From NCBI GenBank assembly GCA_003023725.1, contig PXYT01000001.1, positions 124,001 through 188,000 on the forward strand: a stretch of DNA of 64,000 nt, given 5' to 3'. The position numbers were made by a program, and so were the translations under genes. This document shows, piece by piece, positions 1-64,000 of this stretch (its first letter is position 1; each line of letters starts with the position of its first letter). The notes under the pieces are model-generated. The model was not told the origin of the DNA. It saw only the letters and a list, made by a program, of their open reading frames with translations, and made no database searches. Origin of the DNA: Sulfobacillus benefaciens. GTDB taxonomy: Bacteria; Bacillota; Sulfobacillia; Sulfobacillales; Sulfobacillaceae.

Positions 1-283
1 TAATTGACCCAGTGGAATGCAGCGTAATCAGGCTTTTATACATTAAATTCTGAACCCAGGCATTGTAGACACTATCGTTTAACCCGTTCATTAACGGAAA
101 ATACCAGTTCACATTGCTGTCAGCAGGCAAGGCAAAGACGACGGTGCCGCCCGACTGGGGTTTCAGCGATGTTGGATGCGCCTGAGAAGTGGTAGTCGTG
201 GTGCCGCATCCTGCCAAAGCCAAGCTTGCTGTGACAACAAGGGCAGATGCCAGCGTAATTTTCTTTGATGTCTTCCCTCTCAC
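1..283 (-). CDS. Solute-binding lipoprotein of an ABC transporter (5' part only)
   Basis: The gene starts with GTG at 283 behind a strong AGGAGG site and runs off the left edge, so only about 94 residues are visible. The N-terminus is a typical lipoprotein signal: basic MRGKTSKK, a hydrophobic stretch, then the lipobox LALAGC, followed by a Thr/Ser-rich linker. The next part, with SGGTVVFALP and then VNWYFPLMNG, resembles the start of family 5 (oligopeptide/dipeptide-type) extracellular binding proteins. It would be anchored to the outer membrane face and feed a peptide, nickel or similar permease. Substrate cannot be told. Family assignment is moderately sure; lipoprotein status is well supported. 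Confidence 0.75.
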   Translation of the reverse strand, partial: MRGKTSKKITLASALVVTASLALAGCGTTTTTSQAHPTSLKPQSGGTVVFALPADSNVNWYFPLMNGLNDSVYNAWVQNLMYKSLITLHSTGSI

Positions 284-687
284 GGAAATCTCCTCCTAAT
301 CTTTTCACAAAACAACTCAATAGACGTACTTTTCAAGCGTTGAGATATTCGCCACCGCAAATTGAAAATCCTTCTCCAAGTAGAACAAATTTCGAAATTT
401 TGTCGATTGTTCGGATCCGACAAAAATCCCTACGCGGTTCTTGCTACAACGTACGATGCATTATATTAGATCGTGCGAGAATTGGATTGGGAGATCGTAC
501 AGAACCTTCTCTGCAAGAGACGCATCCCTGGAAATTTTGGCACCCAAGGCAGTCTGGAGACGGCGTTATTGCCTCTCGCAACATTGAAGCCCCGGAGGCT
601 TTCCAGGGCCTTTTCGGGAATTCTAATGAAGAATGGTATCCCCTTGTCATAGGTAGGAGCTTCCAGTTGCAAAACAGACAGCCCATA
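284..687. other. Intergenic stretch with no recognised gene
   Basis: About 400 bases lie between the lipoprotein start and the terminator behind spoIVA. Short open frames exist on both strands, but none has a ribosome site or a recognisable product. A small inverted repeat (AAGCC-N5-GGCTT) sits near 587-602. This is probably the promoter region of the lipoprotein gene; I could not fix a convincing -35/-10 pair. Confidence 0.4.
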
Positions 688-732
688 GAAAAAGCTGCCC
701 TTCATCCTGTGCGAAATGGACGGATGACGGGC
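688..732 (-). terminator. Rho-independent terminator of spoIVA
   Basis: On the minus strand GCCCGTCATCC pairs with GGATGAAGGGC (one mismatch, 14-nt loop) and is followed by AGCTTTTTC. It lies about 30 bases after the spoIVA stop codon. Confidence 0.6.
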
Positions 733-759
733 AGGGACCGCAAAATTCTCAAACTCGGC

Positions 760-2238
760 TCAAATAATAATGCAGATAAGTCCACCGGATCCTTCATTGA
801 TGATGCGCTGCAAAGTTTCCTGCAATTTCTCCTGAGCGTTGTCAGGCATTTTGAACAACTTGGACTGAATGCTTTCCCGCACCAGGTCGTGCAACGACTT
901 GCCGAACAAATTCGTTTCCCACAATTTGACGGGATCGTCCTCAAACTGTTCCATCAGATATTGTACCAATTCATCCGCCTGTCTCTCGGTCCCAATGATG
1001 GGAGTCAGTTCGGTTTCGATATCCGCCCGAATCATATGGATAGAGGGCGCTGTCGCTTTAAGTCTGACTCCAAACTGGGCTCCTCGGCGGATCGGTTCGG
1101 GTTCGGCCAGATCGAGTTCAGCCAAACTCGGCGCCACCATTCCATACCCGGTAGCCCGCACTTCATGCACAGCCTCTTCCACCTTATCCCATTCTGATTT
1201 GGCCACAACGAATTCGCGCCACAGTTTCATAATGTCGCCATAGGTAGCCACATGCCGGTCTGCCAATTCTCCCAGTGCCCGAAAAAACAGTTCGTCCGGT
1301 ACCCCAACATAAATTTCGGCGATGCCCGTGCCTAAATCCATGTGCAGTAACCGAACCTCGTCAAGATAGTCATAGCCGCGCAGATTGTTCAAGGCGGTGT
1401 CCACGTCACGCAGACGAATGATCGATGCCTTTGCTTCATCCAAGGATCCCTCAATCTGCTTACGCAGCCAATGAGGTGTCGCAAGGGCCTCAACCCAGTC
1501 CGTTAACCGAAAGACGATATCAGTCACGGGGAACTCATAGAGAACCTGTTCAAGAATATGCACGATGTCGCTCTGCTGAAGTTCCTGGCAATTGACCGGA
1601 ATAACCGGAACATCATATTTGTCTCGCAGTTCGAAAGCCAGATTCATGGTTTCGCCGGACTCCGGCAACAAAGAATTAAGCAGCACCACGAATGGCTTAT
1701 CCAGTTCTTTGAGTTCGCTCACCACCCGTTCCTCGGCATCCAGATAAGCGTCCCGGCCCAAATCGCCTATACTTCCGTCCGTCGTTACCACAAGCCCGAT
1801 GGTGGAATGATCCTGGATAACCTTGCGTGTGCCTATTTCCGCCGCTTCCTCGAATGGCATGGCCTCATCGGCCCATGGCGTCATAATCATGCGGGGGCCC
1901 TCCTCCTCCACATATCCTAAAGCGCCGGGAACCGCGTAACCCACGCAATCCACCAATCGGGCTTGAAAGCTAATCGCATCTGTCAGTTGAATCTCCACGG
2001 CTTCGTCGGGAATGAATTTGGGTTCGGTGGTCATAATCGTCTTGCCGGTACCGCTTTGAGGCAGCGAATCCTGGGCTCGCTCGCGGTCGTTCAGATCTTC
2101 GATGGCGGGTAATATCATACGTTCCATGAAACGTTTAATAAATGTCGATTTGCCGGTACGGACCGGACCCACGACGCCAATATATACATCGCCGCCGGTA
2201 CGTTCGGCCAAATCCTTAAACAGATCAAACTTTTCCAT
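760..2238 (-). CDS. spoIVA: Stage IV sporulation protein A (spore-coat ATPase)
   Basis: SpoIVA is the cytoskeletal ATPase that polymerises on the forespore surface to form the base of the spore coat. The 492-residue product has the usual family length. A Walker A motif GPVRTGKST is at residues 24-32, followed by the family's conserved TTEPKF segment and, near the C-terminus, a short hydrophobic end (GGLICIII) as in other SpoIVA proteins, where the tail helps localisation. The start has an AAAGGGAGGGG ribosome site. gpsA and der lie upstream on the same strand, which is the order seen in many spore-formers. A sigma-E-like promoter sits about 90-115 bases upstream. Confidence 0.97.
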   Translation of the reverse strand: MEKFDLFKDLAERTGGDVYIGVVGPVRTGKSTFIKRFMERMILPAIEDLNDRERAQDSLPQSGTGKTIMTTEPKFIPDEAVEIQLTDAISFQARLVDCVGYAVPGALGYVEEEGPRMIMTPWADEAMPFEEAAEIGTRKVIQDHSTIGLVVTTDGSIGDLGRDAYLDAEERVVSELKELDKPFVVLLNSLLPESGETMNLAFELRDKYDVPVIPVNCQELQQSDIVHILEQVLYEFPVTDIVFRLTDWVEALATPHWLRKQIEGSLDEAKASIIRLRDVDTALNNLRGYDYLDEVRLLHMDLGTGIAEIYVGVPDELFFRALGELADRHVATYGDIMKLWREFVVAKSEWDKVEEAVHEVRATGYGMVAPSLAELDLAEPEPIRRGAQFGVRLKATAPSIHMIRADIETELTPIIGTERQADELVQYLMEQFEDDPVKLWETNLFGKSLHDLVRESIQSKLFKMPDNAQEKLQETLQRIINEGSGGLICIII

Positions 2239-2327
2239 CCTTGCGGTCCCCTCCCTTTAGGTCTCCATGTGGGTTGGCGCCGGTCCTCGCCTGTCCCGGG
2301 ATCACCTACCTAATGATGACATTAGCA

Positions 2328-2356
2328 AGATTATGAGAGAACCGCCGGATTCATGC
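2328..2356 (-). promoter_or_regulatory. Possible sigma-E promoter of spoIVA
   Basis: On the minus strand GCATGAAT, a 13-base spacer and CATAATCT resemble the mother-cell sigma-E boxes (ATATT-like and CATACA-like). spoIVA is a sigma-E gene in Bacillus, which supports the reading. The match is imperfect. Confidence 0.4.
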
Positions 2357-2384
2357 CCATATTGGCAAAAAATCTCATACCCCC

Positions 2385-3386
2385 TTAAAAATCAAATTCC
2401 TGGACCCGTGCCCGGTGCATCAAATCATGAACGGCAGCTGACACCGGCTTTCCGTCGAATATTTCAACGACTTCCGTGGTAATCGGCAAGGGAAGGTGAA
2501 ACCGAACGCCTAAACGTTTGGCTACATAGGCCGTGGGCACACCTTCGACCACCATTGTGGTGCTACTGAGAATATCGGAGACAGAACGTCCTTTGGCTAG
2601 CTCCTGCCCAAGCCACCGATTTCGGGATCGAGAAGAACTAGCCGTAGCCACCACGTCACCTAATCCGGACAGACCGGCCAACGTGGTCCATTGAGCCCCC
2701 AATTCCACGGCCAGCCGGCCCATCTCATGGAGTCCCCGGGTCATGATAGCCGCTTCCGCGTTCGCTCCCAATCCGGAAGCCGTAGCCATCCCGACGGCAA
2801 TAGCCAAAATATTCTTCAGAGCCCCACCCAATTCCACTCCCGTAATATCGGACTGCTCATAAAGCCGAATATTGGCGTGCCCTAATAACGGGGCCATGGT
2901 GCGAAACAATTCAGGCCTGCCGGCTATCACGCTGGCCGCGGGTTGGCCTAAACTGATTTCATAAGCCAAATTCGGCCCGCTCAAGGCACCCAATTCACCC
3001 TCAAAGCCCGGCCAGCAATCTCTGAGAACCTCAGTCATGCGAAAAGCGGTCCCGTCTTCCAATCCTTTGGCGGCGGAAACCACGTACAGGCCCTTGAGCA
3101 CATATGCACGCAACCCCTCTGCCAGAGATCTCATATGCTGACTTGGCACTACTATTAACCAATGAGGTGAATATTCTGCAGCCACCGCCATGTCTGTCGT
3201 AAAGCTGATTCGGGGAGAAAGACACAGGTGCGGGAGATATTCAGGATGCGCGCGAGTGCGGGTGAGTACATCGCACAGTGCAGGGCGCCTCACAAACATT
3301 TTCACCTCGGTACCCGACCAGGCAGCGACCGTTGCTAAAGTCAGAGCCCAGTTTCCCGACCCAAATATGGTCAGGCGCGAATTCAT
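2385..3386 (-). CDS. gpsA: Glycerol-3-phosphate dehydrogenase [NAD(P)+]
   Basis: It reduces dihydroxyacetone phosphate to sn-glycerol 3-phosphate for phospholipid synthesis in the cytoplasm. The 333-residue length matches GpsA. The N-terminal Rossmann loop reads GSGNWA (residues 9-14; the usual form is GAGSWG), followed by the family signatures SAAKGLE, LSGPNLAYE, the catalytic-lysine segment GGALKNILA and GLSGLGD. The ATG at 3386 overlaps the stop of der in TAATG, so the two genes are translationally coupled. It is followed by spoIVA, an arrangement common in spore-formers. Confidence 0.96.
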   Translation of the reverse strand: MNSRLTIFGSGNWALTLATVAAWSGTEVKMFVRRPALCDVLTRTRAHPEYLPHLCLSPRISFTTDMAVAAEYSPHWLIVVPSQHMRSLAEGLRAYVLKGLYVVSAAKGLEDGTAFRMTEVLRDCWPGFEGELGALSGPNLAYEISLGQPAASVIAGRPELFRTMAPLLGHANIRLYEQSDITGVELGGALKNILAIAVGMATASGLGANAEAAIMTRGLHEMGRLAVELGAQWTTLAGLSGLGDVVATASSSRSRNRWLGQELAKGRSVSDILSSTTMVVEGVPTAYVAKRLGVRFHLPLPITTEVVEIFDGKPVSAAVHDLMHRARVQEFDF

Positions 3387-4702
3387 TAGGCCAGATCCCT
3401 CCTCGAGCGGGGACGGAAAGACAGCTGGATGGGAGAACCGCGAAATCCGTATTTTTCTCTAAGACGATTCTCCAAATACCGGGAATAACTAAAATGAACC
3501 AGCTCAGGATCGTTGACAAACAAAACAAAGTGAGGCGGTTTATTGGAAACTTGGGTCGCATAAAATATTTTTAAACTACGTCCCTTGTCCGTTGGAGGAG
3601 GATTTAAGTGCACGGCTTCCTGGATCAATTGATTCAGTTGATGAGTGGTTATGCGTTTGGTAAAACTATCGTAGGCTTCCGAAATGGCTGGCCAAATCCG
3701 GTCCAAATGCCACTGGGTCACCACCGATACGGGAATCACCGAACTATAGTTCAGAAATTTCAGCTCTTCACGAACTACCTTCTGAATGGGGACCGTGGTC
3801 CCTTTAACGAGATCCGATTTGTTCAGAAGCACCACGCAGCCTTTTCCCGCCTTTTGAATTTGACCAGCAATACGCTGGTCTTGAGCTGTAATGGGTTCAT
3901 TGGCGGCCAGCATTAACAGCACGACATCAGCTTTTCTAATGGCATCCAGAGTGCGTTGTACCGTCTTTTCTTCCAATTTATCGGAGATTTTGCTGGGGCG
4001 CCGTAAACCCGCCGTGTCCAAAATAATGTACCGCTGATCTTCGACCTGCAACACACTGTCGACGACGTCGCGTGTTGTTCCGGGAATAGGGGTCACGAGC
4101 GTCCGTTCTTCGCCCGTTAAAGTGTTGAGAAGAGATGATTTTCCCACATTCGGACGCCCGGCAAGAGCAATGCGGATTTCCTCCTGTACCCTCGCACTTT
4201 CGTCTTCACCCTCGGGCGGCAAATTTAGGGCGATCCGGTCCAGCAGATCGCCCGTCCCTTCTCCATGTATCGCCGAGACCAGAACCGGTTCGTCCAATCC
4301 GAATTCATAAAACTCCGCTCCGGTTGTCTTGTGACTTTCCGCCTTATTGACCGCTAAGATAACGGGTTTACGGGTTTTGCGCAAAATCTCGAGCACGTCA
4401 AAGTCCGCTGTGGTTGGCCCCGCCTGACCATCGACCACAAAGACAATCACTTGTGCTTCATTTATGGCAATCTCGGTTTGAACCTTGGTCATGCCGAGGA
4501 GGTCGTCGTCACCGCCACTGATCCATATACCGCCCGTGTCCACCAGCGTAAAAAAGCGGCCATTCCACTGTGTGTCCTCGTACAAACGGTCCCGGGTAAC
4601 TCCCGGGACATCCTCGACAATCGCACGCCGACTTTCCGTCATCCGGTTAAACAAGGCTGATTTTCCCACATTGGGTCTTCCCACCAAAGCCACTATTGCC
4701 AA
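3386..4702 (-). CDS. der: Ribosome-assembly GTPase Der (EngA)
   Basis: Der is a double-domain GTPase needed for maturation of the 50S ribosomal subunit. The 438-residue protein shows two complete G domains: G1 motifs GRPNVGKS at residues 8-15 and again near residue 182, DTGG and DTAG G3 motifs, and NKAE and NKSD G4 motifs. The C-terminal KH-like domain ends in a basic tail. It leads a coupled pair with gpsA (TAATG overlap). The upstream gene at 4764-5348 encodes a membrane protein on the same strand. Confidence 0.97.
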   Translation of the reverse strand: MAIVALVGRPNVGKSALFNRMTESRRAIVEDVPGVTRDRLYEDTQWNGRFFTLVDTGGIWISGGDDDLLGMTKVQTEIAINEAQVIVFVVDGQAGPTTADFDVLEILRKTRKPVILAVNKAESHKTTGAEFYEFGLDEPVLVSAIHGEGTGDLLDRIALNLPPEGEDESARVQEEIRIALAGRPNVGKSSLLNTLTGEERTLVTPIPGTTRDVVDSVLQVEDQRYIILDTAGLRRPSKISDKLEEKTVQRTLDAIRKADVVLLMLAANEPITAQDQRIAGQIQKAGKGCVVLLNKSDLVKGTTVPIQKVVREELKFLNYSSVIPVSVVTQWHLDRIWPAISEAYDSFTKRITTHQLNQLIQEAVHLNPPPTDKGRSLKIFYATQVSNKPPHFVLFVNDPELVHFSYSRYLENRLREKYGFRGSPIQLSFRPRSRRDLA

Positions 4703-4763
4703 CCCTATCCCTCCAGTGATTACGATTATCCCAGGGTCTCAGGTCTTTTGACAAGACACGGAA

Positions 4764-5348
4764 CTACCAATGGACGTGCCGCGTTCGCCAGAGGTTGGCA
4801 ATCTCGTTCAACACCCATGACACACTCCAAGCTATCATGGTCGCGGCCAGCGAAAAAGCCAGATCACGTGTTGTGGTGACATGAAGGTGCCCTGTCATCA
4901 CACTTAGAATGGTACCCGACTGGCTGGTCACTGCCGCCGCCGACAAAGCAGACCACAGAGGATCCGGGGTCACGAGCCCTGGCAATAATCCCCCTGCCAC
5001 GCTCTCCCAAACCATCCAATTCACCATCATCACCCGGTGGGGATTGAGAGGCGCCAAATGGCGGATCAGTGCCAGAGCCACAGTTGTAATGCCCGTTTGC
5101 CCCCATAATGGCAAGGACTTTTTCACAAACAAAGCAATGGCCAGGCAACACCACAAATAATTGCCAAGACCTTCTCGGATGCTTGGATACCACAGGAAGC
5201 CCATCAACGAAAACAGCAGAACAGACACCATCACGAACCCCGCCCAGCACCGGGATATCCCATGAAATTCGAGAACTGATTGCCCAAAACCCGCCAGAAT
5301 CAATATCGCCGCAGCAAGCCAAAAGGTAAAGACACACCAAGTAAACAT
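4764..5348 (-). CDS. Membrane protein upstream of der
   Basis: A protein of about 194 residues made almost wholly of hydrophobic segments (five to six predicted transmembrane helices), with no catalytic motif I can identify. The ATG at 5348 has a GGAG eight bases upstream, so I prefer it to the ATG at 5381, which lacks a ribosome site. Its place just upstream of der recalls the YphA-type membrane protein near der in Bacillus, but similarity was judged by position and topology only. Function unknown. Confidence 0.6.
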   Translation of the reverse strand: MFTWCVFTFWLAAAILILAGFGQSVLEFHGISRCWAGFVMVSVLLFSLMGFLWYPSIREGLGNYLWCCLAIALFVKKSLPLWGQTGITTVALALIRHLAPLNPHRVMMVNWMVWESVAGGLLPGLVTPDPLWSALSAAAVTSQSGTILSVMTGHLHVTTTRDLAFSLAATMIAWSVSWVLNEIANLWRTRHVHW

Positions 5349-5496
5349 CGTAAGTGCTCCATGACATGAGAATTCAGACATTACTCAAAGTATTGTTCCG
5401 CCCTCGGCACCCTTCCATGCACGTAGGCGCTATGGTAAAATGGCGCCACTTGTACCACATTTCCTCAAATATTTCGCAGTCAACCACCCCGGCCTA

Positions 5497-5761
5497 AAGG
5501 TCGGATCTTGTGAAAGCTCCATCGGTTGACCAGCTTAACCCGCCGGAATCGACAACGGTTTCACGGCCTTGGGGAGCGAGCGGCTCTGTTCCTTCGGTGC
5601 AGACCTTGGGGTGCTTCTCCGGCCCCAAGCCCTCTGGTTTGCCGTTAACCACCAGCGTGGGGTAGCGCAAGAAGTGATCCAGGGGAACATGGGCAAAGGG
5701 GGAGAAATCTTGCATCCGCGGGACGTTATCAGCCCCGTAAGGGGCAGAAAGAAGGACGGTC
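5497..5761 (+). ncRNA. Omega-RNA-like region of a decayed IscB element
   Basis: IscB proteins use an omega-RNA encoded immediately upstream of their ORF, with the guide at its 5' end. This GC-rich, gene-free stretch ends four bases before or at the iscB start and is full of paired segments, including GCCCC-GTAA-GGGGC at about 5729-5743 and stems around 5575-5625. The 5' limit is a guess based on where the structured sequence begins; the guide would be the flanking sequence just before it. Since iscB itself is broken the RNA is probably not functional with a local protein. Confidence 0.55.
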
Positions 5762-6340
5762 ATGGTTTTTTTCTTAGATAGGCATAAGAGGCCGTTGATG
5801 CCCTGTAGCGAGAAACGTGTGCGGGTCCATTAGATGGCCCCCTTCACGATTCGGTTACTCGACCGCCTCCAGGAACATGCGGAATGGAAAAAATGGCGAC
5901 TCCAGCTCGATCCAGGGTGGACAACCACCGGGGTCGCAATGATTTTGGAGAGCGCGCAAGGCTCTCAGTCTGTTCTGTTCGCAGAAATGGTCCACAAAGG
6001 AAACATTAAAGCCCGACGGCCGATCCGCAAGGCGTTCCGCCGAGGGCGGCGAAAGCGTAAGACCCGCTATCGTCGTGCGCGATTTCACAAGCGGACACGT
6101 TCCGAAGGCTGGATCCCGCCGTTCTTAGAAACGCGGGTTAATCAGACGCTGCAGGCGGTGCATAAGGTGCGAACTCTGGCGTCGATCACGGCCATTAGCA
6201 TCGAACACGGACGATTCGATACGCAGAAGATGCAGGACCCCGTAATGCGCGGCGCCGAACACCAGCAAGGCACACCCTTGGGTACGAGGTGTGCGAGTAT
6301 CTCCTCGACCAATGGCATCGGCGATGAGTCTACTGCGATA
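5762..6340 (+). pseudogene. iscB: iscB pseudogene (ancestral RNA-guided nuclease)
   Basis: IscB is the IS200/IS605-associated ancestor of Cas9. The frame opens at 5762 with MVFFLDRHKRPLMPCSEKR, a clear PLMP domain. It has lost roughly ten residues and hits a TAG at 5831, then resumes in frame with MAPFTIRLLDRL. RuvC-I (LQLDPGWTTTG), the arginine-rich bridge helix (about 6022-6100) and a RuvC-II segment with its glutamate (ISIEHGRFDTQK) follow. At about 6280 the frame shifts by one (YEVCEYLLDQWHRR in the other frame) and stops. The HNH domain and RuvC-III are gone. The element is dead but unusually readable. Confidence 0.85.
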
Positions 6341-6494
6341 CTCCACAAACGGACTTTCCGATCGTTCACGTGTCCTATTATCCCACATGGTAATGGATGG
6401 CAGGTGACCCAAAAACAGGTAGGCCAAGAAAGGGGACAGCCGGAGGAGACCTCGGCCAATTATGTTGAAATGAATTTCTATCGGAGGGAAAATC

Positions 6495-7058
6495 ATGCCT
6501 CGTGATATGCGATTTCTAGTTCTTTCGGCGTTTGTGACCGCCCTGACCGCTGTCGGGGCGCTGACCTCGTTCACTTTACCGTTTCTGACGCTGGTTCCTT
6601 TCAGTCTACAAGTCTTTGGCGTGTATCTGGCAGGAGGATTATTGCCCTCCAAATGGGCATTTCTCAGCATGGCCACTTACTTGGTTCTAGGTGCCATCGG
6701 TCTCCCTGTGTTTGCGGAAGGAGCACACGGTGTGGCCGTTCTGATTGGACCTTTTGGCGGATACTTGTGGGCCTATCCTTTGGCGGCATGGGCCATGGCC
6801 CGCTTCGTCCGCTCCAGTGACAAAAGATTTCACTTGATTTTAGGTCTCGGAATTAACCTGGCCATTATTTATGCGGGAGGTATGATTGGCATCATGATCA
6901 CCACGGGTGCGAGTGTGATTCATGCCCTGCTCGAAGGCGTGCTGCCCTTCATCGCATGGGATGCGCTCAAAGCCGTCGTCGCGTTTCCCATTATTCAAAA
7001 GGCCCGGTCCTTTACCCTAAGCCGCTGGGGTAAAGAAAGCTATCGTCACGCAGACTAG
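6495..7058 (+). CDS. bioY: Biotin transporter BioY (ECF S component)
   Basis: BioY is the substrate-binding membrane subunit of energy-coupling-factor biotin transporters. The 187-residue protein has about six hydrophobic helices and BioY hallmarks: PFSLQVFGVYLAG, LGAIGLPVFA and IGPFGGYLWAYP. A ribosome site CGGAGGG precedes the ATG. No ECF ATPase or T-component genes are nearby, so it either shares a general ECF module or works alone. No BirA or BioR operator could be recognised upstream. It stands alone on the plus strand between the iscB remnant and a strong terminator. Confidence 0.93.
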   Translation: MPRDMRFLVLSAFVTALTAVGALTSFTLPFLTLVPFSLQVFGVYLAGGLLPSKWAFLSMATYLVLGAIGLPVFAEGAHGVAVLIGPFGGYLWAYPLAAWAMARFVRSSDKRFHLILGLGINLAIIYAGGMIGIMITTGASVIHALLEGVLPFIAWDALKAVVAFPIIQKARSFTLSRWGKESYRHAD

Positions 7059-7114
7059 AAGGGCCCCCCATGAACCCCACAGGGATTTCAACATAGCGTT
7101 CTTGTGCTAAAACA

Positions 7115-7150
7115 CCCCGGAAAAGATAATGAAGCTTTTCCGGGGTCTTT
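7115..7150 (+). terminator. Bidirectional terminator between bioY and the S1 gene
   Basis: An 11-bp perfect stem CCCCGGAAAAG / CTTTTCCGGGG with a 9-base loop is followed by TCTTT on the plus strand and by TGTTTTAG on the minus strand. It lies between convergent genes and can serve both. Confidence 0.85.
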
Positions 7151-7200
7151 AACGAGTTTGCGTCCCACACGTCAAACTCATACGGTGCGGAACAACACAA

Positions 7201-8448
7201 TCATGATGGAGGGTTTTCATCATCCCAATTTCCCGCATGATACGCATTTAAGTGTTCGCCGATGGTGTCGGACCCACTATCTTCGTCCACATGCTCCTGA
7301 TTTTGTGTTAACGCTCCGTTTGCGATGTCGTCATCGGCCTGCCGCTTAGAGAGCGAAATGCGTTTGTTGACCGCGTCCACAGACAGAATCTTCACCCAGA
7401 TCCGATCCCCCACCGCCACAACATCGGACGGTTGATGAATCCGTTGAGGTGCCAATTGTGATATATGAATCAGTCCATCGACACCCGGTTCTAATTCGAC
7501 AAATGCTCCGAAGCCGGCCAGACGAACCACCGTACCCTCATACAATTGTCCCTCGTGATATCTCTCTCCGGCATTTTCCCAAGGATTCGGCAGCACTTGT
7601 CTCAGACCCAGAGAAATCTTGTTTTTCTCGGGATCCAAACGCAACACTTTGACATCGATTTCCTGGCCTACTTCCAAGACTTCGGAAGGATGGTTAATCC
7701 GTCCCCAGGACATTTCGCTGATGTGCAAAAGACCGTCCACCCCTCCTAAGTCAATGAAGGCACCAAAATCGGTCAGGCTTTTTACCACGCCATGGCGTAC
7801 CTGTCCTTCCTCAATCGTCTGCCAAAGCTGCTCCTTTTTAGCACTTTCCTCGATTTCCATGGCAATTTTCCGGGATAGGATCGCCCGCCGTTTGCCCCGA
7901 TCCAGTTCAACGACCTTCAACGGCACCACTTGTCCCAGATAAGGGCTCATATCACTCACGTAGCCCCGAGCTATATGCGAAGCCGGGATAAATCCTCTCA
8001 AACCCACATCAACGACCAAACCGCCCTTCACAACTTCCACTACCGGTGCATGGAGAATTTCGCCCGATTCCTTGGCTGTTTCGAGTGCCTTCCAGGCTTC
8101 CTGTTCGTCCGCCCGTTTTTTTGAGAGTTTTAAAGCACCCTCTTCCCCTTCATAACCTAACACGTAGACCGATATGACATCTCCCAGTTTCACCACATCT
8201 TCGGGGCGTTCAATACGGCGGTGACTCAAATCGTTAATATGGATGATTCCTTCGGATTTTGCCCCCACGTCGACGAGCACGCCCTCATTGGAAATATGGA
8301 CAACCTTCCCTTCGACAATATCTCCCGGATGCACATCCTCCATAGGAGCATATGCAAGGGAATCCTCCATATTCATGATGTCTTCATGCTCTTGTTCAGT
8401 TTTCTTCTCCGTGGAATCCTCTGGCATCGTGTGTTCCCGTTCATCCAT
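7201..8448 (-). CDS. rpsA: S1-domain RNA-binding protein (ribosomal protein S1-like)
   Basis: A protein of about 415 residues with four S1 RNA-binding repeats in a row, each with the GDIVEGKV / VDVGAKSEGI type pattern, then an acidic C-terminal tail. This is the layout of the short Firmicute S1 homologue (YpfD type), which binds mRNA or the ribosome rather than being the six-domain proteobacterial S1. The ATG at 8448 follows AAGGGGG; an upstream ATG at 8487 has no ribosome site. It ends the aroH-cmk-plsC-S1 set. The cmk-rpsA neighbourhood is common in bacteria. Confidence 0.9.
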   Translation of the reverse strand: MDEREHTMPEDSTEKKTEQEHEDIMNMEDSLAYAPMEDVHPGDIVEGKVVHISNEGVLVDVGAKSEGIIHINDLSHRRIERPEDVVKLGDVISVYVLGYEGEEGALKLSKKRADEQEAWKALETAKESGEILHAPVVEVVKGGLVVDVGLRGFIPASHIARGYVSDMSPYLGQVVPLKVVELDRGKRRAILSRKIAMEIEESAKKEQLWQTIEEGQVRHGVVKSLTDFGAFIDLGGVDGLLHISEMSWGRINHPSEVLEVGQEIDVKVLRLDPEKNKISLGLRQVLPNPWENAGERYHEGQLYEGTVVRLAGFGAFVELEPGVDGLIHISQLAPQRIHQPSDVVAVGDRIWVKILSVDAVNKRISLSKRQADDDIANGALTQNQEHVDEDSGSDTIGEHLNAYHAGNWDDENPPS

Positions 8449-8556
8449 GATCGCCGGCCCCCTTGTCATTGCGCCTGTATGACACATGTTGCAATACTGC
8501 TCTTTTACATATTATAACGGAAGGTTGTGTCAATCCAATAAGTTTCATTATCATCT

Positions 8557-9159
8557 CTACCGCCTTAACGGTTTTTTACGCGACATTGGTAAGGCGGAAT
8601 TGCCAGGAATTTGTTCGGCAATCTTCTGCATCACAAGCTTCTGAGCCTCGTGCCGGTTCATGTCCCGTGGAATCGTGAATATTTCGCCAATCGAATAATG
8701 AATGGTTTTTCGAAAACCATATTGTCCGCTGATCCCTATGGGGATACAAGGACACCCGGTTTTCTGGGCCAAATAGGCCGCACCGGCACGAGCCTCCTGC
8801 AAAAGCCCAGTTGCAGAGCGGTGACCTTCCGGAAAAATCATGAGAGCTTTCTGTTCCTCCAATAAACGTAAAGAAGTGCGGATAGCGTAGCGGTCAGGAT
8901 ATCCCCGGCGCACGGGAAATGCATGTAAATGTCTGATCAGCCAGCCCAACACAGGATACTCGAAAAGTTCGACTTTCGCCATAAAGTATACGCTTCGGGG
9001 CATCAAAACAGCTGCCATCGGCGGATCCAGCAAAGTGAGGTGATTGACCAATATCAAAAGAGGCCCCGTTCGCGGAACTTTTTCCACGCCGTGGACTTTA
9101 ATGCGAAAATACAACGAAAAGATAATACGCACGAACCAATATAATACCCAATAGAACAT
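8557..9159 (-). CDS. plsC: 1-acyl-sn-glycerol-3-phosphate acyltransferase
   Basis: PlsC acylates lysophosphatidic acid to phosphatidic acid at the membrane. The 200-residue product starts with a hydrophobic anchor (FYWVLYWFVRIIFS), then shows the HX4D catalytic motif NHLTLLDP and the substrate-binding FPEGHRS, a mild variant of FPEGTRS. The chosen ATG at 9159 overlaps the cmk stop as TAATG, so the genes are coupled; an upstream start at 9207 would lie inside cmk. Confidence 0.92.
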   Translation of the reverse strand: MFYWVLYWFVRIIFSLYFRIKVHGVEKVPRTGPLLILVNHLTLLDPPMAAVLMPRSVYFMAKVELFEYPVLGWLIRHLHAFPVRRGYPDRYAIRTSLRLLEEQKALMIFPEGHRSATGLLQEARAGAAYLAQKTGCPCIPIGISGQYGFRKTIHYSIGEIFTIPRDMNRHEAQKLVMQKIAEQIPGNSALPMSRKKPLRR

Positions 9160-9845
9160 TACGAAACGCGTCGCCGAAAGTTGTCCACCATCATCTCGAC
9201 AACGCAATCCACCTCCATGTCGGTGGTGTCAATCAAAATGGCATCCTCAGCCTGGCGCAATGGCCCCACTTCACGGGACGCGTCAAGGGCGTCCCGGTGC
9301 CGGATTTCTTCTCCCAGCACCTCTAAATCGAGGTGAAAGCCCATTGCCTTCAAATCGTTTAGGCGCCGTTTGGCCCGGGCCTCCAATGACGCCGTCAAAT
9401 AAAATTTCACATCAGCATCCGGCAGAACATACGTACCAATGTCGCGGCCATCCATCACGACCCGTCCAGCGCACGCCAAGACCCGTTGCCGGCGCACCAT
9501 TTCCTCCCGAATCAATGGGAATCCGGCCACCAGAGAAACACTGGCATTCACTTCCGGAGTTCTAAGAAGATGGGTCACGTCCTCACCATCGAGCCAAACC
9601 GTGGGCTGATGCCGCCCATTGCCCACAAGATCAATCTGCGACGACCTTAACAAGTCGACTATTTGCGACTCGTCCCGCAAATCAATACCGTGTTGTAAGG
9701 CTTTGAGTGCCAATGCTCGGTACATAGCTCCTGAGTCAAGATACAAAAAGCCGAGTCTTTCCGCCATTTTCCGAGCCACCGTGCTTTTTCCCGCACCGGC
9801 AGGCCCATCTACCGCGACGACCGGACCCCGTTCTCTTCCCCTCAT
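9159..9845 (-). CDS. cmk: Cytidylate kinase
   Basis: It phosphorylates CMP and dCMP with ATP. The 228-residue protein carries the P-loop GPAGAGKST at residues 16-24, the LDSGAMYR segment, DGRDIGTYV and the LEARAKRR region typical of bacterial CMP kinases. It is overlapped by one base at both ends (TAATG with aroH upstream and with plsC downstream), so translation of the three is likely linked. Confidence 0.96.
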   Translation of the reverse strand: MRGRERGPVVAVDGPAGAGKSTVARKMAERLGFLYLDSGAMYRALALKALQHGIDLRDESQIVDLLRSSQIDLVGNGRHQPTVWLDGEDVTHLLRTPEVNASVSLVAGFPLIREEMVRRQRVLACAGRVVMDGRDIGTYVLPDADVKFYLTASLEARAKRRLNDLKAMGFHLDLEVLGEEIRHRDALDASREVGPLRQAEDAILIDTTDMEVDCVVEMMVDNFRRRVS

Positions 9846-10225
9846 TATCCCGGTAACTCCTCACGGCTCTTAACGAGATCTTCGCGCAATACTACAGCAC
9901 CATACTGATAGATGTGGCGGATTTCTGCCTGCGACATCGCCGTTTCGGCTTGCATGAGGACACGTACCGTTTTGGGCAGCCCATGAGGAACGTCCAGTTC
10001 TCGCATACAGATCACCGGAACATACTGCCATCCCACTTTTCGTGCCGCTTCCGCCGGAAACGTCGCATGAAGATCAGGAGTCATAGTAAAACAAATGCTG
10101 CTCATCTCATCCGGACGAATCCCGTTGGCACGGGCCATTTCCAAAAGCAATTCCTGGGTTCGCTCCAAAATATGTCGAGCGTCGTCACGATCAACCGTCG
10201 TAGCTCCTCGTATTCCCCGAATCAA
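9845..10225 (-). CDS. aroH: Chorismate mutase, AroH type
   Basis: It converts chorismate to prephenate in phenylalanine and tyrosine synthesis. The 126-residue length and sequence (MIRGIRGATTV at the start, then the SSICFTMTPDL and ELDVPHGLPKTVRVLM segments) match the trimeric AroH family of Bacillus rather than the AroQ fold. The visible Arg and Glu residues of the family active site are present. It opens the coupled minus-strand set with cmk. Confidence 0.95.
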   Translation of the reverse strand: MIRGIRGATTVDRDDARHILERTQELLLEMARANGIRPDEMSSICFTMTPDLHATFPAEAARKVGWQYVPVICMRELDVPHGLPKTVRVLMQAETAMSQAEIRHIYQYGAVVLREDLVKSREELPG

Positions 10226-10308
10226 CCCGTCAACATCCTTTCTGCCTCGTGATATCCACGTTATTTACGCCTGATCACAACATGATTTCGAGATTTTTGC
10301 AAGTCATT

Positions 10309-10464
10309 TCATGATTTCTGGTCTTCTTTAGCCTCCAATTGAATCTTCTGCTGACACGTGCGGCAAATATAAGGATGATCAGGACTGTACTTCAGCAACT
10401 GGTATTCTTTTGTCCAGGCGGCCACATCGGTCACTGTACCACAAATTTGGCAACGTACTTGCAT
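10309..10464 (-). CDS. Small zinc-ribbon protein, YlaI type (DUF2197)
   Basis: A protein of about 51 residues with two CxxC pairs (CQIC and CRTC) that fit a zinc ribbon. Length and spacing resemble the Bacillus YlaI family. The ATG at 10464 sits behind GAAGGAGGAGG; the longer reading from 10521 is rejected because the ribosome site would lie inside it. Divergent from the SWIM gene. Function unknown; a nucleic-acid or protein contact role is inference. Confidence 0.75.
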   Translation of the reverse strand: MQVRCQICGTVTDVAAWTKEYQLLKYSPDHPYICRTCQQKIQLEAKEDQKS

Positions 10465-10519
10465 CGTTATTCCTCCTCCTTCATGATGTGACTGAGACAA
10501 ACATATTGAGGGGGCTATC

Positions 10520-11650
10520 ATGTCTCACATAGTGTCCCAAAACCACGCAGACCTCACTATAGCAATTGTTGACGATTATATCGGGCAAATTCCAGAACGA
10601 ACCCGGCGTCAAGCGCGTGATTATTTATACGAAGACCGATGCATACGCACAATGAGCATGCCCGGACGATTGATAGCTGAGTTAAAAGGTTACCATGACT
10701 CCTATATACCTTATTTTGAACTCTCCCATGACTCGTGGCAAGGGGCATGTACGTGTGGTCGGAACAATGTTTGTTCTCATCTGGCCGCGTTGCTGATAAA
10801 CTTCCGAGATCGCCCCGATACCTTTGTGTTTCCCCCTTACGCTATAGATCAAGCGCTTGGTCGCCCTTGGAGCATGGTTCCGCACGAAGTGCCGGGGTTC
10901 AGGATTGTTCGCCTTATGCCAACTCCCGTGCCTTGGTGGATGCAAAGACGCCAAGCCGGGCAAGCTAAAGCTGGACCCGCCAAGCTGGACAGTCTGGAGT
11001 ATCTCGTGCACCATCCTGCCATGCTGGCTGACCTCCATCCGAGCTGGCTGGAAGAAAGTACTATATACGAAGAGATTGTCCAGTGGAAAAACCGCCGTCT
11101 TATCCGTCAAGCCGGTTTTTCATTTTGGCTAAATTTGTGGGCCTACAACCCCTACTTGCCTCTGGAGAATGTCTTCTCCGTCTTCCATGAAGACCTTGAG
11201 AATTTTTCCCGTGTCATCCTCTCGGCATTATGGCAAGCGAGTCCCGTCCCTTTTTCTTCGGATCGAACGTGGCATCGCGTTCACCGCTTGCTCTCGCTGC
11301 TGGAGCCAGTGCGCTCGGTGCCAATTTTATGGCTCTGGAACCAGTTCCAGGCCCTTGATCCCCTCCATTTGTCCCGTACCCGTGCTCTGATGAATAGAGA
11401 CGGCTTGGAGCCCGCCATTCAATACATCGAACAGCACTGGCCCACCGATCCTGACGATCAACGCGTCGTGCGGCGGGCCTTAATAGACTGGCTTCCAGTA
11501 AACAAAAAATTGCCCTACTGGGTCGCTGATTGTCTGGAAAGTGGATCGCGTCAGGACTTACTGGAACTCCAGAGAGTTCTGGACCCCCACTCCTTCGAGA
11601 ATTTGGAAACCCTGTTTAATCGACGCTGGTCCCCTTCTGCCGAACCGTGA
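10520..11650 (+). CDS. SWIM zinc-finger protein
   Basis: A 376-residue protein with a SWIM motif near residues 74-88: CTCG, then VCSHL, i.e. the CxC...CxH zinc pattern. The rest is helical, rich in tryptophan and not recognised. SWIM proteins in Firmicutes are often encoded next to SNF2/HepA ATPases; here such an ATPase lies 5.4 kb away at 17076-18701 on the other strand. Its 3' end overlaps the convergent NAPRTase gene by 35 bases. A DNA-binding or remodelling partner role is inferred from the family only. Confidence 0.8.
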   Translation: MSHIVSQNHADLTIAIVDDYIGQIPERTRRQARDYLYEDRCIRTMSMPGRLIAELKGYHDSYIPYFELSHDSWQGACTCGRNNVCSHLAALLINFRDRPDTFVFPPYAIDQALGRPWSMVPHEVPGFRIVRLMPTPVPWWMQRRQAGQAKAGPAKLDSLEYLVHHPAMLADLHPSWLEESTIYEEIVQWKNRRLIRQAGFSFWLNLWAYNPYLPLENVFSVFHEDLENFSRVILSALWQASPVPFSSDRTWHRVHRLLSLLEPVRSVPILWLWNQFQALDPLHLSRTRALMNRDGLEPAIQYIEQHWPTDPDDQRVVRRALIDWLPVNKKLPYWVADCLESGSRQDLLELQRVLDPHSFENLETLFNRRWSPSAEP

Positions 11651-12701
11651 GTCCTGGCGAGGGGGTCAGCCCCGGAATCCTGCCGCGCTTAGCCACGGCT
11701 TTGTGCTCAATCGCCTTGAGGTCCATAGTCATGTCGAGAGGGGAAGCGGCAGCAATATAGCTTCCCACGCCAAATCCCGTAGCTCCCGCATCCTTCAGGG
11801 GACCAATCTTTTCGGGAGTCAGTCCGCCGGAAACAAAGATGCCCACATGATCATAGCCTTTTTGTGCGAGGCGCATGCGGATTTCGTAGACAAGTTCGGG
11901 CGTGACACCGCCGCGTTCCCTAGGGGTATCCAAACGGATGGCGTCTAAGCGACCATTCAGGGCTTCGGCCACTCGAATCGCCTCCTCAGCTTCATCCTTA
12001 AACGTATCCACAAGAACCACCCGAGGGGCTCCTTCCGGCATGGTGCGATCGTAGGCCAAAGACGCCTGAACTGTGTCGCCGGCCATCAGCAATAAAGCGT
12101 GAGGCATAGTCCCGGACGGCACTTGGCCAGCCTGGCGAGCGCCCAGGATACTGCTTGCGCCGATGGCGCCGCCCACCAAGGCCGCCCTGTCCATAACGGA
12201 AGCTACAGCCGGATGGACGTGACGAGCTCCAAACGAAAAGACGGGCACAGGCCGGGCCGCCTCGACGATTTCCCTGGCCGCCGTGGCCCACCCTGACGAT
12301 GAGGCCAGAATTCCAAGCAACGCCGTTTCATAGAGGCCAAAGTCGCCATACCGTCCCGTAATCCGCATTACAACCTGCTTGGCGGTCACTTGGGTGCCGT
12401 CGTCCAAAGCCTCCACTTCAACCGGAAACGGGGCCATCAGTGTCAATGCTTCTTCAATGCCGGCCAACATACCTGGTCTATTGGCAAAAATCTCCGCCGT
12501 CACACTCAGATTGTGAAGGCCTAATTCTTTAAGAATTTGCTGCGTGCCGACGAAGTAAACGTCAGCGGTAATCCCGGCCTGAATTTCTTCGGGTGTTGCC
12601 GACCGTATGCCCCGATTGACGGGTCGATATTGCTGCACGGCCTGGATACTTGACACCACGCGCTGTAAATCTGGATTGGGTGTATTCACTGGATCTGTCA
12701 T
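11616..12701 (-). CDS. pncB: Nicotinate phosphoribosyltransferase, short form
   Basis: It makes nicotinate mononucleotide from nicotinate and PRPP for NAD salvage. The 361-residue protein belongs to the shorter archaeal/Firmicute-type family: DVYFVGTQQIL near the N-terminus, the segment with the catalytic histidine FGARHVHPAV, then SGTMPHALLL, VDTFKDE, RLDT and VSGGLTPEKI, ending in a phosphate-binding loop GFGVGSYI. The ATG is 140 bases inside the 3' part of rluB, a long same-strand overlap. The N-terminal sequence is needed by the fold, so I keep this start. Confidence 0.92.
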   Translation of the reverse strand: MTDPVNTPNPDLQRVVSSIQAVQQYRPVNRGIRSATPEEIQAGITADVYFVGTQQILKELGLHNLSVTAEIFANRPGMLAGIEEALTLMAPFPVEVEALDDGTQVTAKQVVMRITGRYGDFGLYETALLGILASSSGWATAAREIVEAARPVPVFSFGARHVHPAVASVMDRAALVGGAIGASSILGARQAGQVPSGTMPHALLLMAGDTVQASLAYDRTMPEGAPRVVLVDTFKDEAEEAIRVAEALNGRLDAIRLDTPRERGGVTPELVYEIRMRLAQKGYDHVGIFVSGGLTPEKIGPLKDAGATGFGVGSYIAAASPLDMTMDLKAIEHKAVAKRGRIPGLTPSPGLTVRQKGTSVD

Positions 12702-13449
12702 CCCTTCGATTCTTGGAATTCTTGCGTTGCGGCTGTTCTACCAGAGTATAGAGTTCCTTCACTTCGCGATGAGTCAAAGGACGGATGTCGCCCTCACCCA
12801 GTCCGCCCAGAGTTAGAGACCCGAATGCCACCCGTTTGAGCGAAATCACCGGATGCCCAATCGACTCAAAAATTCGCCGCACCTCCCGCTTTCGTCCCTC
12901 CGTAAGCGTGAGCGAAAAAAGCGTCCGGTTGCTCTCTGTACGGATTACACGTACATCACGGGGATGTGAATAACCATCATCCAATTGAATCCCGCGCGTC
13001 AGCCTCGCCAGATGCGCACGCCTTGGCACGCCTTCCACCCACGCTTCATACACCTTAGGAACAGCATAAGAGGGATGCATCAAATGATGGGCCAGCAACC
13101 CATCGTTGGTTAACACCATTAGACCCGACGTTTCTTTGTCCAACCGGCCCACCGGAAACACGCGTCCAAACTTTGAGGGTATAAGTTCGGAAATTAAATG
13201 CTCAGCATGCCGATCCTTTAACGACGTGGTATATCCCCGAGGCTTATTCAATATTAAATAGACTCGCTGGAGACGCATTTGAAGAGGACGACCGTCGATG
13301 GCAATTTTGTCAACGTCGGTGTCTGCCACTTGACCGAGCACGGCTGGTCGACCGTTAATGGTCACTCTGCCTGAACTGATCCATGTTTCCGCCTCGCGTC
13401 TGGAGCACAGTCCCGCTTGGGCCATCACCTTTTGCAGTCGTGATTTCAT
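12562..13449 (-). CDS. rluB: rRNA pseudouridine synthase, RluB/RsuA family
   Basis: A pseudouridine synthase for ribosomal RNA. It has an N-terminal S4 domain (RLQKVMAQAGLCSRREAE) followed by the catalytic GRLDKETSG with the active-site Asp, then LTLTEGRKREVRR. The ATG at 13449 follows AAAGGAG. The family core ends near LYTLVE; the last 60 or so residues are basic, Ser/Arg-rich and low in complexity, and overlap the start of pncB by 140 bases. That tail is either a genuine extension or the result of a lost stop codon. Confidence 0.93.
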   Translation of the reverse strand: MKSRLQKVMAQAGLCSRREAETWISSGRVTINGRPAVLGQVADTDVDKIAIDGRPLQMRLQRVYLILNKPRGYTTSLKDRHAEHLISELIPSKFGRVFPVGRLDKETSGLMVLTNDGLLAHHLMHPSYAVPKVYEAWVEGVPRRAHLARLTRGIQLDDGYSHPRDVRVIRTESNRTLFSLTLTEGRKREVRRIFESIGHPVISLKRVAFGSLTLGGLGEGDIRPLTHREVKELYTLVEQPQRKNSKNRRDDRSSEYTQSRFTARGVKYPGRAAISTRQSGHTVGNTRRNSGRDYR

Positions 13450-13475
13450 GCCGTCACTCCTTTTCCCCAGAGCGT

Positions 13476-13940
13476 TCATTCCCGGATCTCAAAAATACAC
13501 TCGACTTCCACTGCAGCATTTAAGGGCAACGCATTCGTCCCAACGGCCGATCGGGCATGGCGCCCGTGCTCCTGAAAAATTTCCTGCAAAATCAAAGAAG
13601 CCCCATTGATGACTTGCGGCTGATCGTGAAATTTCTCACTGCTCTGCACGTATCCCACCACTTTGACCACGCCCTCAAGCCGATCTAGGTCGCCCACGGC
13701 AGCAGCCGCCACACTGATCGCATTCAGAGCGGCCTGTCTTGCCGCCTCCTGAGCCTGTTCCATCGTCACCGTCATCCCCACAATCCCCTCAGCCACGAGC
13801 TTCCCGTCGCGAAACGGCAACTGGCCGGATGTCCAGCACCATTTTCCCGAGACCACAGCAGGAACATAAGCCGCGAGAGCCTGGGGCGCTGGAGGCAAAA
13901 CGATTCCCAGATCCTTCAGTCTTTGTGACAGCAATCCCAT
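13476..13940 (-). CDS. RidA-family protein
   Basis: RidA-like proteins hydrolyse reactive enamines and imines made by PLP enzymes. The 154-residue product contains the family's GLVAEGIVG, AARQAALNAISV and the C-terminal VGTNALPLNAAVEVECIFE, where the Arg of the classic G(x)R-N motif is not obvious, so it may belong to a non-catalytic Rid subgroup. It lies 26 bases upstream of rluB on the same strand and divergent from spmB. Confidence 0.85.
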   Translation of the reverse strand: MGLLSQRLKDLGIVLPPAPQALAAYVPAVVSGKWCWTSGQLPFRDGKLVAEGIVGMTVTMEQAQEAARQAALNAISVAAAAVGDLDRLEGVVKVVGYVQSSEKFHDQPQVINGASLILQEIFQEHGRHARSAVGTNALPLNAAVEVECIFEIRE

Positions 13941-14086
13941 TTTATTCCTCCATTCATGCCTATCGTAACAGCATCATATCTTTCCCTAGACAAGGCATCA
14001 GCACTCGAGATTTTCCGCATTAGTATACCAGGTTGTCCCGGCTATTTCGACCATCTTCGAGCGCTGTCAAAGGAGTGGGTACTGCC

Positions 14087-14620
14087 ATGACTGTCGTCAT
14101 TGAGACGATTTCCGTTTGGGCTATTCCCTTTCTCATCGGGTTTATCCCGCTTTACGGATGGTTAAAGGGAGTCAAAGTCTATGAAACCTTTGTTGAAGGG
14201 GCAGAGGAAGGATTTGGCATGGCTGTTCGCATGATCCCTTTTCTGGTGGGAATTCTTGTGGCTTTGAATATCTTTGAGGCTTCGGGAGCTCTCGACGCTG
14301 TCATCCGTTTCCTCTCCACTCCCCTTCAATATTTTGGGATTCCGGCCCCGGTTGTGCCTCTTTTGCTTGTTCGGCCTCTGTCGGGAGGCGCCGCGCTGGG
14401 CATAACCACGGGGCTGCTTCACCACTACGGCGCGGATTCGTTTGTCGGCCGCCTGGCCTCCACCGTGCAAGGCAGCACGGATACAACCTTCTACGTTATT
14501 ACCCTCTATTTTGGCTCTGTAGGCATCAAAAAGATTCGTTATGCCCTCACCGTCGCCCTCATCGGGGATCTGGCGGGGTTTATCGCTGCTGTCGTCATTT
14601 GCCGTCAACTGTTCCGCTAA
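14087..14620 (+). CDS. spmB: Spore maturation protein B
   Basis: SpmB is a membrane protein with a nucleoside-recognition (gate) domain that contributes to spore core dehydration in Bacillus. The product of about 177 residues has several hydrophobic helices and the family segments VRPLSGGAALG and STDTTFYVITLYFGSVG. The ATG at 14087 follows AAAGGAG; a TTG at 14033 is less likely. Its partner spmA is on the opposite strand and converges on it, unlike the Bacillus operon. Confidence 0.93.
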   Translation: MTVVIETISVWAIPFLIGFIPLYGWLKGVKVYETFVEGAEEGFGMAVRMIPFLVGILVALNIFEASGALDAVIRFLSTPLQYFGIPAPVVPLLLVRPLSGGAALGITTGLLHHYGADSFVGRLASTVQGSTDTTFYVITLYFGSVGIKKIRYALTVALIGDLAGFIAAVVICRQLFR

Positions 14621-14678
14621 CACACAGCTTCTTTTACAAAGCTGTCTCCCGCGCCTGCAAGATTTATTTCCCGTCATC

Positions 14679-15269
14679 TCACCGTTTATCACTGCGGTGA
14701 CAATGCCGGAATATACGTTCGGCACTGATGGCCACGATCGAGGCTACCGTTGTGGCCAAAATGGTAGGTCCCACGATTTCCGTGGGATTCTTCGATCCGG
14801 CGGCCACCCGCAGCGCAATCACCGTAGCGGGAATCAAGTTAATAGACGCGGTATTTATAGCCAGAAACGTAATCATATTCGCCGACGCCGTATCTTTGAC
14901 GGGGTTCAGTTTCTGGAGTTCTTCCATGGCCTTGAGTCCAAAAGGCGTGGCTGCTCCCCCCATTCCCAGAATGTTGGCAGCCATATTCATCAACATATTC
15001 CCCATGGCCGGATGGTCTTTGGGAATACCGGGAAACAAGCGGGATACAAAAGGGGTCAGAAGCCGTGAAAATGCCCGCATCAGTCCCGATTCTTCGGCGA
15101 TTTTGGCCATCCCCAGCCACAAAGCCATGATGCCAACGAACCCGAAAGCCACTTCCACGGCTTTCTCACTACCGCTCACTATGACCTGGGTCACGGAAAC
15201 CATGGAGTGGTGCAGAGCGCTCATGCACAGACCGCCCACAATCAACAGAAGCCAGACGATGTTTACCAT
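14679..15269 (-). CDS. spmA: Spore maturation protein A
   Basis: SpmA is the partner of SpmB. The 196-residue protein has about five hydrophobic segments and the family motifs GIMALWLGMAKIAEESGL, GNMLMNMAANILGMGGAATP and NPVKDTASANMITFLAINTAS. It converges on spmB, with 58 bases between the stop codons. In Bacillus the two genes are adjacent and co-directional, so one of them has been inverted here. Confidence 0.94.
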   Translation of the reverse strand: MVNIVWLLLIVGGLCMSALHHSMVSVTQVIVSGSEKAVEVAFGFVGIMALWLGMAKIAEESGLMRAFSRLLTPFVSRLFPGIPKDHPAMGNMLMNMAANILGMGGAATPFGLKAMEELQKLNPVKDTASANMITFLAINTASINLIPATVIALRVAAGSKNPTEIVGPTILATTVASIVAISAERIFRHCHRSDKR

Positions 15270-15334
15270 CCTTATCCCCCCAATATCCTAGGGGACAGTA
15301 TATGAACACCGGTGCGTTTCCAGACCAAGGCAGG

Positions 15335-16192
15335 TCATGGTTCCAGCACAACATTGTCGATTAGCCGGGCCTTTCCGATGCGTGCGGCCAACGCCAGAAT
15401 GGCTCGAGATGTGCCGAGTTCCTCCTCTAACGGGACCAAAGTGTTGGCATCGACCAAAGAAACGTACTCCGGCTCAATGCTGTGTTCCCTCAGAACATCT
15501 GCCACCTCTTCCACCAGCTTCTCGGCGTTTCGTTCACCGCCCTCAAACCGCTTTTGACCCGCCAACAACGCCTGGTAAAGGAAAGCCGCCCGGTCTTTTT
15601 CGACGGGAGTAAGGTACTGATTGCGCGACGACAAAGCCAATCCTGACGGTTCTCGAACGGTGGGGACTCCGACAATTTCCACCGGAAAGTTCAAATCTCT
15701 CGTCAGTTGCCTGATAATCGCCAATTGCTGTGCGTCCTTTTTTCCGAACAGCGCAACACTCGGCCGAACGACATTGAACAATTTGCACACCACGGTGGCC
15801 ACTCCGTCAAAATGCCCGGGGCGCCCCAATCCACACATCACGTTCGTCATGGAGGGCAAGGTAATTACCGTCCGACTGGGGCCCTGGGGGTACATCTCCG
15901 ACACCGAAGGAGCGAACACGGACAGGGGCCGGTATGATTCCAAGAGACGAAGATCGCGCGCCAAGTCACGCGGGTATTTTTCGAAATCTTCGTGGGGCCC
16001 AAATTGCAAGGGATTGACAAATATACTCACGATTACCTCCGGAGCCAATCTCTTTGCCTCTTCCACCAAGGCCAGATGTCCCTGATGCAAAGATCCCATA
16101 GTCGGCACCAGAGCTACATTCTGTCCCGGCAATAGCTGATCACGGTACGTCATCATGGCATCTAATGTTTCCAAGCACACAATACTGGACAA
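15335..16192 (-). CDS. panC: Pantothenate synthetase
   Basis: It joins pantoate and beta-alanine with ATP to make pantothenate, the coenzyme A precursor. The 285-residue protein has the nucleotidyl-transferase signature MGSLHQGHLALV (HxGH), FVNPLQFGPHEDFEKYPR, LFGKKDAQQL and SSRNQYL. No panB or panD is in the window. The gene lies 28 bases downstream of the disulfide oxidoreductase and may share its transcript. Confidence 0.96.
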   Translation of the reverse strand: MSSIVCLETLDAMMTYRDQLLPGQNVALVPTMGSLHQGHLALVEEAKRLAPEVIVSIFVNPLQFGPHEDFEKYPRDLARDLRLLESYRPLSVFAPSVSEMYPQGPSRTVITLPSMTNVMCGLGRPGHFDGVATVVCKLFNVVRPSVALFGKKDAQQLAIIRQLTRDLNFPVEIVGVPTVREPSGLALSSRNQYLTPVEKDRAAFLYQALLAGQKRFEGGERNAEKLVEEVADVLREHSIEPEYVSLVDANTLVPLEEELGTSRAILALAARIGKARLIDNVVLEP

Positions 16193-16220
16193 GAAACAAT
16201 AACTCCTTCACTGAGAAGAA

Positions 16221-16889
16221 TTAGAGTTCGAATAACGCCTTCAACCGACGAATCAGGTGATCTTCACTCAAGGCCCCCTCAAAACTTTCTTTCCGTCCCG
16301 CGTCCTGGATGGTCACGATAGTTTTAGGCACGGCGTAAACGTCTTCAGCCTCGGCCATTTCCGCAAATGCGCCAGCTTCAATGGACTCGCCTCGTATCCT
16401 CGCAGGATTGGCCAACGCCATCTGGTGCACCAGGCGGACCGCCCGGGGACAATGCGGTCACGTTGGTGTCACGAAGACGCGTAATAAAACATCATGCTCC
16501 AAATTACGAATGTAATTAACGGTTTTTTCGCTCAGCCGGGACCGTCCTGTCGAGACATCAAGAATATCCTCAATGAGCACGGCAAATTCATATCCAGACG
16601 GCATGCCCAGAATCCGGATGCCAGTATCGTCTTCATTCTTATCGCGCAAAAGCAATGCCGGAACCTGTTCCACACCATATAACGCCGCCAGCAGCCGGTT
16701 TTTGTAAAAGTCATAGACTTCCAGATGCAGTAAATCCGGCATCAAACCGACGACCTCATTCAAAATACCCTGAGTATGGACGCTCCATTCCTGGCCCGGA
16801 TCGTAAAAAAGAACCAGATGCACGGGAAACTTCAAATCCCGAAACATTTCCGACAGAGTTTGGCGGTCCCGCTCATTTAAGAATCCCAA
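16221..16889 (-). CDS. Glutaredoxin-like disulfide oxidoreductase, candidate selenoprotein
   Basis: Read straight through one TGA codon (16458-16460), this frame gives 222 residues with the two-domain layout of protein-disulfide-oxidoreductase (PDO) proteins. The N-terminal half (LVLFYDPGQEW, then VEQVPALLL) lacks a CxxC. The C-terminal half has the thioredoxin-type active site, but its first cysteine is the TGA: VFVTPT-(UGA)-PHCPRAV, i.e. U144 and C147. Coding continues to a normal end with the cis-Pro segment VPKTIV. A 7-bp hairpin with a GUC loop begins 11 nt after the UGA. If Sec is not inserted this is a point-mutated pseudogene. No selA, selB, selC or selD is in the window. Confidence 0.75.
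16430..16446 (-). promoter_or_regulatory. Candidate bacterial SECIS hairpin
   Basis: On the minus strand CCGGGCG-GUC-CGCCUGG forms seven pairs (one G-U). The apical loop begins 18 nt after the UGA at 16458-16460 and follows a stem-closing G, giving GGU at the tip. The E. coli fdhF element also has GGU at the tip about 18 nt after UGA. The fold was worked out by hand. Confidence 0.55.
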
Positions 16890-17075
16890 GACTGTTCCCC
16901 CTCGTGCTCAATAGCCGACGCACCACTTAAGGAGAACTCCTCCAATCCAAGCTTGTTGCCAGATGGTTCTGCGTTCAGCCTTTCCGTGCTTACCGATTAT
17001 TTATGATATTACACCTTAAATGGTCACCCGACGACCGGTGCATCCTACATTATACTCCGCTCCGACTTCTTTCAT

Positions 17076-18701
17076 TTAGTTTACCGACTCTTCGGGATTC
17101 GATTGGGCGTCCCGTTCCCCTGTTGGAGACGGCAAGCCGTCTGGCCATGCCAACCGCCGCCTCGCAGCCATGAACTCCCGGCCCAGAGCATCTAGTCGCT
17201 CCTCTATCACGCCTCGGTCGTCCTCCCAGAAAAAGATATCCAGGAGTCTCTTTTCCAAACTTCCCCGGCGTTCCAGGTGTCTTAGGATCACATCGAGTTC
17301 ACCTACCACATGGCGGAACAGGTCAATTTTCTCATGCAGAAGATGCAAAATATTTTCTTCAATCGTGTCCATGGTGAACAAGTTATAAATTTCTACAGGA
17401 TGTTTTTGTCCCATGCGGTGCACACGACCGATACGCTGTTCAATGCGCATCGGGTTCCACGGCAAATCGAAATTGATCAATTGATGGCAAAATTGCAGGT
17501 TTAATCCCTGACCCCCCGCTTCGGTAGACACGAGAACGTGACCGTTTTCCCGAAACCGTGCAATATTCCGGTCGCGATCGCGACGACTTAATCCCCCATG
17601 AAAGACTTCCGCCGTAACACCCGCTTGAAGCAAGGCGTTGACAATGGCTGCCTGTGTCGCCCGGTACTCCGTAAAAATCAAAATATGGCCGGGCCGAGCG
17701 CGAATCAGATCTATCACGGCCCGAATTTTGGATGTGTTGTTGATCGATCGAGCCAGCGTTATCAGTTCTTCTTGCAACGCTCCCAGCCAATCAGAACTTT
17801 CCAAAGTTGGAATGAGGGCTTGGGGAGAGGAACACAACTCCCGCTGCAAGGTAATGAGGGGAAGAACTGTTTGACTGCCCTTTAGCCGATAACGATATTC
17901 CTCTTTAAGAGCATGTGCCATGATGTCGTACAATTGCCGTTCTTGAGGACTGAGTACAATAGGCAATAAGCTCACTTCACGGGGGGGCAAGTCCAGTCCG
18001 ACTTCTTGCCTCCGGTTTCGGACCATGACTTTGGCCAGCAGTTTTTTTAATGCCCGAGCATTTTTTGGTGTCCGCTTGTCCAAGATAAATTGCCGGTAAA
18101 AACGCAAGTAGTTACTGAACAAACCAGGCTTGACAAGATTGACGAGAGTATACAACTCGTTCAGTTCGTTTTCCATGGGGGTCGCAGTTAACAGCACCAA
18201 AAAACGTGACTCAAGTCCCTCCACCAAACGGTAGTTCAACGTCCCGGTATGTTTTAAATGGTGAGCTTCGTCGACAATCACTAAATCCCAAGGCACGTAC
18301 TGTAAGTGCTGGTACAGAGGGAATTTTTTGGCCTTGTCAATAGAAAAGATCCACAACCACCCGCTGTCGTGAACGCTATCACAGGCTAACCATCCAAACT
18401 TGTCCCGAAGTTCCTGAGCCCATTGGGAAACCAACCCAGCAGGAACCAGAATCAGAACTTGATTCACGCGCCCTTGTGCCTTCAGCTCCGCAATAATGAG
18501 TCCCGCTTCAATCGTTTTGCCCAGTCCGACTTCATCCGCAAGAATGGCTCGTCCTTCAAGACGGTTTACCACCGTGAGGACACTGTCGATTTGATAGCGG
18601 TGCAACTTGAGTCCTGCATCGAGAAAAGGCTCGAGATCCCGCCAGCATTTCAGATGACTGGTTAAGTGATGCAAAGACGGTTCCTGGAACGGCTTTCTCA
18701 T
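17076..18701 (-). CDS. SNF2-family DNA-dependent ATPase
   Basis: A 541-residue two-lobe SF2 ATPase of the SNF2/RapA kind. Walker A is DEVGLGKT near residue 58, Walker B DEAHH near 142, motif III LTATPMEN, and the C-lobe has STEAGGQGLNLQ and QRIGRVHRMGQ (motifs V and VI). It lacks long N-terminal extensions, so it is close to a bare motor domain. Its start overlaps the stop of the ligase-D polymerase gene by four bases, which puts it in the same transcript as the NHEJ genes. A role at DNA ends or in transcription recycling is inference. Confidence 0.92.
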   Translation of the reverse strand: MRKPFQEPSLHHLTSHLKCWRDLEPFLDAGLKLHRYQIDSVLTVVNRLEGRAILADEVGLGKTIEAGLIIAELKAQGRVNQVLILVPAGLVSQWAQELRDKFGWLACDSVHDSGWLWIFSIDKAKKFPLYQHLQYVPWDLVIVDEAHHLKHTGTLNYRLVEGLESRFLVLLTATPMENELNELYTLVNLVKPGLFSNYLRFYRQFILDKRTPKNARALKKLLAKVMVRNRRQEVGLDLPPREVSLLPIVLSPQERQLYDIMAHALKEEYRYRLKGSQTVLPLITLQRELCSSPQALIPTLESSDWLGALQEELITLARSINNTSKIRAVIDLIRARPGHILIFTEYRATQAAIVNALLQAGVTAEVFHGGLSRRDRDRNIARFRENGHVLVSTEAGGQGLNLQFCHQLINFDLPWNPMRIEQRIGRVHRMGQKHPVEIYNLFTMDTIEENILHLLHEKIDLFRHVVGELDVILRHLERRGSLEKRLLDIFFWEDDRGVIEERLDALGREFMAARRRLAWPDGLPSPTGERDAQSNPEESVN

Positions 18702-19588
18702 AACCCGGGCCTCCTGATGAATAACTTTTCTTGCGATAACCCACGTTCGCTCAAATGCCGGGTGAGGGGTATTCCGGGATGATGGACTGCGAATTGATCA
18801 CCGTCGTGCTTAATCCGGTCAATGACCCGGTTCATTGTCCACCATGCAGGCTCCTGCCCGATTTCGTCCAAAGTGATGGGACAGGACACAGAAGCCCAAG
18901 GAACCGCTCGTACGGAATACACGCCAGCCATAGTCCTCTGGCCAGAGTTCTGCAAATAATCGATGTAGACCCGATTCCCTCTGTTCTTCTTGAGACGTTC
19001 AAGTGTCAGCAAATGAGGGTAGGTTGCCTGAGCAATCCGGGCAATCAGCTGACAGGCCGCAGTCACTTTATAGTCGGGTTCAGGCTCGATTTTAATGTAA
19101 ATATGCATCCCGTGCCGTCCCGAAGTTTTTAACACATAGGGAATGTCGAGCATATCCAGAAGCCGGCCCATAATGCCGGTGGCCTCGGCCACTTTCTCCC
19201 ACCTCACCTGGTGGGGATCCAAATCGAAAATGGCCCAGTCGTGCATGTGGGGATCCCGGGCCGGTCCCAAAGGCACATGCCATTCAATCACACCCATGGC
19301 AACCCACTGCAACAAACCCCGAACAGAATTGACTTGTATGCGGGATTCTTCGTTCGTGGCCTGTATTTCTTTGGTGTGTTTTTGATAAAACGCCATGCCT
19401 TCTATGCCATGAGGCCACCGTTTGATCGTCAACATGCGGTTTTGGTAATGGGGCAACAGCACCGGGCTCACGGTCGCATAGTAGTCCATTAATTGCCTTT
19501 TGGTTATTCCGGGTTGCGGAAACAAAACGCGGTCCGGATTTGAAACCCGGATATTAAGTGTGGTACTGCCACTGGCGAATTCGACCAT
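18698..19588 (-). CDS. Ligase D polymerase/primase domain protein
   Basis: A stand-alone LigD PolDom of the archaeo-eukaryotic primase family, which fills gaps with (ribo)nucleotides during end joining. The 296-residue protein has LFPQPGITKRQLMDYY, YQKH, the metal-binding FDLDP, KTSGRHGMHIYI and VYIDYLQN motifs. It overlaps the ligase gene by 35 bases and the SNF2 gene by four. In Mycobacterium and Pseudomonas this domain is fused to the ligase; here it is separate, as in several thermophiles. Confidence 0.95.
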   Translation of the reverse strand: MVEFASGSTTLNIRVSNPDRVLFPQPGITKRQLMDYYATVSPVLLPHYQNRMLTIKRWPHGIEGMAFYQKHTKEIQATNEESRIQVNSVRGLLQWVAMGVIEWHVPLGPARDPHMHDWAIFDLDPHQVRWEKVAEATGIMGRLLDMLDIPYVLKTSGRHGMHIYIKIEPEPDYKVTAACQLIARIAQATYPHLLTLERLKKNRGNRVYIDYLQNSGQRTMAGVYSVRAVPWASVSCPITLDEIGQEPAWWTMNRVIDRIKHDGDQFAVHHPGIPLTRHLSERGLSQEKLFIRRPGL

Positions 19589-20390
19589 GTCGCATCTTTC
19601 CCCTTGTTGTTAGCTCGCGATATTCCACTTCAACCACGAGAGGGCGGTTGAGCCGCCATATTGGCCTGGAACCTTTTCCCTTTTCCGTCATCACATCTTG
19701 TGCTTCTGCTGACCACCCGGGAGGTGCGGGTAACGTGCCTATAACTGCCCGTGAATCATTACCCGGGGACATCCGCCAGAGCCACTGGCCTTCCGAACTT
19801 TGCGAAATGGTGAAAACTTTTGTCCACTGTCTGGTCATTACTAAAAATTTCTTCCAATACCCTACCCTTTTCCCCGGCAAATAGGGACTCCCGAGATGCT
19901 TGGCCATGACCCCTTCTAGGCCACGATCCCTCACTGATTGCCACAATGCCGTTCCTTTCTGGATAATCCCGTCCGCCACCACAATTTTCCCCTGGGTGGT
20001 TACCACCCGGTGCATCCTTTCGAGACGGGTGGCCAGTGGCTTGGCACAAAGCCATTCACCGTCGGCATACAGGCAATCAAAGACCACCACACGGTGAGGG
20101 AGAGGGGCTCGCTTTTGCAAGGCGTAATAAGAAGGCGCTCCATTCTCCCAGGCAATCAATTCTCCGTCTAGAATCACGGGAACATCAAACAGTTGGGCAA
20201 GATCGGCCAAATCGGGAAAGGGTTGCAATAAATCTCTACCGGAACGGGAAAAAACTTGAAGACGATCCGTCCAGTGGATTTGACACCGGTACCCGTCCCA
20301 TTTGATCTCGTAGCGCCACTCGCTATCGTCGAATGGATGGGGTACGGTTATACCCAGCATGGGTAAGATAAATTTTCCGGGATCGTTCAT
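19554..20390 (-). CDS. ligD: ATP-dependent DNA ligase of the NHEJ system
   Basis: A 278-residue ATP-dependent ligase core. The nucleotidyl-transferase motif I with the adenylated lysine is EIKWDGYR, followed by VFSRSGRDL, LDGELIAW, GLEGVMAKHLGSPYLPGKR and the WKK motif V. A short OB-fold domain forms the C-terminus, ending RPLVVEVEYRELT. It overlaps ku by four bases and the polymerase gene by 35, so the ku-ligase-polymerase set is one unit. Confidence 0.95.
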   Translation of the reverse strand: MNDPGKFILPMLGITVPHPFDDSEWRYEIKWDGYRCQIHWTDRLQVFSRSGRDLLQPFPDLADLAQLFDVPVILDGELIAWENGAPSYYALQKRAPLPHRVVVFDCLYADGEWLCAKPLATRLERMHRVVTTQGKIVVADGIIQKGTALWQSVRDRGLEGVMAKHLGSPYLPGKRVGYWKKFLVMTRQWTKVFTISQSSEGQWLWRMSPGNDSRAVIGTLPAPPGWSAEAQDVMTEKGKGSRPIWRLNRPLVVEVEYRELTTRGKMRHGRIRQWQYHT

Positions 20391-21154
20391 CCTAATCGTG
20401 TCTCGTGGGAAACCGATTCCCGCAATTGTTCCATGAGCGAGATTACTTCCTCAGTTGCTTGGTAGTTTTGAGTGTTCCGGGCCGTCGGCATCAAAGCCTG
20501 AATACGTTCCAACAACTGCCGCTTGGCTAAATTAGGGTAACGTTCCGGCACGAATGGTTCCTGCATGTGTTTCACCAGGATTCTGGCCATATCTTGTTCC
20601 TTATCGGACACGGGGACGGAAATCTCGCCGAAACGCGTGCCTTCTTGCCGTAAACTTTCGGGATAATGGAGGGTATGCATCATCAGAGTTGAGCCCTCAT
20701 AGGCCCGCACTACGGCCAAGGACAATTTCGAGCGCAAAGTCAGTTCCGCTAAAGCCACAAGATTAGTCTGTTCCATGGTATCCCGCAGCAGACGGTATCC
20801 CTTATGACCTCCAGCCATTGGCTTCAGCCAATAAGCCTGCTTGTAATATACCGGATCAATGGCATTCAAAAGGTGAAAACTGATAATACTTACGGTATGA
20901 TCATGGGCAGGTGTCTCTTGCGGTTCGTCATCCAACACCACATAGCGCCCATTAGGGACCGGAGCTCCCCGAACCAACTGACCAGCTTCGACTTCAGTAC
21001 GGCAAACCGGGCAGTACTTCTGGTATTGGATTCGTGATCCACAAATTTTGTGAAGCCAGTGGACCTCGACTTTTTCATCGTCCAGAGCTTTATAGACTTG
21101 GATAGGAATGGACACCAGTCCAAAGCCAATGACTCCTTTGTACAGACTTCTCAT
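20387..21154 (-). CDS. ku: DNA-end-binding protein Ku
   Basis: The bacterial Ku homodimer threads onto DNA double-strand ends and recruits ligase D. The 255-residue length fits. Typical signatures are IGFGLVSIPIQVYKA at the N-terminus, a CGSRIQYQKYCPVCRTEVE zinc-like segment, IDPVYYKQAYWLKP, and a C-terminal tail. First gene of the repair set; in Bacillus the homologous genes act in the germinating spore, which suits this spore-former. Confidence 0.96.
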   Translation of the reverse strand: MRSLYKGVIGFGLVSIPIQVYKALDDEKVEVHWLHKICGSRIQYQKYCPVCRTEVEAGQLVRGAPVPNGRYVVLDDEPQETPAHDHTVSIISFHLLNAIDPVYYKQAYWLKPMAGGHKGYRLLRDTMEQTNLVALAELTLRSKLSLAVVRAYEGSTLMMHTLHYPESLRQEGTRFGEISVPVSDKEQDMARILVKHMQEPFVPERYPNLAKRQLLERIQALMPTARNTQNYQATEEVISLMEQLRESVSHETRLG

Positions 21155-21168
21155 GCCTAAGTCGCCTA

Positions 21169-21645
21169 CTATTCGGATATATCGTGTGGATCGATTAACC
21201 GCGTGTTCTTGTCCGGGGTCTCTTTTGTATTCTCCGTGGTAAAATCCCTTTGGATAAGATGCTGAATTTGATCGATCAACTGAGGAACGTTGTTGACCAA
21301 CGATTCCAGAACATCTCCACGTTCAACCGAGAGCAATCGCACATTCTCCTTGTGTGCCACCAGAAACCCCACAGGGTGCACGGTGACCCCGGCTCCACTC
21401 CCCCCGCCAAAGGGATGCCCGGGACCATCCGTTTGGCGTTTCCAGTATTCGCCGCCGCCTGCGGCAAATCCAAGAGAAACCCGTGAAATGGGAATTATGG
21501 TGCTTCCGTCCGGGGTTTCAACGGGTTGACCGACCACTGTATTGACGTCGATCATTCCTTTAATTGACTCCATAGCCGTTTTCATCAGACCTTCAATCGG
21601 ATGTCCTTCCCCGTACCCGGCTTCTTGATTGTGGTTTTGTTGCAT
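21169..21645 (-). CDS. ytfJ: GerW-family sporulation protein YtfJ
   Basis: A protein of about 158 residues of the GerW/YtfJ family, found in spore-formers. The conserved block is VVGQPVETPDGSTIIPISRV, followed by GFAAGGGEY and a glycine-rich GGGSGAGVTVHPVGFL. The ATG at 21645 is nine bases after AAGGGG; a GTG nine bases earlier is possible. It follows the ytfI-like gene by 22 bases, the same pair as in Bacillus, where ytfJ is a forespore gene needed for normal germination. Confidence 0.92.
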   Translation of the reverse strand: MQQNHNQEAGYGEGHPIEGLMKTAMESIKGMIDVNTVVGQPVETPDGSTIIPISRVSLGFAAGGGEYWKRQTDGPGHPFGGGSGAGVTVHPVGFLVAHKENVRLLSVERGDVLESLVNNVPQLIDQIQHLIQRDFTTENTKETPDKNTRLIDPHDISE

Positions 21646-21667
21646 GCCTTTCACCCCTTCAGTATTA

Positions 21668-22240
21668 TCATCCGCGGATGACGAGATAAACGACTCGCAG
21701 CAAGACTGCCGTCACTGCCTGTAAGAGCCCTATTACCCTAAAACGCCATGTTGCCGTCAATTCCCCTTCAACCTGAACCCGTCCCCATAGCGGATAAATT
21801 CCAAACATGGGCGGATTAGAACTATTGGGTGCTATATGCAAGGCTACCCAGGGACCCAGCAAATTATTCAACAGACCGGTCACTATCGCTGTCGTGGCGG
21901 CTTCTTCCAACCCCAAATACAGAACACAGGAAAATTGCGTCACCGATGTTCTGCTCCAGAGCGCCATGATAAAGTCACGATAGATTTTGACAGCCAGGAT
22001 CCCCTGGCCTATTCGCCTGGGATCTATTCCGGTAGTCGACTTGACCTTTTGTGCCGGAGTCATCGGCACTTGCCATGACCAGTTTTTAGTCATTCCCAGA
22101 ATGTGAGCACCACAGGCCATCGTCCACCGGGACCCTTGGCCCGACACCAGGATTGTGGTCGTAATAGGCAGAGCAAACAACACAATCAATCCCACCAACC
22201 CCAGGCAGGAAATGATAAGCAGTATGATTGGGATCACCAT
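21668..22240 (-). CDS. ytfI: DUF2953 membrane-associated protein (YtfI type)
   Basis: A 190-residue protein with one N-terminal transmembrane helix and a second hydrophobic segment near the C-terminus. The middle part with LYLGLEEAATTAIVTGLLNNLLG is typical of DUF2953 proteins, and in Bacillus the family member ytfI precedes ytfJ as here. Function unknown; sporulation involvement is inferred from the pairing. Confidence 0.8.
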   Translation of the reverse strand: MVIPIILLIISCLGLVGLIVLFALPITTTILVSGQGSRWTMACGAHILGMTKNWSWQVPMTPAQKVKSTTGIDPRRIGQGILAVKIYRDFIMALWSRTSVTQFSCVLYLGLEEAATTAIVTGLLNNLLGPWVALHIAPNSSNPPMFGIYPLWGRVQVEGELTATWRFRVIGLLQAVTAVLLRVVYLVIRG

Positions 22241-22301
22241 CCACCCTTATCGCTATAAAGAGGATGCACCCCAAAAAGAAAATTTATACCTTTTGGCTTA
22301 C

Positions 22302-22850
22302 TTAAGAAGGAGAATGGTCCGCTGACGTAGGGTCGCCGGATAAAGGGGGAAGCTGGTCCGGCGTGTTCAGTCCAAACTCCCGAAGAAATTGTCTGGTGGT
22401 TCCGTATAAAATCGGGCGACCGGGGGCATCCTTGCGGCCGACCTGTTCGATGAGTTCCCGGCTTAGCAACGTTTCCAGAGCCCGTTCCGAATTAGTCTGG
22501 CGCAATGTCTCGATCTCCAGCCGAGTAATGGGCTGACGGTAGGCCACGACGGACAAAACTTCCCATGCGGCGTGCGACAAGGGTTCCGGAGCTTGCATGC
22601 CGAGGCGCCCGTCCAGAAATTCCGCAAGGTCCGCCGCTGTCGTAAGCAAATATCCGTCGGCTACGCGCTGCACATCCAGCCCGGAAGTCCCTTCCCGCAA
22701 TTGCCGGGCCAATTTCCCGACGAGCTCGGGAATTCGCGCCGGATCTGTGTCCAGCCATAATGCCAGCTGTTCATCTGACACCGGATCGGCTTGTGTAAAT
22801 AGTAACGCTTCAAGTTTCCGGATTATACCAGCATCATACGACACGTCCAT
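22302..22850 (-). CDS. scpB: Segregation and condensation protein B
   Basis: ScpB is the winged-helix dimer subunit of the SMC-ScpAB condensin that organises and segregates the chromosome. The 182-residue product has the family features LEALLFTQADPVS, LTTAADLAEFL, LSHAAWEVLSVVAYRQPITRLEIETLR and GRPILYGTT. It lies five bases after scpA on the same strand. Confidence 0.95.
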   Translation of the reverse strand: MDVSYDAGIIRKLEALLFTQADPVSDEQLALWLDTDPARIPELVGKLARQLREGTSGLDVQRVADGYLLTTAADLAEFLDGRLGMQAPEPLSHAAWEVLSVVAYRQPITRLEIETLRQTNSERALETLLSRELIEQVGRKDAPGRPILYGTTRQFLREFGLNTPDQLPPLSGDPTSADHSPS

Positions 22851-22855
22851 TTGAA

Positions 22856-23569
22856 CTAACCATCATCTCCCATTAACGGCGCTTTCAGCACGATCCATAT
22901 CGCATCATAAGGTTTCTCTTGGTTGAGTTCCACGGCCTCTTGATGCCACAGATGAACCACCGCCAAAAATGTGTTGCCGATGTCTGCCGGGTTTTTGTGC
23001 TCCACTGTCATATCGAACGTGAGGGGACGGCCATAGTCATGCAGCCGATGCAGGACCCGCGAGATTCGCTCATCTAAGGGATTACTTTCGGCCTTCACTA
23101 CCCTTTGCGGAACAGCAGCGGATTTCACGCGTAATTTTGGCCACGCCGCTGCCAACTTCTCGGGGTCCGCGCCTTTGACGGGTCGATAGCGGCTAGCGGG
23201 GTGTTCGGTGACAGGACGCGCGTAGGTGTCCTGCGCCATCGCCCAAAGGCCTTGCAATGCTTCCGTCGCCTGGCGAACGAAGACGTCTTCACGGCGACTT
23301 TCCGCCGTAGGCACCTCCGACTCAGGCTCCGGATCTTTTTGTGGTAAGACCAAATCAGATTTACGGCGAATGATCCATGCCGTGACGGGAGCTTCTTCAC
23401 TGACCAACTGCAAGTCACGAACAATCCGCCACCGTTTCGCCAGAAACCGGACAAGATAAAAAAGCCGCAATTCACGGGCAATGACTGGACGCCGTCTCAC
23501 CTTTGAGGCCAGCAGCTGTAAATCTCCTTCCCAGTCCGTGTTTTCCTGGTTTGCCGTTTGTTCTGTCAC
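22856..23569 (-). CDS. scpA: Segregation and condensation protein A
   Basis: ScpA is the kleisin that bridges SMC heads. The 237-residue protein is at the divergent end of the family: the N-terminal DWEGDLQLLASKVRRRPV corresponds to the usual FEGPLDLLL segment, and the C-terminal winged helix contains TFLAVVHLWHQEAVELNQE, matching the family's TFLALLEL motif. Its ATG overlaps the trpS stop as ATGA, and scpB follows. Confidence 0.9.
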   Translation of the reverse strand: MTEQTANQENTDWEGDLQLLASKVRRRPVIARELRLFYLVRFLAKRWRIVRDLQLVSEEAPVTAWIIRRKSDLVLPQKDPEPESEVPTAESRREDVFVRQATEALQGLWAMAQDTYARPVTEHPASRYRPVKGADPEKLAAAWPKLRVKSAAVPQRVVKAESNPLDERISRVLHRLHDYGRPLTFDMTVEHKNPADIGNTFLAVVHLWHQEAVELNQEKPYDAIWIVLKAPLMGDDG

Positions 23570-24558
23570 TGGAGGGTCGCCAGATGCATCGCATCCTTCA
23601 CCTCATCCAGCGTTTGACGCGCCACAGCTCGTGCGGACTTGGCGCCTTCACGCAAAAGTTCCTCCACCTTATCCGGCCGACTTTCCCACGTGACCCGCCG
23701 TTCCCGAATGGGCCGCAGTTTCAGGTTTATAGCCGACGACAACAGGCCCTTGCAGTCCACACAGCCTATAGAAGCCTGCCGGCAGGATCTATCGATTTCC
23801 TGAACCGTCTCGGTATCACTGAAAGCTTTATGCAAGCTAAAAACGGGACAGACATCGGGATTTCCAGGATCCGACCGTCTAATTCTAGCGGGATCGGTCA
23901 CCATCACCCGGATCTTTTGCGTCACGCTGTCCTGTGATTCTCCCAGATTTAGAGTGTTGCCATAACTCTTGCTCATTTTTCTTCCGTCTACACCTGGCAA
24001 AACCCGAGACTCGGTGAGAACCGCCTCAGGTTCCACCAAAACATTCCCGTATAGGCCGTTGAAGCGCCGGACGATTTCCCGGGTTAACTCCACGTGGGGC
24101 ACTTGGTCCTGTCCCACCGGCACTTTGTCGGCTCGGTACAGAACAATATCCGCCGACTGCAACACCGGATATCCCAAAAATCCGTAAGTATGGATGTCGC
24201 GTTGGGCTAATTCTCTTAATTTTTCTTTGTAACTCGGTACCCGTTCCAGCCAGCCCAGCGGAGTGATCATACTCAGCAACAAGTGCAGTTCCGCGTGTTC
24301 GGGCACCATTGATTGGCGAAAGATGACCGAGCGGTCAGGGTCCAGTCCCGCCGCCAGCCAGTCCACGACCATATCCAATACCTTTGCCGGAAGCTCGCGG
24401 GTATCATGATAACCTGTGGTTAGCGAATGATAATCCGCCACCATGAAATAGGATTCAAAAACGTCTTGCATTTTGACCCAGTTCTCAAGCGCACCCATCC
24501 AATTTCCAACATGCAGCATGCCCGACGGCTGCATTCCCGACAAAACGCGGTCTTTCAT
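23566..24558 (-). CDS. trpS: Tryptophanyl-tRNA synthetase
   Basis: It charges tRNA-Trp. The class I motifs are present: LSGMQPSGMLHVGNW (HIGH-like), VADYHSLT, YPVLQSADI, VPVGQDQ and KMSKSYGN. From the ATG at 24558 the protein has 330 residues, the usual length; a TTG at 24609 would overlap lysA and adds a non-conserved stretch, so I reject it. Coupled to scpA by ATGA. Confidence 0.95.
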   Translation of the reverse strand: MKDRVLSGMQPSGMLHVGNWMGALENWVKMQDVFESYFMVADYHSLTTGYHDTRELPAKVLDMVVDWLAAGLDPDRSVIFRQSMVPEHAELHLLLSMITPLGWLERVPSYKEKLRELAQRDIHTYGFLGYPVLQSADIVLYRADKVPVGQDQVPHVELTREIVRRFNGLYGNVLVEPEAVLTESRVLPGVDGRKMSKSYGNTLNLGESQDSVTQKIRVMVTDPARIRRSDPGNPDVCPVFSLHKAFSDTETVQEIDRSCRQASIGCVDCKGLLSSAINLKLRPIRERRVTWESRPDKVEELLREGAKSARAVARQTLDEVKDAMHLATLQ

Positions 24559-24601
24559 CGTTGTTCCGACACCCACTGTCCGTCCTCTTTTCTGTCCAAG
24601 G

Positions 24602-25906
24602 TCACTCAAGGCCTTTCCATGGAAGATCCTGAGTCAGCAAATCCTGATACGTTTCGCGCTTTACCCACGGCGTGCTTCGGCCCTGAGAAACCACAACAAC
24701 GGCTGGCCTGGGAACCCGATTATAGTTCGACGACATAGCATAATTATATGCACCGGTACCGAAAACGACCAGATAGTCCCCTACCTCCACCGGGCTCAAC
24801 GACACGTCCCGAATCAGAATGTCACCACTTTCGCAATACCGCCCCGCAATCGTGTAACGAATCATTTCCTCAGGAGGTTTGCCGTCCACTTGGGCGGAAT
24901 AGGCGGCCTGATAAAGGGCCGGACGGATGTTATCTCCCATCCCCCCGTCAACAGCAACATAATGCTTGCCGCCGGGAACGGTTTTCGTGGCATGCACGCG
25001 GTAGATGGTCACACCCGCCTCCGCCACAATGGCACGTCCGGGTTCTATAAAAACCAGGGGGACCTGACACGCCCGCGGGGTCATAGCTTGAACCGTCCGG
25101 TTTACCCGCATTAGTACCCGCGTGACGTCGGGAGGATCGTCGAGAGGTGTGTACTGAACCCCGAATCCGCCCCCGATATCCAGCACTTCGGGCCAAAAAC
25201 CTCGCTTTTCCCATAACGTTCCAAAGAACGACATGAGTCGTTCCGCATTATGAACAAAGGGATCCTCATCAAATATCTGCGATCCGATATGGGCATGAAA
25301 TCCTTTTAATTTGATATGGGAATAAGATAAAGCCGCATCCACAGCTTCCTCATGAATCCCGTCTTTCATGGCAAATCCAAACTTGGAATCAAATTGCCCG
25401 GTCTGAATGAAAGCATGCGTATGGGCTTCAATACCCGGAGTAAGGCGCAAGAGAACCGGTGCTTCTTTATCCAACCTTCGGGCGGTTTCGTTGAGAAGCA
25501 CCAGTTCGTCCAGGGAGTCCGCCACCACATATCCCACACCATAACGCAGAGCGGCCTCAATCTCTTCCTGTGTTTTAACATTCCCGTGAAAGACGATCTT
25601 GGTCATGTCAAATCCTGCTTGAAGCGCAGTATAGAGCTCACCGCCCGATACGACATCGAGACCCCAGCCTTGGTCATTTAAGAACCCGGCCATCGCCGTG
25701 CAGAGAAAAGCCTTGCCAGCATAGAACGCATGCCCGGGCGGCATCATTTCATCCAGAGCCCCTTGAAATTGACGAATACGGCCGAGCATCGTGGCATAAT
25801 CCAGCACATATAATGGCGTTCCATAGCATTCTGCCAAATCCCGGACCGACATCCCGCCGATGAAAATGTGATGGTGCTCGTCCATTCGATAAGTAATTGG
25901 AAACAT
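24602..25906 (-). CDS. lysA: Diaminopimelate decarboxylase
   Basis: LysA makes L-lysine from meso-diaminopimelate with PLP. In the 434-residue product FYAGKAFL carries the PLP lysine, and GLDVVSGGEL, HGNVKT, HAHIGSQI, IEPGRAIVAEAG and the substrate-binding CESGD follow. The ATG at 25906 follows GAGGGGGA; longer readings from 26047 have no support. It comes directly after spoVAF, the same order as in Bacillus subtilis. Confidence 0.95.
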   Translation of the reverse strand: MFPITYRMDEHHHIFIGGMSVRDLAECYGTPLYVLDYATMLGRIRQFQGALDEMMPPGHAFYAGKAFLCTAMAGFLNDQGWGLDVVSGGELYTALQAGFDMTKIVFHGNVKTQEEIEAALRYGVGYVVADSLDELVLLNETARRLDKEAPVLLRLTPGIEAHTHAFIQTGQFDSKFGFAMKDGIHEEAVDAALSYSHIKLKGFHAHIGSQIFDEDPFVHNAERLMSFFGTLWEKRGFWPEVLDIGGGFGVQYTPLDDPPDVTRVLMRVNRTVQAMTPRACQVPLVFIEPGRAIVAEAGVTIYRVHATKTVPGGKHYVAVDGGMGDNIRPALYQAAYSAQVDGKPPEEMIRYTIAGRYCESGDILIRDVSLSPVEVGDYLVVFGTGAYNYAMSSNYNRVPRPAVVVVSQGRSTPWVKRETYQDLLTQDLPWKGLE

Positions 25907-26101
25907 CCCGTCCCCCTCGCGACGCCAAGGATTGATCCTTGTCCTGGTCATTGTTTTTAGCCTATCATTCGCAACGCAGAGGGTCAACGATTCTCGGGGA
26001 TTATTCCTTTTCGGGTTCGGTTCCTTCTCCGACTTGGGAAAAATCATCAGGTTTTCTCCGGCATGAGAATCCCGGTCTTAAAGCTCCAATGTTCTGGGAT
26101 C

Positions 26102-27034
26102 CTAGGACTTGGGACGGCGGTGAGTGCGGTCGACTGGCAATGTGATAGACGGTCTCATAAATTTACGGTTCAGAGGTTTTCGAATAAATTCGGAACCCAA
26201 AGCACTGCCGTCCCAGGGATAGACGGGCCACGAATAGCGCATCCCAAAAGAATCGGTGGCGACAAGAACAATCAAGGGCAACACGATTCCCGCGGAAAAG
26301 CCTCCCCATACCAACCCGACAAGCTTTCCGAACCCCGTAAAGAGCAGAAGAAACATCCGTAAAAGACGTACGGCCATGCCAAAATCAATGTCGGGAGCCG
26401 TAAACGTGCCGACAGCGGCCAGGGCGACAAAGACCATAGCCTGGGCATCAAGCAATTTCGCCTTGACCGCGATATCTCCCAGCAAAATGGCACCAAAAAA
26501 TCCCATTGACTGTGTTAAGGGATTGGGACTAAATGTTAAAGCCAAACGTAATAGATCCACACCGACTTCGGCACCCACTAACTGCCAAAAAATAGGAATA
26601 TCCGTAGCCGACGGATGAACCAGAACCTTCCATCCACCGTCCAGTGACACATGGCTCACCACTAACGCGTACCAAAGGGGCGGAAGGAGCCACGACAGTG
26701 CTACACCCAAAATACGCACCCACTTGAGATACGTGCCGATGAGGACATCCTCATGATATTCCTCTACGGATTGGAGGAACGAAAAAACGGAAACCGGTAA
26801 AATCATGGCGTTGGGCGAAGTGTCAATCATGACTAATACATGCCCTTCCGTAAGGTGTTCGGCGGCGACATCGGGCCGTTCCGTAAACCGGCTGTTGGGA
26901 AAAGGGTTCCACCAGGGTTTGTGCATAATCCATTCCTGAACCGCCTTCTCCGACATCGTCAAGGCATCCACATTAATGTCCTTAATTCGCTGACGGATCT
27001 GGCGCACAAAATAATCATTGGCAATGTCCTTAAT
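26102..27034 (-). pseudogene. spoVAF: spoVAF, 3' fragment (split by an insertion element)
   Basis: C-terminal 310 codons of the GerA-family germination protein SpoVAF. From the junction the frame reads IKDIANDYFVRQIRQRIKDI, then VEEYHEDVLIGTYLKWVRI and several transmembrane segments (LSWLLPPLWYALV, AMVFVALAAVGTFT, LLRMFLLLFTGFGKLVGLV). The matching N-terminal part is at 28889-29476. The two halves sit in the same frame, so removal of the element rebuilds a protein of about 506 residues, close to the usual length. An internal start near 27007 would make only a headless fragment. Confidence 0.9.
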
Positions 27035-27049
27035 TTGAACTTCCCCGCC

Positions 27050-28360
27050 CTAAAGGGCGGAGATTCTGGGGGAACCACAGTCGCTGCGTCGCGGGTCAAG
27101 AGACCCTCGGAGTGAACCTCCTGACTCGCCACCGCTTATCCCGCCAGCAACATGCCGGAGTTCAGCCGGACTACGCCTTAACGCCCTTTTGAGAGGGACG
27201 GGACGGCGATACGTGATCCGTTGGGGTACAAAGAACTCCCCGGGGCGAATCTCCCCATGCATCCCCTTGTTGAGGATGTTCACCGCACCGACGCCATCGC
27301 GGTGGGCCTGATAGCCACAAGCACGACAGCGATAGGTGCGACCCGCCACCTTGTTGAGATGGCCACAGTGCGGACACGTTTGGGACGTGTACGCTTCACT
27401 GATGAGATTGAGTGGAATACCATGACGTTTAAGTTTATACGCTAAATAGGCTTCGAACCGGCCAAATTCCCAGGCTCCCACATCCTGATTCGTTCGCCGG
27501 GACCGGTGGTGCCGTTTCTTGTAGTTGAGAGTGCCCAAATCTCCTGCATACAGCACGGTGATGAGATGCACGACACAGAAGGCTACGATCTGGTTGGCGG
27601 CATGATGCAATGCATTGCGCGTGATCCGTTCCACTTTTTGGCTAGCACGGTGTCGGGCACGGTTGAGGCGTTTGCGCCGCCGGGACCCGGGTTTCGTTCG
27701 ACTCCGCTTTTTCTGGAGCTTGGCCAGGGCTTTGGCCCGACCCTGCTTCACGGACCGCAGGCCACGACCCGACACCGCTAATGCCTCGGTGCCATCGGCG
27801 ACCATGCCCAGATGAATCACGCCGATATCCAGTCCTCCGGCTTTACCAGAGGGAGCGGGTATCGGTTCCGGAATCTCGCGCGTGATGGTCAGGTAGATCG
27901 CACCATACCCCAACTCGGCCTGCACCATCGTACCGGTCGGCATGGCCTCCGGGAGATGCACCCGAATCGGATCGCGCCCGCGCCCGAGGGGCAACAACAG
28001 ATGCCGCCCCTCCATTTTCAGGGCTTGACCTTTGAAGATCGGATTGAAGTATCGACGACGGCGGAAGGGATATCGAGCCTGCTTATCGCCGTGCTCGCGT
28101 TTCGTGCGCACCCCGTCAATGGTGGCGGAGAACTTCTCAATGAGGGCTTGGATCGTTTGTGAGTGCAGCGGGAAGCGTCGTTTGAAATGCGCCTTGAGTG
28201 GGGATTCCGTCGGCCATCGCCAATGCCGCCGACGGCAGAATCGGTGGATCTTCACCAGGCGCGTCCACAAGTCTCCCGCAGCCCGACGGGCATCGGATGC
28301 TTTCGCCCACTCGGTCGGGGACAAGGACACGCGGTAGGCAAAGACGGTCGTTTCTTGCAT
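27050..28360 (-). CDS. tnpB: TnpB-family RNA-guided nuclease of the IS element
   Basis: A 436-residue TnpB protein, the small relative of Cas12. The ATG at 28360 follows AAAGGGGG. RuvC-I GGLDIG (Asp178), a basic helix-rich middle, the zinc finger CPHC...CRAC (about 329-348) and RuvC-III with HRDGVGAVNIL (Asp355) are intact. The RuvC-II segment reads LYAGDLGTLN at about 270-279, where most TnpB have a catalytic Glu before Asp-Leu (VEDL); here that position is Gly, so cleavage activity is doubtful. The gene's 3' end runs into the right-end hairpin, where the omega-RNA would be made. Confidence 0.93.
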   Translation of the reverse strand: MQETTVFAYRVSLSPTEWAKASDARRAAGDLWTRLVKIHRFCRRRHWRWPTESPLKAHFKRRFPLHSQTIQALIEKFSATIDGVRTKREHGDKQARYPFRRRRYFNPIFKGQALKMEGRHLLLPLGRGRDPIRVHLPEAMPTGTMVQAELGYGAIYLTITREIPEPIPAPSGKAGGLDIGVIHLGMVADGTEALAVSGRGLRSVKQGRAKALAKLQKKRSRTKPGSRRRKRLNRARHRASQKVERITRNALHHAANQIVAFCVVHLITVLYAGDLGTLNYKKRHHRSRRTNQDVGAWEFGRFEAYLAYKLKRHGIPLNLISEAYTSQTCPHCGHLNKVAGRTYRCRACGYQAHRDGVGAVNILNKGMHGEIRPGEFFVPQRITYRRPVPLKRALRRSPAELRHVAGGISGGESGGSLRGSLDPRRSDCGSPRISAL

Positions 28361-28410
28361 GCGGTACCCCCTTTCTTGACGAGCTATTGAGTTCATTATA
28401 CACTTGGTCT

Positions 28411-28827
28411 ATGAACAATTCAAGCGACTACAGAACCGGTCGACATTGTGTCTTTAACCTGCATGTCCATTTGGTCTTTGTGGCCAAGTATCGGCGGTTG
28501 GTTTTCACGAAAGAGATCTTGGAGGACCTACGGACCATCTTTTCCGACGTGTGCCAGGACTTCGAAGCGACCTTGGAGGAATTCGACGGCGAGCGGGATC
28601 ATGTGCATTTGCTGATCACCTACCCGCCTAAGATCGCAATTTCTCGACTGGTGAATAGCCTCAAGGGCGTCTCAGCCCGACTGATCCGTAAGAAGCACTA
28701 TCCGAGCATTGAGCGAGCGCTGTGGGGCGGCAGCCTTTGGTCCCCCAGTTATTTTGCCGGGTCGGCTGGAGGAGCCCCACTGTCGATCATCAAGCAATAC
28801 ATCGAGCAACAGGAAACCCCGGATTGA
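28411..28827 (+). CDS. tnpA: IS200/IS605 transposase TnpA (Y1 HUH)
   Basis: The small single-strand transposase of IS200/IS605 elements. The 138-residue product starts with ATG at 28411, divergent from tnpB by about 50 bases. The HUH metal motif is DHVHLLI (His64 and His66) and the nucleophile Tyr130 lies in SIIKQYIEQQ near the C-terminus, as in the family. Both appear intact, so the element may still be mobile. A longer upstream reading is an artefact of the open tnpB antisense frame. Confidence 0.95.
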   Translation: MNNSSDYRTGRHCVFNLHVHLVFVAKYRRLVFTKEILEDLRTIFSDVCQDFEATLEEFDGERDHVHLLITYPPKIAISRLVNSLKGVSARLIRKKHYPSIERALWGGSLWSPSYFAGSAGGAPLSIIKQYIEQQETPD

Positions 28828-28888
28828 CCCCTACAGGGTCAGCGCCTGATATCTCCGCCCTGAACGGCGGAGTTTTACGGCGCATCTG

Positions 28889-29476
28889 ATAAATTAAGGC
28901 CAAATCAGAGTTGGATCGCCGCCCCACCTCATGCATTTCAATGCGCAAATTGGGATCACGCAACCTTCGCCTAATCAGAATAGTGTTGAATATTAAGGTT
29001 TCCACGAATCCGTCCTTGGGTCCCCGCAATACACGCTCCAGCGACGGTTCGCTCGGTTTGCGACCCGGATACTTTCTCACATCCATGATGATGGTGTGAG
29101 TAATCCCGTCAACCAGTAGAGCCGCCGGCCCCGCCAAGATTTGATCGGCGGCTTTGTTCAACTTTGTTTCCGCTGTAATTTCAATAAACGGAACCTTCCG
29201 GTTCAACAACCCTCTTAAGCTGGGACTAGTTAATTGGTCGTCGGGTGTGTTAAATAATTCCTCCATAATCAAGGTAAGATCCGTTTGGGCGACAAATGAA
29301 TCCAAATACACGAGCGCAACCTGGCGAGATCCGATTTTGAATTCGCGGACAATCAAGTCGAATGTTTCTTTATATCCCAGATACTCTTTTAACCAGCTAA
29401 CATTGGCTTTGAGTTCGCGAGACATCTCTTGGTCTTTGACCCCGGCTTGACCGTCCAAAGTATATTCAACCGGCAT
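28889..29476 (-). pseudogene. spoVAF: spoVAF, 5' fragment (split by an insertion element)
   Basis: N-terminal 196 codons of SpoVAF, starting at ATG 29476 behind GAGGAG and overlapping spoVAEA. It has the GerA-type soluble domain: VSWLKEYLG, TFDLIVREF, VALVYLDSFV and LRDPNLRIEMHEVGRRSNSDLALIY, where it is cut exactly at a codon boundary after TTTAT. As it stands translation runs into the IS and stops after about 30 foreign residues. SpoVAF forms membrane germination assemblies in Bacillus; loss would be expected to slow rather than abolish germination. Confidence 0.9.
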
Positions 29477-30035
29477 TGTATCCACTCCTCGCCAAAATCT
29501 CCTGCAAAGCGCGCCTCGTAGCCGGAACACCTTGTTCTATACTGTCTAGCCCCTGCATTTTTCCGGGATCTCCCAGTCCGATAATGGGAATCTTGCCCTG
29601 ATCGTCGTCCAGAACATCGACAGTATCTCCGTAGAGCATTGGTGACGACTGGCGCTTTCCCTCTTTGTCCACCGCGTCCTGGACTATCCGGGCCCGGCGA
29701 GTCACCGAAGAATCGATACGCACCCCGTCCACGGGACGGGTATTGGCTGCAACCGCCACCACACCCAGAACTCGAACTTCGGGAGCGTTCAGGAGAACTT
29801 CCAAAGCCCGTTCACCGGGTCCGGTCGCGGATTGTCCGCGGTCATCCACCATAACCACCACCGGTTCGTTGGGAGCTTTAAGCACCCGGTCCACCAAATG
29901 ACGGCCGGTAAGAGGCGTGGGATTCCCCCTCGATTCCCGTAACAAATACAGATCAAGAACACGGCTTGCCTCTTTTAACGCCTTATACGCAGTTTGATCA
30001 CCATCTGTGACCACAATAACGGACTTGCGCGACAT
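29466..30035 (-). CDS. spoVAEA: Stage V sporulation protein AE, SpoVAEA type
   Basis: A soluble protein of about 189 residues associated with the SpoVA dipicolinate channel. Signatures are VIVVTDGDQTAYKALKEA, ESRGNPTPL, VMVDDRGQ, GVRIDSSVTR and IPIIGLGDPGKMQG, all typical of SpoVAEA. The ATG at 30035 has better spacing from AAAGGGGGA than the one at 30044. It follows spoVAEB by 20 to 30 bases and overlaps the start of spoVAF. Confidence 0.93.
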   Translation of the reverse strand: MSRKSVIVVTDGDQTAYKALKEASRVLDLYLLRESRGNPTPLTGRHLVDRVLKAPNEPVVVMVDDRGQSATGPGERALEVLLNAPEVRVLGVVAVAANTRPVDGVRIDSSVTRRARIVQDAVDKEGKRQSSPMLYGDTVDVLDDDQGKIPIIGLGDPGKMQGLDSIEQGVPATRRALQEILARSGYNAG

Positions 30036-30064
30036 AAATGACATTCCCCCTTTCGTTTTTGAGC

Positions 30065-30415
30065 TTAGGTCTTGGGTTTAAATATCAGAGCCACGGCCAA
30101 TCCGAAGAGCACTGCCGATTTAATACCGCCCGCGGCGGCTGCGAGTCCTCCGGTGAGAAGGCCCAGCACTCCTTTGGTTTTCACCGCCTCGCCAATTCCC
30201 GTCACCAGGGTGTAGCCGAAACCCGGCAAGGGAACCGTTGCGCCGGCACCTGCAAAATCGACCAATTTTCCATAAAGTCCCACACCGCCGAACAACGCCC
30301 CCAGAACCACAAACAAGACCAGGACATGAGCCGGTGTCAGGGAAAATAAGTCCAAAGTGAGCTGAGCCAGCACACACAACAGTCCTCCAATCACGAATGC
30401 CCAGAGAAAAGTCAT
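30065..30415 (-). CDS. spoVAEB: Stage V sporulation protein AE, SpoVAEB type
   Basis: A 116-residue integral membrane subunit of the SpoVA channel, which moves calcium-dipicolinate in and out of the spore core. It has three to four hydrophobic segments and the conserved GKLVDFAGAGATVPLPGFGYTL and KSAVLFGLAVALIFKPK. It is related to SpoVAC, with which it forms the channel together with SpoVAD. Confidence 0.95.
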   Translation of the reverse strand: MTFLWAFVIGGLLCVLAQLTLDLFSLTPAHVLVLFVVLGALFGGVGLYGKLVDFAGAGATVPLPGFGYTLVTGIGEAVKTKGVLGLLTGGLAAAAGGIKSAVLFGLAVALIFKPKT

Positions 30416-30469
30416 GCCGGAACCTCCTTGTTAAGACCGCATTAAAACCGTGGACTTTGATGGAGCCAT

Positions 30470-31495
30470 TCAATTCATTCGAGAAATGGCGACTGCATGT
30501 GCAATCGCGGGAATACTCTCCCCTTGCTTATAGCTCGTCGGGGAAAACAACGCGCCGGTCGATACTAGCAATACGCGGCGAAACTCCTTGCTCCGGAGCT
30601 GGCGGCAAAGAAATCCGGAAAAAACACTGGCAGAACAGCCGGGTCCCGATCCCCCATTATGAACATCCTGGCGCTGGGTATCATATAAAGATTTACCGCA
30701 GTCATCGAGATATGAAGACCAGTCCAAGCCTTCTTGCCGCGCCATAGCGTCGAGTAACTTGACTCCGAGCACACCTAAGTCGCCGGTATAAACTTGATCG
30801 TAATAGGAAATATCTCTGCCCACGTCCCGCAAGTGCTGTTTAATCGTGTCGAAAGCAGCGGGAGCCATGGCTGTAGCCATGTCGTTCGGATTTTTCGTCC
30901 CCCAGTCAATCACCCTCCCAAACGTAGCCGACTCAATAATCAAATCGGGTTCTTTCACCGGCCTTCCCTCAACCAACAGACAAGCACCTGCCGCCGTGGA
31001 TGTCCAAGCCGCAGTCGGGGTTCTTTGATATCCGAGTTCAATGGGATACCGAAACTGCCGTTCCGCCGACATATGGTGACTGCTGGCTGCGGCCAGCACG
31101 ACTGTCGGTCCGCCTCCCGCAATTATCATGGCCCCGAGGCCCACTGATTCGGTAAAGACGGCACACGCCGAAAACAGTCCTGCCAACGGTCGTTGGTGAC
31201 CGCGGGCAGCAAAGTCTGTGGCGATTAATTGATCCAAGAGATCTCCTCCCATCACCAAATCCACCTGGGACCATTCAACCCCGGCCTTGACAAGAGCCAG
31301 GTTCTGGGCTTCAGTCAAGAGGGCCAGTTCAGCCTCCTCCGAGCTGGTGTGATGGTTGAGCTCGGATGGCCAAATCCGGTCAAAGTACTTCCCTAGAGGA
31401 CCTTCCCCTTCTTTAGGACCCACAACTGCGGCTTGGGACCGGATAACAACGTTGTCAAAGCGGTAACTGGACGCAGATAGTCGACCTACGCCCAT
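30470..31495 (-). CDS. spoVAD: Stage V sporulation protein AD
   Basis: SpoVAD is the dipicolinate-binding subunit with a thiolase-like fold. The 341-residue protein shows GPKEGEGPLGKYFD, SEEAELALL, GGDLLDQLIATDF, SACAVFTESVGLGA and GSGPGCSASVF. The ATG at 31495 overlaps the stop of spoVAC as TGATG, indicating coupling within the operon. Confidence 0.96.
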   Translation of the reverse strand: MGVGRLSASSYRFDNVVIRSQAAVVGPKEGEGPLGKYFDRIWPSELNHHTSSEEAELALLTEAQNLALVKAGVEWSQVDLVMGGDLLDQLIATDFAARGHQRPLAGLFSACAVFTESVGLGAMIIAGGGPTVVLAAASSHHMSAERQFRYPIELGYQRTPTAAWTSTAAGACLLVEGRPVKEPDLIIESATFGRVIDWGTKNPNDMATAMAPAAFDTIKQHLRDVGRDISYYDQVYTGDLGVLGVKLLDAMARQEGLDWSSYLDDCGKSLYDTQRQDVHNGGSGPGCSASVFSGFLCRQLRSKEFRRVLLVSTGALFSPTSYKQGESIPAIAHAVAISRMN

Positions 31496-31959
31496 CACGC
31501 CACCCCTGTTATGAGGTAGCGGAGCAGTCCCACCACAAAGGCGGCCGCCAAGCCGTAAGTGAGAACCGGACCGGCCACGGTGAACAGTTTAGCTCCCACC
31601 CCCAACACCAATCCTTCGGTGCGCGAGTCCATGGCCGGAGCCACCATGGCATTGGAAAACCCCGTAATGGGCAGACTCCCCCCCATGCCGCCGACTTTCA
31701 CCACCCGGTCATACCATCCCAATCCGGTTAACAACGCCCCCACACCAATCATCACGACTGTTGTCGGCGATGTAGCCTCTTTCGGCGTCATTCCATGCCG
31801 CATAAAAAACCATTGAGCACCCTGTCCCACACTGCATATCAGACCGCCGACAAAAAATGCCGCGACGGCATTTTTCACGATAGGTTTCCCCGGACGCAGC
31901 CGACCGGCCATATTTTGATATTTCTTCATTTCCGGCGATAACTTCCTGACTTTGGCCAT
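31495..31959 (-). CDS. spoVAC: Stage V sporulation protein AC
   Basis: A 154-residue membrane protein, the mechanosensitive-type channel subunit of SpoVA. It has conserved KAFLVGG-like FFVGGLICSVGQ, GWYDRVVKVGGMGGSLPITGFSNAMV and a C-terminal hydrophobic hairpin. The ATG at 31959 has correct spacing from GGAGG; the ATG six bases upstream is too close to it. First spoVA gene here: spoVAA and spoVAB, which precede it in Bacillus, are missing. A sigma-G-like promoter lies just upstream. Confidence 0.95.
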   Translation of the reverse strand: MAKVRKLSPEMKKYQNMAGRLRPGKPIVKNAVAAFFVGGLICSVGQGAQWFFMRHGMTPKEATSPTTVVMIGVGALLTGLGWYDRVVKVGGMGGSLPITGFSNAMVAPAMDSRTEGLVLGVGAKLFTVAGPVLTYGLAAAFVVGLLRYLITGVA

Positions 31960-32032
31960 GAACATCCTCCCTCGTGAATGGCACAGTGCACTATAAAGAA
32001 AAACTCCATGAACCCGTGCGAAGGCTCAGGAG

Positions 32033-32063
32033 TAGTATGTTCATAACACGAAGGCTTTTATGC
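32033..32063 (-). promoter_or_regulatory. Possible sigma-G/F promoter of the spoVA operon
   Basis: On the minus strand GCATA, 19 bases and CATACTA match forespore sigma-factor boxes (GCATA and CATACTA). It lies about 75-105 bases upstream of spoVAC and overlaps the end of sigF. The spoVA operon is a sigma-G target in Bacillus. Confidence 0.5.
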
Positions 32064-32065
32064 TC

Positions 32066-32833
32066 TCAATGCCGATCCCGGGGCGAGTCGTCCTGCAAAG
32101 CCATTTTCAAACGGTCCAGGGCCCGGCGTTCCAGACGTGAGATTTGGACTTGGGACACGTTTAATCGGCGCGCCACTTCCGTCTGCGTCCGCCCATCCAC
32201 AAATCGGGCCCGTAAAATGAACCGTTCCCGTTCATTCAGGGTCCGGAATGCTTGATTCAAAACCATTTGTTCCAACCACTCGGACTCGCCTTGTTCATCT
32301 TTGACGATGTCGTCCAAATGCGTTTCCGAACCGTTCAACGATTCAATAGGCTGATTAAGGGAGGCGGGTACCCGGATCGCCTCCAGCGCCTCGGCGATGG
32401 CGCCGGAATCGACGCCCATTTTTTCGGCAACTTCCTGGGTCGTCGGATCCCGTCCCAATTGCTGTGATAGGGCTTGGCGCACACGTTCCACACGCATACC
32501 AAGCTCGCGCAGAGACCGGGCCACCCGAATTGGCTGATCGTCGCGCATGTGGCGTCGAATCTCTCCCATAATCAGCGGAACGGCATAAGTGGAAAATTTT
32601 AACCCGCGACTGACGTCAAACCGGTCAATAGCTTTGAGCAGTCCTATAGCTCCCACTTGAAAAAGATCCTCAGGGTCGTATCCGCGTCCTTGAAACCGGT
32701 GAACAATATGCCATATCAGATTAACATGACGCTGAACCAATTCTTCCCGTGCCGTCAGATCCCCTGCCTGGGCTAAGCGATACAACCGGGATTCGTCGCG
32801 GGGATGTTCCCAGATGGTATCTTCATTGGACAT
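32066..32833 (-). CDS. sigF: Forespore RNA polymerase sigma-F factor
   Basis: Sigma-F switches on early forespore genes. The 255-residue protein has region 2 (LFQVGAIGLLKAIDRFD, KFSTYAVPLIMGEIRRHMRD), region 3 and region 4 helix-turn-helix (TQTEVARRLNVSQVQISRLERRAL). The ATG at 32833 follows AAGGAG and overlaps spoIIAB by 11 bases. The nearest relative could also be sigma-G, but the position after spoIIAB identifies it as sigF. Confidence 0.95.
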   Translation of the reverse strand: MSNEDTIWEHPRDESRLYRLAQAGDLTAREELVQRHVNLIWHIVHRFQGRGYDPEDLFQVGAIGLLKAIDRFDVSRGLKFSTYAVPLIMGEIRRHMRDDQPIRVARSLRELGMRVERVRQALSQQLGRDPTTQEVAEKMGVDSGAIAEALEAIRVPASLNQPIESLNGSETHLDDIVKDEQGESEWLEQMVLNQAFRTLNERERFILRARFVDGRTQTEVARRLNVSQVQISRLERRALDRLKMALQDDSPRDRH

Positions 32834-33266
32834 CGCGCGACAATGCTCCTTGGATTCTGGCGAATCGCTGCATTTCGATGCGGGTGCCCTTGCCCACCGT
32901 CGATTCCACACGCAGTCCATGCATAAAAGATTCCATAAAAACGAAACCAAGCCCCATTCGCTCCGGATCACTGGAAAAGGAGGGTTGCCTGGCTTGTTCG
33001 ATGTCGGCAATTCCGACTCCAAAATCTTCAATAACGACACTGAGACCTTGCCCGTCGAGAGTAGCGGTCATTTCAATCCATCCATCGGATCGCGCTTGAT
33101 ATCCGTGAATAATGGCGTTGGAAACGGCTTCCGAAACAGCGACCTTGATCTCATCAATTTCCGATAACGAAAACGGTGCCTGCCCCGCTAGTGCGGCTAT
33201 TGCAACTCGGGCTAAACCCACATTCTCGGGAATGGACAAAAACTGCATCTTTACCTTGTTGTTCAC
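32823..33266 (-). CDS. spoIIAB: Anti-sigma-F factor and SpoIIAA kinase
   Basis: SpoIIAB binds and silences sigma-F and phosphorylates SpoIIAA. The 147-residue GHKL-fold protein has the N box EAVSNAIIHGY, G1 box EDFGVGI and G2 box MGLGFVFM, then TVGKGTRI. It starts with GTG at 33266 behind GAGGGGG. Gene order spoIIAA-spoIIAB-sigF is as in Bacillus. Confidence 0.96.
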   Translation of the reverse strand: MNNKVKMQFLSIPENVGLARVAIAALAGQAPFSLSEIDEIKVAVSEAVSNAIIHGYQARSDGWIEMTATLDGQGLSVVIEDFGVGIADIEQARQPSFSSDPERMGLGFVFMESFMHGLRVESTVGKGTRIEMQRFARIQGALSRDVQ

Positions 33267-33281
33267 GTAATAATCCCCCTC

Positions 33282-33617
33282 TTAAGCGTGCTGATCCTTG
33301 GCCGTCTGCCGTATGGCATCGGCAACCGGTATGATGGCGGTAATCCCCGCCAGTTCCAGAACTGCGCGGACGTTAGGCCTGACACCAATTAAAGAAAGCG
33401 GACGCCCTGTCATTCGTTTGTAGCGTCCTAAAATGACACCAAGGCCCGATGAATCAATAAAATTGACTTCGCTCAGATCCAACACTAACCCTTTATCCCG
33501 GTACCGGTCCAATAATTCATCCAACGCCTCTCTTAAAGGCGCCGCCGTCGGCAAATCCAGATCCCCATGGATCGCCACTAAAATCCGACTGCCCTGAATG
33601 GTGTGCACAATGGTCAT
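33282..33617 (-). CDS. spoIIAA: Anti-sigma-F factor antagonist
   Basis: SpoIIAA is the STAS-domain antagonist that frees sigma-F when unphosphorylated. The 111-residue product starts with ATG at 33617 behind GGGAGGA. VNFIDSSGLGVILGRYK carries the serine that SpoIIAB phosphorylates. It lies 15 bases upstream of spoIIAB. Confidence 0.96.
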   Translation of the reverse strand: MTIVHTIQGSRILVAIHGDLDLPTAAPLREALDELLDRYRDKGLVLDLSEVNFIDSSGLGVILGRYKRMTGRPLSLIGVRPNVRAVLELAGITAIIPVADAIRQTAKDQHA

Positions 33618-33701
33618 CGACTGTTCCTCCCGAAAGCCATTTTTTTCCTGCTCACCATCATACACGGTTTCACTCGCGAAAAAAGGCGGCTTTTGACCGT
33701 C

Positions 33702-34355
33702 TTAGAGGGGATATTCATCACTTTCTTTGTCGGTTCTTCGGGCTTGCCGTTTCATTTTTTCCCGGGCCGCGTCTAAAATGGGCTCATGGTGTTCGTCCAC
33801 CACTGACTCAACTTGTTCGACAAAGCTCACCGCCTCATCAAATCCAACATACGTTTCATGATAGTCCACAGCAGGCGGTGTGTCCTGGGGACTATTGGAA
33901 CTGCCCCACTGAGCCAGGCTTTGCCAAATGTCTTCACCGTCAGTTCCCACATCGCCGTGGTGAATGTCTGCTCGGTCCCCGAAGGGCATGGGAATAACAC
34001 GGCGCCCAGCGGAAACGTGTTCTTGCTCGCGTTCCTTTTGGCATGTGAGACAATACAGAGATTCCGGGCGGGCCCGCAATCGCGCCGGATCAATGGGCCG
34101 ATGACAATCCTCGCAAATACCGTACGTCCCCTCTTCAATTTTCCCCAACGCGCGCATTACCTCTCGAAGATGATTGGCCAGGACTTGTTCCAATCCTTGA
34201 TCCAGTTCCCGCTCAAAAGTTTCCGTGCCCACATCTGCAGGATGGTTGTCATACGCACTTAATGCGTGAATAGATTCCGTTTCCTCTACCGCTAGTTGTT
34301 TACGCAGCCTTGAAACCATCTCTTGCAGTCGCTCTTTGGTCTCATACAGACCCAC
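33702..34355 (-). CDS. DksA/TraR-type zinc-finger protein, YteA family
   Basis: A protein of about 217 residues with an N-terminal coiled-coil (KERLQEMVSRLRKQL), the DNHPADVGTETFERELD segment and a C4 zinc finger CEDC...CLTC near the middle, then GTDGEDIWQSLAQWGSS. This is the YteA family of Firmicutes, related to RNA-polymerase secondary-channel proteins. The GTG at 34355 sits after AAGGGAGG; an ATG at 34391 is also possible. It is inserted between dacF and spoIIAA, which are adjacent in Bacillus. Confidence 0.88.
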   Translation of the reverse strand: MGLYETKERLQEMVSRLRKQLAVEETESIHALSAYDNHPADVGTETFERELDQGLEQVLANHLREVMRALGKIEEGTYGICEDCHRPIDPARLRARPESLYCLTCQKEREQEHVSAGRRVIPMPFGDRADIHHGDVGTDGEDIWQSLAQWGSSNSPQDTPPAVDYHETYVGFDEAVSFVEQVESVVDEHHEPILDAAREKMKRQARRTDKESDEYPL

Positions 34356-34383
34356 CTCTTTTCCTCCCTTCTCTTCATTCTTT

Positions 34384-35562
34384 TCAGGCAAAGAGTTTCC
34401 ATAAGTAGCGCCATGTCAACTGCCCTACTGTAATCTTGGCGATGTGCTCTTTGGCTCGAATGGGGATCTGCCGAAGGACGACATTGTGATTTTTCACGGT
34501 GAGATGGCCCAAAATCTGTCCCTGTGCGACAGGAGCCACCACTTCCCGCGTCAGGTTCTTAACCAGCGCCACCGGGGCGCCGGAAACCGGCCGAGTCACG
34601 GCCACAGCCTGGTTAATTACGGCATCGACATAGGGCTGGCTCCCCCGAACAACCCGTACACGTCCCAATACCTCATGGGCCTTGGCAATAGACGTTGTGC
34701 GAAAGTTCTGAAACCCCCACGACATCAATGCCGCAGCATCCTGTACGCGGGCTTTCCCTGTAGGCTCTCCCAACAGGGTCACAACCAGCCGGGTGTTGTT
34801 CCGTAAAGCCGTTGCAGCCAGGCAATATCCGGCCTCATGGGTAAACCCCGTCTTCAAACCATCACTACCGGGAAATTGCCTTAACAAGCGGTTATGGTTG
34901 ACCAGCCACAAAGTGCCTCCTTTACCGTTGCGAATACTACGATCCTCCCACATCGAAGTATAATGAAGTAGTAGTGGCATTGTCACCGCGTGCTGACTTA
35001 AGACAGCCAAATCATGGGCCGTGGTATAGTGATCGGGTGCATGAAGTCCATGCGGATTCGTAAAATGGGTGTCGTGCATGCCAAGACGGCGGGCCGTTTG
35101 ATTCATCCTTTGCACGAATGCCTGTTCCGAACCCGCAAGAAATGTTCCCAGTGCGTAGGCAGCATCATTGGCTGATCCGACGGCGATGGCTTTTAACATC
35201 TGGTCAACACTCAATCGTTCGCCCGGTTCCAGCCAAATTTGAGAACCTTTAACATGATAAGCCGCTTCGTCAGCAGGGACTAAGTCATCCAAACGAAGTT
35301 GGTGGCGGTCAATGACTTGAACTGCGAGGTATAAAGTCATTAACTTTGTTACACTGGCCATCGGCAGTTTTTTACGGGCATTTTTGCTGAAAAGAACCTG
35401 ACCGGAATTGGCATCGATAAGTTCCGCGGCTTTAGCCTTAAGGGTTGGCGGCTCGGTGACATTTTGAGCCCTTACAACCGATGACGTGAACACATTCAAA
35501 ACCAATGCCAGACTTAGGAGCCCGCTCCAATAACGGTGTTTAACGCGTTCATGAAACCCCAT
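34384..35562 (-). CDS. dacF: D-alanyl-D-alanine carboxypeptidase DacF
   Basis: A penicillin-binding protein that trims peptidoglycan pentapeptides, needed for the spore cortex. The 392-residue product has a signal peptide (WSGLLSLALVLNVFTSSVVRAQ), the catalytic SVTK, SAN and KTG motifs, and a C-terminal membrane-binding domain. The ATG at 35562 follows GGGGGAGGG. It heads the sporulation block, as in Bacillus, where dacF is read from forespore promoters; a good match lies upstream. Confidence 0.95.
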   Translation of the reverse strand: MGFHERVKHRYWSGLLSLALVLNVFTSSVVRAQNVTEPPTLKAKAAELIDANSGQVLFSKNARKKLPMASVTKLMTLYLAVQVIDRHQLRLDDLVPADEAAYHVKGSQIWLEPGERLSVDQMLKAIAVGSANDAAYALGTFLAGSEQAFVQRMNQTARRLGMHDTHFTNPHGLHAPDHYTTAHDLAVLSQHAVTMPLLLHYTSMWEDRSIRNGKGGTLWLVNHNRLLRQFPGSDGLKTGFTHEAGYCLAATALRNNTRLVVTLLGEPTGKARVQDAAALMSWGFQNFRTTSIAKAHEVLGRVRVVRGSQPYVDAVINQAVAVTRPVSGAPVALVKNLTREVVAPVAQGQILGHLTVKNHNVVLRQIPIRAKEHIAKITVGQLTWRYLWKLFA

Positions 35563-35593
35563 CACACACCCTCCCCCATAGACTAATAGAGGG

Positions 35594-35623
35594 TAGTATG
35601 GGGAAAAGATCACCGATTCATGC
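35594..35623 (-). promoter_or_regulatory. Forespore sigma (F/G) promoter of dacF
   Basis: On the minus strand GCATG, 18 bases and CATACTA agree well with the sigma-F/sigma-G consensus. It lies about 32 bases upstream of the dacF start. Confidence 0.6.
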
Positions 35624-35859
35624 AGCCAACCCGTTGCAGCAAACTTACCTAAACTGACGTCGGCTCATTTTCCGTTAATTATTCGATCTTGGCTATGCAG
35701 AACCACGGTTTTTCCTCAAGCTGGAGTCCGGCCGTTAACGGTGAGTCGCATCCTAGCCAAGCGATGCGGCCTTCACAACCGCCGCTCGGGTTTCCCCTGG
35801 AATCTGGATTTCTGCCGTCCAGAACCTTCTTGAATCTGAAACTTGTTCATCCAGAGTTT

Positions 35860-36400
35860 CATTGCGGGACGGTGAAACGTTTCAAAATCATCTTCGCTGC
35901 GTGGCTATTGGCGGTGCCGACCGTTCCACACCATAAGCACCTGAAATGATCCCCCTTTGCGATTATCAGGGGCCGCGCAAACGCAATGATAGCATTCTGA
36001 CGCGGATACGCTGAGGCCGCCGCTTGGAGGCGAGAGCCTCTCGCCTTGGCCTAAAATTCTTCGCAGAGAGCAAAGCCGAACTCGGCACCGCATGTCAGAG
36101 GTCGTTATGCGTGATGACGATCCGCTTCACATCATTGCGCACAATCCGTTGCCAAAGCTCTCACAAACCTTGCTTGTGGTAATTCAGTCCGGAACCCAAA
36201 TCACGAACGCCTTCATGAGTCCGACCATTTTTCATGCAGAACTCGGATAACAACATTGCCCGCCTTTCCAGGTCCGCTTTCCGATCATGGCGAGACATTC
36301 GGATATACCCGGTACTCACTCAATCCGTTTGGGCATCGGATAGATCGCGGCGGAGTGTCTTTAGAGACTCCCATCAATTCGCGGCTTCTTCGATGCATAT
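35860..36400 (-). pseudogene. IS607-type serine recombinase and TnpB remnant
   Basis: Reading the minus strand across several frameshifts and stops gives a recognisable IS607 TnpA: a MerR-like start (CIEEAA, then SLKTLRRDL, about 36350-36400), YIRMSRHDRKADLERRA (36259-36312), the GSGLN and RIVITHNDL segments (36100-36205) and FGFALCEEF (about 36060-36085). It is followed, again with a frameshift, by a TnpB C-terminal zinc finger (FRCLWCGTVGTANSHAAKMIL, about 35880-35950). Most of tnpB is deleted. The remaining bases up to dacF probably hold the TnpB tail and right end. Confidence 0.75.
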
Positions 36401-36505
36401 TAACAGACTTATGTCTTATGACCAACATCAGGCCAATTCAAACAAATAGAATTTTTTGTTACACAAATCCCCGCTAGTGCCCAACGGAAAGGACGCCAAT
36501 AAGTC

Positions 36506-37381
36506 TCAAGCGCGGGGATGAGTTTGGTCATAAACCGGACGCAAACGCTTTTGGCTGACGTGCGTATAAATTTGCGTCGTGGATATATCCTGGTGGCCTA
36601 GCATCTCCTGAACAGCACGTAAATCAGCACCATTTTCCAAAAGATGGGTGGCAAACGAGTGACGAATAGTGTGGGGAGTAATAGGCTGACCGACCTGCGC
36701 CTTTTCGGCGTATTTTTTAATGATTTTCCAAAATCCCTGCCGAGACAGAGGCTGTCCTCGACGGTTGAGAAATAGCACGGATTCATTGGGATTTTTTAAT
36801 AATTTGGGGCGTGCCATGTCAACATATTGCATCAACCACCGGGCCGCCACACGTCCTAAAGGAATGTAGCGTTCTTTGGATCCTTTCCCCAGGCAACGAA
36901 TTTTGGGCGGATCGAGCCACCAGTCATTGACGGTGAGATGGCATAATTCACTCACCCGCAAGCCGGTAGCATAAAGCACTTCCAGCATGGCACGGTCACG
37001 AATGCCACCTGCTGTCCTCAAGTCGGGGGCTTCGACAAGTCGCGTCACCTCTTCAATGCTCAGTACGTGAGGCAGGTGTCGGTGCAATTTGGGGGAACTT
37101 AAAAGTTCTGTGGGATCTTCTGCAAGAACATGGTCACTGACCAAAAAACGGTAAAAACCTTTAATTGCTGCCAGCCGTCGGGCCTGAGTCGAGGGGGCAC
37201 GGTCCTGTTCACGCAAATACCTCATGTACTGAATAACGCTCTGTTCATCCGCTTCATATCCCTGGGATTCTACAAAAGACAAATAATCGGAAAGATCACA
37301 TTGGTACGATTCAATCGTATTGAGAGACAGATTGCGCTCAAACCGTAAATAATCCAGAAATTCCTTAACTTGCTGTGTCAC
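36506..37381 (-). CDS. xerD: Tyrosine recombinase XerD
   Basis: XerD resolves chromosome dimers at dif together with XerC. The 291-residue core protein from GTG 37381 has the N-terminal SAM-like domain (FLDYLRFERNLSLNTIESYQCDLSDYL) and the catalytic residues Arg (ATGLRVSEL), Lys (GKGSKERYIPL), HxxR (HTIRHSFATHLL), His (LGHQDISTTQIY) and Tyr (IYTHVS). Longer readings add a non-conserved leader. Confidence 0.93.
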   Translation of the reverse strand: MTQQVKEFLDYLRFERNLSLNTIESYQCDLSDYLSFVESQGYEADEQSVIQYMRYLREQDRAPSTQARRLAAIKGFYRFLVSDHVLAEDPTELLSSPKLHRHLPHVLSIEEVTRLVEAPDLRTAGGIRDRAMLEVLYATGLRVSELCHLTVNDWWLDPPKIRCLGKGSKERYIPLGRVAARWLMQYVDMARPKLLKNPNESVLFLNRRGQPLSRQGFWKIIKKYAEKAQVGQPITPHTIRHSFATHLLENGADLRAVQEMLGHQDISTTQIYTHVSQKRLRPVYDQTHPRA

Positions 37382-37481
37382 ATCGCTCGCCCCACTATGC
37401 GCATCTTTGTCATTATTAAATAAGCCATTCGACGGGAGGAACCAAATTCCTGCCGCATTCAAGACAAAATCTCGTGCAGAC

Positions 37482-37515
37482 AAAAAAAGAACCGACCGTC
37501 AGGTCAGTTCTTTTT
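37482..37515 (-). terminator. Terminator of ald
   Basis: AAGAAC-C-GACC / GGTC-A-GTTCTT forms a stem with a GTCA loop. On the minus strand it is followed by a run of seven T, fitting termination of ald; the plus strand also has five T. Confidence 0.8.
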
Positions 37516-37564
37516 GGGGCGGGAATGCTGCTTCGCTTCCCAATACTTGGCATCGCGAACAGTC

Positions 37565-38683
37565 CTACGTCCAGATTTGTTCCGGCGCTACATAAGGTTT
37601 CCCATGAGCTTCCGCGACAGCTTTAAAGGTGACGGATCCTTGATAGATGTTCAGCCCTTTAGCCAATGACGGATCGTGTTGCATGGCTTTAACGGCCCCA
37701 TATTGCGCGAGCAGCCGAGCGTATCGCAATGTCACATTGGTCAAGGCCAATGTGGATGTTCGAGCCACGGCGCCTGGCATGTTGGCCACCGCGTAATGAA
37801 CAACACCATATTTGACGTAAGTGGGGTGACTATGCGTAGTGACATGGTCAATTGTCGCGACAGATCCGCCTTGATCAATCGCCACATCCACGATAACTGA
37901 TCCGGGCTGCATTGTTGCAACCATTTCTTCACTGACTAAATGAGGAGCGCGCGCTCCGGGTATCAGGACGGCACCGACCAGCAAATCAGCGGTTTTTACC
38001 GCTTCCGCAATATTGTATTCATTGGACATTAAAGTTCGAACATGACCATGGAACATATCGTCAAGCTGGCGAAGCCGTTCCGCATTGATGTCGACAATTG
38101 TCACATCGGCACCCAAACCCAATGCAATGCGGGCCGCATTGGTTCCGACAATACCGCCCCCGATTACCAGAACGGAACCGGGAAGCACGCCGGGAACTCC
38201 GCCGACGAGAATACCGCGGCCTCCCTGCGGCTTTTCCAAAAAATGCGCACCGATTTGCGTAGCCATTCTTCCCGCGACCTCGCTCATCGGCGTCAATAGA
38301 GGCAATGACCCATCAGCTGCCTGCACGGTTTCATAAGCTATCGCAGTAATCCCGGAATCAAGTAAAGCCTGGGTCAGCTCTGGCTCAGGCGCCAAATGCA
38401 GGTAGGTAAATAACACCAAGTCCTTGCGAAAGTATTGATATTCTTCCGGAAGCGGCTCCTTGACCTTAATAACCATCTGCGCATCTGACCAGACGGCGTA
38501 GGCATCCGGAACCATGGTTCCTCCTGCTGCCCGGTACTGGTCGTCAGAGAACCCGCTTCCCAGTCCGGCTCCTTCCTGAATTAAAACTTGGTGAGCGTCC
38601 CGTGTCAGTGCCAATACCCCTGCCGGCGTCAGAGCCACACGGTTTTCATCGGATTTAATCTCCGTCGGTAAACCGATTTTCAC
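37565..38683 (-). CDS. ald: Alanine dehydrogenase
   Basis: It interconverts L-alanine and pyruvate with NAD. The 372-residue protein has [23 protein letters not shown] at the start, the catalytic-lysine segment VKVKEPL, LHLAPE with the active-site His, the NAD fold [20 protein letters not shown] and the C-terminal [17 protein letters not shown]-alanine is a germinant and Ald is a sporulation-linked enzyme in Bacillus. It ends with a strong terminator. Confidence 0.96.
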
Positions 38684-38795
38684 GACATAGTCCCTTCTTC
38701 CCCAATTCTCAGTTGCTCATGACAATCCTGGGGCATTCATTCCAGGATCAGCATCCATTCTAACACACCAAAATTCGACGCCACACGCATTCCCG

Positions 38796-40232
38796 TTATT
38801 TTTCATGCCGTTGCCTTAGACGCTTAAAGCGGATGGGCAAATAGGCAATTAGGAAGGCCAAGGAAGCACCCACGCTGATTTCCAGGGCAATGAGCTCATG
38901 AGGCGCCAAAGGTGCGGTAGCAATAACACCAGCAATCAAGATCAACGCCAAAACCGAAGTATAGGGATAGCCTTTCAGACGAAACTTCAAATCTTTGCCC
39001 GCGCGAAGGAGGATTTTACGGTAGACAATCTGGGTGACAATAATCAAGCCCCAAATGAACAAGGCCTGAAATCCCGTAGCCGTCACCAGATAAAGATAGG
39101 CGGTTTTCGGCAGGAAATAAGCCAGCCCGCTCACCAGAACAAACAAAATTCCCGTGATAAGATTCGCCATGCGAGGCAATCCGCGGGATTCTTGAGCCAC
39201 GACCTTGGGCGCGGCATGAATACGCCCTAAGGTGGCTAAAACCCGGTCCGTGGCAAAAAGTCCGGCATTCATGGCACTGAGAACTGCCAGCAAAATGACT
39301 AAATTGAAGACATTCACCATCCACCTCCAAGGGAGCATGCGCAAGGCCTCTGTGAAAGGGCTCTGGGCAATGGGGACTTTATGCCAAACCAAAAGAGAGG
39401 TTAAAGCCAAGGATGCGCCTACATACAAGATATAAATCGAGATGATGGTATTGCGAATCGTCTTGGCCATGGTCCTCTCAACGTTCTTGGCGTTAGGTGC
39501 CGCAAGCCCCAAAACCCCTGTGCCTGACATGGAAAACAATACCAGTACCATGGCCGCTAGAATTCCCTTGATGCCATGAGGAAAAAACCCGGGCATCGCA
39601 TACCATCCCCGGGTTCCAACATAATGGTTTGTAGGCAATACGCCGGCCAGCACCATCACAGCGACCAAAATAAAGAGCACAGTCGCTGTGATTTTTGTTC
39701 CCGACATCCAAGCTTCTACGGTGCTGAATCCGCGAACGGTTAGAAAGTTTATCCCTACGACAACTAAAGCGTAACCGACACTGAAAACGAAAATTGGAAC
39801 CTGGGGAAACCACAGTCTGGTAAAAATTGCTCCCGCCGTGGCTTCGGCCGATATATTGAGAATACTGGAAAACCAAAAAATCCATCCCCCCACAAACGCC
39901 GCCCCGGGACCTAAAGCATGGTGCGCAAACGCCAAAAAGGATCCTCGCTCTCGATCGGCTGCCGCCATTTCGGCTAAAGCTGCGACTTCCAATCCCATAA
40001 TGCTCACGCCGATTAAAAACGAGACAGCAATCGCCGGTCCCGCCAGATGAATAGCTTGACCGACCGCCAAAAACAGGCCAGACCCCATAATTCCACCCAC
40101 CGTCATTAAACTAAGGAGGGTGGAATCGATGTTTCGTGGAACCTGGGATTTCTCTCCGGATCCGTATCTTCGCCTGGCGAGTTGTGATTGTGTGGGCAGC
40201 TTCATTGTGCCTGTTGATTTCGTTTTATCCAT
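38796..40232 (-). CDS. Amino-acid permease, APC superfamily
   Basis: A membrane transporter of about 478 residues with twelve hydrophobic segments. The N-terminal VGGIMGSGLFLAVGQAIHLAGPA is the consensus substrate-binding helix of the AAT/GABA-type permeases, and AEMAAADRERGSFLAFAHHALGP follows. Substrate is not clear; basic or neutral amino acids and GABA are possible. The exact start is uncertain because no ribosome site is strong; I chose the ATG at 40232, which keeps the basic N-terminus. Confidence 0.88.
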   Translation of the reverse strand: MDKTKSTGTMKLPTQSQLARRRYGSGEKSQVPRNIDSTLLSLMTVGGIMGSGLFLAVGQAIHLAGPAIAVSFLIGVSIMGLEVAALAEMAAADRERGSFLAFAHHALGPGAAFVGGWIFWFSSILNISAEATAGAIFTRLWFPQVPIFVFSVGYALVVVGINFLTVRGFSTVEAWMSGTKITATVLFILVAVMVLAGVLPTNHYVGTRGWYAMPGFFPHGIKGILAAMVLVLFSMSGTGVLGLAAPNAKNVERTMAKTIRNTIISIYILYVGASLALTSLLVWHKVPIAQSPFTEALRMLPWRWMVNVFNLVILLAVLSAMNAGLFATDRVLATLGRIHAAPKVVAQESRGLPRMANLITGILFVLVSGLAYFLPKTAYLYLVTATGFQALFIWGLIIVTQIVYRKILLRAGKDLKFRLKGYPYTSVLALILIAGVIATAPLAPHELIALEISVGASLAFLIAYLPIRFKRLRQRHEK

Positions 40233-40719
40233 AACACCATTATGTTGTCCGCTGCGAAACGTCTTTATTCTCCAGGCTTTCGGGAATTTTAGGGCAGCCC
40301 AGGCGGAACACGCGGCGCGACCCCCTCGCACCATTGGCATCTCATCCTGGGCGATCATAAGGTGAAGGGCGGATCTTCGCTTCGTCGAGGTGTGACACAT
40401 CCCGGTCCAAGCTTCAGAGAGTCCTTTCGTTCAAACGGCAGCTTTCCGGTACCCCGATCGACTGCCTGTATATGTTTCGCCCAGGGATCCATGAAATTAT
40501 CCCACGGCATCTGAGCACTCAGCATAGACATGAGGCCGAATACTATGGTTTCCCCATGAATTGTGATCTTCTCGTCGTATAATATTCCATGCGGCTAAGG
40601 CCCTTTTATTGGCCTTTTTGCCTGTCGCAAAGGCAGACATTGGTATCCAACCCGTCCTGACTTTGCAGAACAATCTGGGTGCGCGTGGTCGAATTAATTT
40701 CACCGGGCTGGGGTGGTGA
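40233..40719. other. Gene-free stretch upstream of the permease
   Basis: About 490 bases with an open minus frame of about 80 codons that reads into the permease region without a start codon. No motif, terminator or riboswitch was recognised. It borders the ISAzo13 remnant and may be eroded mobile DNA plus the permease promoter. Confidence 0.35.
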
Positions 40720-41135
40720 AAGAGTGTGCTCGCCCACTGGGGACAAATGCCGGAAACATTGTGTACTCTAAGCGTTTCCGCCGGCTCGTGCAGGATGGAA
40801 AGTGACTGACACGAGTGGCGAATCCGATGTAGTCGGCGAACTGTTGTAGTTCGAACGTGAAGCCATGGAGCCGATACCCCTTACGCCCACCTATGGCGAG
40901 GCGAAGTGCGATCCCGTTCAGAGAGGCGCTATGGCCTGTCATCTGGCATCATCATTGGCGAATACTTGCCAGGGGCCAGAAGATTCTCCTGTGCCGGAAG
41001 GGCCAGGTCCCCTCGAAGTTATGCAACGCCCTGTGGTAGGTATCCATGGATAGCCCCGTGATCCGCCGAACGCCACGGTGACTGCCTGATCCTAACACCA
41101 CAGCCATCACTGCCCGAATGATACGGTCTTCTCAT
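40720..41135 (-). pseudogene. ISAzo13-type transposase remnant
   Basis: The minus strand reads, with stops and frameshifts, LGSGSHRGVRRITGLSMDTY near 41100, resembling the N-terminal helix-turn-helix of ISAzo13 transposases. It then gives KGYRLHGFTFELQQFADYIG with FATRVSHFPSCTS (about 40790-40890), which matches the end of the DDE domain (ELQRFADETG...VCHFPPGTSKWNKIEH). The DDE centre is degraded. It is a dead fragment of a larger element. Confidence 0.6.
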
Positions 41136-41468
41136 CTAAATGATCCTCTAAGAGCTCAAACATCCCACGATAATGCTTCCGCTACCCCCGCCAATCCAAA
41201 GCTTTACTCTTTATTCACTTCTTGGAAGGAGTTCCCTACGAATCCTAGCGTGACGCACAGTCGTTGTGTCGTTGTTCAGTATGATCATCGTGATTCGTAT
41301 GTTGAAATCTCAGACCTTTCCAGATTCCGGCGTCATTACGCCACAAACTCGCGATTGGCCCCTGACAAAGTTGAGATCCACAGTAAAAAATTGCGAATTT
41401 CATGATATAATATAACTAGATTTTTAAACCTTAATGAGATGGTATTTAGGTGAGAAGGAGGGGTTGCG
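41136..41468. other. Intergenic region with a probable promoter
   Basis: About 330 bases between the transposase remnant and a small gene. The end of it (about 41405-41415) holds a good -10 box, TATAAT, within an AT-rich tract; a matching -35 could not be fixed. It probably drives the 35-residue gene at 41469. Confidence 0.4.
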
Positions 41469-41576
41469 ATGATTACAGCGAGTGATCTTTTGGTTATCGC
41501 AGTGGTCGGAATCGCGTTTATTGGTGCAATCGCAGTACTGGCTCCTATGCTCTATCATGATTACAACAGGGAATAA
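41469..41576 (+). CDS. Small membrane protein (35 residues)
   Basis: A 35-codon gene starting with ATG at 41469 behind GAAGGAGGGG and ending in TAA at 41576. The product is one hydrophobic helix (LLVIAVVGIAFIGAIAVLAPML) flanked by short polar ends, so a single-pass membrane peptide. A TATAAT box lies about 55 bases upstream and a strong terminator follows, so it is a self-contained transcription unit. Function unknown. Confidence 0.7.
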   Translation: MITASDLLVIAVVGIAFIGAIAVLAPMLYHDYNRE

Positions 41577-41593
41577 TGTTTACGACCTTGTGC

Positions 41594-41637
41594 CATCCTC
41601 CCACGCCTTAGCTAGCGTGCCGAGGATGTTTTGTTTT
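41594..41637 (+). terminator. Terminator of the small membrane-protein gene
   Basis: CATCCTC and ACGC pair with GCGT and GAGGATG around a CTTAGCTA loop, followed by TTTTGTTTT. It overlaps the end of the convergent phosphoesterase gene. Confidence 0.8.
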
Positions 41638-42733
41638 GCGTAAAAAACGGAGTTAAAACCGGTACGCGGGCATTCGCCGCGTGCCCCAGATAGGGAAGAT
41701 GCCAGCTGTCTTCGATAGTCTTCAACACACTATAATGATCGGCCCAAAGATTCGTGCGGATGGCATGCGGATAACGGCCATACAACACCAGCAGAGGCAC
41801 GCGCCCTCCGCCAATCGCAATATTGAAAACCGGTATCATCGGCGATGCAGGTCCAGGTCTCAAATAGCTTCGCAATCCGGCCGCTGACAAAAAGTGCGTG
41901 GGGTCATTCGTTTCATCCCATGTCAGAAAAATGACCGACCGGGTATTCCATGCTTTGGAACGAAGGATAGCAGGAATGAGTTGACGCAGGAATTCGTTAC
42001 CCCGGCTGACCAACAATGCCGGGTTATTTACCGGACATTCGGCTCCCGCCCCTAAAGACTGTCCATGCATGTCATTGCATAAATTGGGAGTAATCCAGGT
42101 AAATTGAGCCAGATGCCCGGATGCCAATTCCCTTTGAAATTGCGTCAAGTTCACCGTATGTTCCCCTCGACTCGGGTTTAACGCCGGAAACAGGGCAAAC
42201 GGGTTATGTTTCTTGGCATACAGCGCAGTCGGCGGAGCCACTATTGGCGCGTGATTCTTGGGTAGGCGATCGGGATACCAATTTCCCCTAAACCCAGATG
42301 ATGGAATGCTTTGCATCACAGCTTGCCAGGATATGTGACGACGGTCCAATTGCTGAACTAGGGTCATTTGTTTGAACCGCTGCACCGGGCTGTCACTGTG
42401 AGAACCCATCGTTCTTCCCGACAATGCCCCTACATAGTTGGGCAGACTGGGATGAGTCAAACCATAATAATTGGTATCATATCCCCATGAACGCATCAGT
42501 TGATCAATGTACCCTGCACGAGGATTATGCATTAATGCGCGGTCCCCGTGGTTTTCCATCATGATGACAATCACGTGAGTGAAGCGGGGAAGAGCGGGAC
42601 GTTTTTCCTGAATCGCCGACTTCTGAAATTGCACACCGACGGTGAGCTTCACGATGACTAAAAGCAACACCACCAAGCCGGCCGATCCCATGACCAACCG
42701 TCCCAGCCACCGAGTGACACTGCTCCAGTTCAT
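41612..42733 (-). CDS. Phosphoesterase-family protein (PF04185 type), membrane anchored
   Basis: A 373-residue protein with one N-terminal transmembrane anchor (LVVLLLVIVKLTV) and an extracytoplasmic alkaline-phosphatase-like domain. The family start FTHVIVIMMENHGD carries the metal-binding Asn/Glu, and LTHPSLPNYVGALSG, FLTWDETND and NLWADHYSVLKTIED follow. Relatives are acid phosphatases and non-haemolytic phospholipases C. It would act outside the cell, on phosphate esters; the actual substrate is unknown. Confidence 0.85.
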   Translation of the reverse strand: MNWSSVTRWLGRLVMGSAGLVVLLLVIVKLTVGVQFQKSAIQEKRPALPRFTHVIVIMMENHGDRALMHNPRAGYIDQLMRSWGYDTNYYGLTHPSLPNYVGALSGRTMGSHSDSPVQRFKQMTLVQQLDRRHISWQAVMQSIPSSGFRGNWYPDRLPKNHAPIVAPPTALYAKKHNPFALFPALNPSRGEHTVNLTQFQRELASGHLAQFTWITPNLCNDMHGQSLGAGAECPVNNPALLVSRGNEFLRQLIPAILRSKAWNTRSVIFLTWDETNDPTHFLSAAGLRSYLRPGPASPMIPVFNIAIGGGRVPLLVLYGRYPHAIRTNLWADHYSVLKTIEDSWHLPYLGHAANARVPVLTPFFTQNKTSSAR

Positions 42734-42758
42734 CGACGCCGATGGTGACCGAATATCT

Positions 42759-42935
42759 TCATGATCGGGACACAGCCTGCTCCCACTGAGGTTGACGCAT
42801 CACATGGGCATAGCGGGAAAGCAGCCACCTAGCCTCCGCTTGTGTAACGAAAATATTGCAGCCCGCCAGCAAAACACGTAGTTGTTCAGCATTTAATGGT
42901 TCGCCTGCCCGCATCACCTTTTCTACAAGGTTCAC
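42759..42935 (-). CDS. Small hypothetical protein
   Basis: About 58 residues from GTG 42935 behind GGGAGG, mostly helical, with LNAEQLRVLLAGC then FVTQAEARWLLSRYAHVM. The pattern recalls two short helix-turn-helix or EF-like segments but no family was recognised. It sits 25 bases upstream of the phosphoesterase gene on the same strand. Confidence 0.5.
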   Translation of the reverse strand: MNLVEKVMRAGEPLNAEQLRVLLAGCNIFVTQAEARWLLSRYAHVMRQPQWEQAVSRS

Positions 42936-43023
42936 CAAGACACCTCCCACCATACTTTTCCGCTATTACATTATTCGATCTCAACCGCCTCAATTCGGGC
43001 AATAAAACCCTTGAGGTCCAGAT

Positions 43024-43398
43024 TTAAACAATGTGACCGGAAACCCATGCTAAAAACCCCCACGCTATAATAAACGCCACACCGCCGAATGGTGTTACCA
43101 TTCCCCACCGTTTTCGACCCGAAATCGATAAAATGTAGAGACTGCCAGAAAACAACACGATGCCGGCAAAGAAGAGCCACCCGGCCCAGTCCAGCAAGAC
43201 GTTTGGCGCCGCAATGCGAAGCACCAATCCTGTGATGAGAAGTCCTATGGCATGATACATTTGGTACTGAACTCCCGTTTGATAATTGGCTAGACGCGCC
43301 TCATCAATCCGGGTTCTAAGCGCATGGGCCCCAAATGCCCCCAGCCCCACACTTAATAGGGCCATAACGCACCCGAGTACAAGAAAAACCGCACTCAT
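43024..43398 (-). CDS. DUF423 membrane protein (YwdK type)
   Basis: A 124-residue protein with four hydrophobic helices and the family features GLGAFGAHALR, YQTGVQYQMYHAIGLL, LFSGSLYILSISG and TPFGGVAFIIAW. DUF423 proteins are widespread and of unknown role. The ATG at 43398 follows GGGGAGGTG. Confidence 0.9.
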   Translation of the reverse strand: MSAVFLVLGCVMALLSVGLGAFGAHALRTRIDEARLANYQTGVQYQMYHAIGLLITGLVLRIAAPNVLLDWAGWLFFAGIVLFSGSLYILSISGRKRWGMVTPFGGVAFIIAWGFLAWVSGHIV

Positions 43399-43787
43399 TC
43401 TCCACCTCCCCACATCCTGCTTTGTTCTGCATTATCATCAGCACTGTAACAACTTCCACCCTAAGCATCAAGGGTTTGGTTTTCGACATCGTGGCGAGCT
43501 GATAATGCCATTTTCGCCCAATGTCCCCATCCCAAACTCATCTTTATGACTGTGCTCCACTGTCATCGCGACACCGGCGGAAATGTTTCAATGGATCCCC
43601 TCTTGCAGCGCAGGAACCTGCGTATCTTTCAAAAGTTATCAAATCCGTGTAATCATTCCGTGGATATTCATTAATAGCGTTTCTCGACCGCAGTGGTTAT
43701 ATCCTTTAAATTAACGATAATTTTTTCACGGTTAGACAATCTGTCTGGGACGGAGCATAATCTGTAGATATAAAGGAGGGGCGCATA
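43399..43787. other. Divergent intergenic region
   Basis: About 390 bases between divergent genes. Apart from the promoter at 43732-43761 I see AT-rich stretches but no RNA structure or gene. Confidence 0.4.
43732..43761 (+). promoter_or_regulatory. Possible sigma-A promoter of the sulfurtransferase operon
   Basis: TTAGAC, 18 bases and CATAAT resemble a housekeeping promoter. It lies about 27 bases before the TTG of the first gene. Confidence 0.45.
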
Positions 43788-44000
43788 TTGTGCACAAACT
43801 GGTCGAAAGCACTCGTGATGCTGGGGGTCATGACCAGTCTGCTTAATCACTGGTTTATTCTTATCGCGCTTTATCCCTTGGCGGCGAGTCTCTTAACCCG
43901 CCTGCTGCATCAAGACGTGTGGCCAGCTAAAACGACGTGTCCCTTACCGCCTAATCCGCCGGTGAACATTCATGAGAAAAGGGTAGGGAGAACAAAATAA
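43788..44000 (+). CDS. Small membrane protein upstream of the sulfurtransferase
   Basis: A 70-residue protein starting with TTG eight bases after AAAGGAGGGG. One or two hydrophobic segments (ALVMLGVMTSLLNHWFILIALYP) are followed by a cysteine- and proline-containing polar tail. Its stop overlaps the ATG of the next gene as TAATG, which supports it being translated. No family recognised. Confidence 0.6.
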   Translation: MCTNWSKALVMLGVMTSLLNHWFILIALYPLAASLLTRLLHQDVWPAKTTCPLPPNPPVNIHEKRVGRTK

Positions 44001-44836
44001 TGTCCTTAAAATCAGCGAAATGGTTAGCCACCAAAAATTCCGATGAAGTCGTTATTGTCGATTGCCGTTATGATTTAGCTCAACCAGCCCAGGCAGTCCG
44101 GGACTATCGCCAAGGCCACATCCCCGGAGCGCATTTTGCCGACCTGGAATCGGATCTCTGCGCCCCGAAGGGGCGTCATGGCGGGCGGCACCCCCTTCCG
44201 TCCGCCATACAATTTTCTGCACTCTTGTCCCGACTTGGGTGGGTCGAGGGCAAACAGCTGATCGCTTATGACAGTGAAGGTTCCGGTGCCGCACACTTTT
44301 GGTGGTTGGCCCGTTATTTCGGTATTGAAGATGTTAGCGTGCTGCAGGGCGGATTTCAGGAGTGGCTCAATTTAGGTTTGCCTGTCAGTACTGACCCACC
44401 CGAAATCAAACCCTCACCATCTCCGAACCTGGTCCCGGAGCCATCCCTTGTTGCCACAAGAGATTTTGTGCTCGAACATCTGAACAACCGCGTTTTAATA
44501 GATTCGCGATCATATGAGCGATACACAGGATTTCACGAACCGATCGATCCTATCGCGGGCCGGATTCCTGGTGCCTATCATTTTGATTACAAAGAGGTCT
44601 ATAATTTACCTGGGGAATATCGTTCCGTAGAAACCCTGGAACGTCATTTTTCCGAGATAGACCCTGAAACCGACTTCCCCATCGTTTACTGCGGTTCAGG
44701 TGTGTCGGCATGTTCCAACGTCTTGGCTTTGTCTCTCATTGGCGTTCCTGCTTTGTTGTACGCCGGCAGTTTCAGCGACTGGATTAGTTACGCGGACTCA
44801 CCGATAGAACGGGGTGATCAGGCTCATGGAATCTAA
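44000..44836 (+). CDS. sseA: Thiosulfate/3-mercaptopyruvate sulfurtransferase
   Basis: A two-domain rhodanese of 278 residues that passes sulfane sulfur from thiosulfate or mercaptopyruvate to a thiol acceptor. The N-terminal domain has DCRYDL and GHIPGAHF; the C-terminal domain has DSRSYERYTG, GRIPGAYHFD and the active-site loop YCGSGVSAC with the catalytic Cys. No signal peptide is seen, so it is cytoplasmic. It sits between a small membrane protein and a site-2 protease in one overlapping set. Confidence 0.93.
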   Translation: MSLKSAKWLATKNSDEVVIVDCRYDLAQPAQAVRDYRQGHIPGAHFADLESDLCAPKGRHGGRHPLPSAIQFSALLSRLGWVEGKQLIAYDSEGSGAAHFWWLARYFGIEDVSVLQGGFQEWLNLGLPVSTDPPEIKPSPSPNLVPEPSLVATRDFVLEHLNNRVLIDSRSYERYTGFHEPIDPIAGRIPGAYHFDYKEVYNLPGEYRSVETLERHFSEIDPETDFPIVYCGSGVSACSNVLALSLIGVPALLYAGSFSDWISYADSPIERGDQAHGI

Positions 44837-45674
44837 CGACAACCCACGCATCATCGTCTTCCGCCACGATGCTTTGAACAGCGGAGACAATCGTGAAGAA
44901 GATCCGGGCACGCACAAGGTTTCCCCACCGCCCCGGCGCAAGCGGTCGTGGACAAACGCCATTGTCTCGTTCCTGGGCGTATTGTACAAAGCAAAGGTAT
45001 TTTTGCTCTTTGGCAGCCTAATATTCTCCATGATAGTTTACGGGTTGGCCTTTGGCTGGGCCTTTGGCATTGGACTCGCGTTGATCATCGCCATCCATGA
45101 AACCGGGCATGTGCTGGCAAACAAAAAGAAGCATCTCGACGCATCTTGGCCGATGTTTATTCCTTTCCTCGGTGCCATTATCAATCTGCGCCAGATGCCG
45201 AGAAATGCGGATGACGAGGCCTTTATCGGTATTGCCGGTCCCATTTTCGGATTAGGAGCCACATTAATCTCACTGGGACTTTATGAATCGACCCACATTC
45301 CCGTGTTTCGCTGGCTGGCGTTGTTTGGATTCTTCATGCACATCTTCAATTTAATGCCTATCGTTCCGTTGGACGGAGGGCGCACCGTGTCGTTTCTGGG
45401 ATGGCGGGCATGGATCATGGGCCTTATCGGATTGTTGGTTTTGCTGTTTTATAACCCCTTCACGGGCCGGGTGCTCATCGACCCTTTGACGATTATCATT
45501 TTGGCCTTTATCATCTGGAGCTTCATCGGCCGGGTCAGACACGGCCCGGGACGCGATTACAATGCCATTCCTTTACTGCACAAATGGGGTTATACCATGT
45601 TGTGGGCCGCACTGATGCTGCTATCCATTGTGGGATATTTGATGACTGGCTCTGCTGTCACCTCAATTTATTGA
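44826..45674 (+). CDS. Site-2 protease-type M50 metallopeptidase
   Basis: An intramembrane zinc protease of about 282 residues. The zinc motif HETGH lies in a transmembrane helix (ALIIAIHETGHVLA) and the second ligand motif is FNLMPIVPLDGGR; both are complete. Six or so hydrophobic helices are present, with a polar N-terminal region of about 45 residues. The ATG at 44826 overlaps sseA. Substrates could be an anti-sigma factor or membrane peptide; unknown. Confidence 0.9.
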   Translation: MESNDNPRIIVFRHDALNSGDNREEDPGTHKVSPPPRRKRSWTNAIVSFLGVLYKAKVFLLFGSLIFSMIVYGLAFGWAFGIGLALIIAIHETGHVLANKKKHLDASWPMFIPFLGAIINLRQMPRNADDEAFIGIAGPIFGLGATLISLGLYESTHIPVFRWLALFGFFMHIFNLMPIVPLDGGRTVSFLGWRAWIMGLIGLLVLLFYNPFTGRVLIDPLTIIILAFIIWSFIGRVRHGPGRDYNAIPLLHKWGYTMLWAALMLLSIVGYLMTGSAVTSIY

Positions 45675-46108
45675 GATGCCACGGTTGACAAGACGATGAT
45701 GTTCCATTTTCCCCTCAAACAAGCCGCCATCCCTCACGTCCCCTAAGCTCAAGCTCCGCAATGAGAAAGGCTATGCCATATTTCTTCCTGCTCACCGTTC
45801 GTCCATGAGTCCACTTCTCTAACTCACCGGGCTCAATGAGTTGAACTGCCCTATACCCATTGGGCCTTCCAAAATCCTGAACGCGGCATAGCCGAGGAAC
45901 TCGACAGTCCTTCTACGACTTTGCCTCCCGATCCAAAGACCGCGGCCATTGCCGCAACGGTTGGGTGATTCCCCAGAGTCTCAGGTGATCTCCCGCAAAA
46001 CGCCGCCATGACCAATTTATTATGTAAATCCTTGTGCCATTTCGGTACCGCAATACGCCCTCAAAGTTCCGTAAAGGAAGGCATCGCGGAGCTCTTCCCT
46101 TCATCTTT
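45675..46108. other. Gene-free stretch after the M50 protease
   Basis: About 430 bases. Several short open frames on both strands look like eroded coding DNA (one on the minus strand spans 45913-46197) but none could be matched to a family and none has a good ribosome site. Confidence 0.35.
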
Positions 46109-46747
46109 CTAACCGGGTTCGTCCGATCTTTCATCGGCGAGGGGATAAAACGGCGAGTCGTGATGGGGATTGACGTACTCACGATATTTGTCCACAACCA
46201 TTTTCATATCGGCCCACGCTTCAGTTTTCCACGCCGGATTGCGTAATAACGCTGCGGGATGATAAGTGGCCAAGAAGAACACGCCTCCCCGTTCATGCCA
46301 ACGACCTCTGGCTGCACTTAATGACGAAATTCCCAAGAGGGTTTGCACCGCCGTTGCACCTAGCAAAACAACAATCCGCGGAGAGAGATAACGAAGCTGG
46401 GACGTTAAATGCGGCCAACAAGCACGGCGCTCATCCACTGTTGGCGTCCTGTTATGAGGAGGACGGCACTTCACCACATTTAGAATATACACTCCATGGA
46501 ATCGCTCAAACCCGGCCGCGTGGAGCATTTTGTCCAAAAGCTGTCCTGCCGGACCGACGAAAGGCCTAAGCAAGCGGTCTTCTTCCGCTCCTGGCCCTTC
46601 CCCGATAAATACCAGTTGGGGATTCCGACTGTCACCTTCCCCAAACACCACTCCGTGAGCGCTTTGGCGCAATGAACACCGTTGACATGACAAGATAGTC
46701 TCGCGCAAACGGACAAATTCTTCGCTCTCCGGAAATTGTTCAGCCAT
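46109..46747 (-). CDS. Uracil-DNA glycosylase, family 4 (Fe-S)
   Basis: A 212-residue type 4/5 uracil-DNA glycosylase that removes uracil from DNA, common in thermophiles. The iron-sulfur ligands are visible as CQRC near the N-terminus and CRPPHNRTPTVDERRAC. Motif A is GEGPGAEED, motif B HPAALLRNP. The ATG at 46747 overlaps the end of the PAP2 gene by eight bases. Confidence 0.94.
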   Translation of the reverse strand: MAEQFPESEEFVRLRETILSCQRCSLRQSAHGVVFGEGDSRNPQLVFIGEGPGAEEDRLLRPFVGPAGQLLDKMLHAAGFERFHGVYILNVVKCRPPHNRTPTVDERRACWPHLTSQLRYLSPRIVVLLGATAVQTLLGISSLSAARGRWHERGGVFFLATYHPAALLRNPAWKTEAWADMKMVVDKYREYVNPHHDSPFYPLADERSDEPG

Positions 46748-47411
46748 GTGAAACCACCTCGCCCTCAATAGCTGGGACTCGCGCTCCTTCCAAGCAAAGT
46801 GAAGCTAACAAGTACCCCCCCACCGCATCCCAAATCCAGTGACCGCCGGTAGCTACGACGCAGACACAGGCAACCGCTGCGGTCATTAAACGCCACTGCG
46901 ACGCTAGAAAAAGCCCATAGGCATAAGTAATCCGAAAGACGTGCCCACTGGGAAAACTTCCTCTGAAAAGATCCGAAGACGAAAAATGGGTGGCCGCCGG
47001 GCCGCCGTGAATATCCCGTATCCATGCCAGAACAGTAGATGGTTCAACATTGGTCCAGAGGATAAGGTGTCTTAGATCCCCGGAAGGGGGCACATTGGGA
47101 GGGAAAGCCGTCGCCACGAAATGTTTTACGACGACCTCGATGATACTGCCCAGCACAAACAGACCCAATATGCGCCATTGAGCTGGCTTTCTGCCAAAAT
47201 GGCCGCTGGCTATGTAGACTACGATTAATGCCGTCAAAGGGATACCGCCCGCAACCCATATTAACTGCAGGACCGAATATTGGCGTCCCCATGGTTCCAA
47301 AAAACCGCTTGCCGCCACATCCAGGGAATGGATGGGGACACTTGGCGCCAGTATAGTAGCCGCAAGAAATCCCGCCAACCAAACAATCCATATTTTCCGC
47401 ATATCTATCAT
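46740..47411 (-). CDS. PAP2-superfamily membrane phosphatase
   Basis: A 223-residue integral membrane phosphatase. The three PAP2 signature regions can be read: KHFVATAFPP (motif 1, a variant), SFPSGHVFR (motif 2, with the catalytic His) and GGHWIWDAVGG (motif 3). Likely substrates are undecaprenyl pyrophosphate or phosphatidic acid. Start chosen at ATG 47411, just before the first membrane helix. Confidence 0.88.
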   Translation of the reverse strand: MIDMRKIWIVWLAGFLAATILAPSVPIHSLDVAASGFLEPWGRQYSVLQLIWVAGGIPLTALIVVYIASGHFGRKPAQWRILGLFVLGSIIEVVVKHFVATAFPPNVPPSGDLRHLILWTNVEPSTVLAWIRDIHGGPAATHFSSSDLFRGSFPSGHVFRITYAYGLFLASQWRLMTAAVACVCVVATGGHWIWDAVGGYLLASLCLEGARVPAIEGEVVSHG

Positions 47412-48111
47412 TGAAGCATGCTTTCCGGGCACTGTCACCTGCTTTGGCGTATGAGAGCGTCTTAAAAGTGCAGTGAACTTTCTTGGGACGGACCCCTTCA
47501 GCATAAGAATCCCCACAACGTAAATATCCGGATGGTCCGCCCAATTCTCTTCTGGGTATTTTGAAGACCGCGTGAGCGGTCATATCCCTAACGTGTGGAA
47601 ATTACTTTCCGCGGCGCACAGTCGAAGACATGATTCGCTACACATGCAGAAAAGTGACGTTGGGGGTCAAGATGCCGACGCACGAGTCACCCTCGAATTG
47701 TGCCAGTAACCCCAAAAGAAATTTTGCCAATTCTTGTTCCGGGCGATTCTAGCCTTTACTCAGTGCAAAGACACAGCAGCGGATCCTTTAGCCGCCAAGC
47801 AACTGAGATCAAACAACGTAAAAAGTTGGTGTCGCAACGGTAGAACGCGTCGCGAACACCCGAGGGACAAGGTCATGGGGATAATTGCAAGGGGTGGCAT
47901 CAGATCTATTTTTTCGTTGCTCATCGGCGTTCACACAGCGTAAAATGGACACATAGCCAATAGACTACTCACATCTCACATCACACATCACGGGAACAGC
48001 CACATCATCCATGCCCTGTCTTTACCAACCTGCCGGATAAAGGACCGGAACAAAGGCTGGATTATGAGGAGATTGTGGCTGCTCCGAAGAACGGACAGGA
48101 GGCTTTTCCCC
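47412..48111. other. Gene-free stretch before the SDR gene
   Basis: About 700 bases. Small frames occur, one of about 70 codons at 47734-47943, but no gene, repeat or terminator could be supported. It probably contains the promoter of the SDR gene and eroded DNA. Confidence 0.35.
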
Positions 48112-48900
48112 ATGAACATGTCCGACTCCGGACAGAGTTCCCAAGGGCCCGTAACTCCACAAAACCCGGCCAGACCGGTGGCCGTTATTACCGGCGGCAC
48201 CCGGGGTATCGGGCTGTCGATAGCCCAAAAACTGGCTAATGAAGGTTATGCTCTTGCCTTAATTTATCAGCGTCATCACGCCCAAGCCCGCGAGGCCCGT
48301 GACATGTTGCGCCGAAAGGTGCCCGTGGAAACCTTTCCGGTCGATGTCCGCCACTGGACCGCGCTACAGGACACAATGAGTGGTATTTATAAAGCTTGGG
48401 GACCTATTTCCTTAGCTGTGCACAACGCCGCCTCCGGTGTCGCCCGTCCTTTACTTAACACCACTCTGCGCCATTTTGATTTTACCCTGGAGGTAAACGC
48501 CGGCGGACTTATTGGCCTGGCCCAGGCTGTTGTCCCTAAAATGACGTCATCTGCCCACATTATTGCCATCAGCAGCTTAGGAGCCCGAGTTTCGTATCCT
48601 GAATACGGATTGATAAGCGCGTCAAAAGCCGCTCTGGAGGCCATTGTTCGGCAACTCGCCCGAGAATTGGGTAGTCACCATATCACCGTGAATGCCATAG
48701 CCGCGGGGCCAATACCTTCGCAGACCTTGTCCCATTTTGATGGGGGACAGTCCTGGCTGCAAGAATTTGTGGAGAAAGTTCCGATGCATCAGCCTTTGAG
48801 CGAAAATGACGTGGTTCAAGCGTTATGGTATCTCATCCAACAAAAAATGATCAATGGCCAGGTTCTCACCGTGGATGGCGGATTTCTCACCATGGCTTAA
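48112..48900 (+). CDS. SDR-family enoyl-reductase-like protein (FabL type)
   Basis: A 262-residue short-chain dehydrogenase. The NADPH loop is TGGTRGIG, the NAA-type segment HNAASGV, and the catalytic pair is YGLISASK, i.e. Tyr-X6-Lys. Ketoreductases have Tyr-X3-Lys; Tyr-X6-Lys is the enoyl-ACP reductase spacing, as in FabL. Start ATG 48112 follows ACAGGAGG. It converges on the acyltransferase gene, overlapping it by 14 bases at the 3' ends. Confidence 0.85.
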   Translation: MNMSDSGQSSQGPVTPQNPARPVAVITGGTRGIGLSIAQKLANEGYALALIYQRHHAQAREARDMLRRKVPVETFPVDVRHWTALQDTMSGIYKAWGPISLAVHNAASGVARPLLNTTLRHFDFTLEVNAGGLIGLAQAVVPKMTSSAHIIAISSLGARVSYPEYGLISASKAALEAIVRQLARELGSHHITVNAIAAGPIPSQTLSHFDGGQSWLQEFVEKVPMHQPLSENDVVQALWYLIQQKMINGQVLTVDGGFLTMA

Positions 48901-49786
48901 TGTCATCCGAACTGGCCACCACAAAAAGACCCGGAGAAGATTTTGCCATTCGGGACACACTGTGACCCGGCCCTCCGTCGATAACATTCGCGTGAAGATA
49001 GCTGAGCGTATTGTGGACATGAGGCCACGACACGGGCTCGACAGTTTGTCTGACCAGACGAAATTGAATTTTCGCGGCGTCTCGGGTGACGAATCCATCT
49101 ATGCCGCTAATCCACGGAATTTCCGGATTGGTCCACAGTAAATTTTGCAGGGCGGAGGTTAGACAGGGGACCACGCGTTCCATCAAAATGCAGTGTGACG
49201 GAATCCCGGACGGAACAGGCACGGTGCGGCCGCCTCGGTTTGCCACTTCGGCGCGAATAGCTCCAAGGTCATCGTGGGAGCCTGACAAAAGATGAACGCG
49301 ATCCCCATACGTAGCCGACACATAAATAACCTTCCACGCTGCATCCCTTAACAATACAGACAAAACATCCATCCTCAGTCCCAAAACCGCCATCATCGTT
49401 CCCTGGCCCGCGTATTCCTGCATACAACGAGCGCGCGCCAATACAGCCTTGTAGCCTTGGACACGGCTTAAAGCTCCGGATACCATGGCTGCGGCAAATT
49501 CTCCCAAACTGATCCCAGCGGCCGCTACAGGTTCGTAGCCCAGATCTTTCAGGCAGTCGAAGGCGCTCATGTGGTAAGCGGCCAAAGCCATCTGCCGTTC
49601 AACTTGCGAGGAATTTTCCCCCAGTGCCGATGGCGGCGGAATCTTTTGCCCACACAATTCCGATACGTCAGCAAGAGCACGCACAAACACGGGATGTCGA
49701 TCCAATCGGGTATCCAACCGCGTGTCCCCCTGGCCCGCGAAAACGATGATTCCTCGCCTCGGACCAACGGGTTTAAGTCGTCCCAT
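48887..49786 (-). CDS. Acyltransferase, FabD/AT-like
   Basis: A 299-residue malonyl-CoA:ACP transacylase-like protein. The N-terminal FAGQGD, the nucleophile elbow GISLGEFAA (canonical GHSLGE), the Arg in RARCMQEYAGQG and the His in SGIPSHCIL correspond to AT catalytic positions. It has sequence features between FabD and polyketide-synthase AT domains. ATG 49786 follows GGGGAGG and overlaps the ketosynthase by 14 bases. Confidence 0.82.
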   Translation of the reverse strand: MGRLKPVGPRRGIIVFAGQGDTRLDTRLDRHPVFVRALADVSELCGQKIPPPSALGENSSQVERQMALAAYHMSAFDCLKDLGYEPVAAAGISLGEFAAAMVSGALSRVQGYKAVLARARCMQEYAGQGTMMAVLGLRMDVLSVLLRDAAWKVIYVSATYGDRVHLLSGSHDDLGAIRAEVANRGGRTVPVPSGIPSHCILMERVVPCLTSALQNLLWTNPEIPWISGIDGFVTRDAAKIQFRLVRQTVEPVSWPHVHNTLSYLHANVIDGGPGHSVSRMAKSSPGLFVVASSDDIKPW

Positions 49787-51002
49787 TGTCCGACCTCCCC
49801 AGAGCAATCGTTGCATTCTGCCCGCCCAGGCCGAAGGAATTGGACAGCGCCAGTTCCACAGGCGCAGCACGGCGGGACTGCACAATGTCGAGCGGACAAT
49901 CGGGATCCACCCGTTCACATCCCACTGTTGCCGGGATAATCTGATCCGTGAGTATCTTCACCGTCACCACCGCCTCCAGAGCTCCGGCTGCGCCCAGCAA
50001 GTGTCCAACGCTTCCCTTGATGGAGGACACGGCGCACGACGTCCCCACCACGTGCGCAATAGATGTCCATTCCGAACGATCCCCGACCACGGTTGCCGTA
50101 CCGTGAGCATTGATATAATCCACTTGACCAGGAGAGATCCCCGCGTCATCAAGAGCTTGTGTCATGGCCCACTTCTGCCCGTGACCATCGATAGCGGGAG
50201 CTGCAGGATGCTCTCCATCTCCTGCCGACCCATAACCCAGCACCCGTGCGTAAGGCTTTGCCCCACGCCCCAAAGCCACTTCCTCGCGTTCCAGAATTAG
50301 AATGGCGGCACCCTCTCCCATAATCATGCCCGATCGATCAACATCAAAAGGCCGACAGGCTAAGTCCGGATCCAACACGGTGGATAAAGCGCGGGTCTGC
50401 ATCAGACCCGTAACCAATTCCGGAATAAAAAGCGCCTCGGCCCCTCCGGCAACAACCACATCCGCCCGTTCCATCCGGATCATGTCGAGAGCCACACCAA
50501 GAGCATCCGTACCGGCCGCACACGCCGTCGTCACCGTCAGATTCATGCCATGCAATGCAAATTCCATAGCTATTCTGGCGGCGGCCATATTGGGAATAAA
50601 GGCCGGAACGAAAAAAGGCGATAGCCTTCCCCCCGTTTGGAGGGTCAGCGTGCCGGACCGAAAGGTGCTAAGGCCGCCCACCGCATTACCAATTACTACC
50701 CCGATTCGATGAGAGGGAACCGACGAGCCGGGATTTCGCGCTTGTCTCCAAGCCTCTTTTGCCGCGGCCAAAGCAAAGTGAACAAAACGGTCTGTTTGCT
50801 TTACCACCTTAGGCTCGATGTCGGATGTCACCGGAAAATCAATCGGAGCCCCCACTAACGGTTTAGGAGAAAGACCGCTCACCTGGCGCAGCGCCTTTTT
50901 TCCCGAGAGTAAGGCGTTCCACAAAATTTCTACTCCCATACCGTAGGGAGTCACAGCGCCCATTCCTGTGACCACGACATTTGACTGGTTCACTCTTGAC
51001 AT
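49773..51002 (-). CDS. 3-oxoacyl-ACP synthase, FabF/KAS II-like
   Basis: A 409-residue condensing enzyme. VVVTGMGAVTPYG at the start, the active-site Cys in VTTACAAGTDAL, His in NAHGTATVVGD, and KGSVGHLLGAAGA with the Lys and second His are all intact, so it should be active. It overlaps the acyltransferase gene and is divergent from the hotdog gene. The genome would have another housekeeping fabF; this one is associated with a specialised set (inference). Confidence 0.92.
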   Translation of the reverse strand: MSRVNQSNVVVTGMGAVTPYGMGVEILWNALLSGKKALRQVSGLSPKPLVGAPIDFPVTSDIEPKVVKQTDRFVHFALAAAKEAWRQARNPGSSVPSHRIGVVIGNAVGGLSTFRSGTLTLQTGGRLSPFFVPAFIPNMAAARIAMEFALHGMNLTVTTACAAGTDALGVALDMIRMERADVVVAGGAEALFIPELVTGLMQTRALSTVLDPDLACRPFDVDRSGMIMGEGAAILILEREEVALGRGAKPYARVLGYGSAGDGEHPAAPAIDGHGQKWAMTQALDDAGISPGQVDYINAHGTATVVGDRSEWTSIAHVVGTSCAVSSIKGSVGHLLGAAGALEAVVTVKILTDQIIPATVGCERVDPDCPLDIVQSRRAAPVELALSNSFGLGGQNATIALGRSDNGTT

Positions 51003-51126
51003 CACTCGCCATCTTTTGTCATTGTTTTCTTAATTCTTAATTACTCATCTATTATAACGTATGTTGCAAACAACTGAATGTGGTAGGTGCCGGATTTTGT
51101 CAGTAACGAAAGGGATGTGGTCTCTA

Positions 51127-51585
51127 ATGAACCCCTCTCCTAAACGCGTATTACAGTGGGAGGACAATGTTTGTTATGTCTGCCGGCGGGATTCGCGGAT
51201 TTCTGAAGGGTTTCCCATAAGCTTCTGGGGAGATGCCGAGGGAGTCTATGCTTGCTGGATGGCCCCTGCGTGGAGTATTAACCAGCAGGGATTCGTCCAT
51301 CCGGGGGTTATTGCGAGTATTGTCGATGATGCCATGGGACATGCCATTTACCATTCCACGAAGCTGGCGTGCATGACCGCGGAAATAGCCATTCACCATC
51401 ACGGGGCCATATTCCCCGATCATCCCGTGCAAATTCAGGGGTGGGCACAAGTTCGGAATCGCCGAGTTATCCAAGCCCATGCCCGCATCGTCACGGCCAC
51501 AGGAACAATCGCGGTGAATGCCTCCGGAAAATTCGTCCCCGCTCCTTCCCATATGCAACCACCTTCACCGTCCGCGTATTTTTAG
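51127..51585 (+). CDS. Hotdog-fold thioesterase-like protein
   Basis: About 152 residues with a PaaI/4HBT-type hotdog core: HPGVIASIVDDAMGHAIY (the HGG...D helix region, here HPG) and a second strand segment AEIAIHHHGAIF, then VQIQGWAQV. The start ATG 51127 is approximate; earlier in-frame starts exist. Divergent from the ketosynthase, so probably co-regulated. It could be a thioesterase or a dehydratase-like hotdog. Confidence 0.7.
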   Translation: MNPSPKRVLQWEDNVCYVCRRDSRISEGFPISFWGDAEGVYACWMAPAWSINQQGFVHPGVIASIVDDAMGHAIYHSTKLACMTAEIAIHHHGAIFPDHPVQIQGWAQVRNRRVIQAHARIVTATGTIAVNASGKFVPAPSHMQPPSPSAYF

Positions 51586-51785
51586 TTGTTGAAGAAGAAC
51601 CAATGTCTGTTGGTCCTTTTCCTCTAAACCAGATACGAGAAGGCTGGCTTGATATCTTGGTGGGTACGGGGCTCACTTATCACTATGCACAAAACCGACG
51701 GCTCTTATAGACACTTGTCAACCCTTTTGATATCGTCTTCTACGATAGATGTTGGTGGTGGCATGCGTGCGGAAAGGAGACATCC

Positions 51786-51998
51786 GTGACATTACAAATC
51801 GTGATCATATTGGGCCTGCTTGTCTGGGTGGGCATCTTTGTACGTTGGTGGCTGAGCCAAATGCTCTTCATGGAACAGCGTGATTCCAAACTGCCAAAAA
51901 AATGGCACATCATTCGTCCTGCCAAATCCAGACAGTTCCATCAGTGGTTTAAGGACTATCCATACGACAAATTCGATTCGGATTCTTCGTCTCCCTGA
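51786..51998 (+). CDS. Small membrane protein
   Basis: A 70-residue protein from GTG 51786 behind AAAGGAG. One N-terminal transmembrane helix (IVIILGLLVWVGIFVRWWL) is followed by a basic and aromatic cytoplasmic tail. No family recognised. Confidence 0.6.
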   Translation: MTLQIVIILGLLVWVGIFVRWWLSQMLFMEQRDSKLPKKWHIIRPAKSRQFHQWFKDYPYDKFDSDSSSP

Positions 51999-52155
51999 CC
52001 GCTCGGAGCAAGGATAGAGAAAGCCGCTAAACCTTCCGGTGGCCTTGCCCGAAAACCCTTGAGCAGGCAGGCACACAAGATGTCGGCAAACCCCCGGGGG
52101 TTCCAGACCGTAACGCAAATGGAACGCGTATCAGGACCGTTACATGGGAACTTGA

Positions 52156-53388
52156 CTAAATCCGGATTTGTCCCTGGCCTCTGGCAATCCACTTCCAAGT
52201 TGTCAAAGCTCCTAATCCCATAGGTCCTCGGGCATGAAGCTTCTGAGTCGAAATCCCAACCTCACCGCCCATGCCAAATTCGTAGCCGTCGGAAAACCGC
52301 GTGGAAGCGTTCCAATACACCACAGCAGCGTCTACTGTGTTCAGAAAGCGTTCCCCATGACTATAGCTATTGGTCACAATCGCTTCGGAATGCTTGGTGC
52401 CGAATTGCGCAATGTGGCGAAGCGCGTCGTCGAGATCTTGAACCACTTTTACAGCAAGATCTAAACTGAGATACTCTGTGGCAAAATCCTCCTCTGTGGC
52501 CGGCATGGCAAATGACAGGTAGGAGCGGGATTCGGAATCGGCATGCAGCACCACGTCATGGCGTCTTAGTTGTTGTTCAAGCACCGGTAAAAATTTTTCG
52601 GCAATGTTCCGATGAACCAGCACCGTTTCTGCGGCGTTGCAGACCCCCGGGTTGGACACCTTGGCATTAGTCACAATGTCGACAGCCATTGTGATGTCGG
52701 CACTCTCATCCACGTACACATGACAATTGCCAACCCCGGTCTCGATCACCGGCACCGTGGCTTCTCGGATAACTCTTTGAATTAGTCCTGGCCCTCCGCG
52801 CGGAATCAACAAATCGAGACCATTCAGGTGCATCAGATCTGTCACATGCCGGCGATCGGGGTCCAAGATGGCCTGGACCAGGTTTCTGTTAAAACCTGAG
52901 GCGCTGATGGCATCTTGCCAACACTCAACAAGAACTCGAATCGATTCAAGCGCTTCATGCCCTCCTCGCAAGATTGCCGCGTTTCCCGATTTCACAATTA
53001 GTGCTGTGGCCTCAATAGCCACGCCCGGACGGCTCTCAAATATCAGGCCAATAACGCCCAAAGGCACATGCACAGCTTCAATGCTCAATCCATTGGCAAG
53101 CCGTCTTTGTCCCTCACCCTGACCCAAGGGATCAGGCTGTCTGATAACAACACCAATGCCGTCAATGAGTCGTGCGATTTGGGATGCGCTCAGTCCCAGT
53201 CGTTTCTTGAGTGATGGCGGCAAATCAGAGGAATTCTCCAAATCTTTCCGGTTTGCTTCCAGGATCAGAGCTTCCCGCTCCTTCAACAATTCAGCCATTT
53301 TTTCAAGAATCTTGTTCCGTTGCGATGCATTGCTTCTGGCCACAACTTCCTGAGCCAGCCGTCCAGACTCCAACATGCTTTGCAGCAT
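52156..53388 (-). CDS. proA: Glutamate-5-semialdehyde dehydrogenase
   Basis: ProA reduces glutamyl-5-phosphate to the semialdehyde in proline synthesis. The 410-residue product has the catalytic cysteine segment SNPGVCNAAETVLV, RPGVAIEATAL, LRGGHEALES and GMGGEVGISTQKLHARGPMGL. The ATG at 53388 follows AAAGGAG. It lies 31 bases after proB, under the same T-box. Confidence 0.96.
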   Translation of the reverse strand: MLQSMLESGRLAQEVVARSNASQRNKILEKMAELLKEREALILEANRKDLENSSDLPPSLKKRLGLSASQIARLIDGIGVVIRQPDPLGQGEGQRRLANGLSIEAVHVPLGVIGLIFESRPGVAIEATALIVKSGNAAILRGGHEALESIRVLVECWQDAISASGFNRNLVQAILDPDRRHVTDLMHLNGLDLLIPRGGPGLIQRVIREATVPVIETGVGNCHVYVDESADITMAVDIVTNAKVSNPGVCNAAETVLVHRNIAEKFLPVLEQQLRRHDVVLHADSESRSYLSFAMPATEEDFATEYLSLDLAVKVVQDLDDALRHIAQFGTKHSEAIVTNSYSHGERFLNTVDAAVVYWNASTRFSDGYEFGMGGEVGISTQKLHARGPMGLGALTTWKWIARGQGQIRI

Positions 53389-53419
53389 ACGCGTCTCCTT
53401 TCCTAAAAAAGCTCACAGA

Positions 53420-54241
53420 CTAATCGCCTGAAATGATCCCCACACCCGAGTCCTTATTGGCCTTTATCCCAAAGATAGGGGTATCTGGCTGCGACAAAAA
53501 GTAGGTAGCCCGCACAGCATCTCCTTGAATTAAATGCGGCAAGACTTCGGACGTTGAACTGTCCGCCAACACCGTGGGAATGCCGTATTCCTGCGTTATC
53601 CGTGCTGCCAGCAACTTTGTCCGGATTCCTCCCGTGCCCCATCGCCCTGTGGCCGCAGAGTGGTGATTCAACAGGTCCTGAGATACCCACTCCACCATAC
53701 CGATATGCTCGGCCGTGGGAATTTTCCGGGGATCATCCGTGTATAATCCATCGACATCCGACAGCAAGATTAATAAATCCGCCTTAATCAATCCCGCCAC
53801 ACGCGCTGCCAAAGTATCATTATCACCAATCCTGATTTCCTCGTGTGCCACCGTGTCATTTTCATTGACGATCGGCAAGGCTCCCCATTCCAAAAGACGT
53901 TGAAGAGTGTTCGCAGAATTTGCCCGGTGTCTCGGGTCTTCCAGGTCTTGACGTGTTAATAAAATTTGCGCGAGAACCACCTCCGGCAGGTGACGCTGGT
54001 ATGCCTGCATCAGATAGGCTTGACCAATAGCCGCCAGAGCTTGTTTTTCTACCACTCCCGTAGGTTGCCTGCCGCTACGGCCAATACCCGCACCGACTGC
54101 ACCGGAAGACACCACGATCAGTTCATGGTGGTGTCTCCGTGCCCATGCCATTTGGGAGGCTAAATTCTTAACCCGCTCGTCAATTAACAATCCATCGTCT
54201 CCACACAAGCTGGAGGTTCCAATTTTCACTACTAGCCGCAA
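53420..54241 (-). CDS. proB: Glutamate 5-kinase (without PUA domain)
   Basis: ProB phosphorylates glutamate in the first step of proline synthesis. The 273-residue protein has VVKIGTSSL, VSSGAVGAG, VNENDTV and GTGGIRTKLLAA, and ends soon after the kinase domain, so the C-terminal PUA domain of E. coli ProB is absent, as in many Firmicutes. I chose the TTG at 54241, ten bases after GGGGGA; a TTG at 54265 would fall inside the leader terminator's U-tract. Confidence 0.93.
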   Translation of the reverse strand: MRLVVKIGTSSLCGDDGLLIDERVKNLASQMAWARRHHHELIVVSSGAVGAGIGRSGRQPTGVVEKQALAAIGQAYLMQAYQRHLPEVVLAQILLTRQDLEDPRHRANSANTLQRLLEWGALPIVNENDTVAHEEIRIGDNDTLAARVAGLIKADLLILLSDVDGLYTDDPRKIPTAEHIGMVEWVSQDLLNHHSAATGRWGTGGIRTKLLAARITQEYGIPTVLADSSTSEVLPHLIQGDAVRATYFLSQPDTPIFGIKANKDSGVGIISGD

Positions 54242-54262
54242 CGGTTTAAGTCCCCCATTCCA

Positions 54263-54475
54263 CAAAAAATCCGTCCTCCATGAGGACGGAACAATATCCG
54301 CGGTACCACCTCGCTTGCCTGTTAAGGCCTCTCAAGAACCAATAACGGTGGCACCGTCCTGTTTATCACAGGAATGCTCTGAAGTGGGTAAGATTTTCCT
54401 GCATGCCGGTTTCCAGAATTCCCGGCTCTCTGGTTATGAGGAATGAATCTATGGCTTCTTCATTGCATCATACGT
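54263..54475 (-). promoter_or_regulatory. T-box leader of proBA
   Basis: The minus strand shows the T-box sequence AGGTGGTACCGCG (54299-54311) followed by a terminator, CCGTCCTC-ATG-GAGGACGG plus TTTTTT (54263-54290). Upstream is a stem-I region with AGAGAGCCGG and a GCCGG/CCGGC hairpin. A likely specifier codon CCC (Pro, 54386-54388) occurs in TTA-CCC-ACTTCAGAG. Uncharged tRNA-Pro would stabilise the antiterminator and allow proBA transcription. The 5' limit is approximate. Confidence 0.88.
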
Positions 54476-54688
54476 TATGAACTTTCCGCTAATCCTTCTT
54501 ATTCTGCCAGAAGGCGAACCGTTATTTAACGTGATTGACTCTAATGTTAATGATTGTGATGGGTTTGTCAATCACACATTGTGACGAGCCGAAAAAATAA
54601 CCGGGATCATCCGACTCTTTCGGACAATTCTTTCCGATAAACAGCGAACAACATCCACAAACCGGACGGGGATTTGTCCTCTGTCTTC

Positions 54689-55069
54689 CTAAGCTTCCTC
54701 ACTGTCCCCTTTATCAAGAAACCGGGACCAGATCCCTCTCACCACCACAATGAGAGAAATGGCTACGGCCACGGGCAGAGCACCATTGGCGTTATGGGCC
54801 AGAGCCAGCTGCCGAGCCAGAATTGTGGCCACAATATCCAGAAGACGGGGCGGTGACAAGTGCCGGAACAAATCCCTTGTCTCCACGAGCAAAGCCAGCG
54901 TGAAAATGTCCTCCAAAATTCCCCGCAAATTCAACAAAATTTTTTGGGGATGGACCATCATCGCGCCCCAGTGTATGAAGAAAGCCACGATGCCCGTAGC
55001 CAGCGTGACCAAAATGACCACTTCAATCAGCCATCTCAGCCAGTAACTAATGTGGCGCGTCAACCGCAC
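54689..55069 (-). CDS. PsiE-like membrane protein
   Basis: A 126-residue protein with a GTG start and about three hydrophobic segments. The middle LEDIFTLALLVETRDLFRH and IVATILARQLAL resemble PsiE-family proteins (phosphate-starvation-inducible). The assignment is by pattern; function unknown. Confidence 0.55.
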   Translation of the reverse strand: MRLTRHISYWLRWLIEVVILVTLATGIVAFFIHWGAMMVHPQKILLNLRGILEDIFTLALLVETRDLFRHLSPPRLLDIVATILARQLALAHNANGALPVAVAISLIVVVRGIWSRFLDKGDSEEA

Positions 55070-55156
55070 CCAGGAAGTTGGAACCGTAGCGAAACCTCCT
55101 CATTCCATTTCCCTCGTTATAGTCCCGCTACTCTCGTTTAACGGGAGACGACCGGA

Positions 55157-56101
55157 TTACGGTGTACTAGCCAGTCGCCGCCGATGATTATTCAAGAGAA
55201 GAGTTAGGAATACCAGGTACGAGAGGGCCACGTCGATGATCGACAAGTCCCCATGCGTCAAAGATGCGTCATAAAATCCATGAAATACTGCCGCCACCAG
55301 ATAAGCGCCCACTGCAAGATGCCAGTCTCGATACCCGTGCTGGGCCACAACGCCCAATCCGTAAGCAACGATACCCGCCCAAATGGCGTGCAGAAAAGGT
55401 GTGTATAACGCCCGCGTCAGGGCAGTGATGGTGCCCAATCCCACGCTATGGTACAAAACGTCGAATGTTATGCCGTGTTGGACATACGAAATATTTTCAA
55501 CCGCGGAAAATCCTAAGCCTGAGCTAATTCCAATCATCATATAGGACAGAGGGCTCCAGACTTTCTTCTTAGCCCGATTAAACAAAAAGATGAGAACGAT
55601 GATAATTTGTTTGGCGAATTCTTCAGTCAGCCCTATAAACAGGATATAACCGATCGCTGATATTGCCAGAATATGTGAATTCAACAGGAGATTGGCTCCA
55701 TGACTAATCCAGAACGACTCCACGACCAAGGCAAACAAGACCCCTACGGTTCCGGTGAAGATATAGGCGACGATATCAAGCAAAATGGAGCGAATATGAA
55801 ACTGAGACGCAATCAAAGGCTGAAAAATAAAGAACCAAAACAAAGAAAAGTAAACCATCATCCCATCAACAATGTTAAGATGTGCGTCACCCAACAAAAT
55901 AGGAGCCGTGGCAAAAACAAACAACCCCCAAAACAAACGCGATTTAAGAATGGTCAAAACATAAAGGATAGAATTTTTTGGCAGAGGACGATTGGCCACC
56001 GCGAACAATCCCGCGTCATGATTCCGACAAGCCTCGCACAGAACTTCATCGACAGGTGCACCGCAATTTTCGCATTGATGGCGATAAGGAGGGAGATTCA
56101 T
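55157..56101 (-). CDS. PrsW-family intramembrane protease with zinc ribbon
   Basis: A 314-residue protein. The N-terminus holds a zinc ribbon (CENCG...CEAC), followed by about eight transmembrane helices. The PrsW hallmarks are EEFAKQ (catalytic Glu pair), GFSAVENISY, HAIWAG and VFHGFYDA. PrsW cleaves an anti-sigma factor in Bacillus; the fused zinc ribbon suggests an added sensing or binding part. The substrate here is unknown and no anti-sigma gene is adjacent. Confidence 0.9.
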   Translation of the reverse strand: MNLPPYRHQCENCGAPVDEVLCEACRNHDAGLFAVANRPLPKNSILYVLTILKSRLFWGLFVFATAPILLGDAHLNIVDGMMVYFSLFWFFIFQPLIASQFHIRSILLDIVAYIFTGTVGVLFALVVESFWISHGANLLLNSHILAISAIGYILFIGLTEEFAKQIIIVLIFLFNRAKKKVWSPLSYMMIGISSGLGFSAVENISYVQHGITFDVLYHSVGLGTITALTRALYTPFLHAIWAGIVAYGLGVVAQHGYRDWHLAVGAYLVAAVFHGFYDASLTHGDLSIIDVALSYLVFLTLLLNNHRRRLASTP

Positions 56102-56253
56102 CCCAAAATCCGCCTTTCCACTTGTGTCGTAATGTGTCCTTCAGATGGGAAAATCGACGCCGCCAGGGATAACACCTTGATTCGGGAAATCTGGCTGTAC
56201 CTTCAAGCATCAACCAGTCTCCAGGACATCATACACGACATCTGTCATCATGC

Positions 56254-56598
56254 CTAATCCGAGAACAATCCCTCGCCCCATGCTTGGTCGACTCGATCAT
56301 TCCACGATTGCCAGGTTGCCGGAGGTTTTTTGTGTTCCACGGCCCATACGGCATACCACAAAGCTGCCCGGACTTCCTTCTCGGACACTTTTATCTCTTG
56401 GGCTATAGAGGCCAGAGGGGCCAGCTCTTCCACCCTCTTGAGCAACTCCGCCACCGACTGCCGCGATCGGCGTGCATAAGGCTGTTGATCGCATTCAGTC
56501 GGACTGTGTCCAATTTCCTTGAAAATGACCCACAAGGGAAATTGAGGATCCGAACGGGTATCGATCCAATAATCCAGACGCAATGATTCTTCATCCAT
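56254..56598 (-). CDS. DUF433-like small protein
   Basis: A 114-residue protein with a strong ribosome site (AAAGGAGGGG) before ATG 56598. The C-terminal half, ASIAQEIKVSEKEVRAALWYAVWA, resembles the DUF433 helix-turn-helix found in some antitoxins. No toxin gene is visible nearby. It may be a small DNA-binding regulator; uncertain. Confidence 0.6.
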   Translation of the reverse strand: MDEESLRLDYWIDTRSDPQFPLWVIFKEIGHSPTECDQQPYARRSRQSVAELLKRVEELAPLASIAQEIKVSEKEVRAALWYAVWAVEHKKPPATWQSWNDRVDQAWGEGLFSD

Positions 56599-57155
56599 TA
56601 AAATCCCCTCCTTTTCTCGTCACTGCTGTTCCGATTTCGTCCCATCACTGCGCCGCGGTTCCGCCGTCGAGTGACACGAGGCGTCCTTTCACTCGATTTC
56701 CTCTCCGTTTCCCGGAAATCCCTCTTTTTAAATGGTTTCCGACCTCTATATCACTCCACCCAACAACGACGAAGAGAAGTCTCACCATCAATTAGTGCCA
56801 TCGTTGCTTGAAACCGTGCGTGCAAGGCAGCCGGGACACCAAAAATGAGGGCGGACGTCCTACAAAATCCGTCTTCCAAGAAATTCATCTTGTTTAACCG
56901 AGGTCTCGCCGTTACCACACGAAAAGTGACTGGTTGACCTCCGGAACCGCTGGTCGGACCGCTCCGATCGAAAGCAGCAGTGCATCGCGATGTTCAACAT
57001 CTCCACAATCCATTTGCCAGGGCTACGGCCAGGCGCCGTGAGAGCTTTCCCCACCGGGCAGGGTCCCGGGACCCAAAACTTTCGCATCCTAATCGGTACC
57101 GTCGGCACCGTTCCCCGATGTGCCCGGCCGCACCTTATAGAATGTCATACCAAAT
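56599..57155. other. Gene-free stretch
   Basis: About 560 bases. An open minus frame of about 80 codons at 56860-57108 lacks a ribosome site and any recognisable motif. The rest shows nothing I can name apart from the terminator at its lower end. Confidence 0.35.
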
Positions 57156-57189
57156 AAAGCGCCGAATGATGGCGTTCATTCGGCGCTTT
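57156..57189 (-). terminator. Terminator of the sulfur-carrier/ETF cluster
   Basis: A perfect 14-bp stem AAAGCGCCGAATGA / TCATTCGGCGCTTT with a six-base loop, followed by ATTTGG on the minus strand, lies 16 bases after the GAF gene and closes the cluster. Confidence 0.8.
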
Positions 57190-57204
57190 CGAAGGCCGAA
57201 ACCC

Positions 57205-57657
57205 CTAACTCAGATTTTGGGCCACTTCAGCGAGCCATTCAACAGCCAGCAGGTCCACTCCGTCCATTTCTGGAGACTGGCAGTCCAGCACGGCATACAA
57301 ATGATTGTTCCGGATTACCGGGAGCCCCACTTCCGACCGTGTCTCGGGGACCGCTGCAATATATCCCGGAAATTTCTTAATCGATCCAACAATTTGCACA
57401 GCCCGTTCCGCGGCACAAGAACCGATAACGCCCTGACCCCATGGAATAACAAGCGGAGACGGAGGTCCGCTAAAGGGACCTACCATTAAATCCTGTCCTA
57501 AATGGAAGACTCGGTAAAACCCAATCCACGACCACTCTGGCCACAAAAGACGGATTTGCGCCACAACGTTGGCCATAATCGCCACATCATCGGGACCCTC
57601 TTTCGTCCAGTTCGCAATGGACTCCAAGGCTGATTTCAATTTGCTTGTTTCGCTCAT
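57205..57657 (-). CDS. GAF-domain protein, related to free-Met-R-sulfoxide reductase
   Basis: A 150-residue single GAF domain. It follows the fRMsr (YtsP) pattern: WSWIGFYRV, IPWGQGVIGSCAAERAVQIV, FPGYI and LDCQSPEMDGV. However the canonical GKGVCG cysteine is replaced by Ile (Cys81 lies one or two positions later), and the IACDS cysteine is missing (IAAVPET). Catalytic reductase activity is therefore doubtful; ligand sensing is an alternative. Last gene of the sulfur-carrier cluster, 11 bases after dsrE. Confidence 0.8.
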   Translation of the reverse strand: MSETSKLKSALESIANWTKEGPDDVAIMANVVAQIRLLWPEWSWIGFYRVFHLGQDLMVGPFSGPPSPLVIPWGQGVIGSCAAERAVQIVGSIKKFPGYIAAVPETRSEVGLPVIRNNHLYAVLDCQSPEMDGVDLLAVEWLAEVAQNLS

Positions 57658-57667
57658 ACCGGCCTCA

Positions 57668-58048
57668 TTAAAAGCTTATCACCACATCCGACTCAAGCGC
57701 CATTTCGTTAACGGCACTGCCACCCACAACTCCTTCGGTTTCGATAAGATCATCAAGGGTACAGTCATTCAAATCCAAACTGGGTGCGCAGACATAGAAC
57801 TTAACACCCGCGTCTCGGGCCTGATCAATGAAGAACTGAAGGCGAGCGCCATCGCCTCCTTCCTTCACTGTCAGCTCCTCGGCAACTCCATGCTTCAACA
57901 GTGCCGTGGCGCGAATGGTAAAAACCATGGACACGTCGTGATCCATCAACGCCGCCGTCGTGGCTAAAAAGAACGGCGAAGCCGCCCGGTAGGACACTTC
58001 GGGCCCTGTGGTAAGGATATACAAAAATTTCTTGACCTCTGAAGACAT
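57668..58048 (-). CDS. dsrE: DsrE-family sulfur carrier
   Basis: A DsrE/DsrF-fold protein of about 126 residues. Conserved cysteines lie at about residues 87 (KFYVCAPSLDL) and 96, the first in the position of the persulfide-carrying Cys of the family. It follows tusA by 25 bases, as in sulfur-oxidising bacteria and archaea where DsrE and TusA pass sulfane sulfur between them. Start ATG 58048 (a GTG precedes it). Confidence 0.88.
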   Translation of the reverse strand: MSSEVKKFLYILTTGPEVSYRAASPFFLATTAALMDHDVSMVFTIRATALLKHGVAEELTVKEGGDGARLQFFIDQARDAGVKFYVCAPSLDLNDCTLDDLIETEGVVGGSAVNEMALESDVVISF

Positions 58049-58072
58049 CACGGTTCCCCCTTTTACTAATGT

Positions 58073-58315
58073 TTATTTGGTGCGGCGAATAAGAAAACGA
58101 AAGACCTCGCCCTCCTGTTCGGCCAGCAGCAATTCATGCCCAGTCGACTTGGACCAAGCCTTGAAATCAGCCATAGATCCCGGATCCGTACTGAGAATTT
58201 CAACTATCTGTCCGATCTCAACACTCGTAATGCCTTTCTTGGCCCGAATAACCGGCATCGGGCATTTAAGCCCTGATGCATCCACCTTTAAGTCCGCTTC
58301 AATGGGAGCGTTCAT
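58073..58315 (-). CDS. tusA: Sulfur carrier protein TusA
   Basis: An 80-residue TusA/SirA-family protein. The conserved CPxP box is GLKCPMPVIRAKKGI with Cys18 as the persulfide carrier. Start ATG 58315 behind GGAAAGGACGGG. Linked to dsrE and to two lipoyl-carrier genes, which points to trafficking of sulfane sulfur rather than only tRNA thiolation. Confidence 0.93.
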   Translation of the reverse strand: MNAPIEADLKVDASGLKCPMPVIRAKKGITSVEIGQIVEILSTDPGSMADFKAWSKSTGHELLLAEQEGEVFRFLIRRTK

Positions 58316-58857
58316 GTCATTACCCGTCCTTTCCAAAAAACCGTATAGTCGTCAGCACTCACTTCGCTTGGCTGTCATCCATCAGCACTTGCCGAAAACT
58401 CTAGACAACACGCCGCCAGGAATTGTCAGCTGTTAGACGAAGCGTTCGCTCTCCCGCCAAATGACCTCTTCGTTGACTGGTTTGCCGCACTATCTTAATG
58501 GGAATTCTTTCACAACTGGCCTATCCCAGGGCTCCCTAAAAACTCGCCCTTCGGGCCATTTCGCCAAAAATGCCTTTCTGGTTCCGGTAAGTCAAGCGGA
58601 TCAGAACCTGGGCCTGATCGAGACAAACCCCACTGTCTTCCACAATCCGTCTTCCCACGGGAATACCTGGGCGACCACAAACTCTCCACCGGTTTCACAG
58701 CTCGCCAATTGATGATGGCTCACGCGGATGTAGCACCAACGAGGACGAAGAAGAGTACTCTCGTGCCCACATCCCAGGCACTCCCAATACCTGATACGGG
58801 GCTTGAACCTTCAGAGGTGAAATTCAGATACCGCACCCGCATCCCTCTTCTCCGCTT
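58316..58857. other. Gene-free stretch inside the sulfur cluster
   Basis: About 540 bases separate tusA from the first GcvH-like gene. Open frames of 60-80 codons on both strands (58461-58712 plus, 58510-58698 minus) lack ribosome sites and recognisable motifs. It may hold a promoter for tusA-dsrE-GAF. Confidence 0.35.
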
Positions 58858-59340
58858 TTAGAAAGAGCTGTCCGATTCTTCGAGCGAGTCGCCATCTAAA
58901 GGCACACACCGCATACAGGTAATGCCTTCTTCCTGCAGTTTAACACGATAAAGCGGCACCACATCGGATCCTTTAATCAAATGGGGAGCGGGCCACTGAG
59001 AATTGGCACGGAACTCGACGATCCAACCCTCACCATAAGGATCACGGTTAATCGTATTGGGATCTGCCAGCACATCCTCATTAACTCGCACGACACTGCC
59101 GGAAAGCGGAGCCGGGAACGGGCCCACCCATTTGGCGGATTCGATCGTGGCTACATTTTTTCCTTCTTGTACCGTTTTTCCCGCCCTGGCCCGCACATGC
59201 AGGATCTTTCCGGCGCGGGTTTGCGCCGGGTCAGTCATCCCCAGCCGTAAGATGCCGGACGGCAACTGGGCAACCCATACATCTCTGCCCACATCAAACC
59301 ACAAATCGTCGGGGAACTCACAAGCAAAAACCTGTGCCAA
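58858..59340 (-). CDS. GcvH-like lipoate-binding protein with C-terminal CxxC
   Basis: A 160-residue lipoyl-domain protein from TTG 59340 behind GGGGAGG. The lipoylation lysine is Lys70 in TIESAKWVG, followed by LSGSVVRVNEDV and INRDPYGEGWIVEF, the GcvH fold end. No glycine-cleavage genes are near. The C-terminal extension carries a CxxC (TCMRCV, Cys142 and Cys145), not a GcvH feature. It fits lipoate-binding proteins of sulfur-oxidation clusters better than GcvH. Confidence 0.87.
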   Translation of the reverse strand: MAQVFACEFPDDLWFDVGRDVWVAQLPSGILRLGMTDPAQTRAGKILHVRARAGKTVQEGKNVATIESAKWVGPFPAPLSGSVVRVNEDVLADPNTINRDPYGEGWIVEFRANSQWPAPHLIKGSDVVPLYRVKLQEEGITCMRCVPLDGDSLEESDSSF

Positions 59341-59355
59341 GGATCCTCCCCTCCT

Positions 59356-59793
59356 TTACTTCGCGCATTTAATTCCTTCTTTTAGAAGTTTTGCACGATA
59401 AGACGCGACACCGCTTTCACCGGTTTCGAGATTGTTTTTGTCTTCTTCCCAATTTGACGGCTTGATTTTCAGTAACCAACCCTTCCCGTAAGGATCATCA
59501 TTGACCAGGCTAGGATTGGCTTTAGCCGCTTCGTTGACCTCTATCACCTCCCCTGCCACCGGCGTTGGAATCGATCCGACCCATTTTCCGCTCTCGAGTG
59601 TTCCACCGCTTTTTCCGCGGGCCAAGGTTTTGCCCGCGGACTTTAGATTCACTACGATAATCTTTCCCGCCAGGCTTTGGGCAACATCACTCAGCCCGAT
59701 CAAAACCACTTCGTTCTCGGGCTTTGCCCATACATGCTTTTCTATCCAATAATACAAATCCTCCGGAATGTTGCAGCCCTCAACATCAGCCAT
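59356..59793 (-). CDS. GcvH-like lipoate-binding protein (second copy)
   Basis: A 145-residue paralogue of the preceding gene, with Lys70 in TLESGKWVG, then GEVIEVNEAA and NDDPYGKGWLLKI. Its end is GIKCAK with a single Cys, at the position of the first Cys of the CxxC in the other copy. ATG 59793 follows GGGAG. Two adjacent lipoyl carriers next to an ETF suggests a lipoamide-bound intermediate that is oxidised by the flavoprotein branch (inference). Confidence 0.88.
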   Translation of the reverse strand: MADVEGCNIPEDLYYWIEKHVWAKPENEVVLIGLSDVAQSLAGKIIVVNLKSAGKTLARGKSGGTLESGKWVGSIPTPVAGEVIEVNEAAKANPSLVNDDPYGKGWLLKIKPSNWEEDKNNLETGESGVASYRAKLLKEGIKCAK

Positions 59794-59812
59794 TATCTCC
59801 CAACCCCTTCCA

Positions 59813-61813
59813 TCATTTCATTGCCACGGCAGATTCCGGGACACTGAGTCCGACTGCCTGGGCCAGCAGCTCTGCCACATCGACTACTTTGATACGGTCC
59901 TCGCTTCCAGTGCTCTGCACAGCAGCCGAAAACATGGACATATCCTTGGGACAAGCCACCACAAAATAATTCACAGCGTCAAGCGTCAAGGCCTCACGGA
60001 TACGGTTGTCGGCGGGACGTTCCTTGATTCCGACTTCTTCCATCCAAATTCGTCCCCCTCCCGCCCCACAGCAAAAACTGTTGGCTCCGTGACGGGGCAT
60101 CTCCACCAGTTCTACCCCCATCTTCTCCAACAACTGACGGGGAGCGTCAAACACACGATTCCACCGGCCCAAATAACAGGGATCATGGTACGTCACCCGA
60201 ATTCCCAATGGCGACGGCGAGAGGCGCCCTTGCTCAATAAGATCCAAAAACGCCTGGGTATAGTGTCTAATCGGTTTTTCAAAGCCGAATTTCCGGTACT
60301 CATTGCGCAACGCGTTAAACGAATGGGGGTCGGTAGTAAAAATTTGATTATACTCTGCCTTTTCCAGCCATTTCAGATTTTTTTGGGCCAGAGTCTCAAA
60401 TAAGCCGAATTCACCCATGCGTAAAGCTTCATTGCCAGCGTTGGATTCTCCCTCGTAAAGAATCCCAAAGTCAATGCCGGCTCTCTCCAAAATCTGCGCC
60501 ACCAAACGCGACAATTCTTGGAGACGAGGGTCATAAGATGCAAAGTCTCCAACAAACCACAACCAATCAACCGGTTCCTTCCGCGCATCCTTTATCGGCA
60601 CATCTAAAACCTTCGTCCAGGCAGGGCGTTTACGCTGAGGTTGCCCAAACGAATTGCCCTGCCGGTCCCAGCCCACCAGCACCTTTTGGCTATTTTTGTC
60701 AACTTCTCCATCCTCCAGCAAGGCGGCCCGTAGTCCCGCAATCTTGGGCACATGTTCGATAAATACCGGACACGCCTCTTGACAGGCCCCGCAAGTGGTG
60801 CAGGACCATAACTCCTCGGCGCTCACGGCCCCACCCGCCAACGGTACCGGCTCTCCGCCACCCAATTCCTTACGCAAGGCGTCCCGCAGCTCCAAAATCA
60901 CCATTTTGGGAGACAGCGGCTGCCCTGCTGCATGAGCCGGACACACTGCTTGGCAGCGGCCGCATTCCGTACAAGTGAAAAGGTCCAGGATATCTTTCCA
61001 ATTCATATCCCGGAAAGTCCGAATGGCCATGCTCTCGTCTTCTTTTTGCATAGGCGGCACAAGCTCCCCATAAGGCCGGGTCTTGTGAAGAAAGATGCTG
61101 GGAACCGCTAAAAAGATGTGCAAATGCTTTGATGTGGGAAGATACGCCATAAATGCGAACACCATACCAATGTCCAAAAGATAGCCCAAAATATAGCCTG
61201 TTTCGGCCACGGCTGCGTTATGAGCGAGGCCCATCTGTATCCACAAATGACCCATTGCATAACTCACAAAACCCCAAGGATTGAGGGCGGCGTGAACGTG
61301 AAATAAGTAGGGTGCTGCAAAGGGATAAAAAGATTCGTGGAGATAGATCCCAATCATAATAACAGCAATCATCGCCAGGATAATGTACCCGTCTCTCTCG
61401 TCGGACCCATGATAGCGCTCCGGTTTTAACACAGCTCGCTGGTAAACTGCCAGGGCAATACCCACCAGAACCAGCAGAGCCCACAAGTCGACAACAAAAG
61501 CCAAAGGCGCGTCCAATACCAAATGAGGGTCGAAAACCTGGCCAATGGCACTAACGATATCAATAAGCAGGATCACAAAACCACTAAAGATGAAGAAATG
61601 AAGGATCCCCGATAACCGTATCCTTAGTAAGCGTCTGTGCCCAAACACCTGGCCCAGCATGAAGCTGAGCCGTTTGGGCCAGTTGTCCAACCGGTTTGTA
61701 GACCGGGCCTGTTGCATTACCCGAAAAATGGGCAGCATCCGATAAACGAAATATCCCGTTGCCGAAAGAAACATGAGGATGGTTAAGACCATTAAAATGT
61801 CTTGGCCAATCAC
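59813..61813 (-). CDS. Membrane iron-sulfur oxidoreductase, FadF/HdrD-like
   Basis: A 666-residue protein. About the first 240 residues form five to six membrane helices (NarI/HdrE-like), then two 4Fe-4S motifs (CTECGRCQAVCP and CTTCGACQEACP), then a heterodisulfide-reductase CCG domain with DPCYLGR and NSFCCGAGGGR plus VACPKDMSMF. This is the FadF/DUF3483-type architecture thought to carry electrons from ETF to the quinone pool. GTG start 61813 lies two bases after etfA stop. Residues 640-666 end in LSVPESAVAMK. Confidence 0.9.
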   Translation of the reverse strand: MIGQDILMVLTILMFLSATGYFVYRMLPIFRVMQQARSTNRLDNWPKRLSFMLGQVFGHRRLLRIRLSGILHFFIFSGFVILLIDIVSAIGQVFDPHLVLDAPLAFVVDLWALLVLVGIALAVYQRAVLKPERYHGSDERDGYIILAMIAVIMIGIYLHESFYPFAAPYLFHVHAALNPWGFVSYAMGHLWIQMGLAHNAAVAETGYILGYLLDIGMVFAFMAYLPTSKHLHIFLAVPSIFLHKTRPYGELVPPMQKEDESMAIRTFRDMNWKDILDLFTCTECGRCQAVCPAHAAGQPLSPKMVILELRDALRKELGGGEPVPLAGGAVSAEELWSCTTCGACQEACPVFIEHVPKIAGLRAALLEDGEVDKNSQKVLVGWDRQGNSFGQPQRKRPAWTKVLDVPIKDARKEPVDWLWFVGDFASYDPRLQELSRLVAQILERAGIDFGILYEGESNAGNEALRMGEFGLFETLAQKNLKWLEKAEYNQIFTTDPHSFNALRNEYRKFGFEKPIRHYTQAFLDLIEQGRLSPSPLGIRVTYHDPCYLGRWNRVFDAPRQLLEKMGVELVEMPRHGANSFCCGAGGGRIWMEEVGIKERPADNRIREALTLDAVNYFVVACPKDMSMFSAAVQSTGSEDRIKVVDVAELLAQAVGLSVPESAVAMK

Positions 61814-61814
61814 T

Positions 61815-62765
61815 CTACTCCCCCCTTAGCCGTTCCGTTAACGCAGGCATAAGCTCCAGCATATCCACTGTCGTCCCGTAGTGGGCAATATCCATAATGG
61901 AAGCGTTTTCGTCGGTGTTGACGGCAATAATCAAATCGGCGTCCCGCATACCTTGTTGGTGTTCTGGGGCTCCAGAGATTCCGAAGGCCATGTACAATTT
62001 CGGCTTCACGGTTTGACCGGATTTCCCGACCTGTCGGGCCTTAGGCAGCCATCCGGCATCTACCACAGGCCGGGAGCAACTTACCACCCCACCGATAGCC
62101 TCCGCGAGTTCTTCCGCCATGGGCAAATTGTCAGGACTTTCGATGCCACGTCCCACACTGATCAAAATATCGGCCTTGGTGATATCCACATCACCCTTTT
62201 CCGGTTCAATGGTTTGCAAAATGTTCATAGCTTGGGAAATCTCCACGGACGTGACGGAAACTTCGGGATCCCCGGAGCCTGTGTCTATAGACCACGCGCC
62301 AGGCACTACGGTAATGACGGCACCGGATTCGGGAAGGGCAATCTCCGCCATCAGTTTCCCAGCAAAGACCTGCGACGTCGCCACAACATCACGACCTTCA
62401 ACCGTTAATTCGCTGCAATAGGCGACTAAGGGCAAAGACCTCCGAGCTGCCACTCCGGCCCCCAGATCCATCCCCATGGTGGTATTCGGTATCAAGGTCA
62501 GAAAGGGTTGGTTGTCCTCCAAAATTTTGCTCAAAGCTTTTTCGTATGCTAACGGGTTGTACTGCGATAATTCCGGGTTGGAAACAGCTATACCCCGGTC
62601 AACCGGAAGATGCCTCAGGTGGCTCTCGGCATCCGGGCCAAACCCTACCGCCACCGAAGACGTACCCAAAGTGTCGGCCAGTTCCCGTGCTTTAGCGACC
62701 AGTTCCTTGCTGGAATCCGTAAAACCGGCTTCTCCATTTTCCATCACCATGAGTATGGGTCCCAC
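61815..62765 (-). CDS. etfA: Electron transfer flavoprotein, alpha subunit
   Basis: A 316-residue EtfA/FixB. The FAD domain is clear: SRPVVDAGWLP, QVGKSGQTVKPKLYMAFGISGAPEH and VNTDENASIMDIAHYGTTVD. GTG start 62765 behind GAGGAGG. It overlaps no gene but is five bases from etfB and two from the FadF-like gene, so one operon. Electron donor and acceptor are not given by sequence. Confidence 0.95.
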   Translation of the reverse strand: MGPILMVMENGEAGFTDSSKELVAKARELADTLGTSSVAVGFGPDAESHLRHLPVDRGIAVSNPELSQYNPLAYEKALSKILEDNQPFLTLIPNTTMGMDLGAGVAARRSLPLVAYCSELTVEGRDVVATSQVFAGKLMAEIALPESGAVITVVPGAWSIDTGSGDPEVSVTSVEISQAMNILQTIEPEKGDVDITKADILISVGRGIESPDNLPMAEELAEAIGGVVSCSRPVVDAGWLPKARQVGKSGQTVKPKLYMAFGISGAPEHQQGMRDADLIIAVNTDENASIMDIAHYGTTVDMLELMPALTERLRGE

Positions 62766-62770
62766 AATAT

Positions 62771-63538
62771 CTACCTCCTCAATAAGTTCCGTTCTTGAAG
62801 AATCTCAATAATCCGTGAAGCCACTTCTTCGACGTCCCCGTCGATCATTTCGGCATGGCCGGATGCCACAGGCTTGTAAAAGCGACGCACAGCCAAGGTC
62901 GGAACATCCGGAGACTCGGCTTCCACCTCTTCTATTTGCTGGGTCTTCGCCACCTGCCTCACCTTCGCGATAGACGCATAACGGGGTGGCTTCCGGGCTG
63001 CCTGAATACCAATGACTAGAGGTGTTGATGCCTCGATTTCCGCGACCAGCCCGCCGGCATATTCCTGGCGAAGAACCACTCCTTTGTCCTTCGAATGAAC
63101 CTCGGTGACAACAGAAGCATGCGGCCATCCCATAATGCCGGCAACCAGTCCCGGAACCTGCCCGTCGATATCGTCGATGGCCTGAACTCCGGACAAGACC
63201 AAGTCAAATGCCTGATCCCGGAGATAATCGGCGAAAATTTGCGCCCGCCTTCGATTAGTCAGGGACGGATCATAGTCGCCCACTAACTTCACCGCATGGT
63301 CGGCACCCTTGGCCAGTGCTGTAAAGAGAATGTTGTCACTATCCCCCGTATCGACGGTGACAGCTGTCACTTCGGCTCCAGACTCCTCCTTTATCAACAG
63401 CGCCTCTTCGAGGGCCTGGTCATCCCATTCACTGGGCACATAGGTCATTTCATCAAACAACACCTGACCCGAATCTTCGTCCAATGCGATGTCCTCCACC
63501 AAATCCGGAACGGATTTCATCAAAACCGCTATGCGCAT
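62771..63538 (-). CDS. etfB: Electron transfer flavoprotein, beta subunit
   Basis: A 255-residue EtfB/FixA. MRIAVLMKSVPDL at the start, WDDQALEEALLIKEE, AVTVDTGD and the SGVQAIDDIDGQVPGLVAGIMGWP segment are typical. It is followed directly by etfA. Its neighbours, two CCG-domain proteins, lipoyl carriers, TusA and DsrE, set it apart from fatty-acid ETFs, which sit by acyl-CoA dehydrogenases. Confidence 0.95.
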   Translation of the reverse strand: MRIAVLMKSVPDLVEDIALDEDSGQVLFDEMTYVPSEWDDQALEEALLIKEESGAEVTAVTVDTGDSDNILFTALAKGADHAVKLVGDYDPSLTNRRRAQIFADYLRDQAFDLVLSGVQAIDDIDGQVPGLVAGIMGWPHASVVTEVHSKDKGVVLRQEYAGGLVAEIEASTPLVIGIQAARKPPRYASIAKVRQVAKTQQIEEVEAESPDVPTLAVRRFYKPVASGHAEMIDGDVEEVASRIIEILQERNLLRR

Positions 63539-63562
63539 AATCGTCCTTCCTCCTCGTCATCT

Positions 63563-64000
63563 CTAATTGGCCATCGCTAATGAATCGACAAGCCCCATCG
63601 AGTAAGCCAACAATTCCGCGATATCCATTACCGCCAGTTTTCCGGCATTGCCGGTAGACTTGACGGCATCTTCAAATCGGGGAACCTCGTAAGGGCAGGT
63701 CACGGCCAAAATTTCCGCTTCATATTCTACGGCCTCCCGGACCCTTCTTTCCGACAAACGTTCACTGGCGTAGTCCCTGGTAAAACTGTCGAGCCACATG
63801 CCCCCGCCTCCTCCTCCGCAGCAGTACGACGTTTCCCGGCAATGTCCCATTTCCACCAATTCCATACCCGGTAACGCGTTCAAGAGTCTCCGGGGGGCCT
63901 CGTACTCCCCGTTGTGGCGGCCCAAATAGCAAGGATCATGGAACGTCACGCGATAAGGAATTTCACGCGTAAACTGTATATCCCCCAGGTGCTCGGACAA
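63563..64000 (-). CDS. Heterodisulfide-reductase-like Fe-S protein (3' part)
   Basis: Only the last 145 residues are in the window; the gene begins beyond 64000. It contains the second CCG domain: TFHDPCYLGRHNGEYEAPR and TSYCCGGGGGGMW, then VTCPYEVPRF, as in HdrD/FadF-type proteins. The end LLAYSMGLVDSLAMAN resembles the end of the second FadF-like gene here, so the two flank etfBA. It lies 25 bases upstream of etfB and leads the transcript. Confidence 0.88.
   Translation of the reverse strand: MSEHLGDIQFTREIPYRVTFHDPCYLGRHNGEYEAPRRLLNALPGMELVEMGHCRETSYCCGGGGGGMWLDSFTRDYASERLSERRVREAVEYEAEILAVTCPYEVPRFEDAVKSTGNAGKLAVMDIAELLAYSMGLVDSLAMAN

Follow-up and report, generated by a model that had tools for sequence, protein, structure and literature searches.

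A probable selenoprotein of the protein disulfide oxidoreductase family in Sulfobacillus, with a SECIS-type hairpin conserved by compensatory changes

A minus-strand gene in the window (the whole 64-kb stretch of Sulfobacillus benefaciens DNA analysed here) very probably encodes a selenoprotein of the protein disulfide oxidoreductase (PDO) / AhpF N-terminal domain family, in which selenocysteine (Sec) would be inserted as residue 144 at an in-frame UGA. This reading is based on sequence comparison. The features of the locus are the following:

15335..16192 (-): panC (pantothenate synthetase), directly downstream after a gap of 28 nt; only a neighbour, although found next to the gene across the family
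16221..16889 (-): gene of Sec-PDO, a protein disulfide oxidoreductase with thioredoxin folds in tandem (TIGR02187); 222 codons with TGA read as Sec, from a TTG start to a TAA stop
16430..16446 (-): hairpin of the bacterial SECIS type, with a stem of 7 bp (CCGGGCG/CGCCUGG), loop GUC at 16437-16439 and 18 nt from UGA to loop; maintained among UGA genes through compensatory changes and lost from Cys homologues
16449..16451 (-): codon of the resolving cysteine, Cys147 of U-P-H-C; column C147 invariant
16458..16460 (-): UGA, the predicted codon of selenocysteine 144, with which the UxxC active site begins, from the UGA or Cys codons of aligned homologues and the sel genes
16897..16902 (-): AGGGGG, a putative ribosome-binding site 7 nt 5' of the TTG start, from the sequence and the conserved start position
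17076..18701 (-): SNF2-type helicase on the upstream side; only a neighbour, in a conserved position beside the gene

As claimed in an earlier note made from the sequence alone, the 222-codon frame (minus strand 16889-16221) is uninterrupted apart from a single TGA at 16460-16458, and the second cysteine of the motif is retained (codon 16451-16449). The translation around the UGA is RVFVTPT-U-PHCPRAVRL. The first residue corresponds to TTG codon 16889-16887, and this start appears sound since orthologues begin at the identical point, with ATG, GTG or TTG. Terminated at the UGA, the product would be 143 residues long and devoid of the catalytic motif; alignment of homologues showed that the 78 codons 3' of the UGA remain conserved. 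Standard annotation would split the gene in two at the UGA, which the Sec reading corrects. The gene order helicase - PDO - panC - spmA is conserved and is uninformative on the redox partner. Inspection of the neighbours revealed no redox partner gene adjoining Sec-PDO and, likewise, no consistent redox partner emerged from the neighbours of the four PDO paralogues of this genome. Beside the SNF2 helicase, at 18698-21154, lies a split end-joining set in which Ku, ATP-ligase and a LigD-type polymerase are separate overlapping genes (named from sequence by eye).

At the protein level, Sec-PDO passed the NCBIfam model TIGR02187 PDO_seleno_TRX with 197.8 bits (cut-off 185), and it reached 18.6 bits on glutaredoxin PF00462, under the Pfam cut-off of 22.9. 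A profile built from 28 relatives matched Pyrococcus PDO 1a8l at 5.6e-62, and also AhpF. The predicted structure (pLDDT 95.5) displayed two tandem thioredoxin folds, with TM 0.93 against 1a8l and 0.86 against the AhpF N-terminal domain. With the archaeal/Aquifex PDOs (PDB 1a8l, 1j08, 2ayt, 2hls) it shares this tandem fold and an equally placed C-terminal active site; those proteins carry Cys instead of Sec and an extra CxxC in the N-domain. No CxxC occurs in the N-terminal half of Sec-PDO, where FYDPGQEW stands in its place; assignment to the classical two-site PDOs of archaeal type, which have CxxC in both halves, was rejected. Because of this missing motif, Sec-PDO has one active site, as has the AhpF N-terminal domain (PDB 5h29, 1zyn, 4o5q), which it resembles in its fold and in the location of that site in the second unit. 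It differs from this domain in being free-standing, unfused to a flavoprotein, and in carrying Sec.

In 2006, Zhang and Gladyshev listed homologues with Sec for the AhpF N-terminal domain in Carboxydothermus and Symbiobacterium (PMC1794560), and later reviews map them to TIGR02187 (PMC9312934, PMC13188914). This family ('homolog of AhpF N-terminal domain', Grx-like domain selenoprotein) includes Carboxydothermus ABB15282 and a Symbiobacterium thermophilum member (PMC1794560, PMC9312934, PMC13188914). Given the name PDO_seleno_TRX and these 2006 members, the family was already known to contain selenoproteins. Sec-PDO shares with it the family assignment, the UxxC motif and the position of Sec, and is distinguished by loss of the N-domain CxxC and by the occurrence of several Sec copies per genome.

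A search for PDO genes covered 41 genomes, 33 of them from the order of Sulfobacillus. Four PDO-type genes lie in the window genome itself (G000), all with a single TGA that falls in the same column; the three further paralogues are L002/L044, L003 and L004, on contigs C90, C65 and C68. At least one UGA copy was recorded in 31/33 genomes of the order, with up to six Sec-PDO copies per genome. The Sec form is thus common, not odd, in this acidophile order, and the suggestion that a UxxC PDO would be unusual in the lineage has to be abandoned, Sec members having moreover been published in 2006 (PMC1794560). UGA members also occurred outside the order, in the phylum sample. In another family of the same class (L145, L148, L149 and L150, from G095, G134, G222 and G048), 3-5 PDO matches per genome were found, several with TGA, and with a SECIS sequence identical to that of the window.

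After removal of duplicates, the collected homologues amounted to 97 members, 75 with UGA and 22 with Cys, the latter number being a lower bound since distant Cys-type relatives with unusual motifs escaped the motif filter. The alignment check proposed in the earlier note gave a clear outcome: the first active-site position was occupied by Sec or Cys, and nothing else, in all 97. On the maximum-likelihood tree, the Sec/Cys label changed 11 times, at least 10 of these changes being forced by well-supported branches. The two genomes of the order lacking a UGA copy (G010 and G019, from one genus) displayed Cys in every PDO copy. SelA was present in 29/31 genomes with UGA copies and in 0/2 Cys-only genomes (Fisher p = 0.011): the SelA search returned nothing in G010 and a best score of 24.4 bits in G019, versus more than 400 for complete SelA genes. 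SelA was not found in two UGA-bearing draft genomes, G023 and G027, possibly owing to assembly gaps. The Cys copies of the SelA-less genus (L055, L056, L105, L107 and L136, from G010 and G019) are spread over separate clades, an apparent concerted Sec-to-Cys replacement in this genus.

The window genome (4.56 Mb, 155 contigs) was searched for selA, selB, selC and selD, as the earlier note had advised, and the complete set was found. SelA matched its profile with 482 bits, SelB scored 358 bits (cut-off 242), tRNA-Sec (SelC) 68.9 bits with anticodon TCA (ARAGORN), and SelD 358 bits, its own frame displaying a TGA at SG-U-GCK. UGA also occurs at classical sites in two formate dehydrogenases (FdhA; L156 on C81 and L157 on C46), with U in NRT-U-HAPSV, and at the peroxidatic Cys position of two peroxiredoxins (L164 on C92 and L167 on C77), as DFTPV-U and AFTPG-U; for this reason the genome is considered to use Sec in standard selenoproteins, this list being a lower bound. 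The two peroxiredoxins are PrxU-like and PrxQ/Bcp-like. Sec formate dehydrogenases were reported from Sulfobacillus (PMC4378227) and PrxU from S. thermotolerans (PMC7409299). Hairpins comparable to that of Sec-PDO stand 3' of the UGA in SelD and FdhA. The one in SelD, with a 7-bp stem and a 3-nt loop starting with G, has a near-identical geometry, and the one following the UGA of L156/L157 resembles the fdhF SECIS.

Bacterial SECIS elements are hairpins located directly after the UGA, with G as first loop nucleotide and the loop about 16-37 nt away. The Sec-PDO hairpin falls within these limits (18 nt, loop GUC). Taken singly, the sequence was unremarkable: folding of the UGA region, which had been proposed as a check, gave z = -0.13 and -0.23 against dinucleotide shuffles, without significance, and the minimum-energy fold of the 46 or 56 nt segment displayed a different pairing from the hairpin. 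An Rfam scan of the 64-kb window gave no match at gathering scores. The earlier hairpin proposal stands for its position and its 18-nt spacing, but not for the stability of the single sequence, which was no better than that of shuffles.

A clear relationship was observed between UGA and pairing when homologues were compared. On average, 5.84 of six core pairs were formed in the 75 UGA genes versus 3.91 in the 22 Cys genes, and all six were formed in 65/75 and 1/22, respectively. Synonymous recoding led to an expectation of 4.14 +/- 0.11 pairs in the UGA set against the 5.84 observed (z about 16, a value inflated by relatedness), and of 3.63 +/- 0.19 against 3.91 in the Cys set (z 1.5). Sliding the partner strand by 1-3 bases destroyed the pairing. 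When relatedness was removed by means of independent Sec/Cys contrasts on the tree (n=10), the complete hairpin went with Sec in about 7 (7.3) of the 10 and none was discordant (median p 0.016). Changes on both sides were recorded in 5/6 core pairs, and the loop was GUN in 75/75 UGA genes, GU at its start being invariant. As judged from these comparisons, the hairpin is under selection where the gene has UGA but not where it has Cys; the comparison is decisive here, the window sequence alone being insufficient.

This conservation extends to the protein. Counted from the UGA, codons +5 (window 16445-16443) and +9 (16433-16431) lie opposite each other in the stem. Among UGA genes they consist almost exclusively of complementary pairs: CAG/CTG (31 cases), CGG/CTG (29), CAT/ATG (8) and GAG/CTC (3). 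At these two residues of the protein, the RNA therefore fixes L as the partner of Q, R or E, and M as that of H. The rule is violated in Cys genes, where H is combined with L or I, R with A, and Q with Q.

A decaying Cys-type PDO, in which TGT or TGC was turned into TGA by nonsense mutation or sequencing error, would be one base away from the present codon, and two Cys orthologues of identical protein sequence (L034 and L039) do exist in the same genus. Yet the same UGA is found in orthologues from independent assemblies, which excludes a sequencing error, and 75 distinct genes belonging to several paralogue clades carry it; the 78 codons past it are conserved and the hairpin is under selection. 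Decay or error, extremely improbable on these grounds, was rejected for the UGA conservation and the selected hairpin. Genome-wide use of UGA as a sense codon (e.g. Trp or Gly) would open the frame equally well, but TGA ends 9/16 correctly assigned neighbouring genes, the aligned column never displayed Trp or Gly, and the genome has a complete Sec system; with TGA acting as an ordinary stop in this genome, such an alternative code was rejected as practically negligible. Some termination is expected at the UGA of any Sec codon, and to that extent the UGA might be a true stop after a functional 143-residue N-terminal thioredoxin fold, the remainder being separate or silent. We consider this very improbable: it is the downstream domain that carries the catalytic motif and most invariant columns, the N-domain is deprived of CxxC and there is no evident independent start for the C-terminal part. 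The Sec/Cys column, the sel genes and the conserved SECIS all point to a PDO-type protein with Sec as its first active-site residue, as the earlier note had proposed.

In the preferred reading, Sec insertion at the UGA, the ribosome would reach this codon and the downstream hairpin would recruit SelB with Sec-tRNA-Sec; Sec144 would be inserted and 78 more codons translated up to the TAA. The product would consist of two fused thioredoxin folds with the active site U-P-H-C in the second only, the CxxC of the first having been lost. Thioredoxin reductase or a similar flavoprotein would reduce the Sec-Cys pair, which in turn might pass electrons to peroxiredoxins or protein disulfides, forming a fast relay. 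One thioredoxin reductase match over the model cut-off was recorded in the window genome (393 bits, C108). Both electron donor and acceptor are putative, assigned by family only. A genuine Sec protein could instead oxidize or isomerize protein disulfides, as archaeal PDO has been proposed to do, and not relay electrons reductively to peroxiredoxins. This has a real but lesser chance of being right: the top structural match is the Pyrococcus PDO (TM 0.93), but the active site that two-site PDOs have in their N-domain is missing here, which resembles the state of AhpF-N, and reductive roles are the rule among Sec thiol oxidoreductases.

Two of the four PDO copies of the window genome scored far under the TIGR02187 cut-off of 185 (95.1 and 66.7 bits). 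They represent two divergent clades, L003-like (SPT-U-TRC-PHVV) and L004-like (TPS-U-PKC-AQAV), with scores of 66.7-95.1 bits; L003 (C65) and L004 (C68) may stand for selenoprotein subfamilies that have yet to be described. The literature searched, which was covered partially, contained no report of a Sec PDO from Sulfobacillus. The same partial search yielded no description of the multiplied Sec-PDO copies in the order or of the two divergent clades, so their novelty is unproven. It seems reasonably probable that the order of Sulfobacillus expanded Sec-PDO into several paralogue clades, two divergent ones being perhaps outside published selenoprotein catalogues, and that the SECIS stem dictates the +5/+9 residues. 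If this expansion is real, it would mean that this lineage of aerobic acidophiles has a disulfide relay unusually rich in Sec. The order further provides a natural experiment, with at least 10 Sec/Cys swaps, SECIS decay upon Sec loss and two related SelA-less genomes that are all-Cys, and its swaps allow the cost and benefit of Sec to be tested in a disulfide oxidoreductase of aerobic acidophiles.

Among the PDO relatives, CxxS forms were also recorded, in which CPHS or CAHS replaces the active site (L086, L087, L089, L094 and L097). Their genomes either possess Sec forms as well or have lost Sec.
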